This document shows, piece after piece, positions 1 to 40,601 of a DNA stretch of 40,601 bases; position 1 is the stretch's first letter; every line of letters begins with the position of its first letter. Source of the DNA: an uncultured Thiotrichaceae bacterium (lineage in GTDB: Bacteria; Pseudomonadota; Gammaproteobacteria; Thiotrichales; Thiotrichaceae); contig CACVAY010000034.1 of the NCBI GenBank assembly GCA_902727985.1, positions 1-40,601 of the forward strand, written 5' to 3'. Both the position numbers and the translations under genes were made by a program. Below the pieces are notes generated by a model. It did not search any database. It was not told where the DNA came from and saw nothing but the letters and a program-made list of their open reading frames with translations.

Positions 1-1
1 C

Positions 2-1984
2 AACTTCAAGTTGGGTAAAGGCGGCGAGTACCTTGGCCTGAGCAAACCGGATGGCACTGTTGCGGATGAGTATAATCCAGAGTACCCCGCACAGACGACG
101 GATTTCTCGTATGGTAAGAGTAGTGAGGATGGCGTGGCTTACTTTAGGACTCCAACACCAGGTGCAGTAAACAATGAGGGCTTCATTAGTTTACTGACCT
201 TTGATGAAAGTAACATGACATTCATCGGTGCTGAAGGTGTATTAACAGAGCAAGTTGTCTTGAGTATTGAAAACGGAGATGAGCAACCTTATACCTTGAA
301 TGTTTCTTCACAGTCAGCCTCATGGTTACAAGTTTCTCAAGGTGCTGATGCCAATGGAGCGACATCTGATCAAATTAACATCATTGCAGATACTCAAGGC
401 TTAGAGCCTGGGACGTATTATGGGGTAGTGACAGCTGAGTCGCCGAATTATCTTGCGGCAACATTGCAAGTCCAGATTGTAGTACGCTTGGTTGCCGATG
501 ATTGGGTAGAGCGCGATCTGAAATTTGACGGTATCGGTGTAGCAGTTGATTCTGAGAATGAAAGAATTCTTTTCCAATTGGGGCCTGATGAGTATTACAC
601 CCCAGCTACGTTTGCACCGACGTTGACGTATCAGAGTGGGGATGGTTATACCATTGGTATTAATGGTGAAGCGTCTTTAACAAGTGACATAACAGCTAAT
701 TTTGGTAGTGTTACCTATGGAGATGACAATACCATTCAGCTCTATAAAGATGGAAATGAAGTCAGTGATTATGCCTTAGTGTTTACCCCTCTTTCTGTCA
801 TAGATATGCAAGTGGAGGATGAGATTGTCAGAAGCCCTAAGACAACTGGCTTATTCCGTGTCATGAGTACTTTGTATGATCAGGACAGTGGTTACTACAA
901 TATGGGTATAGAGACTCGTGGAAATTCTGCCAGTCGCTTACCAAAATTACCTTACGATTTAGAGCTGTCTGAAGCCCCGTATCCTTCAGATGATATTAAT
1001 GTGAAATTATTAGAGCTAAGGAAGGATGATGACTGGATACTGGATGCTTTATATCGTGATGAAACCTTCGCTCGAAATTTGGTATGTCACGATGTTGCTC
1101 GTGCGCTTCAGCCTTATGCTTTTATTGATGATGCAGGTGTAGAACGTGGTAAGGCTGCGATTGAAGGTAAGCTCACAGAAGTTGTTCTGAATCATGAATA
1201 TCTGGGGGTGTTTGCTTTACATGAGCAAGTAGATAGAAAATTGCTTGATCTTACTGAGGTTGATGTTCCTCTTGATGAGCAAGGAATAGAGCAATGGGAT
1301 GAAGTAGATTTTTCAGACCCTAAAAATGGAAGTGTTGTATATAAGGCGGATTCTAGTGCATCGCTACTAGAATCTGATAGTAATTCCTTTGAGCAAAAGT
1401 ATCCAAAAGTTGATGATATTCGTCGAGATGAGCCTCTTGAGGAACTTATTGATTTTGTCACAAATAGTGGAGATCAAGAGTTTATTGATGGAGTAGAAGA
1501 AAGGGTTGATGTTGAGAGCGTGCTTAATTTCTGGTTAATGATTAATGCTTTAGATGTTCGAGATACGCTTTATTCTAACTACTTTCTAGCTAGAAATGAA
1601 TCGGGGAAATTCTTTATCGCTCCATGGGATTGTGATGCAGCTCTTTATTATGGTATTGCAAATTCGTGGCATCCTGAAAGAAATCATCTTATCGAGCGCT
1701 TAATGGAACTCACAGCAACAGGTTTTAACACGCGCATGAAACAGAGATGGACAGAACTGAGACAAACAATCTTTACTCATGATGCAATTTTGGCACGTTT
1801 CGAAGCTTACAGCAGACAGGTAAGAGGTGGTGAGGCAACGAGTTCAGCGATTACTAGAAATCTCGAACGATGGCCTGATGCGGGCGATGGAAATACAGAA
1901 TTTGGGTATTTAGGTGATTTAAGCGACAGATTACATAATCAGCTTGGAATAATAGATGGAAAGATTGCTGATTTACCCGAGTAA
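2..1984 (+). CDS. CotH kinase family secreted protein, 3' part (5' end outside window)
   Basis: The reading frame is open from the first bases of the window, so the N-terminus is missing; the TTG at 11 is internal. The first ~55 codons look like the end of a lamin-tail domain (GGEYLGLSKPDG, ending TPGAVN). Next comes a BACON/Ig-like beta domain at about 190-490 (SASWLQVS, GLEPGTYYGVV), then a CotH module from about 780 on. CotH signatures are RGNSASRLPKLPYDLEL, LRKDDDWILDALYRDE and an acidic APWDCDAALYYG motif near the C-terminus, matching the DxD metal site of CotH-type kinases. CotH of Bacillus phosphorylates spore-coat proteins; the role of gammaproteobacterial homologues with lamin-tail domains is not established, and an extracellular or envelope site is inferred from the domains. 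The family is clear, the substrate unknown. It faces the minus-strand operon across a 106-base gap. Confidence 0.85.
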   Translation, partial: NFKLGKGGEYLGLSKPDGTVADEYNPEYPAQTTDFSYGKSSEDGVAYFRTPTPGAVNNEGFISLLTFDESNMTFIGAEGVLTEQVVLSIENGDEQPYTLNVSSQSASWLQVSQGADANGATSDQINIIADTQGLEPGTYYGVVTAESPNYLAATLQVQIVVRLVADDWVERDLKFDGIGVAVDSENERILFQLGPDEYYTPATFAPTLTYQSGDGYTIGINGEASLTSDITANFGSVTYGDDNTIQLYKDGNEVSDYALVFTPLSVIDMQVEDEIVRSPKTTGLFRVMSTLYDQDSGYYNMGIETRGNSASRLPKLPYDLELSEAPYPSDDINVKLLELRKDDDWILDALYRDETFARNLVCHDVARALQPYAFIDDAGVERGKAAIEGKLTEVVLNHEYLGVFALHEQVDRKLLDLTEVDVPLDEQGIEQWDEVDFSDPKNGSVVYKADSSASLLESDSNSFEQKYPKVDDIRRDEPLEELIDFVTNSGDQEFIDGVEERVDVESVLNFWLMINALDVRDTLYSNYFLARNESGKFFIAPWDCDAALYYGIANSWHPERNHLIERLMELTATGFNTRMKQRWTELRQTIFTHDAILARFEAYSRQVRGGEATSSAITRNLERWPDAGDGNTEFGYLGDLSDRLHNQLGIIDGKIADLPE

Positions 1985-1988
1985 CGTG

Positions 1989-2025
1989 ATCAGTACAAGC
2001 TCTCATAAGAAAAGTTTGTACTGAT
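1989..2025 (+). terminator. Hairpin after the CotH gene
   Basis: Perfect 10-bp inverted repeat ATCAGTACAA (1989-1998) / TTGTACTGAT (2016-2025) with a 17-base loop, starting 4 bases after the CotH stop codon. The T-tract that follows is weak (TCTTTG), so termination is plausible but not certain. Confidence 0.5.
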
Positions 2026-2045
2026 TCTTTGTACCGATTGCAGGG

Positions 2046-2081
2046 TTAATGTGCTCACATAAAGTGAGTCGTTAACATTAA
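2046..2081 (-). terminator. Stem-loop after the minus-strand operon
   Basis: Interrupted stem of TTAATGT (2046-2052) with ACATTAA (2075-2081), enclosing CTCAC (2054-2058) with GTGAG (2064-2068). It lies 10 bases past the stop codon of the isomerase gene on the minus strand. No clear T-run follows, so it may be a transcript-end stabiliser and not an intrinsic terminator. Confidence 0.35.
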
Positions 2082-2090
2082 AGCTTAATG

Positions 2091-2867
2091 TCATATTCTT
2101 TCATGGTTCATCCATTCGAGTGTTTCATTGGTCTTCTTACGTGGCCTGTATTCTGCTCCGATTGAGCCAGCATAAGCTGATTGTTGGATAATACTGAAGA
2201 GTGTTTGAAAGTCTAATTTCCCCGTTCCTGGTTCATTTCTGCCAGGGCAATCTGCAAATTGGATATGCCCAATTTTGTCGGCATAGTGTGTGAGGTCGCG
2301 TTCCAGGTTTTCATCCATCATTGCCATGTGATAGAGGTCGTATTGTGCTTTGAGGTTTGAATGCTTAAGTCTATCGAGTATGTCCCATAGGTGATCGGCA
2401 GAGTGAATTAAAAAGTTCGGCATATCAATGGTGTTAATAGCTTCGAAGCTTGTTAAGACGTTAATCTTTTGTAACGCATCAGCGGCCTTAGAAAGGTTTG
2501 CTTCGAAGGTTTTTTGATAGTGTTCCAAGGCTTGATGATCTTCACAACGTCCTGATAAAACATTTACACAGGATACCTGTAAGCCTTCTGCATATATCAG
2601 GCATTCATCGAGTGCTCGAGCAAATTGAGTTTGTCTATCAGGTACACAAGCTAGCCCCAAACCTCCTTGCATGAGATCGCCGGCAGGAACATTGATTAAT
2701 ACAATCTCAACATTGGCTTGTTCCTTTGCAGCAATGAGTTTGGCTAAGCTTTCTTCATAGGGGAACTGAATCTCTACCGCATCAAAGCCTGCATCTTTTG
2801 CAGCCTGGAAGCGTTCAAGTAACGGGACTTCAGAGAAGAGGAGCGAGAGGTTTGCTGCCCATTTCAT
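2091..2867 (-). CDS. Hydroxypyruvate isomerase family protein (Hyi/OtnI-like)
   Basis: 258 residues, the usual length for the Hyi/OtnI branch of the xylose-isomerase-like TIM-barrel family. Family features are MKWAANLSLLFSEVPLLERF at the N-terminus, AKDAGFDAVEIQFPYE, FEAINTIDMPNFLIHS, AQYDLYHMAMMDENL and HIQFADCPGRNEPGTG; the conserved Glu, Asp and His side chains of these motifs form the metal site. Members interconvert hydroxypyruvate and tartronate semialdehyde (Hyi) or 2-oxotetronates (OtnI). The ATG overlaps the stop of the dehydrogenase gene by 4 bases (ATGA), so the two are translationally coupled. Paired with a tartronate-semialdehyde-reductase-like gene, the product probably feeds that enzyme. 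The exact substrate cannot be read from sequence. Confidence 0.88.
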   Translation of the reverse strand: MKWAANLSLLFSEVPLLERFQAAKDAGFDAVEIQFPYEESLAKLIAAKEQANVEIVLINVPAGDLMQGGLGLACVPDRQTQFARALDECLIYAEGLQVSCVNVLSGRCEDHQALEHYQKTFEANLSKAADALQKINVLTSFEAINTIDMPNFLIHSADHLWDILDRLKHSNLKAQYDLYHMAMMDENLERDLTHYADKIGHIQFADCPGRNEPGTGKLDFQTLFSIIQQSAYAGSIGAEYRPRKKTNETLEWMNHERI

Positions 2868-3760
2868 AGAGAGGTGTCCTGATACTGCTTGATCAAAGTA
2901 GCCGGATCTTGATCGGCATAACCTTGGCTGGCATGCAGTCGCATGAGTTGTGCGGCTAAGCCCGCCATTGGCGTTGCGCTGCTCATGGTTTTGGAGAAGT
3001 CAGTTACCATATCCAGATCCTTAAGGAGTGTTTTTATATGCCACTTTATTTCCTCAAAGTCTTTATCAGCCATCCGTGAGCCTGTTAGTTGTAAGGGAAT
3101 GGAGTCAGCGAAACCGCCTTTTAGCGCTTTGGGAATTTGCGTAGCATCAACACCGCCTTTTTCTGCCATGGCCAAAGCCTCAGCCATCACCAGTACATTG
3201 CAGCTAACCATCATTTGATTACATAATTTAGTGGTTTGCCCAGAACCTACTGGCCCCATGCGTGTGACTCTTTGTGACAAGGGTTCTAGTATGAGGCGAA
3301 TGCTATCAATACTTTCTTTATCTCCTCCACACATGATCGCGAGAGTGCCTTGTTCTGCGCCTGCGACACCGCCTGATACTGGGCTATCTATCCAGGCCGC
3401 TCCTCGTGCTTCCACTGCTTTGGCTAGCGATGTTGTTGCTTCGGGGCTGATACTGGAAAAGTCGATAATGATTTGTTGGGGGTGTAGATGGTCAATAACC
3501 CCCTCTTGTTGCGTATTATTCCCATAAATAATCGCTTCAACGGCTTCGGTATTGGAAACACAGAGCATGACAATATCGACGGCCTTGACGAGTTCTGCCA
3601 TTGAGGCTGCCTGGATTGCCCCATTTTCAATTAATGGCTGGCATTTGTGAGGTGTTCGATTCCAGATATGCAATGCGTAACCGGCTTTCAGCAGGCGTTG
3701 CGACATGGGGGTTCCCATTAGCCCCAAGCCAATAAAGCCTATGGTTGGTTTTGTATTCAT
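2864..3760 (-). CDS. NAD(P)-dependent beta-hydroxyacid dehydrogenase (GarR/GlxR/3-hydroxyisobutyrate dehydrogenase family)
   Basis: 298 residues, standard family length. An N-terminal Rossmann fold carries the nucleotide motif GFIGLGLMGTPM (about residues 8-19). The substrate-binding signature DSPVSGG lies at 125-131 and the catalytic lysine is in GQTTKLCNQMM (K178). Family members reduce tartronate semialdehyde to D-glycerate or oxidise 3-hydroxyisobutyrate and related acids, in the cytosol. It is the middle gene of a three-gene minus-strand operon, overlapping both neighbours by 4 bases. The hydroxypyruvate-isomerase-like partner favours the tartronate semialdehyde reductase role, but this is inferred from context. 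Confidence 0.88.
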   Translation of the reverse strand: MNTKPTIGFIGLGLMGTPMSQRLLKAGYALHIWNRTPHKCQPLIENGAIQAASMAELVKAVDIVMLCVSNTEAVEAIIYGNNTQQEGVIDHLHPQQIIIDFSSISPEATTSLAKAVEARGAAWIDSPVSGGVAGAEQGTLAIMCGGDKESIDSIRLILEPLSQRVTRMGPVGSGQTTKLCNQMMVSCNVLVMAEALAMAEKGGVDATQIPKALKGGFADSIPLQLTGSRMADKDFEEIKWHIKTLLKDLDMVTDFSKTMSSATPMAGLAAQLMRLHASQGYADQDPATLIKQYQDTSL

Positions 3761-5001
3761 GATTGACTCCTTTTTTGCGTAAACTGGTCTGCGGTTTCCG
3801 GGTTAGTGAAGGCTGGGGTTTTAATCGCTTGTTGTAGCTGTGAAAGTGCTTGTTCGAGCACTGATGGAGCGATGGCAAGATTAATACGCATGAAGCCCGT
3901 ACCACTTTTACTTTCTCCGCCGAAAGACTCCCCGTCGTTGAGCCCTAGTTTTGCATCGTTGATTAGCCAGTTTTTTAGTTCAGCATGGTTGGAAAAGTAG
4001 GCATTAAAGTCTAGCCATACCAAGTAGGATGCTTCAGGAAGCATGACCTTTACTTTGGGAAGCTGAGATGCAAAAAAGGCGTTCAGTCGGTGAATGTTTC
4101 TTGAGAAATGCTCAAGTAATTGCTCTTTCCAAACCAGACCTTGTTCACTGTATGCAGCTAGCAGAGCAATTTGCGCAAAGAGATTGAGTTCTCCCACCCC
4201 ATTGGCAAATGAATTATGCCGATAGCGTTTTTTGTAAGCAGGATTTGCGATGATTGCGTAGCCGATTTGCAGGCCACCAAGATTGAAGGTTTTCCCTGGT
4301 GAAGAGAGCGTGACACATTGTTGAGCGATTTCATCGGATAGACTCGCCATTGGAATATGCGTGTGCGGTGTGTAGACCATGTCTGCATGGATTTCATCGG
4401 AGACGATAATAACGTGATGGCGTAAACAGATTTCAGCGATTTGCTCTAGTTCTTCTCGTAGCCAAACACGCCCAGATGGATTCTGTGGGTGGCAGAACAG
4501 GAATAGCTTCACATTATTGTCGATAATGCGTGTTTCAAACTGCGCAAAATCGATATGGTATCTATTGTTTATATTGAGGAGTGGTGCTTCAACGAGCTTA
4601 CGTTGATTGGCAGTTGGAGCATTCATAAACGGCGGATAAACAGGTGGCTGTACCAGAATGGCATCACCTGTTTGTGTCAAGGCTTGTACTGCCATATAGA
4701 AGCCGTTGAGCACATTATGTGTGAAGACAATATGCTCTGATTTTACCGTGTAGCCATGACGAGCCTGCCAATCAATAATGGCTTGATATACCGCTTCAGA
4801 ACTTTGTGTATAGCCGAGTACCGGGTGCTCTAGTCGTTGCTGTATAGCTTTTAGAATGAAAGATGGTGTAGCTAAGTCCATATCTGCAACCCACATCGGA
4901 AGAACGTCATTACTGCCAAATTGCGCATGTCGCTGGGCGTATTTTTCGGCGTGATAATCTGCTCTGTTGGTAATCGCTGTTTCGAAGGAGGTGTTCATCA
5001 T
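3757..5001 (-). CDS. PLP-dependent MalY/PatB family aminotransferase or C-S lyase
   Basis: 414 residues of fold-type I PLP enzyme. The MalY/PatB signature MWVADMD is at residues 36-42, with HPQNPSGRVW (171-180), SDEIHADMVY (201-210) and the PLP lysine in SSPGKTFNLGGL (K237). Characterised members are cystathionine beta-lyases or C-S lyases; some act as aminotransferases. It is the first gene of the operon, with its TGA overlapping the next ATG by 4 bases. The residues after about 395 form a polar tail. The start could be either of two adjacent ATGs (5001 or 4998). In combination with the downstream reductase and isomerase, transamination of serine or a related amino acid to a hydroxypyruvate-like acid is as plausible as C-S lysis. 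Confidence 0.87.
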   Translation of the reverse strand: MMNTSFETAITNRADYHAEKYAQRHAQFGSNDVLPMWVADMDLATPSFILKAIQQRLEHPVLGYTQSSEAVYQAIIDWQARHGYTVKSEHIVFTHNVLNGFYMAVQALTQTGDAILVQPPVYPPFMNAPTANQRKLVEAPLLNINNRYHIDFAQFETRIIDNNVKLFLFCHPQNPSGRVWLREELEQIAEICLRHHVIIVSDEIHADMVYTPHTHIPMASLSDEIAQQCVTLSSPGKTFNLGGLQIGYAIIANPAYKKRYRHNSFANGVGELNLFAQIALLAAYSEQGLVWKEQLLEHFSRNIHRLNAFFASQLPKVKVMLPEASYLVWLDFNAYFSNHAELKNWLINDAKLGLNDGESFGGESKSGTGFMRINLAIAPSVLEQALSQLQQAIKTPAFTNPETADQFTQKRSQS

Positions 5002-5233
5002 TAATCTCTACAGGCTGATATGAAAATAGTAGTATATGAGCCTTAGTCTATTGAATACACAACTTGCTGGAACAATTTCATTATAAAACTGAGGCAAATC
5101 ACTACAGAGCAATATTTTTGCTCTTACGTCCACAGATTGAATACTGTCTGAGTAGTGGGTTTTGTTGAAAGGTGCGCAGAATATAAGCAGGCTTTTACGC
5201 TTGCTTACTGTTTCGAAAAAGCAGTTGTGATAG

Positions 5234-6913
<1,680 letters not shown>

Positions 6914-6923
6914 GAATGGGGTT

Positions 6924-6970
6924 AGAGAGAAGGATGAAATTTTAGTTGATTCTTCTCTCTGAGTTTCTTT
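6924..6970 (+). terminator. Terminator-like hairpin between pyrG and kdsA
   Basis: AGAGAGAAG (6924-6932) pairs perfectly with CTTCTCTCT (6952-6960), with a 19-base loop and one further G-U pair. A T-rich stretch (GAGTTTCTTTT) follows. It probably acts as a terminator or attenuator after pyrG. Confidence 0.55.
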
Positions 6971-7069
6971 TAAGAAAGGGGGTTGGGATGATACAGAAGT
7001 CATCGCTTGCTATTCTAGTAGCCTGTTTCAATTCCCAATAACGGCTCATAATCGGGTCAGGATATAGAT

Positions 7070-7903
7070 ATGAAATTATGCGGCTTTGAAGTGGGTTTAG
7101 ATCAACCTTTTTTCTTAATCTCAGGTCCTTGTGTTGTTGAGTCTGAAAAACTCACGATGAAAACTGCAGAAACGTTGAAAGGTATTACCGAAGAATTAGG
7201 CATTCCATTTATTTTCAAATCCTCCTTTGATAAAGCAAATCGTTCTTCACATAGCAGTTTTCGTGGCCCAGGTATGGCAGAAGGTTTGCGCATTTTGCAG
7301 AAAGTAAAAGAAGAATTGGAGGTGCCGATTCTTACTGATGTCCATGAAGATACGGCTTTGGATGAAGTTGCGTCTGTGGTTGATGTGATGCAAACACCTG
7401 CATTTTTATGTCGTCAAACTAACTTTATCCAGAATGTTGCCAAGCAAGGCATCGCAGTAAATATCAAAAAGGGTCAATTCCTTGCACCATGGGATATGGG
7501 TAATGTCGTTGATAAAGCGAAAGCAACGGGCAATGAGCAGATCATGGTTTGTGAACGTGGTTATAGCTTTGGTTACAATAACTTAGTGTCAGATATGCGT
7601 GGCTTGGCAGTGATGCGTGATACCGATTGCCCCGTAGTGTTTGATGCGACGCATTCGGTGCAGTTACCCGGAGGGCAGGGCAGTTGCTCTGGCGGACAAC
7701 GTGAACATGTGCCAGTGCTTGCGCGTGCTGCAATGGCTGCCGGTATTGCTGGTGTATTTATGGAATCACACCCGAACCCTGAAGAAGCCTTGAGCGATGG
7801 GCCTAACTCATGGCCGCTTGATAAAATGAAGGCCTTGCTTGAAACCTTGAAAATCCTTGACGATACCGTAAAATCTCGTCCATTCATTGAAACAGAACTT
7901 TAG
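7070..7903 (+). CDS. kdsA: 2-dehydro-3-deoxyphosphooctonate aldolase (Kdo-8-phosphate synthase), metal-type
   Basis: Condenses phosphoenolpyruvate with arabinose-5-phosphate to Kdo-8-phosphate for the LPS inner core, in the cytosol. 277 residues. Family motifs are [40 protein letters not shown] and ESHPNPE. The metal-site position reads GPCVVES with Cys21, whereas the E. coli metal-independent enzyme has Asn there. [12 protein letters not shown] and SVQLPGG also follow the Aquifex-type metallo-enzyme. It is therefore very likely metal-dependent. It sits between pyrG and eno. Confidence 0.97.
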
Positions 7904-8145
7904 GTGTCATCGTTCTGACAAAAATTATTATGGGCTATTCAGCAAGCAATCTGGATATTTATGGGATGCGTTGAGTAGTTTTAACACTTTGTAGGTGGAT
8001 TGATAAAACAATTCATGCAAGATGTAGCAGGTATTTTCCTTATTCGTTTTGCAACGTCAGTCAATGTTAAGATTGAGACGTTGTATGGATAAGGTTGACA
8101 CGTATTCGGCTGATAAAGGCTTTGCATCATATCAGGAAGCCTTAG

Positions 8146-9480
<1,335 letters not shown>

Positions 9481-9504
9481 TTTGTACTCACTGCCGTTAT
9501 ATTA

Positions 9505-9532
9505 GAAGCAGGCAGAATTCTCTGCCTGCTTC
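9505..9532 (+). terminator. Strong hairpin after eno
   Basis: GAAGCAGGCAGA (9505-9516) and TCTGCCTGCTTC (9521-9532) form a perfect 12-bp stem with a 4-base loop, 24 bases past the eno stop. The following tract (GGTCATCTTCTCT) is only moderately T-rich, but the stem is strong. Confidence 0.7.
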
Positions 9533-9719
9533 GGTCATCTTCTCTGCTCATAGCCCCCAACGTTATCCTTACTCGAATACGCATCATTATTTGTGAGGCT
9601 TGCAGCTAAGTATCTGTGTCGCATCAATAAGGATTATTGCTTGCTTGTTAATTATCCAATATTCTTGTCGTTTTTCCTTTATTCTTCTTCATTATCCAGC
9701 TTCCGGCTCATGGCTTTTC

Positions 9720-10454
9720 ATGTTTAATGCGAACGGCGTTGTTATCATCTTAATCGCAATTAATGCGGTTATATTTTATGTGACTCAATCATTCAGCGAA
9801 GTGATGTACGATACGCTTGGGCTATTCTATCCCTTGAATGATACTTTCCAACCTTGGCAATTTTTTACCCATATGTTTATGCATGGTGGCTTCGGACATT
9901 TATTGTTGAATATGTTCGGTTTGCTTATGTTTGGGAGCTTACTGGAAAGAGTATGGGGCAAGTGGCGTTTTTTAGTGTTTTTTCTCTTGTCGGGATTAGG
10001 GGCGGCGCTGTTCTACCAAGTTACCAACTATATCCAGTTTGATACGAACTATCAGCAGCTACTGAGTGCTGGTTTGACGGTAGAAGAAGTGAAAAGCATG
10101 CTGCAAAAGGGCATGTATCCACCAACCGTCCTATCAGAAGAGCAGGCGGGTGATTTGATTTCTATTTATAATTCACCCATGGTAGGAGCATCAGGTGCCT
10201 TGTATGGCCTGTTGGTGGCATTTGCCATGTTATTTCCTAATCATAAATTATTTTTACTCTTCTTGCCGGTTCCTATTCCAGCCAAGTTTTTCATTCCCGT
10301 GTTAATAGCGATTGACGTGGGTTTGGGGTTCTTCGGAACATCTTTGTTTGGCTTGAATGTTGCACACTTTGCCCATGTGGGTGGGGCAATTACAGGTTTC
10401 TTATTGATGATTTTTTGGAAGACCAGGCCGCCCAAAATCATCCCCTCAAAATAA
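9720..10454 (+). CDS. Rhomboid family intramembrane serine protease
   Basis: Cleaves membrane proteins within or near their transmembrane segments; acts in the inner membrane. 244 residues from the ATG at 9720, giving MFNANGVVIILIAINAVIF directly at TM1. The frame is open upstream to a TTG at 9600, but that extension is cysteine-rich and not conserved-looking. Signatures are FTHMFMHGGFGHLLLNMFGL, the nucleophile GASGALYG, and the catalytic His in AHFAHVGGAITG near the C-terminus. A hydrophilic insertion of about 60 residues (NYIQFDTNYQQ to DLISIYN) precedes the active serine, as in one common bacterial subfamily. The ribosome-binding site is weak. The substrate is unknown. Confidence 0.9.
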   Translation: MFNANGVVIILIAINAVIFYVTQSFSEVMYDTLGLFYPLNDTFQPWQFFTHMFMHGGFGHLLLNMFGLLMFGSLLERVWGKWRFLVFFLLSGLGAALFYQVTNYIQFDTNYQQLLSAGLTVEEVKSMLQKGMYPPTVLSEEQAGDLISIYNSPMVGASGALYGLLVAFAMLFPNHKLFLLFLPVPIPAKFFIPVLIAIDVGLGFFGTSLFGLNVAHFAHVGGAITGFLLMIFWKTRPPKIIPSK

Positions 10455-10458
10455 AGGA

Positions 10459-10489
10459 AAGGTCGCAATGCATTATTCATAGCGACCTT
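10459..10489 (+). terminator. Hairpin between convergent rhomboid and msrA genes
   Basis: AAGGTCGC (10459-10466) / GCGACCTT (10482-10489), 8 bp with a 15-base loop, 4 bases after the rhomboid stop. No clear T-run follows on either strand. Placement between converging genes suggests a shared terminator. Confidence 0.45.
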
Positions 10490-10519
10490 CGTCAGCAGAT
10501 CAGGGTCAGTTGTTTTAAG

Positions 10520-11482
10520 TTATTGGAATTTTAGCTCTGCTAGCTGAGCATAAAATTCTTCTGCTTTCATATATCCTTGATGTCCAGCAACCTCCTTGCC
10601 ATGATCCAAAAACAGAATGGTCGGTGTAGCCCATGTCGGTGTTTTGATGGCTAAGCCTTCAAGCTCATTCGCCTTACGGAATGAAATCGGTGACTGTTTT
10701 GTGTATTTAGCAACCACTTCCATCTTGAACTTTTCACAAAATGGGCAATAGTTCGCAGATTCAATCACCACAATGTGTTGGCCTTTTTGAAGCCCGCTAT
10801 TATCAACAGGCGGCTTACTGTTATCTTCTACAAATTTCACACCCGTAGAGTGATCCGGGCAGTAGCCCTTTGGGTTCTTGAGAAGGTAGTCCTGGTGATA
10901 ATCCTCAGCCGGGAAGAATTCAGTCAGCGGTTTGATATGCGTTGAGATTTTACCGTAACCTTTGGCGCTGAGACGCCCCTGATATTGATCACGTATTTTT
11001 TGGGCAATCGCGGCTTGTTCAGGGCTGTTGGTTAAAATGGTAGAGCGGTATTGCGTTCCGATGTCGTTCCCTTGACCATTAACTTGTGTTGGGTCATGTC
11101 CTTCAAAGTATTGACGCAAAATAGCCTCCAAATTGATCGCAGAACGGTTGAAGGTTACCTTCACCACTTCAGCATGGTTATTGGGATTATTCTTGTGTTT
11201 GTATTTTGTGATTTCTCGATAAGTGGGCGCAACACCTTTTCCATCAGCATAGCCTGATACCGAATCGAGCACACCCGGAATCGCGGCATAGCGTTTCTCT
11301 GCACCCCAGAAACAGCCAGCACCTAACACAATGCTATCGATATGTTTGGAAGCAGACATGGGTTTATCCAGATCAGCCACTTTGTTTGCAGCTGTCGCTG
11401 CGTGTACTTCTGGTTTTTTTCCTACCAAGATGATGAGTGAGAGTGAAATCGCTATAACGGCGACAGAGGCATATTTAATCAT
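10520..11482 (-). CDS. msrA: Secreted methionine sulfoxide reductase MsrA fused to a C-terminal thioredoxin-like domain
   Basis: Reduces methionine-S-sulfoxide in proteins. 320 residues: an N-terminal hydrophobic signal or anchor (about residues 4-20, ending near EVHA), an MsrA domain at about 50-220 with catalytic GAGCFWG (C57), EITKYKHKNNPNNHAEVV, GNDIGTQYRS and the probable resolving cysteine in GYCPDHSTG (C208). A thioredoxin-fold domain follows at about 235-320 with a CPFC redox motif (C246, C249) and a cis-Pro-like TPTWATPTILF. The C-terminal module may supply reducing power within the same chain. Known Neisseria PilB has thioredoxin at the N-terminus, so the order here is different. 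A periplasmic site is inferred from the N-terminus. Confidence 0.92.
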   Translation of the reverse strand: MIKYASVAVIAISLSLIILVGKKPEVHAATAANKVADLDKPMSASKHIDSIVLGAGCFWGAEKRYAAIPGVLDSVSGYADGKGVAPTYREITKYKHKNNPNNHAEVVKVTFNRSAINLEAILRQYFEGHDPTQVNGQGNDIGTQYRSTILTNSPEQAAIAQKIRDQYQGRLSAKGYGKISTHIKPLTEFFPAEDYHQDYLLKNPKGYCPDHSTGVKFVEDNSKPPVDNSGLQKGQHIVVIESANYCPFCEKFKMEVVAKYTKQSPISFRKANELEGLAIKTPTWATPTILFLDHGKEVAGHQGYMKAEEFYAQLAELKFQ

Positions 11483-11584
11483 TGGAGTATCTCGCTATTG
11501 TTTTTTGCTTGTACGCTGAAAGTAACATTAAAGATTCAGTTCAAGGGATTTTCTTATCTTGGTATTGTATTGAGATAGAAATTG

Positions 11585-12649
11585 CTAGTAACGATCATCA
11601 ACCGTCATCATTTTGTTTTGAGGAGCGGAGCGGGCAGAAGCATGCGAATAGATATCGGCAAATTCTTGCTCGAATTGTTGCGCAAGCGCAGGACTATCAA
11701 TAATCACTGAATTCTCATCATTACGGGATTCTGCATTTTCGCTGAAATTGTACGAACCAGTCAGTACATATCGCTCATCAACAATAATGACTTTATGGTG
11801 TAGTTTATGGCTTTGACCATCTCGTCGGATATCGATGCCAAGTGCCAGTAAATCGTCGTATTGAGAGCTACTATGTCCCGTTTGGCTGCTATCTACCACA
11901 ATTTTCACATCCACACCTTTTAGCTTTAACAGCAATAATTCAGCTGCAATATCAACACTGGTGAATGAGAATGCCAGCATGTGTACCGAGTGTTGTGCTT
12001 GTTGCAAAAGAGGCTGCAAACGCGTGCCACGGAAGTTGTCATCAGGAGAAAAATGAATATCGACAGGAGTATTGTTAATGAGGAAGTAATTATCCGCAGC
12101 ATTTTCCTGGTTATGGGTGCCAGCCCAGAGTTGCGTGAACTCTTCGGTGTAATTGACAGCAGCTTGAAAACTATCTAAGCGGACCAGGTTTTCCCTATTT
12201 CTATAAGCGCCTGTGTAGGTCATATTCATGGAGCCTGTCCAAACCACTTCACCATCAATGACAAAGAACTTATTGTGCATAAGGGCTGATCGTTGATCAC
12301 CTTTTACTTCAATGCCATTGTACGCCAGTTCTATAAAACGTTCCCAATCGAGTTGGTCGGTGTCAGTTAAAACACGAACGTGTACGCCACGATTATGGGC
12401 TGAAATCAGACTGTCTGTCAGATTTTGTAAGCTCAATTCATAGAGTGCAACATCGATAGAATTTTCTGCTTTTTGGATAGAAGCAATGAGCTGGTTTTCA
12501 GGGCCACCAGTGTAGTTTTCTGCACCGGGAGCGCTAGCATCGGTGAAATACACAGAAATACCATCTATACTTTTATTTTCAGTAGCTTGGTCGACTCCAG
12601 CACCACAAGCTGTGAGGAATAAAAAGAGAATAATAGGTATGATTTTCAT
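11585..12649 (-). CDS. Phospholipase-D-like lipoprotein (two HxK motifs)
   Basis: 354 residues. The N-terminus is a lipoprotein signal with lipobox LTAC (lipidated C15). Two PLD half-domains follow: MHNKFFVID with H125, K127, D132 and GSMN, and HHKVIIVD with H284, K286, D291 and GSYNFSENAESRNDEN. Two active half-sites in one chain are the standard PLD catalytic arrangement, so hydrolysis of a phosphodiester (phospholipid or nucleic acid) is expected. Nuc-type nucleases and bacterial PLDs cannot be told apart here. The lipid anchor puts it in the cell envelope, facing the periplasm or outside. It lies 102 bases upstream of msrA on the same strand and may be co-transcribed with it. Confidence 0.9.
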   Translation of the reverse strand: MKIIPIILFLFLTACGAGVDQATENKSIDGISVYFTDASAPGAENYTGGPENQLIASIQKAENSIDVALYELSLQNLTDSLISAHNRGVHVRVLTDTDQLDWERFIELAYNGIEVKGDQRSALMHNKFFVIDGEVVWTGSMNMTYTGAYRNRENLVRLDSFQAAVNYTEEFTQLWAGTHNQENAADNYFLINNTPVDIHFSPDDNFRGTRLQPLLQQAQHSVHMLAFSFTSVDIAAELLLLKLKGVDVKIVVDSSQTGHSSSQYDDLLALGIDIRRDGQSHKLHHKVIIVDERYVLTGSYNFSENAESRNDENSVIIDSPALAQQFEQEFADIYSHASARSAPQNKMMTVDDRY

Positions 12650-12760
12650 ATCGTGAAGTCTATGTGAATTAGATGAAAAAGTGATGATGGTTTATACTGT
12701 ATTTTATGCGGAATATTACTGGCTTTATTATCTTTTTTTATGCTTTCAAAGAAATTTTAT

Positions 12761-12788
12761 TTGACAGATAAAAAAATTGCTCTATTAT
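12761..12788 (+). promoter_or_regulatory. Near-consensus sigma-70 promoter upstream of rtcB
   Basis: A perfect -35 TTGACA (12761-12766), a 16-base spacer and -10 TATTAT (12783-12788). Transcription would start near 12795 and run through the leader ORF and hairpins towards rtcB. Confidence 0.7.
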
Positions 12789-12852
12789 TTTTACGCAAGA
12801 TTTCGGCGCAAAACAGGCGTCATTTTATCAAACATTTTTTTGGAGAAGCTGA

Positions 12853-12885
12853 ATGCAGCAATTAAAACAGTACATAACGAACTAG
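12853..12885 (+). CDS. Possible 10-residue leader peptide upstream of rtcB
   Basis: ATG at 12853 preceded by GGAGAA (12842-12847), a well-placed ribosome-binding site. It encodes MQQLKQYITN and stops at TAG 12883-12885, which lies in the outer AACTAG stem of the downstream structure. A ribosome at the stop codon would cover segment 1 (12887-12894). Three of ten codons are Gln, with Lys, Tyr and Asn codons as well. The size and position suit a regulatory leader peptide; translation is unproven. Confidence 0.45.
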   Translation: MQQLKQYITN

Positions 12886-12967
12886 TCTCCCAGCAAACCG
12901 CTGGGGGACACATTTGTGTCACCAGCGTTTTGTAGCTAGTTTGGTCTGATTGACTGTAGCTTTTCAT

Positions 12968-13002
12968 AAAACCCTGGTGGCATCTGTCTCCAGGGTTTTT
13001 TT
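12968..13002 (+). terminator. Intrinsic terminator just upstream of rtcB
   Basis: AAAACCCTGG (12968-12977) and CCAGGGTTTT (12990-12999) form a perfect 10-bp stem with a 12-base loop, and the T-run continues to 13002. It ends 37 bases before the rtcB ATG, so rtcB must be transcribed by read-through or from a weak promoter between. Confidence 0.85.
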
Positions 13003-13039
13003 ATGCCTGTGAGAAAAATAATGTTAAGAGAAACAGGCC

Positions 13040-14236
13040 ATGCCAATACAAAAACAACTCAACAAAGGGAAAGTACCTGTCAAAATATTCACCAATGATG
13101 TGGATAGTCAGGCACTTACCCAACTCGGTAATATTTCACAATTGCCATTTATTCATCATCATATTGCCGCAATGCCTGATGTGCATTTAGGCAAAGGCGC
13201 AACCGTAGGCTCCGTGATTCCAACCAAAGGGGCGATTATTCCTGCGGCGGTTGGCGTGGATATCGGTTGTGGCATGAATGCTGTACGTCTGTCATTGAAA
13301 GCCCATGATTTGCCCGATAGTTTGCGGCGTGTGCGTTCAGCCATTGAATCGAAAGTGCCTGTTGGTTTCAATATGCATGAAAGAACAAAAGTGAAAGCTT
13401 CAACCCTGAAAGCGATGGATAAACCGCTGGATGTGATTTTAGATAAGCATCCGGGGTTAACCAAAATGATGCGTAATTTCCATCGAGCATGGGGACGCCA
13501 GTTAGCGACGTTGGGAGGTGGCAATCATTTTATCGAATTGTGTCTGGATGAAAATGACGATGTTTGGATTATGTTGCATTCAGGTAGTCGTGGTATCGGA
13601 AATGTGATGGGACGCTACTTCATCAATCTCGCGAAAAAAGATATGGGCAATCAGCTTGGTCATTTGCCCGATAAAGACTTGGCGTACTTTACAGAAGGAG
13701 CTCAGCACTTTGATGATTATGTCGAAGCGGTTAGTTGGGCACAGGATTACGCGTTGATCAATCGGCGCGAAATGATGCGCTTGGTCGTTGATGCCTTGCA
13801 GGATTATTTGCCGCCATTTGTGACCACGAAGGAAGCGATTAACTGTCATCACAACTATGTGCAAAAGGAAACGCATTATGGTGCTGAGGTGTATGTGACG
13901 CGTAAAGGCGCGATACGTGCAGGCCATGAAGAACTGGGAATCATCCCGGGAAGCATGGGAGCAAAATCTTTTATTGTGCGTGGTAAAGGTAGCAAAGTTT
14001 CTTTCTGCTCTTGCTCACATGGAGCAGGGCGCAAGATGAGTCGAGCGCAGGCAAAACGGGAGTTTAATCGCTTTGATCTCGAAAGCATGACCGAAGGTGT
14101 GGAATGCCGAAAGGATAAAGGTGTCGTGGATGAAATCCCCGCAGCATACAAAGACATTGATAAGGTCATGCAAGATCAGCACGATCTCGTTGAAGTGGTG
14201 CATACGCTGAAACAAGTTGTCTGCGTCAAAGGTTAA
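13040..14236 (+). CDS. rtcB: RNA-splicing ligase RtcB
   Basis: Joins RNA 3'-phosphate (or 2',3'-cyclic phosphate) and 5'-OH ends with GTP and Mn2+; used in RNA repair in the cytosol. 398 residues, close to the E. coli enzyme. Metal and guanylate-site motifs are DVHLGKGATVGSV, DIGCGM (C77), GGGNHFIE (H163), LHSGSRG (H180), INCHHNYV (H270, H271) and the guanylylated His in SHGAGRKMSR (H327). No rtcA, rtcR or archease gene is adjacent. The ribosome-binding site is weak and the gene stands directly behind an intrinsic terminator, which suggests conditional expression. Confidence 0.96.
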   Translation: MPIQKQLNKGKVPVKIFTNDVDSQALTQLGNISQLPFIHHHIAAMPDVHLGKGATVGSVIPTKGAIIPAAVGVDIGCGMNAVRLSLKAHDLPDSLRRVRSAIESKVPVGFNMHERTKVKASTLKAMDKPLDVILDKHPGLTKMMRNFHRAWGRQLATLGGGNHFIELCLDENDDVWIMLHSGSRGIGNVMGRYFINLAKKDMGNQLGHLPDKDLAYFTEGAQHFDDYVEAVSWAQDYALINRREMMRLVVDALQDYLPPFVTTKEAINCHHNYVQKETHYGAEVYVTRKGAIRAGHEELGIIPGSMGAKSFIVRGKGSKVSFCSCSHGAGRKMSRAQAKREFNRFDLESMTEGVECRKDKGVVDEIPAAYKDIDKVMQDQHDLVEVVHTLKQVVCVKG

Positions 14237-14452
14237 TGGAGATTCGCAGGAGAGGAGAAATATTGTCATCGATGGCTAATAGAGTTTGGTAGAGTCAATT
14301 CGCAAACGGAACCCATGAATGAATCGCCAAGCTTGGGAGGTATTGGCGACAGTTTTTGATGCGAGAATGTCGTGTACAAAAAATTGTAAACGAGTGAAAG
14401 AACCCGCTTGGTTCACACTCCCAAAAGTCGCTTAAGCGATAAGGAGAAAGCG

Positions 14453-14662
14453 ATGCCCGAACGCATTCGCAATCATGTGGCTCGCTCTGCGTTATTACGC
14501 AAGGGTGGAGTCCATGAACGTAGCCGCTCCGCGAAACGGCAATCCGTAAAACGGGAACTGGAAGATGCTGTTTCCGATTATCTAAACCTTCATGATGATG
14601 AATACCAGAATGAAGAAACAGAAAAGGAGGAGGTCACCGAAAGGTGGCCTTTTTTTTGTTAA
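14453..14662 (+). CDS. Small basic protein, 69 residues, with an intrinsic terminator inside its 3' end
   Basis: The ATG at 14453 has an excellent ribosome-binding site (AAGGAG, 14441-14446). The N-terminal half is strongly basic (RNHVARSALLRKGG, then SRSAKRQSVKRE) and the C-terminal half acidic (DDEYQNEETEKEE), ending WPFFC. I do not recognise the family. The last codons contain a GAAA-capped hairpin followed by eight Ts (14650-14657), and the TAA at 14660-14662 lies beyond the T-run. A transcript ending there would have no stop codon, as known for arfA ribosome-rescue genes. The protein does not clearly match ArfA (no DPLF or KGKGSY motif), so only the gene architecture is similar. An unrelated nucleic-acid-binding protein is possible. 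Confidence 0.75.
   Translation: MPERIRNHVARSALLRKGGVHERSRSAKRQSVKRELEDAVSDYLNLHDDEYQNEETEKEEVTERWPFFC
14632..14657 (+). terminator. Terminator overlapping the 3' end of the 69-residue gene
   Basis: GGTCACC (14632-14638) pairs with GGTGGCC (14643-14649) with one T-G pair, capped by a GAAA tetraloop and followed by TTTTTTTT (14650-14657). A textbook intrinsic terminator, but inside the reading frame. Confidence 0.88.
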
Positions 14663-14844
14663 AAAAGAAATTTTGCATGAGACATAGCAAGGGAATGTTA
14701 TGACTCAAAGTTGAAGATGATTTCCTAGTCTAGTGACTGCATGATGATAGAGATTTCTTGCGGGTGATTTGTGACAAAAGGTAGGGGATTTTATGAAGGG
14801 GATGTGACATTATAAGTTATAAAGTCAGCCTTAACAGTCTCTTA

Positions 14845-14872
14845 GTGACAGAAAGGGGGGCGAGTATATAAT
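14845..14872 (+). promoter_or_regulatory. Promoter candidate upstream of the ankyrin gene
   Basis: GTGACA (14845-14850), a 16-base spacer and a perfect TATAAT (14867-14872). Transcription would start near 14880, giving a leader of about 135 bases. The rest of the 351-base gap 14663-15013 shows no gene or clear repeat. Confidence 0.6.
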
Positions 14873-15013
14873 GCAAAACAGCAGCTGTACCGTTTATCGG
14901 GTAGACTTTGCATTAACTTTCAGGCGTAGTATTTTCGTTTTTAAGACTAATTTCTCAGAATCTCAATATTTTGATTTTCAGGAAACATAATAACAACAAT
15001 AGTTATACTAAAA

Positions 15014-15586
15014 ATGAAACTACAATATCGCAATTCTTTTGTACTTATGTCGTTGTTCCTATTTGATTCTCCAAGCCCTGCTGAGAATGATGTTTCCGGC
15101 GTGTTAGGAAAGTTCTTACTCCAAGCAAAAACGGCTACAGACGAAAAAATTATTGAGAGTTTTAACGCTCTTGGTGAATTGCGGCAACGCAGTGTTATTG
15201 TCTATTTCGCTAGCTCAGGTGAAACCAATCTCGTCAAAAAATTACTAGCGACAGGTCTCTCTATTGATTGTTCGTCAAGGGGGTTAACGCCTTTGAATGC
15301 AGCCGCTATTGCAGGTCGCTTAGATATGGTAAAAATGCTGCTCGGTGGAGGTGCAAGTACTGAGCTACGTGATCAAGAACAGGATACCCCGTTGAAAAAT
15401 GCAGCAAGAGAAGGACATCTAGATATTGTGAAGGCACTGATTAAACACGGGGCCGATGTGAATGCTTACGGTAAATCCTTCACCACACCTTACACGAGTG
15501 CTTCGTATTCAGGGCATAAACGGGTGATGGAAGTGCTTGAAGCCGCAGGTGCGAATGTTTTCCATCAGCAGAAGATGTTGGCGTAA
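15014..15586 (+). CDS. Ankyrin-repeat protein, probably exported
   Basis: 190 residues. The first ~25 residues look like a signal peptide (basic start, FVLMSLFLF core, SPA-E cleavage candidate). Ankyrin repeats follow from about residue 68: SGETNLVKKLLATG, GLTPLNAAAIAGRLDMVKMLLGGGA, QDTPLKNAAREGHLDIVKALIKHGADVNA and a weaker last repeat TTPYTSASYSGHKRVMEVLEAAGAN. Ankyrin repeats bind partner proteins; the partner is unknown. The start ATG has no strong ribosome-binding site (an A-rich leader), so the exact start is less sure. Its 3' end is followed at once by a degraded tagI fragment on the other strand. Confidence 0.85.
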   Translation: MKLQYRNSFVLMSLFLFDSPSPAENDVSGVLGKFLLQAKTATDEKIIESFNALGELRQRSVIVYFASSGETNLVKKLLATGLSIDCSSRGLTPLNAAAIAGRLDMVKMLLGGGASTELRDQEQDTPLKNAAREGHLDIVKALIKHGADVNAYGKSFTTPYTSASYSGHKRVMEVLEAAGANVFHQQKMLA

Positions 15587-15627
15587 ACGAGGAATTTCTA
15601 GTTCGTAAATTCGCATGGCTCTTATAG

Positions 15628-15713
15628 AAATCGTGGTAGTCCAAAAATTCTGGTGCGCCGCCACACCATTCACAGCGAGTTTCTCCGTCAGGGCCAATAA
15701 ATGGTGTCGTCAT
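15628..15713 (-). pseudogene. tagI: 5' remnant of DNA-3-methyladenine glycosylase I (tagI)
   Basis: A minus-strand ATG at 15713 with a perfect AGGAGG ribosome-binding site starts TTPFIGPDGETRCEWCGG and reaches LDYHDF. RCxWCxxxPxxxxYHD is the N-terminus of TagI, including the zinc ligands Cys and His, and normally continues with EWG. Here the match ends after YHD and the frame runs on into unrelated sequence that overlaps the ankyrin gene. Only about 29 of ~190 codons remain. The intact ribosome-binding site shows that the start was once a real gene start. It is surely non-functional as a glycosylase. Confidence 0.75.
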
Positions 15714-15891
15714 TGTTTCCTCCTGTCATTCAATTAAGAATACACTTTTTAGGTTTGAAGCTGAAACATATCGGATACTTACTTTACAGTCTCAAACATC
15801 CGCGTTAAATGTATCTGTGTCGGTTTATTTGTGTAAGAATTGCGAAGATAGTTGCAATTTCATCACAGAAACCGTCATTTAAGGAGGCATT

Positions 15892-16644
15892 ATGCCTACA
15901 GGCATAGTTAATACCCCAAATACACTCCATCCCGGATTAATACGTCAATCCGTTTTTTTCTCTTTAGTGCCACGGTCTCTATTACAGGATATGGCAGAAG
16001 AATTTCGTTGGGAAGAATGGGAAAAGGACACTTACATTGATCCTGATGTTTTGACCAAAAAGTTTTGTATCTTGCTTGATGGTCAGCTTGAGATAAAGCG
16101 TATTAATCCCGATACTGGGCGTGAGGTAACGCTTAGTGTATTACATCCCGGTGATAGCTTTGATGTGATTAGTTTATTGGATAACAAACCACATGATGTC
16201 ATCCTTGAGTCCTTAACAGGGCTAAAATTGATGTCCGTTCCTATGGAGACTATGCGGCATTGGCTTTGGACATTTCCTGAATTGAATCAACAGTTTTTAC
16301 CCTACTTAGCCAGTAAAATGCGGGAACAGGAAGAGTTGACAACGAATATTGCGTTGCATGATACCGCAACACGTCTGAGTAGAGTTTTATTGCAATATAT
16401 CGACAAACTAAACGCCTATAAGGGTGATCAAGATGAGGCACATAAAACGCTTCTCATTCATGGTTTATCTGATGAGAAATTGGCCCATATGGTGGGTACA
16501 GTGAGGCAAGTGATTAACAAGCATTTGCAGCATTGGAAAGAGCAAGGCGTTTTAGATAAGAAACGGAATGAGTTAATCATTAATGATCTAGAGGCCTTGA
16601 AAAAGGAAGCGGGATACGTGCACTCGAATTTACCACCTGAATAA
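15892..16644 (+). CDS. Crp/Fnr family transcriptional regulator
   Basis: 250 residues, with a good ribosome-binding site (AAGGAGG before ATG 15892). The N-terminal cyclic-nucleotide-binding-like beta-roll spans about residues 20-130 (FFSLVPRSLLQDMAEE, FCILLDGQLEIKR, EVTLSVLHPGDSFDVISLLD). A dimerisation helix follows, then a Crp-type winged HTH at about 150-230 (TATRLSRVLLQYID, GLSDEKLAHMVGTVRQVINKHLQHWKEQGVL). No N-terminal cysteine cluster as in FNR is seen, so an Fe-S oxygen sensor is unlikely. The R-E of the Crp cAMP site is not evident. Target genes are unknown; neighbours are stress genes. Confidence 0.9.
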   Translation: MPTGIVNTPNTLHPGLIRQSVFFSLVPRSLLQDMAEEFRWEEWEKDTYIDPDVLTKKFCILLDGQLEIKRINPDTGREVTLSVLHPGDSFDVISLLDNKPHDVILESLTGLKLMSVPMETMRHWLWTFPELNQQFLPYLASKMREQEELTTNIALHDTATRLSRVLLQYIDKLNAYKGDQDEAHKTLLIHGLSDEKLAHMVGTVRQVINKHLQHWKEQGVLDKKRNELIINDLEALKKEAGYVHSNLPPE

Positions 16645-16681
16645 AAAAAGTCATGCGCATGGCGTGAGTATTTATACTTAA

Positions 16682-16780
16682 TTAACAGTGATATGCTTTC
16701 TTTGCTGATAGATGACTCCAGCTATCAGTAATAGAGTACCCTGTTTGTTCAAGCTCTTCGATCAGGTCATGGATTTTCAT
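16682..16780 (-). CDS. Possible 32-residue protein downstream of hsp20
   Basis: Reading frame on the minus strand starting 9 bases after the hsp20 stop, so it would be on the hsp20 transcript. It begins MKIHDLIEELEQTGYS and ends KKAYHC. The upstream sequence GAGAAGAAAAC is a modest ribosome-binding site. The N-terminal part has the charge pattern of an amphipathic helix. No family recognised; it may be a real small protein or chance. Confidence 0.4.
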   Translation of the reverse strand: MKIHDLIEELEQTGYSITDSWSHLSAKKAYHC

Positions 16781-16789
16781 GTTTTCTTC

Positions 16790-17191
16790 TCATGCAACTT
16801 TCACGTCAATCTTGCGAGGCTTGTGCTCGTCAGAGCGTGGAATAAACAAATAAAGTTCACCTTGTTCTAGTTTTGCTTCAATATTTTCACTATCGAGTTG
16901 TTCACCTAAGGTGAAACGTCTTTCAAATACACCGGAATGAACGTCCATATATTGGGAATTCAGGTCATCAGGTGTATGTAAATTAATATTGCCTCGGATA
17001 GTTAGCACGTTTTTATCAACATCAATGCTTAGTGCATCTTTGCTGACTCCTGGCAGATCAATGTAGATGACAGCACCGTCCTTATTTTCGTGGATATCAG
17101 CTGCTGGACGCATGGTTAAGGGGGTTGCTTTATGCTCAGCGACAGCTTTATTAGTTGCTTGTGCAAAATCTTGTGGGTTTATATTTGTCAT
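16790..17191 (-). CDS. Hsp20/alpha-crystallin family small heat-shock protein
   Basis: ATP-independent holdase chaperone that binds unfolding proteins in the cytosol. 133 residues from the ATG at 17191, chosen over the TTG at 17212 because AAGGAG lies just upstream of the ATG. The alpha-crystallin domain covers about residues 30-125 (PAADIHENKDGAVIYIDLPG, VLTIRGNINL, GVFERRFTLGEQLDSENIEAKLEQGELYLFIP), ending in a KPRKIDVKV tail with the I-x-V anchor. It follows a 5'-truncated second hsp20 by 13 bases, which suggests an original tandem pair. Confidence 0.92.
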   Translation of the reverse strand: MTNINPQDFAQATNKAVAEHKATPLTMRPAADIHENKDGAVIYIDLPGVSKDALSIDVDKNVLTIRGNINLHTPDDLNSQYMDVHSGVFERRFTLGEQLDSENIEAKLEQGELYLFIPRSDEHKPRKIDVKVA

Positions 17192-17204
17192 GTTTATACT
17201 CTCC

Positions 17205-17471
17205 TTATGCAACAGAAACCGTAATTTGACGAGGCTTTACTTCTGTCTTTTGGGGCATAGTGATATGCAAAACACCCTCTTGGTAAACGGCATTTGCTTT
17301 ATCCGCATCCACTTCTTCTGGTAAAGTAACAACACGCTTGAATTGACCTTCAAAACGCTCTTGTCGATGTGTACTCTGTTCATTATCAGCCGCATCGGAT
17401 GTTTTACGCATACCTTCAACACTGAGCAGACTTTTTTCAATTAAGACTATCGTATTAATTTTTGACCCCAA
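17205..17471 (-). pseudogene. 5'-truncated hsp20 gene (3' half remains)
   Basis: The last ~80 codons read as the second half of an alpha-crystallin domain: VLIEKSLLSVEGMRKTS, ERFEGQFKRVVTLPEEVDADK, AVYQEGVLHITMPQKTEVKPRQITVSV. The first half (PxVDIYE, DLPGV region) is absent. Upstream the frame runs through unrelated AT-rich sequence to a TAA at 17493-17495, with no ATG before the internal one at VEGM. The gene therefore lost its start and N-terminal domain. Alternatively a short product could start at TTG 17471 or at the internal ATG, but it would lack half the beta-sandwich. Confidence 0.7.
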
Positions 17472-17496
17472 AAATATTTCAAAACAATAATTTTAC

Positions 17497-17520
17497 CAAC
17501 TGTCACTTTACGGACAGTTG
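17497..17520. promoter_or_regulatory. 8-bp dyad upstream of the SpoIIAA-UspA gene
   Basis: CAACTGTC (17497-17504), 8 bases, GACAGTTG (17513-17520): a perfect inverted repeat 54 bases upstream of the usp ATG. No T-run follows on the plus strand. Half-site length and the 16-base centre distance suit a dimeric regulator. An AT-rich -10-like TATATAAG lies at 17547-17554. Confidence 0.45.
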
Positions 17521-17574
17521 CTTCTCTCCATTTAAACTAGACTTAGTATATAAGCTTAATAAAGGGAGCGTCTG

Positions 17575-18438
17575 ATGTTGCAATTTCTACCTGTATCCGA
17601 TGGGAATACCATCGCTATTCGTGCTTCAGGAAAGCTGACTCACGAGGACTATCAAGTTTTTTTGCCACAGCTTGAAACACATATGAGAACATTTGAGCAA
17701 GTGTCTATCTTATTAGAGCTTGATAATTTCTCGGGATGGGAGCTAGATGCGGCGAAGGATGATTTCAATTTTGGCATGTCGCATTGGGCAGGCTTTGAGA
17801 GGATTGCGATTGTTGGCGATAAGGCGTGGGAATACTGGATGACGCTAATGGCTAAGCCCTTTATCAGTCAGGGCGAGGTGCAGTATTTCAATCGTGAAAA
17901 TTTACAGGATGCTTGGGACTGGTTACGTGAGCGACAAGAGTTAGAGAAGGCCGCAGATCAGTTGGTGCCATATCAGAATATTGTGGTTGCCGTGGACTTT
18001 TCGGTTTTTGCTAAACATGCAGCCAGACGTGCGCTTGAGCTGGCGGGTCATTACAACGCTTCACTCACATTGCTCAATGTTGCTCAGGAGTTTGTTCCCT
18101 ATTCTTACTATGGTGATTCGATGCATACCTACATTATCGATCCCAGTGTGATTGATGAGCAAAATAAGCAATATGTGAGAAATGCAGAAGCAGAAATGTG
18201 CGAATTTTTGCAGGGGCTTACTGATGATCGCAGTGTGCAGACGGAAGTGTTAAGTGGTGAAACAGCTTCTACCATTGTGTCTTTTCTTCAGGCACAGAAT
18301 GCCGATTTGGTTATCTTTGGTGCTAAGAAAAGGAGGGGCTTGGGCAAGTTATTAGGTACTACCCCGCATTATGTGCAAAATCATACTCGTTGTGAAACGT
18401 TGATTGTTCCTTTGTCGGAGTTGGATGCTAGCTTTTAG
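17575..18438 (+). CDS. SpoIIAA-like/UspA two-domain universal stress protein
   Basis: 287 residues. Residues 1-120 match the SpoIIAA-like (STAS-fold) family: LTHEDYQVFLPQLETHM, LLELDNFSGWELDAAKDDFNFGMSHWAGFERIAIVGDKAWEYWM, AKPFISQGEVQYF. Residues 130-285 are a UspA domain: QNIVVAVDFSVFAKHAARRALELA, and the phosphate-loop region GAKKRRGLGKLLGTTPHYVQNHTRCETLIVP, where the usual G-S after the second G-x9 is GTT. Usp proteins bind ATP or act as stress factors; the fusion may couple this to the STAS module, which in SpoIIAA-like proteins often sits at membranes. GGGAG lies before ATG 17575. Confidence 0.9.
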   Translation: MLQFLPVSDGNTIAIRASGKLTHEDYQVFLPQLETHMRTFEQVSILLELDNFSGWELDAAKDDFNFGMSHWAGFERIAIVGDKAWEYWMTLMAKPFISQGEVQYFNRENLQDAWDWLRERQELEKAADQLVPYQNIVVAVDFSVFAKHAARRALELAGHYNASLTLLNVAQEFVPYSYYGDSMHTYIIDPSVIDEQNKQYVRNAEAEMCEFLQGLTDDRSVQTEVLSGETASTIVSFLQAQNADLVIFGAKKRRGLGKLLGTTPHYVQNHTRCETLIVPLSELDASF

Positions 18439-18459
18439 CTTCGTAAACCGGAGAGTGTA

Positions 18460-18615
18460 ATGTCCGAAATTCAGAACATAGAAATAGCGAGATATCACGA
18501 TCAAATCATAAAAGATACTCATGCTGGGATGCTTGCTTTTTCTGGACGATCGTTATTACTAAATTCAGTGTCTCCAGTAACAGAGATACATGCCATTGAC
18601 TGCAATTCTTCTTGA
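18460..18615 (+). CDS. Short ORF (51 residues) after usp, perhaps a gene-start fragment
   Basis: Starts 21 bases after the usp stop with a fair ribosome-binding site (GGAG at 18450-18453). It begins MSEIQNIEIARYHDQIIKDT and then runs antisense through the 3' end of the araC-type remnant, so its second half is not likely to be original coding sequence. The first ~30 codons may be the 5' end of a lost gene fused to other DNA. No family recognised. Confidence 0.35.
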   Translation: MSEIQNIEIARYHDQIIKDTHAGMLAFSGRSLLLNSVSPVTEIHAIDCNSS

Positions 18616-19046
18616 GGAACAGATTTAGGATCGCCAAAATACAAGCTGATTGAGCGAGTTTGCGCATTAAGTAAGTTATTGCTGGCTGCATAAATAAAGA
18701 GTTGCTCAAACTTCGAGCCAATCTCCATATAGTCCCCTTGATGTGGGTATCCAGCGAGTTCTGTCTTTTCCATGTCCATAATTTCTACGTCATACATTTC
18801 GTTATACTCCTTTGATTCAAGTGGTAGCATCGCAATAAAGGGTTGAGAGTCGCAGCGATGCTTGTTTTTACGTGCTTCACGATATTCGCTGGGTGTTTCG
18901 CCAAACTCTTTGGTGAATGCTCGGCTAAATGCTTCTTGGCTACCGTAAGTAATCGTTTTTGCAATGCGTGAAAGTGGCTTGTCGGAACGGATTAGATCCG
19001 CCGCAGCGCGTTGGAGGCGTAAACGTCGAATCGTCGTGTTCAGATG
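18519..19046 (-). pseudogene. AraC-family regulator with GyrI-like domain, truncated at both ends
   Basis: The minus-strand frame is open from 19046 to the stop at 18519. It encodes most of an AraC-type HTH (RRLRLQRAAADLIRSDKPLS, TITYGSQEAFSRAFTKEFG, ETPSEYR) and then a GyrI-like ligand domain (YDVEIMDMEKTELAGYPHQG, SLYFGDPKSVPQEELQSMAC). The frame is closed by TAA before any start codon and lacks the first ~20-30 residues of the HTH. At the other end the GyrI domain stops after ACISVTGD, well short of its usual ~150 residues. Both ends are cut, so it is a relic. An internal ATG at 18830 could only give a partial GyrI domain. Confidence 0.75.
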
Positions 19047-19098
19047 TTAAAAAGTCGATAGCATGGGGATGGAATACTAAGGCCTTGGGAGTAGGTAA

Positions 19099-19689
19099 AT
19101 GAAAATGCTGTGGGTTGCTATATTTATGGCGGTACTGATATGGTCGGGTACTCAGCCTAAGGATTACCTGACATGGGCGCTTGAAGTCGCGCCTGCGGTA
19201 ATTGGCTTTGTTGTTCTCGCACTGACTTACCGATCTTTTCGATTGACGAGCTTGGTATACTTTCTGATTCTTGTGCATTGTGTCATTTTAATGGTTGGCG
19301 GGCATTACACTTATGCTGAAGTTCCTTGGTTTGATGATATGAAAGCTGTCTTTGGTTTTGAGCGAAACAATTACGATAAGGTCGGGCATTTTGTACAAGG
19401 TTTTGTGCCAGCCATGATTGCTCGTGAGCTTATTTTGCGGAAAAATCTTATCAACGGGAAATTCTGGACAGGCTTTTTTGTGGTGTGTTTTTGTCTGGCA
19501 TTTAGTGCCTTTTACGAGCTGATTGAGTGGGGTGTGGCTTTGCTGAGTGGAGAATCTGCAGAAGCCTTTCTGGGTACTCAAGGTTATATATGGGATACCC
19601 AGTCTGATATGGGATACGCTTTGTTGGGGGCTTTACTAGCGTTACTCAGTTTGTCTAAGGCTCATGATCGATATTTGGAAAAGGTCTGA
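19099..19689 (+). CDS. YjdF/DUF2238 family inner-membrane protein
   Basis: 196 residues with about five or six hydrophobic segments (MLWVAIFMAVLIW, VAPAVIGFVVLALTY, LVYFLILVHCVILMVG, FWTGFFVVCFCLAFSAF, YALLGALLALLSL). Family motifs are NNYDKVGHFVQGFVPAM, FYELIEWGVAL and QGYIWDTQSDMGYALLG, with conserved acidic and His residues facing the membrane. The E. coli homologue is YjdF, of unknown function. The start ATG at 19099 lies 52 bases beyond the truncated araC remnant on the other strand. No clear ribosome-binding site (GTAGGTAA). Confidence 0.88.
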   Translation: MKMLWVAIFMAVLIWSGTQPKDYLTWALEVAPAVIGFVVLALTYRSFRLTSLVYFLILVHCVILMVGGHYTYAEVPWFDDMKAVFGFERNNYDKVGHFVQGFVPAMIARELILRKNLINGKFWTGFFVVCFCLAFSAFYELIEWGVALLSGESAEAFLGTQGYIWDTQSDMGYALLGALLALLSLSKAHDRYLEKV

Positions 19690-19810
19690 TGATTTGTTTC
19701 AAGGTTTTGAGTATCTAGACACACATATGCTCTTTTATTCTTGATCCGACTTTTCTGTATTGATTTATCTCATATATATCCTAAAGCATCTCATTATAAT
19801 CCTCTATGCC

Positions 19811-19838
19811 GATAGTGTAGATTTTTGTTTATACTATC
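19811..19838. promoter_or_regulatory. Dyad and -10-like element upstream of cytochrome c4
   Basis: GATAGTGTA (19811-19819) pairs with TATACTATC (19830-19838) with one G-T, and the second arm contains a -10-like TATACT (19830-19835). A TATAAT also occurs at 19795-19800. One of these probably marks the promoter, and the dyad could be an operator. Confidence 0.35.
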
Positions 19839-19862
19839 AAGGTCAATATTTAGGAGAACACA

Positions 19863-20489
19863 ATGAAAAAATATGTTGTTGCATCATGGATGGTATTTGC
19901 TTCTTTCGCCGCGCCAGCGGTTGCCACTGCGGCTGATGCAGAGGCGGGTAAGGCATCTTATGCTGTATGTAGCTCATGCCATGGTCAAAATGGTGAAGGT
20001 AATATAGCGCTCAATTCGCCCGCAATCGCAGGTCAGGAAGATTGGTATCTGATCCGTCAGTTGAAAAATTTTAAAGCAGGTATTCGTGGTAAGCACCCAA
20101 AAGATACTCATGGCGTAACCATGGGGCCTATGGCTTCCACTCTTGCTGATGATACTGCGATTGAGAATGTCGCAGCCTATATCGGTACCTTTGCAGCCAC
20201 CAAGCCTGAAGTAACGATTACCGATAGTGATGCAGATAAAGGCAAAGCGCTTTATGCAGTCTGTTCATCTTGTCATGGCTTAAATGCTGAAGGTAAGAAA
20301 GAATTAAATGCACCTAAGCTAACGGGTTTGCAAGATTGGTACTTAGTACGTCAGATTACCAACTTTAAAGAGGGTATTCGTGGAAAAGATCCAAAAGATA
20401 CTTATGGTATGCAAATGTCACCAATGGCTATGACACTAGCTGATGAGCAAGCAATCAAAGATGTTGTTGCTTATATTAAAACGCTATAA
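19863..20489 (+). CDS. Diheme cytochrome c4
   Basis: Periplasmic electron carrier to terminal oxidases. 208 residues: a signal peptide (cleavage near ATAA, residue 23), then two homologous cytochrome c domains. The heme sites are CSSCH at 36-40 and 134-138, each followed by G-x-N-x-E-G. Each domain has the conserved DWYLIRQLKNF/DWYLVRQITNF and a Met ligand region (MGPMASTLAD, MSPMAMTLAD). AGGAGA lies before ATG 19863. It is monocistronic between a membrane-protein gene and the convergent glnD, with a strong terminator. Confidence 0.95.
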   Translation: MKKYVVASWMVFASFAAPAVATAADAEAGKASYAVCSSCHGQNGEGNIALNSPAIAGQEDWYLIRQLKNFKAGIRGKHPKDTHGVTMGPMASTLADDTAIENVAAYIGTFAATKPEVTITDSDADKGKALYAVCSSCHGLNAEGKKELNAPKLTGLQDWYLVRQITNFKEGIRGKDPKDTYGMQMSPMAMTLADEQAIKDVVAYIKTL

Positions 20490-20507
20490 GTAAGGCGGTT
20501 TGATTAG

Positions 20508-20538
20508 AAGGCAGCTTACAAGAGTAAGCTGCCTTTTT
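20508..20538 (+). terminator. Terminator of cytochrome c4
   Basis: Perfect 12-bp stem AAGGCAGCTTAC (20508-20519) / GTAAGCTGCCTT (20524-20535), a 4-base loop, then T to 20538. It lies in the gap between convergent cytochrome c4 and glnD. Confidence 0.9.
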
Positions 20539-20567
20539 ATTGTTGGTATATTAATGAAGGTGTTGGA

Positions 20568-23213
20568 TTAGGCGGCTTCTGTTTTTGAATCGAGTAGTTC
20601 AATGATTTGTTGTTCGATATCACGTAAGGTTTCTTCATCAATGATGGGGTTATCATTGCTGTCTGTTAAGTAGAATAAATCTTCTGCTTCCTCTCCTAAT
20701 GTCGCGATTCTTGCACTGATAACCTGAAGATCAAGTTGATAAAGAATTTCACTGATTCGTGAAAGCAGCCCTGGAATATCAAGAGTACGGATTGTTACAA
20801 TGGTTACTTGGCGTTCAGTATCTTGCTTGAATGACACGCGAGTTTTTGAGCGGAAGAGATCAAGTCGATGGCTGGGTCTTACCAATTCGGTTTTGTTTTC
20901 TACAGGGAGCGTGATCTTGTCGCGCAATCGGTTTATCAATAATAATTGCTCGTCTGTATCTTCAATGAGTTGATTGTCGCGACCTAAGATATTGAATGTC
21001 TCAAGTGCGAAGCCGTCGGGAGTACCCATAATATAGGCGGCAACCGTATTTACCTTGAGAGTTTCTAACACCTTGGTAGTGCGAGCAAAGAGTCCGTCAA
21101 TTACGGGCGTATAAATAAAGACGAGTGTGCTGTTACGGTTTTCTTCTTGGCGGATTTGAATGAGTGGGTACACGTTTTCCTGAAGAATATGCGTCATTTG
21201 CCAAAGGATGGTTTCAACAGAATGATGGAGCATATATTCATTCCCCATGCTTTCACAGTACGCAGCTCCTCTGTTTTTACTGGTTTTGTGTATGGGTAAT
21301 TGTTCTAAGACTGCCTCTTTCTTTTGCGCGAGTAATTCTTCATAGTTGGCTGGTGGAATTCCTCGTTTTAGCAGGCGTCGAGTTTTTTCGTAAAGTTCTT
21401 TCAGTAATGATGCTTTCCAACTATTAAACATCTCTGGATTAGTCGCTCGCATATCAGCAATAGTGAGTAAATACAGATAATCAAGACGTGTTGGGGAGAC
21501 AATATGTGTTGCAAAATCCGCAATAACATTCGGGTCGCTGAGGTCTTTACGCTGTGCTGTCATGCTCATGACTAGATGATTTTTCACTAGCCAACTCACA
21601 AGGTGTGAGTCAAAGCTATTCAGATTATGCGAACGACAAAACTCATAGGCATCTACGGCACCTAATTCAGAATGATCGCCGCCTCGTCCTTTTGCAATAT
21701 CATGAAAAATCCCAGCCAAATATAACAATGAGTGATTAGGGATGGTATTGAATATCAGGCTGGAAAACGGTTGCTCATTCTGACCTTTATCGGTTGTGTG
21801 CTGTCGCAAGTTACGAATAAGGCGCAGTGTATGATCATCGACCGTATATGCGTGGAAAAGGTCAAATTGCATGCGTCCGACGATATTGGCAAATGCCGGA
21901 ATCCAGGCCGCAAGAATACTGTAGCGATTCATTCTGCGTAGCACATAGGTAATGCCATGTGGTTCAGACATAATCTTCATGAACACCGCTTTATGCTCAG
22001 CGTTGTCTCGATAGGTATCATCAATCATGGGTAAATGATCGTTGATTGAGCGGATAGTACTAGGTGTCATACCCCGAGAGCCTGAGGTGGTTTGCATCAG
22101 ATGAAAAATTTCTAACAACGCGCTTGGTTGTTTTTCAAAAATATCAGCTTGGGTGATATGGATATAGGCATCCTGCATTTCACACCAATCGGTTATTTTT
22201 GTGATGATTGGGTCACTGTTGGGAAGAATGGTTTCTCGGAAAATGCCAATAAGTAGCTCGGTAAGACGTTCTAGGCGTGTGATCACTTGATAATAGTGAT
22301 GCATGAATTCTTCAACAGCTTTGTTCCCTTGGTCACTGGTGTAGCCAAACATTTTGGTGAGCGGGGGTTGGTGCTCTAAACGGAGGCGGTCTTCTTTGCG
22401 GTTGCTGACGAGATGCAGAGCGAAGCGAATTCTCCAAAGAAAATCCCTGTCGCTGATCAGTTGATCATATTCATGTTGTTGTAATAGTTTTTCATCAAGT
22501 AATTCTTCAAAGGACAGTGTGCCGAAATGTCTTGCGGTTACCCAGCTGATCATTTGTAGGTCACGCAAGCCGCCTGGGCCATCTTTTAGATTAGGTTCAA
22601 CGCGATAAGCCGTGTCACCAAATTTTTGGTAACGGCGCTTTTGTTCCCCTAGTTTTGCTTTGAAGAAATGTTGGCTATCCCACATTTGTTCCGTTGTGAT
22701 GGTTCCAAGGAGGTTTTGGAAGAGTGCTTGATTGCCGCATAAGAAGCGTGATTCGATCAGGTTGGTGATGATCGTTAAGTCATTTTTTGCTTCTTCCTGG
22801 CATTCTTCAAACGTTCTTACGCTATGGCCGATTTCAAGTTTCAAGTCCCAGAGGAGGGTGATTAATGCAGAGAGCTTGTCCTGACAAGCTTGATCAGGCT
22901 CATCTTGAAGGAGGATCATCAAGTCGATGTCTGACTCAGGGTGCATTTCTGCTCTGCCATAACCACCTACTGCAACGAGGCTTAGTGAGCTTTCATGGTC
23001 TAATTGGTGAGAATGCCAGAGGGTCTTCAAAAGGCAGTCAATTGCATCCGAACGTCCTAATAGCAATGCTCCAATCTCCGCGCCCTCATGAAAGGCAAAG
23101 CTTAACTCATCATAAATGTTTGCAAGGTAAGCTTTCGCAATATCAAGCTTGATATTGGGGTGTGATGAGAAGGTTTGTTGGTGTTGTTGGAGTCTGCTCT
23201 GCCATTCGTTCAT
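20568..23213 (-). CDS. glnD: [Protein-PII] uridylyltransferase / uridylyl-removing enzyme
   Basis: Senses glutamine and uridylylates or de-uridylylates PII proteins, controlling nitrogen assimilation; cytosolic. 881 residues, full length. The nucleotidyltransferase domain has VGGYGRAEMHPESDIDLMI (about 82-100, with D95 and D97 as metal ligands). The HD hydrolase domain has LAGIFHDIAKGRGGDHSELG around residue 500. Two ACT domains close the chain (about 700-880; VNTVAAYIMGTPDGFALETF and IRTLDIPGLLSRISEILYQL). It lies downstream of map on the same strand, as in other gammaproteobacteria. Confidence 0.97.
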   Translation of the reverse strand: MNEWQSRLQQHQQTFSSHPNIKLDIAKAYLANIYDELSFAFHEGAEIGALLLGRSDAIDCLLKTLWHSHQLDHESSLSLVAVGGYGRAEMHPESDIDLMILLQDEPDQACQDKLSALITLLWDLKLEIGHSVRTFEECQEEAKNDLTIITNLIESRFLCGNQALFQNLLGTITTEQMWDSQHFFKAKLGEQKRRYQKFGDTAYRVEPNLKDGPGGLRDLQMISWVTARHFGTLSFEELLDEKLLQQHEYDQLISDRDFLWRIRFALHLVSNRKEDRLRLEHQPPLTKMFGYTSDQGNKAVEEFMHHYYQVITRLERLTELLIGIFRETILPNSDPIITKITDWCEMQDAYIHITQADIFEKQPSALLEIFHLMQTTSGSRGMTPSTIRSINDHLPMIDDTYRDNAEHKAVFMKIMSEPHGITYVLRRMNRYSILAAWIPAFANIVGRMQFDLFHAYTVDDHTLRLIRNLRQHTTDKGQNEQPFSSLIFNTIPNHSLLYLAGIFHDIAKGRGGDHSELGAVDAYEFCRSHNLNSFDSHLVSWLVKNHLVMSMTAQRKDLSDPNVIADFATHIVSPTRLDYLYLLTIADMRATNPEMFNSWKASLLKELYEKTRRLLKRGIPPANYEELLAQKKEAVLEQLPIHKTSKNRGAAYCESMGNEYMLHHSVETILWQMTHILQENVYPLIQIRQEENRNSTLVFIYTPVIDGLFARTTKVLETLKVNTVAAYIMGTPDGFALETFNILGRDNQLIEDTDEQLLLINRLRDKITLPVENKTELVRPSHRLDLFRSKTRVSFKQDTERQVTIVTIRTLDIPGLLSRISEILYQLDLQVISARIATLGEEAEDLFYLTDSNDNPIIDEETLRDIEQQIIELLDSKTEAA

Positions 23214-23290
23214 TAGTGTTTTTTCTTAGAGAATAATCTTATGGATAAGATTGCCTTTTGCTAAGTGAAAGCGCAAGCCGAAATATGCTT

Positions 23291-23332
23291 AAAGAAAAGA
23301 GGGGCCCCTACCTTTAAGAGCAAGGTCGGGGC
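23291..23332 (-). terminator. Terminator-like hairpin after map
   Basis: On the minus strand GCCCC-G-ACCTT (23332-23322) pairs with AAGGT-A-GGGGC (23314-23304), with one mismatch and a short loop, followed by CCCTCTTTTCTTT. It lies 8 bases past the map stop and probably separates map from glnD. Confidence 0.65.
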
Positions 23333-23339
23333 AAAGGGC

Positions 23340-24122
23340 TTAGAATTGGTTGCGCCAGTCCTGTTCGTCTTCGCGCAGAGTAAAAATTTCAACGCCATCG
23401 TCAGTAACTAGCATGGTGTGTTCCCATTGTGCGGATAAGGAGCGGTCTTTAGTTATGACAGTCCATTTATCAGGTAACGTCTTGATGTGACGTTTGCCGA
23501 TATTGACCATGGGCTCGATAGTGAAAGTCATGCCTTTTTTCAGTTCTACGCCAGTATCTGGTTTGCCGTAATGTAAAATTTGGGGTTCTTCGTGAAAATT
23601 CTCTCCAATACCATGACCACAATATTCTCTAACGATAGAGCAATGCTGTGATTCAGCATAGGTTTGAATAGCATGTCCAATATCGCCCAATTTAATGCCA
23701 GGTCTGACCATCTTGATGCCGATAAACATCGCTTGGCGTGCAACGTCACATAGACGTTTTGCATGAGGTTTTACCTTGCCAACATAAAACATTTTGCTGG
23801 TGTCGCCGTGGAAGCCATCTTTAATAACAGTAATATCAATATTAATGATATCGCCTTGTTTGAGTTTCTTATTGGCTGGAATGCCATGACAAATAACGTG
23901 ATTGACGGATGTGCAAATAGACTTTGGAAAGCCGTGGTAGTTGAGTGGGGCAGGTATTGCATCAAGGTCGTTAACGATAAAATCATGGCAAATCTGGTTT
24001 AAGTCGTCAGTAGTAACGCCTGCTTTGACGTGTGGTTCAATCATGTCTAATACGCTAGCAGCAAGCTTTCCGGCAACGCGCATTTTTTCGATATCTTCTG
24101 GAGTTCTTAGGTTGATAGACAT
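23340..24122 (-). CDS. map: Type I methionine aminopeptidase
   Basis: Removes the initiator Met from nascent proteins. 260 residues from the ATG at 24122 (MSINLRTPEDIEKM); the in-frame TTG at 24167 would add 15 residues outside the conserved domain. Metal ligands lie in INIDITVIKDGFHGDTSKMF (two Asp), CGHGIGENFHEEP (His), TIEPM (Glu) and SAQWEHTMLV (Glu side). The gene diverges from rpsB across 322 bases, the usual arrangement in this class. Confidence 0.96.
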   Translation of the reverse strand: MSINLRTPEDIEKMRVAGKLAASVLDMIEPHVKAGVTTDDLNQICHDFIVNDLDAIPAPLNYHGFPKSICTSVNHVICHGIPANKKLKQGDIINIDITVIKDGFHGDTSKMFYVGKVKPHAKRLCDVARQAMFIGIKMVRPGIKLGDIGHAIQTYAESQHCSIVREYCGHGIGENFHEEPQILHYGKPDTGVELKKGMTFTIEPMVNIGKRHIKTLPDKWTVITKDRSLSAQWEHTMLVTDDGVEIFTLREDEQDWRNQF

Positions 24123-24238
24123 TTGTACAGTGTTTAATCCTGTGGAATTTTGACTTTCGTTACTCAAAATTTGAGTTTACGCTGTCGTGAGAATGATGTT
24201 AGAAACTTTGTTTTGCTGTGGTTTCATCGGACGTTTTA

Positions 24239-24247
24239 TGGTATAAA
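24239..24247 (+). promoter_or_regulatory. Extended -10 promoter of rpsB-tsf
   Basis: TG-G-TATAAA (24239-24247) followed directly by a GC-rich stretch GCGCACGC, the kind of discriminator seen at growth-rate-controlled ribosomal promoters. No good -35 is visible at the right distance. It would give a leader of nearly 200 bases. Confidence 0.5.
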
Positions 24248-24377
24248 GCGCACGCAAATTTCGCAATATTATTTTCAATTGTTTTGCAGTTGTTAGCATA
24301 TTCTGAAAATTTGCAAACACATTAGCGTAATGAATAGATACTATTCGTTATTAATTCACACACATTTCGACACGATT

Positions 24378-24444
24378 AGCAGGGTGCCAGCAATGGTTGT
24401 TAATTGGGAAGTGTGGAGGCCTAACCCAAAAAATTAAGGAAATT
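24378..24444 (+). promoter_or_regulatory. Candidate S2-binding leader of rpsB
   Basis: The bases just upstream of rpsB read GCAGGGTGCCAGCAATGG, then GTGTGGAGGCCTAACCC, then the ribosome-binding site AAGGAA. GGTT (24395-24398) can pair with AACC (24423-24426), and GGGTGCC with parts of GGCCTAACCC. Gammaproteobacterial rpsB leaders are known to carry a conserved S2-responsive structure at this place. The match here is by position and overall look, not by alignment. Confidence 0.45.
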
Positions 24445-25266
24445 ATGGCAAACGTAACCATGCGCCAAATGCTAGAAGCAGGCGTACACTTCGGACACCA
24501 GACACGTTACTGGAATCCTAAAATGGCTCCCTATATCTTCGGTGAGCGCAACAAAATTCATATCATCAACCTGGAAAATTCATTGCCAATGTTTAACGAC
24601 GCAATGAATTTCATCGGTAAGATTGCTTCTCAAGGCGGCAAGATCATGTTTGTTGGAACTAAGCGTTCTGCACAATCTATCGTTAAGGAAGAAGCCTTGC
24701 GTTGTAAAATGCCTTTCGTTAATCATCGCTGGTTAGGCGGTATGTTGACTAACTTCAAAACGGTGAAGCAGTCAGTACGTCGTTTACACGATATTGATAA
24801 GCAAACTGCTGATGGTACCTTGGAAAAACGCGGTAAAAAAGAAGCGTTGATGATCTCTCGTGAAGGCGCGAAGCTGGAGAAGAGTCTTGGTGGAATCAAA
24901 GACATGAAGCGTCTTCCAGATGCTTTATTTGTTATTGATGTAGGCTACGAAGATATCGCGATCAAAGAGGCGGTAAAACTTGGAATCCCCGTTATCGGAA
25001 TCGTAGATACTAACAACTCTTGTAAAGGCGTTGATTACATTATTCCTGGTAATGATGACGCAATCCGCGCGATTCAGCTCTATACTACGTTTGCTGCTGA
25101 TACAATCATTGAAGGTCATATGGCTGCAGCAACAACTGCTAGTGATATGGCTGAAGCTGAAATAGCGGCAGCAGCACCTGTAGCAACTCCTGCCGAAGAA
25201 GCTGCGCCTGTAGCTGAAGCACCAGCGGCAGAAGCGGCATCTGCTCCAGCAGCAGAAACGAAGTAA
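24445..25266 (+). CDS. rpsB: Small-subunit ribosomal protein S2
   Basis: 30S subunit protein. 273 residues from the ATG at 24445 ([20 protein letters not shown]), with AAGGA upstream. The TTG at 24397 in frame is too far from the conserved start. Motifs are [46 protein letters not shown] and the central PDALFVIDV with [10 protein letters not shown]. The C-terminus is extended by about 35 Ala/Glu-rich residues ([16 protein letters not shown]), a variable tail found in several proteobacterial S2 proteins. First gene of rpsB-tsf. Confidence 0.98.
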
Positions 25267-25280
25267 ATCTTGATACATTG

Positions 25281-25310
25281 CGGCGAGAATGTTCTTTCTC
25301 GTCGCCATTT
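25281..25310 (+). terminator. Attenuator-like hairpin between rpsB and tsf
   Basis: GGCGAGAA (25282-25289) pairs with TTCTCGTCGCC (25296-25306) with one bulged T, followed by ATTT. The T-tract is short, so partial termination that lowers tsf relative to rpsB is likely. Confidence 0.5.
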
Positions 25311-25404
25311 AATCACTGGTAAATATTTAGAACTTATACTGTCTAGTTGTTAGCTATAAGTTCATATACAACACTAGAACCAAATATTTGAGAAGGTAAA
25401 GACA

Positions 25405-26286
25405 ATGGCAATAACTGCTGCAATGGTAAAGGAACTACGCCAGCGTACTGGCGCTGGTATGATGGATTGTAAGAAAATGTTAACTGAAGCAAACGGTGAC
25501 ATGGATGCAGCTATCGAGATCATGCGCAAAAGCGGTGCGGCAAAAGCTGACAAAAAAGCCGGTCGTGTTGCTGCTGAAGGACGTATCGTTATTACCATTA
25601 ACGATGATGCAAATGAAGGTGCAATTTTGGAAGTAAATTCAGAAACGGACTTCGTTGCTAAAGATGCAAGCTTTATAGCTTTCGCTGATGCGGTTGCTGC
25701 GGGCGTTTTAGCTGATAAGCCTGCCGATTTGCCTGCACTTTCATCATTGCCATTAGATAATGGTGAAACGGTTGAAGAAACACGTGCGAACTTGGTTGCT
25801 AAGATTGGTGAGAACATTCAAGTACGTCGTTTTGAAATTTCAACGGTTGATGATGGTGTACTAGCCGCTTATTCACATGGGGAGCGTATCGGCGTTTTGA
25901 TTTCTATCAGTGGTGGTGACGAAGCTTTAGGTAAGGATATTGCGATGCATATCGCTGCAAGTAACCCAATGTGTGTATCTGAAGACCAGGTTCCTGCTGA
26001 AGAGCTTGCGAAAGAGAAAGAAATTCTTATTGCTCAGGCAGAGGGAAGTGGTAAACCTGCTGAGATCATTGAAAAAATGGTTGGAGGTCGTATACGTAAA
26101 TACCTTTCGGAGATCACACTTATGGGTCAGCCATTTGTTAAAGATCCAGACCAAACGGTTGGTAAACTAGTAAAAGATGCTGGTGCAACAGTTAACGGCT
26201 TTGTTCGTTATGAAGTTGGTGAAGGCATTGAAAAGAAGCAAGAAGATTTTGCTGCTGAAGTGATGGCGCAGATGAAGTCTAGTTAA
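25405..26286 (+). CDS. tsf: Translation elongation factor Ts
   Basis: Nucleotide exchange factor for EF-Tu. 293 residues. The N-terminal UBA-like domain is [34 protein letters not shown]; the core has the EF-Tu-contacting TDFVAKD and [10 protein letters not shown], the coiled-coil insertion and the C-terminal [32 protein letters not shown] lies before ATG 25405. It is the second gene of the rpsB operon and is followed by a strong terminator. Confidence 0.98.
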
Positions 26287-26340
26287 GCAATATATTTGAT
26301 TTTACCCTGACGGCTCACGATGAGAACGATGGTTTAAAGA

Positions 26341-26364
26341 AAGGGGCGTTAGCCCCTTTTTTTT
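26341..26364 (+). terminator. Terminator of rpsB-tsf
   Basis: AAGGGGC (26341-26347), loop GTTA, GCCCC (26352-26356), then eight Ts (26357-26364). The rest of the 325-base gap up to pyrH holds no gene; a -10-like TATAAA at 26554-26559 is the only promoter candidate seen for pyrH. Confidence 0.93.
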
Positions 26365-26611
26365 GACTTTTATTTATGGGGCTTTCTAGTTCCATGCCTA
26401 TGCATAAACATGTGACAAAAAAAGGCTTAAGAATCGGTAAGGCTTTTCTTAGCATTTTTCCGGTATTGGGACATGCAAAGGTTTTTACTTAGTGTTAAAT
26501 TCGTTAGCGATTTTACAAAGCATTGGGTTTAGTACATCAACTACCCCTTGGCTTATAAAAGTCCTAGAAGAAATTTTCTGAACATGCCGATAATTGATGG
26601 AGAAATGTTGT

Positions 26612-27331
26612 ATGTCGAATAAACCTGTCTATAAAAGAATTTTACTGAAACTCAGTGGCGAAGCGCTTATGGGAGATGGTGATTTTGGAATTGATCCTGA
26701 GGTATTGCAAACGGTTGCAAAGGAACTTGCAGAGCTTCAACAAGCAGGGGTGCAGATAGGTTTAGTTATCGGCGGCGGTAATATTTTCCGTGGCGCGGGT
26801 TTGGCGCAATCGGGTATTGATAGAACCCGAGCTGATCAAATGGGCATGTTGGCTACTGTTATGAACTCATTAGCCATGCAAGATGCCATCCTGAAACAAG
26901 GTGGAGAATGTCAGGTTTTATCGGCATTGAGCCTTGATCAAGCCTGTGAGGTTCACTCAGCAAACCGGGCACGCAATCATTTGGATAAAGGACGTGTCGT
27001 GATTATGGCAGCGGGTTCTGGGAACCCGTATTTCACAACAGATACGGCTGCTGGTTTACGTGCCTTGGAAATTCATGCCGATTTATTGCTCAAAGGGACG
27101 AAGGTAGATGGGATTTATGATTCTGATCCGAATAAAAACCCTGATGCAAAGCGCTATGATAGCATTGGCTATAATGAAGCAATCAGCAAAGAATTAGGCG
27201 TTATGGATTTGACGGCTCTTGTACTTTGTCGGGATAATGCGATGCCAATGCAAGTGTATAATTTATTTGAAGCAGGGAAGTTATCAGCCATCGTACATGG
27301 CGAATCTGCTGGAACGAAGGTTGAGGTATAA
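26612..27331 (+). CDS. pyrH: UMP kinase
   Basis: Phosphorylates UMP to UDP for RNA, DNA and sugar-nucleotide synthesis; a hexameric amino-acid-kinase-fold enzyme of the cytosol. 239 residues. Motifs are RILLKLSGEALMG, VIGGGNIFRG, DQMGMLATVMNSLAMQDAI, FTTDTAAGLRALEI and KGTKVDGIYDSDP. The ATG at 26612 with GGAGA at 26600-26604 is preferred; in-frame ATG 26597 would add five unconserved residues. It is followed 3 bases later by frr. Confidence 0.97.
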   Translation: MSNKPVYKRILLKLSGEALMGDGDFGIDPEVLQTVAKELAELQQAGVQIGLVIGGGNIFRGAGLAQSGIDRTRADQMGMLATVMNSLAMQDAILKQGGECQVLSALSLDQACEVHSANRARNHLDKGRVVIMAAGSGNPYFTTDTAAGLRALEIHADLLLKGTKVDGIYDSDPNKNPDAKRYDSIGYNEAISKELGVMDLTALVLCRDNAMPMQVYNLFEAGKLSAIVHGESAGTKVEV

Positions 27332-27334
27332 AAA

Positions 27335-27892
27335 ATGATCGACGAAATCAAACAAGATGCTGCAGAGCGTATGCAGAAAACTATTGAATCATTGAAAAAT
27401 GAATTAACAAAAATTCGTACTGGCCGAGCACATCCCAGTTTGCTTGATCATATCAATGTTGATTACTACGGAAGTTCAACGCCATTGAACCAGGTATCGA
27501 ACATTACTGCTGAAGATGCGCGTACTTTAAGTATCACGGTCTGGGAAGCAAACATGGCAAAAGCGGTAGAAAAGGCGATTATGGAGTCTGATCTCGGCTT
27601 GAACCCGCAAAGCGCGAGTACCGTTATCCGCGTTCCAATGCCGCCTTTAACAGAAGAGCGTCGCCGTGATTTGGTGCGTGTGGTAAAAGGTGAGGCAGAA
27701 GGTGCGCGTGTTGCTATTCGGAATATTCGTCGTGATGCCAACTCTGATTTTAAATCGCTACAGAAAGAGAAAGAAATTTCTGAAGATGAAGAACGCAGGG
27801 CACAAGATGATATTCAGAAGCTTACCGATAAATTTGTTGCTGAAGTAGAAGTCGTATTGCAAGAAAAAGAAAAGGACTTAATGGCGGTATAG
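27335..27892 (+). CDS. frr: Ribosome recycling factor
   Basis: Splits post-termination ribosomes together with EF-G. 185 residues, standard length. Motifs are [67 protein letters not shown] and a long helical C-terminus [24 protein letters not shown]. The ATG at 27335 follows pyrH by 3 bases with GAGG at the pyrH end, so both are co-translated. Confidence 0.97.
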
Positions 27893-28061
27893 GACATAAG
27901 TCTCTCGTGGTATTTGAGAAGCACTCTGTTTTCCGAATAGCACATCACTCTCGTTCATAAACCATCCGTATTTTTGCCTCTGATGTATATTCCATATACT
28001 CTGAGTTCATTCCGTGTATGGATTATGTATATTCAAGAATGCCAATGGGGCGCGTTGAATC

Positions 28062-28814
28062 ATGAGTACTGAGAAGAATAAAATACCGCGTCACGTGGCT
28101 ATTGTAATGGACGGCAATGGGCGTTGGGCAAAAAAGCGACACTTTCCTAGAACCTATGGACATAAGAAAGGTGTGGATTCTGTGCGCGCAGTCATTCGTG
28201 CCTGTGATGAAATCGGGATTGAATATCTGACTTTATTCGCATTTAGCAGTGAAAACTGGAAACGACCTGAAGACGAAGTGAGTGCTTTAATGTCGTTGTT
28301 TATGTCTGCTTTGGAAGCTGAAGCCAAGTCTTTGGCAAAAAATGGTATTCGCTTAAGTTTCATTGGTGATATATCAGCATTCCCGGATAAGCTTCAGGCT
28401 AAGATTGCCCAGGTTGAAAAGCTAACTGTCGATGGAAAAAACCTGCACATGCAAATTGCAGCGAATTATGGTGGTCGCTGGGATATTGCTCAAGCAGCCG
28501 CAAAACTCTCTCAAGAACTGCAACAGTCAGGACAGGATATATCTGTTGATAGCTTCAGTGAAGCAAAGTTATCAGAGCATTTAACAACAACTAAATTGAA
28601 TATCCCTGACCCAGACTTATTTATACGCACTGGTGGTGAACAGCGTATTAGCAATTTCTTGCTATGGCAGATTGCCTATGCGGAATTATATTTCACTGAC
28701 GTTTTATGGCCTGATTTTCGACGCGATGAATTATTTGCGGCTGTGGAGGACTATTCTCGTCGACAACGTCGGTTTGGCATGACGGGTGATCAAGTGGAGG
28801 AGAAGAATGCTTAA
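28062..28814 (+). CDS. uppS: Undecaprenyl diphosphate synthase
   Basis: cis-Prenyltransferase adding isopentenyl units to farnesyl diphosphate to make the C55 lipid carrier for peptidoglycan and LPS O-antigen. 250 residues. Motifs are HVAIVMDGNGRWAKKR with catalytic D17, GHKKGVDSVR, TLFAFSSENWKRP, and the C-terminal PDLFIRTGGEQRISNFLLWQ with WPDF. The 169-base gap from frr has a GTATAT-TCC-ATATAC palindrome (27985-27999) with a -10-like TATACT in it, so uppS may have its own promoter. It overlaps cdsA by 8 bases. Confidence 0.97.
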   Translation: MSTEKNKIPRHVAIVMDGNGRWAKKRHFPRTYGHKKGVDSVRAVIRACDEIGIEYLTLFAFSSENWKRPEDEVSALMSLFMSALEAEAKSLAKNGIRLSFIGDISAFPDKLQAKIAQVEKLTVDGKNLHMQIAANYGGRWDIAQAAAKLSQELQQSGQDISVDSFSEAKLSEHLTTTKLNIPDPDLFIRTGGEQRISNFLLWQIAYAELYFTDVLWPDFRRDELFAAVEDYSRRQRRFGMTGDQVEEKNA

Positions 28815-29634
28815 ACAACGAATCATGACCGCGCTGGTTTTGGTGCCATTAATATTGTTAGCTATTTACTTGCTTGATGGTAGTCGATTTGCCTTGCTGA
28901 CTGGTTTTATTATTGTCGGCATTGGTGGATACGAATGGTCGCGCTTGGCAGGTTTCGTGCAGTTGCCACAGCGCTTGATGTTTGCTTTTATCATTTTCTT
29001 TATCGGTTTTGCTATTTTTCATCTCAATGATTATGTCTTTCCAATCGTCATGGCAGCGGCATTGGTTTGGTGGATGGCAGCTATTGCTTTAATGGCGATG
29101 TACGACCCTGGAAGTCGTTTATATAAAAGAAACCCGTGGATACTTGTCGTTGCTGCTGTCGTGATTTTAGTCGCGGGTTGGTGGTATCTGATCAAACTAC
29201 ATGAAATGAGCCCAAATTGGTTACTTTATGTAATTTTGCTGGTGGTGGTCGCTGATACGGGAGCATATTTCTCAGGCAAACGTTTTGGTAAACGAAAGCT
29301 GGCGGTAATGATTAGCCCAGGAAAAACCATCGAAGGTGTTTATGGTGCACTTTTTGGTTCAGTCGCTTTTAGTATCTTGGGCATTATGGTTTTCCACATT
29401 CCTGTGCAATATTGGATTTACTTTATTTTGTTATCCATTATCACGGTAGCTATTTCGATTGTTGGTGACTTGTTTATTAGTATGATGAAACGGGAAGCTG
29501 GCGTAAAAGACAGTGGGACTATTTTGCCAGGTCATGGTGGAATTTTGGATCGAGTGGATAGTCATCTTGCTGCATTGCCTGTTTTTACCACAGGTCTCGC
29601 ATGGTCAGGTTTACAGGTGTTCACTAGCCCATGA
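28807..29634 (+). CDS. cdsA: Phosphatidate cytidylyltransferase
   Basis: Makes CDP-diacylglycerol from CTP and phosphatidic acid in the inner membrane, the branch point of phospholipid synthesis. 275 residues with about eight hydrophobic segments. Signatures are DTGAYFSGKRFGKRKL, SPGKTIEGVYG and the diagnostic SMMKREAGVKDSGTILPGHG followed by GILDRVDS. The ATG at 28807 is chosen because GGAGGAGA lies just before it; the frame opens at an ATC-type start 21 bases earlier inside uppS. Overlaps uppS by 8 and dxr by 4 bases. Confidence 0.96.
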   Translation: MLKQRIMTALVLVPLILLAIYLLDGSRFALLTGFIIVGIGGYEWSRLAGFVQLPQRLMFAFIIFFIGFAIFHLNDYVFPIVMAAALVWWMAAIALMAMYDPGSRLYKRNPWILVVAAVVILVAGWWYLIKLHEMSPNWLLYVILLVVVADTGAYFSGKRFGKRKLAVMISPGKTIEGVYGALFGSVAFSILGIMVFHIPVQYWIYFILLSIITVAISIVGDLFISMMKREAGVKDSGTILPGHGGILDRVDSHLAALPVFTTGLAWSGLQVFTSP

Positions 29635-30827
29635 CAATTCAAGCTAAGCAGCTAACAATTCTTGGCGCAACAGGTTCCATTGGTGTGAGTACTCTGGATG
29701 TGGTATCTCGTCATCCAGAAAAGTATTCAGTCTTTGCACTCAGCGCTAACCTTAATGTCGAAAAAATGCTTGAGCAGTGTTTGCAGTTCAAACCTCGTTA
29801 TGCGGTGATGGCAGATAACGATGCTGCTGAAGAACTAGAAAATGGACTGGTAGGTACCGTCGCAAGTGATACTCAGGTGTTAGCAGGTAAAAATGCCCTA
29901 AGCATGATTGCTAGCCATGACGAGGTTGATTATGTAATGGCTGCCATTGTTGGTGCTGCTGGGTTGCTGCCAACACTGGCAGCGGCTGAATCGGGTAAGA
30001 GAGTATTGCTTGCTAATAAAGAATCGTTGGTTATGTCAGGAAAGATTTTCATGGATGCGATTCGTGAAAATGCTGCTGAATTACTGCCTATTGATAGTGA
30101 GCATAATGCGATTTTCCAATCTATGCCGCATCCACAGCACTCTAATAATGATAAGGCTGGTGTTGAAAAAATCCTCTTAACCGGATCGGGCGGCCCATTC
30201 CGTACTCGCGATATTTCAACCTTGCAAGCTGTTACGCCGGAAGAGGCTGTTGCACATCCTAATTGGAGTATGGGTAGGAAGATATCGGTCGATTCCGCAA
30301 CTATGATGAATAAGGGCCTAGAGGTGATTGAAGCTTGCTGGCTATTCGATGTTGCTGACGACAAAGTACAGGTGGTTGTTCACCCGCAAAGTACAATTCA
30401 TTCAATGGTTTCCTATAATGATGGTTCAGTTCTCGCGCAGCTGGGGCGGCCTGATATGCGTACGCCAATCGCATACTCATTAGCATGGCCTGAACGTATT
30501 GAATCAGGCGTAGAGCCACTTGATTTCTTTGAAGCGTCACGTTTTGATTTTGAGCCGCCGAACTTTGAGCGTTTTCCCTGTCTAAGATTGGCGTATGAAG
30601 CACATCGTGAAGGTGGCTACGCTAGTATTGCACTGAATGCAGCGAATGAGGTTGCGGTTGCCGCCTTCTTAGATCATCAAATTCCTTTTACGGATATTCC
30701 TCATATGATTGAGGATGTTATGGCAGATGCAGCCTCTGGTACGCCGTTCATCGTAGATGATATACTTATTCAGGATAAAGCAAGCCGTGTGCTGGCAGAG
30801 TCATGGATAAAAAACAAAAACAACTAA
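29631..30827 (+). CDS. dxr: 1-deoxy-D-xylulose-5-phosphate reductoisomerase
   Basis: Second step of the MEP isoprenoid pathway: DXP to MEP with NADPH and a divalent metal. 398 residues. The NADPH motif LTILGATGSIGVSTLDVV is at the N-terminus. Metal and substrate motifs are LLANKESLVMSG, PIDSEHNAIFQ, LLTGSGGPFR, NWSMGRKISVDSATMMNKGLE and LNAANEVAVAAFL. ATGA overlap with cdsA couples translation. It supplies isopentenyl units used by uppS two genes upstream. Confidence 0.97.
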   Translation: MTIQAKQLTILGATGSIGVSTLDVVSRHPEKYSVFALSANLNVEKMLEQCLQFKPRYAVMADNDAAEELENGLVGTVASDTQVLAGKNALSMIASHDEVDYVMAAIVGAAGLLPTLAAAESGKRVLLANKESLVMSGKIFMDAIRENAAELLPIDSEHNAIFQSMPHPQHSNNDKAGVEKILLTGSGGPFRTRDISTLQAVTPEEAVAHPNWSMGRKISVDSATMMNKGLEVIEACWLFDVADDKVQVVVHPQSTIHSMVSYNDGSVLAQLGRPDMRTPIAYSLAWPERIESGVEPLDFFEASRFDFEPPNFERFPCLRLAYEAHREGGYASIALNAANEVAVAAFLDHQIPFTDIPHMIEDVMADAASGTPFIVDDILIQDKASRVLAESWIKNKNN

Positions 30828-30913
30828 TTACGCACACAAAGGTTTCGTTGAGATACTCAGTGGTATTTGAGAGTTTTAATGAAACGTGTATCACATAGGC
30901 TGATTTGGTAAAT

Positions 30914-32287
30914 ATGACAATTCTTACTGCGATTTTTGCATTCCTCATCACAATTGGCGTCCTTGTTGCCATTCATGAATATGGGCACTTCTGGGTAGCT
31001 AGAAAACTGGGTGTAAAAGTCATCCGCTATTCCATAGGTTTCGGTAAACCTCTCTGGACTTATGTCTCAAAAAAAGATCCTGACCAAACCGAATATGTAG
31101 TAGCTGCGTTACCGCTAGGCGGCTATGTGAAAATGGTTGATGAGCGTGAAGGTGATGTGGCTGAGGAAGATTTGCCTAGAGCGTTCAATCGACAAGTTGT
31201 TTGGAAACGCTTTCTCATCGTACTTGCAGGTCCAATGGCAAACTTTCTCTTTGCTATTTTTGCCTATGGTGTGATGTATATGGTGGGTGTAGAAGGTATC
31301 AAACCGTTTGTGAATAAAGTGATTCCAGAAACACCAGCTGCTATTGCTGGCTTTCAACACAAAGATCGTATTCTCGCGATTAATGATGTAGAAGTAGATT
31401 CCCTAGCTGATACGGCAATTACGATGTTGGATGAATATCTTAATGATAAATCCAATGTAGAGGTCAGTGTGGAAACTGAATCAGGCACTCAAGCTATTCG
31501 TAAATTAGACCTCTCGGACTTGGCATTATTAAAGGACGATAGAGATCATCTGGAACGTATTGGTTTTACCCCATTGATGCCTTATTTGCCATTGGTAGGC
31601 AAAGTGATGCCTAATACCGCAGGTGCTGATGCTGGCTTAATGGCAGAAGATAAAATTATAAGCCTTGGTGGTCATGTCTTTGAAGATTGGTCTGAATTTA
31701 AACCCTTGATCCAGAAAAATGGTGAAAACCCAATTGACATGGTGATTGAGCGTGATGGCAAGCAAATGACCCTTACGGTGACACCGAGAAAGGGGGTTCA
31801 TGAAGGCAAAGAATTCGTCATGGTTGGGATAGCGGTCGGTGGATATGTTTCACAAGAAAACCACGATAAGCTTTCAACTATTGTTAGTTATGGACCACTG
31901 GAGTCCATGCAACAAGGGGTAGTAAAAACGTGGCAGATGACGGCATTAACCTTTAAGTTTATTGGTCGTTTGTTTACTGGTGAAGCCTCGGTAAAGAATA
32001 TTAGTGGTCCAGTGACGATTGCTGATTATGCGGGTAAAAGCATTATCATCAGCTTTTCTGTATTTCTTGGTTTCCTTGCCATTGTCAGTGTCAGTTTAGG
32101 TGTCATGAACTTGTTACCTGTACCGATGCTTGATGGTGGGCATTTGTTGTTTTATACCATCGAAATAATAAAAGGAAGTCCTGTCTCAGAGGCGGTTCAG
32201 GAAATGGGAATGCGTGTGGGTATTTCTATGGTCGGAGCCTTAATGGTCTTGGCGTTCTATAACGATATTCTCAAGTTACTAAAATAA
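30914..32287 (+). CDS. rseP: Site-2 protease RseP
   Basis: Inner-membrane zinc protease that performs the second cleavage of anti-sigma factors such as RseA and clears signal peptides. 457 residues from ATG 30914. Zinc site HEYGH at 21-25 in the first membrane segment, FGKPLW, PLGGYVKM, two PDZ domains in the middle (VIPETPAAIAGFQHKDRIL; VMPNTAGADAGLMAEDKIIS) and the third zinc ligand in NLLPVPMLDGGHLLFY. The TTG at 30905 is an alternative start. It sits directly upstream of bamA (1-base gap), the usual order. Confidence 0.96.
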   Translation: MTILTAIFAFLITIGVLVAIHEYGHFWVARKLGVKVIRYSIGFGKPLWTYVSKKDPDQTEYVVAALPLGGYVKMVDEREGDVAEEDLPRAFNRQVVWKRFLIVLAGPMANFLFAIFAYGVMYMVGVEGIKPFVNKVIPETPAAIAGFQHKDRILAINDVEVDSLADTAITMLDEYLNDKSNVEVSVETESGTQAIRKLDLSDLALLKDDRDHLERIGFTPLMPYLPLVGKVMPNTAGADAGLMAEDKIISLGGHVFEDWSEFKPLIQKNGENPIDMVIERDGKQMTLTVTPRKGVHEGKEFVMVGIAVGGYVSQENHDKLSTIVSYGPLESMQQGVVKTWQMTALTFKFIGRLFTGEASVKNISGPVTIADYAGKSIIISFSVFLGFLAIVSVSLGVMNLLPVPMLDGGHLLFYTIEIIKGSPVSEAVQEMGMRVGISMVGALMVLAFYNDILKLLK

Positions 32288-32288
32288 T

Positions 32289-34577
32289 ATGAATTCTCGA
32301 ATCCTTTCTCTTTCGCTTGCTAGTTGTCTTTTTGCGGTCTCCCAAGGTGCTTGGGCTGCTGACTTTACTGTCAAAGATATCCAAATTAATGGTATTGAAC
32401 GTGTTGATCCTGGGACAGTTCTTGCCAATATTCCGGTCAAAGTAGGGGATCAATATCAAGATCACATGACGGCCAATATTGTCCGTTCACTCTACAAAAC
32501 AGGCTTGTTCGATAATGTAAGTTTGCAACAAAGCGCTAATGTGCTGGTTGTTAATGTGAGCGAACGCCGCGCTGTTGGTGAAATCAATTTCTCTGGTAAC
32601 AAGGCATTTACCTCAGAAGAGTTACAAGCGTTATTGTTGCGTGCTGGTATCCGCAAAGGGCAAACATTAAATAGCAGTGCCTTATCGAGAGTTGAGGCGC
32701 AGATCAAACAGCTTTATGTTTCGAAAGGTAAATATGGGGTCGCTGTTAAAAGCTCAGTAACAGATTTAGCACGTAACCGCGTAGCCGTTAATGTAGACAT
32801 TACTGAAGGGAAAGAAGCGAGGGTTCGTAGAGTCAAAATTACGGGTAACCGTGCATTTACCGAAGCAGAATTGCTCAAGACCATGGAAACTGGGGAGAGA
32901 AAAGCCTATCAGTTCTTTGGTGATAGGGATCGTTATACCAAACAAAAACTGGTTGGAGATCTTGATCGTTTAACAGCTTTCTATCGAGATAAGGGATATC
33001 TTAAATTCAAGGTGCTCTCATCAAATGTCAATTTATCCGATGATAAAAAAGATATTTTTGTCAATATCTCAGTCGATGAAGGTGATCGTTATCGGGTTGG
33101 TAATATCGATATTTCCGGTGTTCCTGGTTTAACGAAGGCGGATACACAGTCTGTCTTGAAAATGAAAAAGGGGGATGTTTTCTCCCAGCAGCTACTTGAG
33201 GAATCACGCAAAAGCTTACGACTCAAGGTTGAGCAGGGCGGGCATGCTTTCGCAAAGGTGGGTCTTCGTCCGCAAATCGACGAAGCACGAAAAGTTGTTA
33301 ATTTGAGTTTCCTTGCAGATAAGGGAAAGCGTGTTTATGTTCGACGAATCAATATTAAAGGTAACTATCGTACCCGTGACGAAGTCTATCGTCGCGAGAT
33401 GCGTCAGCTAGAAAGCTCTTGGTACTCAAGAGAGAAAGTTGATCGTTCCAGAGTTCGTCTACAACGTCTGCCGTATGTACAAAGCGTTAAAATCCAGCAA
33501 ACTCCCGTTGCAGGTACACGTGATCAGGTCGACCTTGAAGTAACTGTTACAGAGCAATTATCTAATCAATTTACCGCAGGAGTGGGGTTTTCTCAAAGTC
33601 AGGGTGTTATTTTTAATCTGGGTTTGAAGCAGCAGAATTTCTTGGGTTCGGGTAAAAGTCTTGGTGTAAATGCTAATAACAGTGCCGCAACGAAACGGTT
33701 TAGTTTGAGCTATAATGATCCGTATCACACAATTGATGGCATCGGGCGTGGTTTTGATATCTTCTATAATAAAACAGATACAGAAGAAGACGACCTTGTC
33801 TCTAGCTATATCAGTGATAGCTTTGGAGGTAATCTGAATTATACTTTGCCGCTATCGGAGGAAAACTCATTACGTTTCAGTGTTGGTTATGAAAAACGTG
33901 ACATTAAGGAAACGTCTACGACACCTCAGTACATTAAAGATTTCTTGACGGATAATGGGGATTCTTACGATGAACTCTTGGGGACAGTTAGTTACGTTCA
34001 CGATACGCGGAATAGAACAATCTTCCCAACAGAAGGTAATCGCCAAAGTTTTTCATTCGAAGCTGGGCTTCCAGGCAGTGACTTAGAATATTATAAGTTA
34101 CGTTATAAGGGAGCTAATTACTGGGATTTGAATGATACTTTTACGTTTGCACTAAAAGGAGGAGTATCTTATGGTGATGGTTTCGGAGATACTTCTGAGT
34201 TACCCTTCTTTGAGCGCTTCTATGCAGGGGGAATTGGCTCAGTTCGAGGTTTTGAAAAAAACACCTTAGGTGTTCAGGATGAAAATGACGATGCGGTTGG
34301 TGGCGATTTTTCTTTCAATACGACGGCGGAACTTTCCTTCCCCGCACCATTCGCGCAAGACTTGAAAACCTTACGTATGACCGCATTTGTGGATGCGGGT
34401 AATGTATTCGACAGTGTGGATGATTTCGAATCAGATGAGCTACGTACATCAGTTGGTATTGGAGCCACTTGGATATCACCCTTTGGTCCACTGACGTTAA
34501 GCTATGCACAACCACTCAATGATGAAGATGGAGATGACGTGCAAGAAATTCAATTCTCAGTAGGTGCTACGTTCTAA
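32289..34577 (+). CDS. bamA: Outer membrane protein assembly factor BamA
   Basis: Core of the BAM complex, inserting beta-barrel proteins into the outer membrane. 762 residues: signal peptide cleaved after AWA (residue 23), five POTRA domains to about residue 420 (FTVKDIQINGIERV, AVGEINFSGNKAFTSEEL, RRVKITGNRAFTEAELLK, RVGNIDISGVPGLTKADTQS, YVRRINIKGNYRTRDEVYRR), then a 16-strand barrel. Loop 6 motif VRGF is at about residue 652, and the chain ends in aromatic F as expected for barrel proteins. skp follows after 2 bases, so the substrate chaperone is co-expressed. Confidence 0.97.
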   Translation: MNSRILSLSLASCLFAVSQGAWAADFTVKDIQINGIERVDPGTVLANIPVKVGDQYQDHMTANIVRSLYKTGLFDNVSLQQSANVLVVNVSERRAVGEINFSGNKAFTSEELQALLLRAGIRKGQTLNSSALSRVEAQIKQLYVSKGKYGVAVKSSVTDLARNRVAVNVDITEGKEARVRRVKITGNRAFTEAELLKTMETGERKAYQFFGDRDRYTKQKLVGDLDRLTAFYRDKGYLKFKVLSSNVNLSDDKKDIFVNISVDEGDRYRVGNIDISGVPGLTKADTQSVLKMKKGDVFSQQLLEESRKSLRLKVEQGGHAFAKVGLRPQIDEARKVVNLSFLADKGKRVYVRRINIKGNYRTRDEVYRREMRQLESSWYSREKVDRSRVRLQRLPYVQSVKIQQTPVAGTRDQVDLEVTVTEQLSNQFTAGVGFSQSQGVIFNLGLKQQNFLGSGKSLGVNANNSAATKRFSLSYNDPYHTIDGIGRGFDIFYNKTDTEEDDLVSSYISDSFGGNLNYTLPLSEENSLRFSVGYEKRDIKETSTTPQYIKDFLTDNGDSYDELLGTVSYVHDTRNRTIFPTEGNRQSFSFEAGLPGSDLEYYKLRYKGANYWDLNDTFTFALKGGVSYGDGFGDTSELPFFERFYAGGIGSVRGFEKNTLGVQDENDDAVGGDFSFNTTAELSFPAPFAQDLKTLRMTAFVDAGNVFDSVDDFESDELRTSVGIGATWISPFGPLTLSYAQPLNDEDGDDVQEIQFSVGATF

Positions 34578-34579
34578 AT

Positions 34580-35146
34580 ATGCATTTAATTTTTTCAGTT
34601 AAGACATTTTTTCAGCTCATTATGCTGTCTTCGTTTTTGTTTATTGTGCCCGACGTTAGCGCTGCAGAAAAGCGTTCTACTATTGCCGTGGTTGATGTTC
34701 GGCTGTTACTGCAAACAGCGCCACAGACTGCTGAAGCAACTCGTATTCTGAAAGAACGTTTTATTCCCCAGGAGAAAGAGCTGGAAGATGAAGCATTAGC
34801 CATAAAAAACTTAGAGGAAAGGTTGGTAAGAGATAAGGCGAAACTATCTAAGGAAGAAAGAATCACCCGAGAGCGTGACCTAAGACAGCGAAAACGAGAG
34901 CGTAATCGTGCTTTAGAAGATTACCGTGAAGATGTGCGCCTAGAACGCGCTGCTGCTTTGGATGAAGTACAGCGACAAGTTCTCGATGCTATTGAAAGCG
35001 TAAGGGCCTCAAAAAATATTGATGTGGTTATTCAAGACTATGTAGCGGCAAGTCCTGAGGTTGATATCACAAATGATGTGCTAGCATTATTGGGTAAATT
35101 ACTGAAGGATTCACAGAGACCTACTATAGAAGGCGCTGCTAATTAA
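34580..35146 (+). CDS. skp: Periplasmic chaperone Skp/OmpH family
   Basis: Trimeric periplasmic holdase that delivers unfolded outer membrane proteins to BamA. 188 residues: signal peptide (hydrophobic LIMLSSFLFIVPDVSA, cleavage near residue 28), a short beta region IAVVDVRLLLQTAPQ, then a long charged coiled coil (about residues 55-150, rich in E, K, R: KELEDEALAIKNLEERL, ERITRERDLRQRKRER). Length and order match the family. It is coupled to bamA with a 2-base gap. Confidence 0.92.
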   Translation: MHLIFSVKTFFQLIMLSSFLFIVPDVSAAEKRSTIAVVDVRLLLQTAPQTAEATRILKERFIPQEKELEDEALAIKNLEERLVRDKAKLSKEERITRERDLRQRKRERNRALEDYREDVRLERAAALDEVQRQVLDAIESVRASKNIDVVIQDYVAASPEVDITNDVLALLGKLLKDSQRPTIEGAAN

Positions 35147-35241
35147 TTGTGAGTTCAGTGTGTTAGTTTTAGCCTTACGCGCTTTAGGCTACGCTAAACC
35201 TAAATAATGTTTAAGATGCTTGCTGGATAATAAGGAATATC

Positions 35242-36267
35242 ATGACAATAACACTGGGCGAGTTGGCTGAGATAACTGGAGCTGAGTTGCAAGGAAACTC
35301 CGAGTATATTGTTCATCACTTATCAACCCCGGAAAATGCAGGAGAAGGTGCTTTATGTTGCATTTTTCAAAAACATTATCTTGATCAAATAGCGTCCTGC
35401 AAATTAGCGGCATTAATTATTTCTCCCGAATTTAAAGAATATGTCACAGGATGTGCGCTATTTCATACTAATCCGAATTATGCCTATGCCGTTGCTTCGC
35501 GTGTCTTTAGTCGACGTTATGAGCCAACAGGTATTCATGCAAGTGCTGTGATTGATGCATCCGCGCAAATCGCAGGTGGCGTCAGTGTCGCAGCTCACGT
35601 TGTGATTGAGAAAGATGTGATTATTGAAGCTGGTTGCCATATTGGAGCGCAATCTTATATTGGTGCTGGTACGCACATTCGGGAAAACAGCGTGTTACGG
35701 CCGAATGTAACCTTACTTGAGGAGACGAAAGTCGGTAAGAATGCTTTGCTACACTCAGGGGTCGTTATAGGCGATGATGGCTTTGGTTATGCGCCGCATG
35801 AAGGAGAGTGGCATCATGTTGAACAGGTCGGTAATGTTGTTCTTGGTGATAATGTAGAAATAGGTTCCAATACCACAATTGATCGCGGCAAATTCACCTC
35901 AACCATTATATCGGATGGGGTGAAAATCGATAATCAAGTGCAAATTGGACACAATGTTTTTATTGGTGAAAATACGATTATGTCGGCCTGCTCAGCTGTG
36001 GCGGGTAGTACGAGAATTGGTAAGAATTGTATGATTGCTGGAGCAAGCGGCATATCAGATCACTTGGAAATTGCAGATGGTGTGATAATAACCGCAATGT
36101 CGAGGGTTACGCACTCTTTGGAGAAAGCCAATACATCTTATTCATCAGGGACAAATGCGATAGAAACTGTGTCATGGCGTAGGAATGCGGTACGTTTCTC
36201 ACAGCTTAATGATATGGCGAAGCGATTAAAGAAGCTTGAGAAGCAACTCGAAGGCACAAAAGACTAG
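35242..36267 (+). CDS. lpxD: UDP-3-O-acylglucosamine N-acyltransferase
   Basis: Third step of lipid A synthesis: N-acylation with hydroxyacyl-ACP. 341 residues. The N-terminal uridine-binding domain spans about residues 1-95, followed by left-handed beta-helix hexapeptide repeats (AQIAGGVSVAAHVVI, VGKNALLHSGVVIGDDGFGY, NVEIGSNTTIDRG). The catalytic His is in VQIGHNVFIG (H237). A C-terminal helix (LNDMAKRLKKLEKQL) completes the trimer fold. ATG at 35242 with AAGGA before it. Confidence 0.96.
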   Translation: MTITLGELAEITGAELQGNSEYIVHHLSTPENAGEGALCCIFQKHYLDQIASCKLAALIISPEFKEYVTGCALFHTNPNYAYAVASRVFSRRYEPTGIHASAVIDASAQIAGGVSVAAHVVIEKDVIIEAGCHIGAQSYIGAGTHIRENSVLRPNVTLLEETKVGKNALLHSGVVIGDDGFGYAPHEGEWHHVEQVGNVVLGDNVEIGSNTTIDRGKFTSTIISDGVKIDNQVQIGHNVFIGENTIMSACSAVAGSTRIGKNCMIAGASGISDHLEIADGVIITAMSRVTHSLEKANTSYSSGTNAIETVSWRRNAVRFSQLNDMAKRLKKLEKQLEGTKD

Positions 36268-36416
36268 TGAGCTTTTAGTCCTTTTTCAAAATAAGAAAAA
36301 GTATTTTATAAAAAAAACGAATTGAGAAAAATTAGCTTTAACCAAGAAGCGTAAAATATTATTGGTTATATTTGCTATGATTCGGCATTAAAAAATTACT
36401 GCTAGGAATTACAATT

Positions 36417-36863
36417 ATGTCTGAAACAATGGAAATCAATGAAATTCGACAATTTCTTGCGCACCGCTATCCTTTTTTATTGGTCGATCGCGTACTAGAA
36501 GTTATTCCAGGCGAATCGATTCGTTGTATTAAAAACGTTACCGTTAACGAGCCTCATTTCACAGGACATTTTCCTGATTTTCCAATCATGCCGGGTGTAT
36601 TGATCATCGAAGCGATGGCCCAAGCTACAGGTCTACTGGGTTTTCGAACGATGGGTGAAAAGCCGCAAACGGATATGTTGTATATATTAGCTGGTGTAGA
36701 TAAGGTTAAATTTAGACGACAAGTTGTGCCAGGTGATCAGCTAGAACTGCGTGCAAAGTTAAGTAAGAAAAAAGGGAAAATCTGGATTTTTGATACGGAA
36801 GCCTTAGTCGATGGTAAGAAAGCTGCTAGTGCACAGTTGATGTGTGCGGTAACTGAACAATAA
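36417..36863 (+). CDS. fabZ: 3-hydroxyacyl-ACP dehydratase FabZ
   Basis: Dehydrates 3-hydroxyacyl-ACP in fatty acid elongation; competes with LpxA and LpxD for hydroxyacyl-ACP, so it balances phospholipid against lipid A. 148 residues, hot-dog fold. Catalytic His and Glu are in [23 protein letters not shown]-type signature (H51, E65), with [11 protein letters not shown] near the N-terminus. The 149-base gap before it is AT-rich and shows no gene. lpxA follows 7 bases later. Confidence 0.97.
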
Positions 36864-36870
36864 TCGCCTA

Positions 36871-37650
36871 ATGTCTACTTCTATTCACCCAACGGCAGTT
36901 GTTGACCCAAAAGCTGAAATTGCCGAAGGTGTAGAAATCTCTGCCTATGCCATTATTGGTGCAGGCGTCTCCATTGACACTGGCACATGGGTTGGGCCTC
37001 ATACTGTAATAGAGGGGCCTACGCGTATTGGTAAAGATAACCGTATCTACCAATTTGCGTCAATTGGTGCTGATCCACAAGATAAAAAATATAACAACGA
37101 ACCGACAGAATTGATCATCGGTGATCGTAATGTGATCCGTGAATTTTGCACCTTTAACCGAGGTACCGCACAAGATATTGGTAAAACGGTCTTGGGTGAT
37201 GATAATTGGATCATGGCCTATGTGCATCTAGCACATGATTGTGTAGTCGGTAATAACACCATTTTTGCTAATAATGCGACCTTAGCAGGACATGTAGAAA
37301 TTGATGATTATGCTATTTTAGGTGGCTTTACTCTCGTTCATCAATTCTGCCGTGTCGGGAAATATGCCTTTACTGGAATGGGGACTTCAATCGCGAAAGA
37401 TGTTCCGCCCTATGTGATGGCATTTGGTGCGCCAGGTATTCCGCGTGGTATCAATAAAGAAGGGCTGAAGCGAAATCAATTTGAGAAAGAAGCAATCGAT
37501 CGTATCAAAGATTGCTACCGTCATTTATATCGTCAAGACCTTTCTCTCAAAGATGCTATTCAATCTATGCGAGATGAATACGCAGATGCGCCAGAAATTA
37601 CGGAATTAATCAGCTTTTGTGAGGTTTCACAGCGCGGGCTTATTCGCTAA
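36871..37650 (+). CDS. lpxA: UDP-N-acetylglucosamine O-acyltransferase
   Basis: First step of lipid A synthesis: 3-O-acylation of UDP-GlcNAc from hydroxyacyl-ACP. 259 residues, standard length. Left-handed beta-helix hexapeptide repeats from the N-terminus (IHPTAVVDPKAEIAEGVEIS), motifs IREFCTFNRGT, YVHLAHDCVVGNN with catalytic H122, and GFTLVHQFCRVGKYAFTGMG; a C-terminal helical domain (FEKEAIDRIKDCYRHLYRQ). lpxB, which usually follows, is not present. Confidence 0.97.
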   Translation: MSTSIHPTAVVDPKAEIAEGVEISAYAIIGAGVSIDTGTWVGPHTVIEGPTRIGKDNRIYQFASIGADPQDKKYNNEPTELIIGDRNVIREFCTFNRGTAQDIGKTVLGDDNWIMAYVHLAHDCVVGNNTIFANNATLAGHVEIDDYAILGGFTLVHQFCRVGKYAFTGMGTSIAKDVPPYVMAFGAPGIPRGINKEGLKRNQFEKEAIDRIKDCYRHLYRQDLSLKDAIQSMRDEYADAPEITELISFCEVSQRGLIR

Positions 37651-37923
37651 AAATTTTCCGGAGTTCAGTCATGTCAGTGATTACATGCAGCGTCTCATAG
37701 GAATGCTGACTCGAAGGTCGTGATAGTCGTATTGCCCAATAGATCCCCAACACTTATCCTCGCTCATGCTACCAAGTGTATAGGCTTGATAGTAAAGCAA
37801 TGAGCTGAACAGAGGTTTTCATAGTCAGTAATTGATGAATGAGGTATGAATTTAGCAATAATATGTGAGTTAGAATAGGGGATTTGCTATCATCGCCCAC
37901 TTTTTAACGCATTAGGCATTCAC
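37651..37923. other. Gap between lpxA and rlmD
   Basis: 273 bases with no recognised gene. The place normally held by lpxB begins with CCGGAG and an ATG at 37670, but that frame stops after nine codons. The minus strand has a 28-codon ORF (37678-37764 region) without a match I recognise. A -10-like TATCAT precedes rlmD near 37888. Confidence 0.4.
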
Positions 37924-39258
37924 ATGGCACGCCGTAGTAAACGTAAACCTCGCTTACCCAGAGAACCCGTTGAAACCACAATCGAATCACTCAGCCAAGA
38001 CGGTCGAGGTGTCACCCATATTGAAGGTAAGGCCGTGTTCGTTGATGGAGCATTAGCTGACGAGAAAGTGATGTTTCAGTATTCAGGGAAGAATCGTAAC
38101 TTTGATGAAGGATTTGTGACGGAAGTGTTGGAAGCATCTCCACTACGTATCGAGCCTGATTGTGCACATTTTGGTGTTTGTGGGGGCTGTAGTTTGCAGC
38201 ACCTATCAGCAGAAGAACAAATTCACTTTAAGCAAAGCGCCATGCTTGAGAATCTCCAGCATATTGGGCAAGTCGAAGCTGAAGAGATCTTTCCTCCGAT
38301 GACCGCTGACTCATGGGGATATCGTCGCAAAGCGCGTCTTGGTGTGAAATACGTGCATAAGAAAGGCAAAGTGCTAGTAGGCTTTCGTGAAAAGCGTAAT
38401 AGCTATTTAGCGAACCTGGATAAGTGTATTGTTTTGCACCCCGCGATTGGAGAGCGCTTACAAGAGTTAGGTGAAATGATTGCAACTTTAGATGCGCGTG
38501 AGTCATTGCCACAAATCGAGGTAGCGGTGGGCGATAAAGCAATCGGTATGGTGTTCCGTCATCTTCAGCCATTGAGTGATAGCGATTACGCCACTCTCAA
38601 GAACTACGCAGAAGAGCAAGATATCCAACTTTACTTACAATCGAAAGGCCCATCAACCGTGGTGTTAGAACACAAAGCGAGTGAGCCGCTTTATTACAGT
38701 CATCCTGATTTTGACGTAAAAGTTGATTTTTCGCCAATGGACTTTATTCAGGTGAATCAGCCTATCAATAATGCCATGGTGAAGCGTGCTGTAGAATTAT
38801 TAGAACTCACAGGCGAAGAGAGCGTACTCGATTTATTCTGTGGCCTAGGTAACTTCACTCTGCCGATTGCACGTCATGCCAAGCATGTAACAGGGGTTGA
38901 AGGTGATGCACTGATGATCCAACGCGCACGTGAGACAGCCATACAAAATGGTATTGAAAATACCGATTATCACGTGTGTAACCTGATGGAAGATATCAAG
39001 CATGAGCCGTGGTTAAAGAAAACCTATGATCGTATCTTGCTGGATCCACCACGTTCAGGCGCTAAGGAAGTGCTTGAGCATATTGGAAAACTGAAAGCCA
39101 AGCGTATCGTCTATGTATCCTGTCATCCTGCAACTCTAGCGCGTGATGCGGGTACATTGGTGAATAAACATGGCTATAAACTACTTGGCGCAGGCGTCAT
39201 GGATATGTTTCCACATACTGCACATGTAGAATCGATCGCTGTTTTTGAAAAGAAATAA
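37924..39258 (+). CDS. rlmD: 23S rRNA (uracil-1939-C5)-methyltransferase RlmD
   Basis: Methylates U1939 of 23S rRNA with SAM. 444 residues: an N-terminal TRAM domain (ETTIESLSQDGRGVTHIEGK), the four cysteines of a 4Fe-4S cluster (C80, C86, C89 in CGVCGGC-like FGVCGGCS, and C168 in DKCIVL), a methyltransferase domain with SAM motif LDLFCGLGNFTLP, LLDPPRSGA and the catalytic Cys in YVSCHPATLARD (C400). It matches RlmD better than RlmC or TrmA by the TRAM domain and length. Confidence 0.94.
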   Translation: MARRSKRKPRLPREPVETTIESLSQDGRGVTHIEGKAVFVDGALADEKVMFQYSGKNRNFDEGFVTEVLEASPLRIEPDCAHFGVCGGCSLQHLSAEEQIHFKQSAMLENLQHIGQVEAEEIFPPMTADSWGYRRKARLGVKYVHKKGKVLVGFREKRNSYLANLDKCIVLHPAIGERLQELGEMIATLDARESLPQIEVAVGDKAIGMVFRHLQPLSDSDYATLKNYAEEQDIQLYLQSKGPSTVVLEHKASEPLYYSHPDFDVKVDFSPMDFIQVNQPINNAMVKRAVELLELTGEESVLDLFCGLGNFTLPIARHAKHVTGVEGDALMIQRARETAIQNGIENTDYHVCNLMEDIKHEPWLKKTYDRILLDPPRSGAKEVLEHIGKLKAKRIVYVSCHPATLARDAGTLVNKHGYKLLGAGVMDMFPHTAHVESIAVFEKK

Positions 39259-39302
39259 GCTTTCAAACGAGTAGGACAACAAGAGCAATTTGGAGTAATA
39301 AA

Positions 39303-40175
39303 ATGAGTGAAGAAGTTTTTGTATTTGAGATCAGTGAAAATAATTTTGCCCAAGCCGTCATTTTCAACTCTCACAAACTGCCCGTTGTTGTTGAGTTCAT
39401 GGCTGTTTGGTCTGAACCCTGTGTGATGATGGAAAACCTATTTTCAGGATTAGCGAAAGAGTTTGCCGGAGAATTTGTCTTTGCAAAGGTTGATATTGAC
39501 GAACAAGAAAAACTCAAAGAACAGTACGGTATCAAAAACCTCCCCACAACCATGGTGTTCAAGGATGGCGAGCCTGTAAGAACAGAAGAAGGGCAACTCC
39601 AAGAAGTCGAAGCGCGTGCATTGCTGGCTGACTTCGGTGTGTATCGTGAGTCAGATACCATGCGTGAAGATGCACGAGAGAAGCATCTATCAGGTGATAC
39701 ACCAGCTGCTATTATGCTGCTATCAGAAGCCATTCAAAAAGATCCTGGCAACACACGTATCGCCATGGATATGACGCAAATCTTTATTGATTTGGGAGAA
39801 ACCGAGCAAGCACTTGGATTATTTGCCAAATTACCGGCGACTGACAAAGAAACAGAAATGGGTAAGGCGCTATCAGGCCAGTTATCTTTCGCGCAATTAG
39901 CCAAAGATCTCCCTGATCTTGCTAGCCTCACAGAAAGCCTCACCCTTAAGCCAGATGATAATCAGGCGCGTTTCGATATGGCTGTGCAGCAAGTCGTGCT
40001 TTATAACTACGAAGACGCGGTTAACCATCTTTTTGGAATTATGGAAAGTGAGCCTGAATTCAAAGAAGGTGCGGCCAAAGAAATGATCATCACCATAACA
40101 AACATGCTGGCACCGACACATTATGAGCTGTCTGCAGGTTTCCGTCAGCGTCTTGCGAATCTCGTTTCCAGCTAA
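39303..40175 (+). CDS. cnoX: Thioredoxin-fold/TPR chaperedoxin, CnoX (YbbN) family
   Basis: 290 residues: an N-terminal thioredoxin domain (about 5-110) with the active site WSEPC (S37, C40), so SxxC in place of CxxC, as in E. coli CnoX, then TPR-like helices (about 115-290; HLSGDTPAAIMLLSEAIQKDPGN, TEQALGLFAKLP, DNQARFDMAVQQVVLYNYEDAVNHLFGIM). CnoX family proteins protect substrates from over-oxidation and pass them to GroEL or DnaK. The lone Cys rules out a normal disulfide reductase. GGAGTAATAAA precedes ATG 39303. A strong terminator follows. Confidence 0.9.
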   Translation: MSEEVFVFEISENNFAQAVIFNSHKLPVVVEFMAVWSEPCVMMENLFSGLAKEFAGEFVFAKVDIDEQEKLKEQYGIKNLPTTMVFKDGEPVRTEEGQLQEVEARALLADFGVYRESDTMREDAREKHLSGDTPAAIMLLSEAIQKDPGNTRIAMDMTQIFIDLGETEQALGLFAKLPATDKETEMGKALSGQLSFAQLAKDLPDLASLTESLTLKPDDNQARFDMAVQQVVLYNYEDAVNHLFGIMESEPEFKEGAAKEMIITITNMLAPTHYELSAGFRQRLANLVSS

Positions 40176-40218
40176 TTTTGTTTGGGCGTATTGCCTACAC
40201 TTATTAATTACTATCCGC

Positions 40219-40252
40219 AAAAGCCACACATAGCACTATGTGTGGCTTTTTT
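40219..40252 (+). terminator. Terminator after cnoX
   Basis: AAAAGCCACACATA (40219-40232) and TATGTGTGGCTTTT (40237-40250) form a perfect 14-bp stem with loop GCAC, and the T-run continues to 40252. Confidence 0.93.
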
Positions 40253-40375
40253 ATGTGTTTGTAATTTAAGGGAAAAGTTGTGATATTCTGCGTCTTTGTA
40301 CGGATAGGTGATCAGATAATATTTCCTCAAAAGTTTATAATTATCAAATAACTAGGGTAAAAAAAGGAACAAGGT

Positions 40376-40601
40376 ATGAGCGATATTGTTATTTACCAAA
40401 CGGATAATCAACAGACGCAGGTTGAAGTAAAGCTTGAAGGAGAAACTGTCTGGCTATCCCAGAAACAAATTTCTCAGGTATTTGGAACAGAAGTACCTGC
40501 AATAAATAAACATATAAAAAACATAGTTCAAGATGGTGAGTTATTGTCGGATGCAACTATTTCCAAAATGGAAATAGTTCAAACTGAAGGTAAGCGTAAG
40601 G
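40376..40601 (+). CDS. RhuM-family protein, 5' part (runs off the window)
   Basis: Starts at ATG 40376 with AAGGAACAAGG before it; the frame is open to the last base. The N-terminus has the RhuM pattern: MSDIVIYQTD, QVEVKLEGETVWLSQKQIS, VFGTEVPAINKHIKNI and DGELLSDATISKMEI. RhuM-like proteins were named for a Salmonella pathogenicity-island gene and often occur in mobile or defence-associated islands; their function is not well known. Only 75 codons are visible, so integrity cannot be judged. Confidence 0.8.
   Translation, partial: MSDIVIYQTDNQQTQVEVKLEGETVWLSQKQISQVFGTEVPAINKHIKNIVQDGELLSDATISKMEIVQTEGKRK

Follow-up and report, generated by a model that had tools for sequence, protein, structure and literature searches.

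A Probable Ribosome-Stall Attenuator Upstream of the RNA Ligase Gene rtcB, Conserved in Thiotrichales and Other Proteobacteria

Introduction

The rtcB gene of Escherichia coli is controlled by RtcR with sigma-54. Attenuators of the trp/his type combine a leader ORF, alternative helices, and an intrinsic terminator. In Pseudomonas aeruginosa, armZ (PA5471) is preceded by PA5471.1, a leader of 13 residues that mediates induction by stalled ribosomes and for which a terminator switch has been proposed, as far as the accessible portions of the articles go (PMC12057347, PMC13041342, PMC3516279). The anti-repressor control exerted through this type of leader was called apparently unique to MexXY in the part of one article that was available (PMC12057347). 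In Acinetobacter, AbsR28 was mapped by Northern blotting and RACE as an RNA of ~180 nt between A1S_2838 and A1S_2839, and the available text reports its detection in all growth phases tested (PMC3976366).

The window analyzed here is a stretch of 40,601 nucleotides (contig C34) from an uncultured Thiotrichaceae bacterium, whose genome of 3.54 Mb was assembled in 152 contigs (assembly 99.4% complete). The closest named relatives in an RtcB search were MAGs labelled Thiotrichaceae, Cocleimonas, and, in one case, Aquificaceae. The original prediction for this region was a leader-peptide attenuator controlling rtcB. The evidence presented below supports a ribosome-mediated transcription attenuator located before rtcB and, in some relatives, before a gene for a small basic protein, with a probability of roughly 0.86.

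The rtcB Leader in the Window

A promoter, a Shine-Dalgarno sequence, a leader ORF, an anti-Shine-Dalgarno segment near the leader stop codon, and segments that can form two exclusive sets of helices can be read from the DNA in the following order.

12761..12788, + strand: promoter (-35 TTGACA, 16-nt spacer, -10 TATTAT; 11 of 12 consensus positions)
12841..12852, + strand: segment A, leader Shine-Dalgarno (GGAGA) and partner of B (permutation test, RNAalifold)
12853..12885, + strand: leader ORF of 10 codons, MQQLKQYITN and stop, with the GGAGA Shine-Dalgarno at 12842-12846
12885..12894, + strand: segment B, anti-Shine-Dalgarno overlapping the leader stop codon
12899..12911, + strand: segment C, partner of B or D (covariation)
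12916..12927, + strand: segment D, partner of C or E, containing CACCAGCG at 12920-12927
12958..12965, + strand: segment G, newly found, in the spacer before E and complementary to the leader start region
12968..12981, + strand: segment E, 5' arm of the intrinsic terminator and partner of D in the antiterminator
12986..13002, + strand: segment F, 3' arm of the terminator with a run of 7 T
13040..14236, + strand: rtcB, RNA ligase, 398 aa (PF01139, E 2e-128)
14453..14662, + strand: gene for a small basic protein, possibly the second in the operon (ATG at 14453 behind AAGGAG)

The near-consensus promoter, the 10-codon ORF with a good ribosome-binding site, and the five pairing segments (1 to 5, corresponding to B, C, D, E, and F) were all found where they had been predicted, and the terminator does lie 37 bases before rtcB, as its T-run ends at 13002 and the gene starts at 13040. 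Transcription is expected to begin near 12795, which is an inference from the promoter. A separate strong promoter between 13003 and 13040 that supplied all rtcB transcripts would have refuted the prediction; a consensus scan of the + strand detected no promoter-like site there. The region from 12790 to 13040 folded better than all 200 shuffled versions (z -4.96).

The segments can be arranged in two sets of helices: an off set comprising A:B, C:D, and the terminator E:F, and an on set comprising B:C and the antiterminator D:E. By their base pairing, antiterminator and intrinsic terminator are mutually exclusive. Furthermore, GAGAAGCU (12843-12850) in the leader start region can pair with AGCUUUUC in segment G, and this pairing is present in the minimum-energy fold of the window. 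It is nested with the terminator and crosses D:E, from which it is inferred that it should favor the off state. The pairing scheme as first proposed was therefore right in its five segments and both states, and incomplete in that A:B and the start:G pairing had been missed. In Thiotrichales, segments A, C, and E resemble one another (GGAGAC-like), as do B, D, and F (GUCUCC-like); the relay looks as if it had grown by copying a Shine-Dalgarno/anti-Shine-Dalgarno pair.

Searches against Rfam returned a single match above threshold in the window, a t44 RNA (RF00127, 76 bits) located elsewhere, at 24339-24425. With E up to 1, His_leader was matched only weakly (21.5 bits; cut-off 49), which was taken as chance. 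An exact 18-base pattern was absent from the viral contigs searched.

The original prediction had also stated that RtcR is absent. This holds for the window, but not for the genome, in which one RtcR match was found on contig C49 beside a second rtcB and not adjacent to the rtcB of the window. The second gene (in the region C49:28090-31114) is 58% identical, has a divergent rtcR, and carries an exact match to the sigma-54 consensus, TGGCACGCCCGTTGCA, 36 bases before its ATG. A model of the leader element (R1, described below) gave no match at the second rtcB with E up to 10. One genome holds two rtcB genes, under what would be two different sensors.

Distribution and Linkage to rtcB

RtcB searches yielded 134 loci (30, 80, and 24 new ones), of which 84 were compared and 80 had distinct upstream DNA. 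Ten loci (L022-L031) and 40 loci of the 80-locus search were left out of the comparison; the 40 were mostly at most 64% identical, but included repeats (L048, L081, and L087), and visual inspection of 10 of them revealed no element. Among the 80 distinct rtcB loci, 47 could be read by eye as having the same arrangement upstream (41 delimited and six further read), while no such element was recognized by eye in the remaining 33. Element-bearing lineages, with labels as given, include Thiotrichales, Thioploca, Acinetobacter, Moraxella cuniculi, Hahella, Kangiellaceae, Alcanivoracaceae, Alteromonadaceae, Neisseriaceae, Chitinimonas, Massilia, Undibacterium, and others, and the span reaches Burkholderiales. 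The segment sequences vary between lineages with their complementarity preserved, e.g., GUCUCC / GGGAGAC / GUCAUCCGG / CCGGAUGGC in Thiothrix and GAUGUC / GGACAC / CGAAUGC / GCAUUCG in Acinetobacter. In Thiotrichales, segment B begins no more than a few bases from the leader stop codon, and in Acinetobacter about ten bases past it. The end of the T-run abuts the rtcB ATG in five loci of the Thiothrix type (L008-L012), so that the terminator arm would, by inference, also hold the Shine-Dalgarno of rtcB. A promoter also appears to be a regular part of the arrangement: the best match upstream of the leader averaged 9.9 of 12 positions in 39 loci, compared with 7.7 in shuffles, and reached at least 10 of 12 in 26 of them.

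Two loci, one of them from Moraxella oblonga (L062 and L139), contained other leader ORFs before rtcB that did not fit the relay. Loci with PrfH-type rtcB were considered as possible relay homologues and rejected, as none of five read by eye contained the relay and two contained a leader ORF. L151 and L155 have leader ORFs with a good Shine-Dalgarno (MKNTLLPFADLFS and MQQLHLQYLFGI) ~200-300 bases before a PrfH-type rtcB2, also without a relay by eye.

The linkage between element and gene was assessed with model R1, which was built from 19 rtcB loci, so that hits on these training loci are expected by construction. Of 63 genomes in the order, 38 contained an R1 match scoring at least 47 bits, and rtcB was directly behind the match in 35 of the 38. 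This count combines 32 of 35 genomes tested with three assigned by position (G000, G001, and G014), and includes an rtcB in two pieces (L183) and one cut by a contig end (L176). The three exceptions were a match at a contig end (L186) and two leaders without rtcB (L188 and L189), of which L189 still has the small basic gene. No gene other than rtcB gave an R1 match of at least 47 bits. The genome of the window scored 66.9 bits at the element, and its next best match reached 29.6 bits. Twelve of the weak R1 matches (at most 41 bits) were read and rejected, as they resembled ordinary terminators that follow other genes, 5S rRNA, or a tRNA.

With a strict pattern, relatives of the small basic protein, whose core is like RN-V-A...RKGG-H, were recognized behind rtcB in 20 of 80 loci: 16 among the 41 with the element and 4 among the remaining 39. 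At least one more, in L005, lies beyond that pattern. The protein had no Pfam or NCBIfam match above cut-off, the best being DUF601 with 19.1 bits against 24.1. A protein of 220-300 aa is also often encoded behind rtcB (L008, L010, L011, L013, L054, L065, L128, and others). It starts like MEKxQ..EI...CL..(R)T.F.Y..D.YA..LL..YI, and the first 60 aa of one representative gave no identification in Pfam or NCBIfam.

Covariation and Pairing Specificity

Covariation of the stems in relatives had been proposed as a check on the prediction, and both mutually exclusive states were found to covary. In 19 Thiotrichales loci, 93.6% of the cells of the off state (C:D and E:F) were paired and 14 of 24 pairs showed double changes (six of 11 in C:D and eight of 13 in E:F); none of 500 shuffles reached either value. 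The on state (B:C and D:E) was paired in 94.4% of cells, with double changes in six of 17 pairs. This double-change count was reached by 19 of 500 shuffles, and neither the fraction of paired cells nor the covariation score was reached by any; slid versions paired in 33-56% of cells. Within the on state, B:C was paired in 93.4% of cells (double changes in two of eight pairs) and D:E in 95.3% (four of nine). RNAalifold, applied to nine Acinetobacter-type loci, returned A:B, C:D, and E:F.

Pairing specificity was examined by exchanging partners between loci. The pairing set comprised 52 elements, 45 of them nonredundant, and 44 were used for these permutations and for the folding described below; L184 was excluded from both because its terminator was apparently misplaced. 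In 25 Thiotrichales loci, the locus's own A:B, start:G, and D:E pairings each beat all 5000 permutations, and B:C gave p = 0.0016. The same tendency was observed in the 19 other loci for A:B (p < 0.0002), start:G (p = 0.0036), and D:E (p = 0.001). The control pairing start:D was no better than with permuted partners (p = 0.87), and C:E gave p = 0.04. A:B was weak in L068, L069, L072, and L078. Examples of start:G are UAAAUGUUCA with UGAACAUUUA (L188 and L192) and AAUACAUGC with GCAUGUAUU (L018 and L019).

Ribosome-Masked Folding

The regulatory logic was evaluated by folding transcripts cut before segment F under a ribosome mask and scoring the pairing of E with the stretch from the leader stop to E. 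In the 25 Thiotrichales loci, the median antiterminator pairing was 0.33 without a ribosome, 0.62 with the ribosome at codon 3, and 0.01 with the ribosome at the stop codon. In 23 of these loci, moving the ribosome from codon 3 to the stop lowered the pairing, and in none did it have the opposite effect; among the 19 other loci, an early ribosome gave more antiterminator in 14 and less in one. When the stop-to-E stretch was shuffled, the mean difference dropped from 0.47 to 0.03 in Thiotrichales and from 0.27 to 0.07 in the others. The direction was retained with three ribosome footprints (22, 23, and 22 of 25 Thiotrichales loci; 11, 14, and 15 of 19 others). Six Acinetobacter loci (L057, L058, L059, L063, L067, and L122) showed little or no difference between states, and L057 was slightly reversed.

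In the window itself, antiterminator pairing was 0.93 both without a ribosome and at early codons. Depending on the footprint, it was 0.92, 0.03, or 0.31 at codon 9 and 0.00, 0.41, or 0.88 at the last codon; with the expected 5' end included, values of 0.12 and 0.73 were obtained. Because the stop value ranges from 0.00 to 0.88 by footprint against 0.93 without a ribosome, masked folding at equilibrium does not settle the logic for the window by itself. The predicted rule that a ribosome at the stop turns rtcB off and an early stall turns it on is reproduced by folding in most of the relatives, and remains footprint-dependent in the window.

Since the switch includes the leader Shine-Dalgarno among its segments, the element could instead sense ribosomes that have lost the 3' end of 16S rRNA, and with it the anti-Shine-Dalgarno. 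The A:B pairing and its permutation test are compatible with such a sensor, and truncated 16S rRNA is reportedly religated by RtcB, according to a statement cited in the accessible part of another article (PMC9741440). Against this, removing the ribosome altogether gave less antiterminator than placing it at codon 1 in 18 of the 25 Thiotrichales loci, which is the wrong direction (the same was seen in nine of the 19 others), and the window was neutral, with 0.93 in both states. A sensor of damaged 16S ends is thus quite unlikely.

The Leader ORF and Its Codons

A leader ORF of 9-14 codons was present in all 35 Thiotrichales loci with a strong R1 match, which include several near-duplicates, and leader ORFs were seen by eye in lineages outside Thiotrichales. 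The conservation of the small ORF, which was the other check proposed originally, is therefore met. Delimited loci contained ORFs of 8-18 codons, with a longer one in L128. The leader peptide diverges between relatives and its reading frame is preserved.

Codon content was examined in 42 nonredundant leaders out of 74 found, with L128 and L073 excluded beforehand and the start of L059 corrected by hand. Asn codons were enriched (61 compared with 35.4 in shuffles, z 4.8; 30 and 25 in the other two frames); Gln, Phe, and Arg were mildly elevated, and Glu, Lys, Tyr, and Cys were reduced. An attenuator that senses one uncharged tRNA in the manner of trp and his, most likely that for Asn, could account for this excess and for the presence of Asn in 37 of 42 leaders. 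It would also be in keeping with armZ, where leader codons 3-4 (Gln and Phe) matter for the cca effect according to the portion of the report available (PMC13041342). On the other hand, Asn is distributed across the ORF without a fixed position and is absent from five of 42 leaders, no long run of one codon occurs in the leaders listed, and rtcB does not encode a biosynthetic enzyme. Such a codon-specific sensor is considered unlikely, and the Asn bias is read here as tuning. The specific tRNA input that had been suggested for the leader was not established, as the peptide is unconserved and the Asn bias is all that was found.

AbsR28 and the Drug Response of Acinetobacter

The Acinetobacter version of the element is filed in Rfam as the sRNA AbsR28 (RF02606), which scored above threshold in four of seven Acinetobacter loci (L057, L058, L059, and L122) and not in L061, L063, and L067. 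No RF02606 match was found in window positions 12700-13060 with E up to 1, and eight short sub-threshold matches in 370 genomes of the class were set aside on score. The published AbsR28 probe shares 81% identity with the L058 leader across 68 bases and contains a nine-codon ORF behind AAGGAGG; in L058, rtcB begins 37 bases past the terminator. A1S_2839 is inferred to be rtcB.

The element might be an independent AbsR28-like sRNA that acts on other mRNAs and is merely positioned before rtcB. Action in trans on tssM with Hfq and Mn2+ has been described, and deletion of absR28 had no polar effect on A1S_2839, according to the article as available, without the supporting supplement (PMC11796373); the unchanged A1S_2839 counts against the attenuator. 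An sRNA of this kind would nevertheless leave unexplained why a Shine-Dalgarno and ORF are preserved despite a divergent peptide, why the antiterminator state covaries, why rtcB lies directly behind the element in 35 of 38 strongly matching genomes, why the T-run reaches the rtcB start in L008-L012, and why a translation inhibitor strongly induces rtcB. This explanation is very unlikely, and an additional trans role of the terminated leader is not excluded.

The induction was reported for tigecycline in A. baumannii, in which rtcB and the gene behind it were the most induced genes (252-fold), and the accessible text suggests a toxin-antitoxin or direct tRNA response as possible causes without settling on one (PMC7652931). 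From similarly partial sources, minocycline raises RtcB only 2.6-fold (PMC9741440), a table for a trmB mutant lists an RtcB family protein at 0.40 under a condition not known here (PMC10653896), and five of six clones of A. baylyi MGD6 evolved in LB carried mutations within or near AbsR28 (PMC11426457). The portions of the AbsR28 literature that were available contain no mention of "rtcB", and no link of an attenuator or of AbsR28 to rtcB was found in literature that largely left out subscription papers and preprints.

RtcB is a Mn-dependent enzyme. A Mn2+ riboswitch regulating the ligase might be envisaged, as AbsR28 binds Mn2+ with a KD of about 6 uM and shows a changed cleavage pattern, according to the accessible part of the report (PMC11796373). 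A ligand switch would not need a preserved ORF with an anti-Shine-Dalgarno at its stop codon, and no loop motif common to the Thiotrichales and Acinetobacter alignments was apparent by eye; a riboswitch is scarcely credible.

Proposed Mechanism and Comparison with Known Systems

In the attenuator proposed here, a ribosome translating normally would reach the leader stop codon and cover B, C:D would form, and RNA polymerase would stop at E:F. If it stalled in the first codons, the ribosome would sit over the Shine-Dalgarno and start region and leave B free; B:C would then form, D would capture E, and rtcB would be read. Where ribosome-free folding lowers the antiterminator (18 of 25 and nine of 19 loci, not the window), the ribosome would have to start and then stall. 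The input is most likely general elongation stalling, caused by drugs or by damaged ribosomes or tRNAs; Asn and Gln codons may tune the response. RNA repair would be the output.

Conservation of the ORF, covariation of both states, and the lack of a competing promoter support the overall interpretation as an attenuator, whose mechanism is inferred from folding alone. The original prediction thus appears right in its main claim and reaches further than stated, to a conserved ribosome-stall attenuator of rtcB, with the reservation that no RNA data exist for the source organism. A bolder version, to which we give an even chance, is an AND gate widespread in proteobacteria: the Shine-Dalgarno and start codon of the leader would be held in helices (A:B and start:G) until a ribosome begins, and rtcB, in some lineages with an undescribed small basic partner protein, would be opened only by a ribosome that begins and then stalls. 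AbsR28 would then be the terminated product, and the 252-fold tigecycline induction would be read-through.

The switch may explain the strong induction of rtcB by translation-blocking drugs. If true, it would explain how an rtcB without an adjacent RtcR is turned on when RNA repair is needed and would give a testable cause for the strong published drug response. A filed "sRNA" would become the leader of the neighboring gene, so that deletion phenotypes would need rereading. Finally, the armZ-type leader would extend to a second RtcB branch across gamma- and betaproteobacteria.

Among the systems compared, AbsR28 of Acinetobacter resembles the window element as an rtcB leader with the same segment order, but is on record as a trans-acting sRNA. 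The RtcR/sigma-54 system has an output gene of the same family and works through a DNA-binding activator. The nearest known system is PA5471.1/armZ, which was compared from the literature without the P. aeruginosa sequence. Both have a short leader, an RtcB-like target gene, and a proposed terminator switch, whereas ArmZ is an anti-repressor encoded next to prfH, and the window RtcB does not meet the criterion of a PrfH-linked RtcB that marks armZ attenuators, as it scored 140 bits against TIGR03073, the PrfH-linked RtcB family, under the cut-off of 271.8. Induction by ribosome stalling, a trait of armZ, has a published counterpart in the tigecycline response of A. baumannii rtcB, outside the source organism. 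Attenuators of the trp/his type share the leader ORF, the alternative helices, and the intrinsic terminator. The rtcB element lacks the series of control codons for one amino acid by which they are recognized; it also differs from them in having an RNA-repair target and in engaging the Shine-Dalgarno and start region themselves in pairing. The mechanism is known by kind, and its setting and the added pairings are new.
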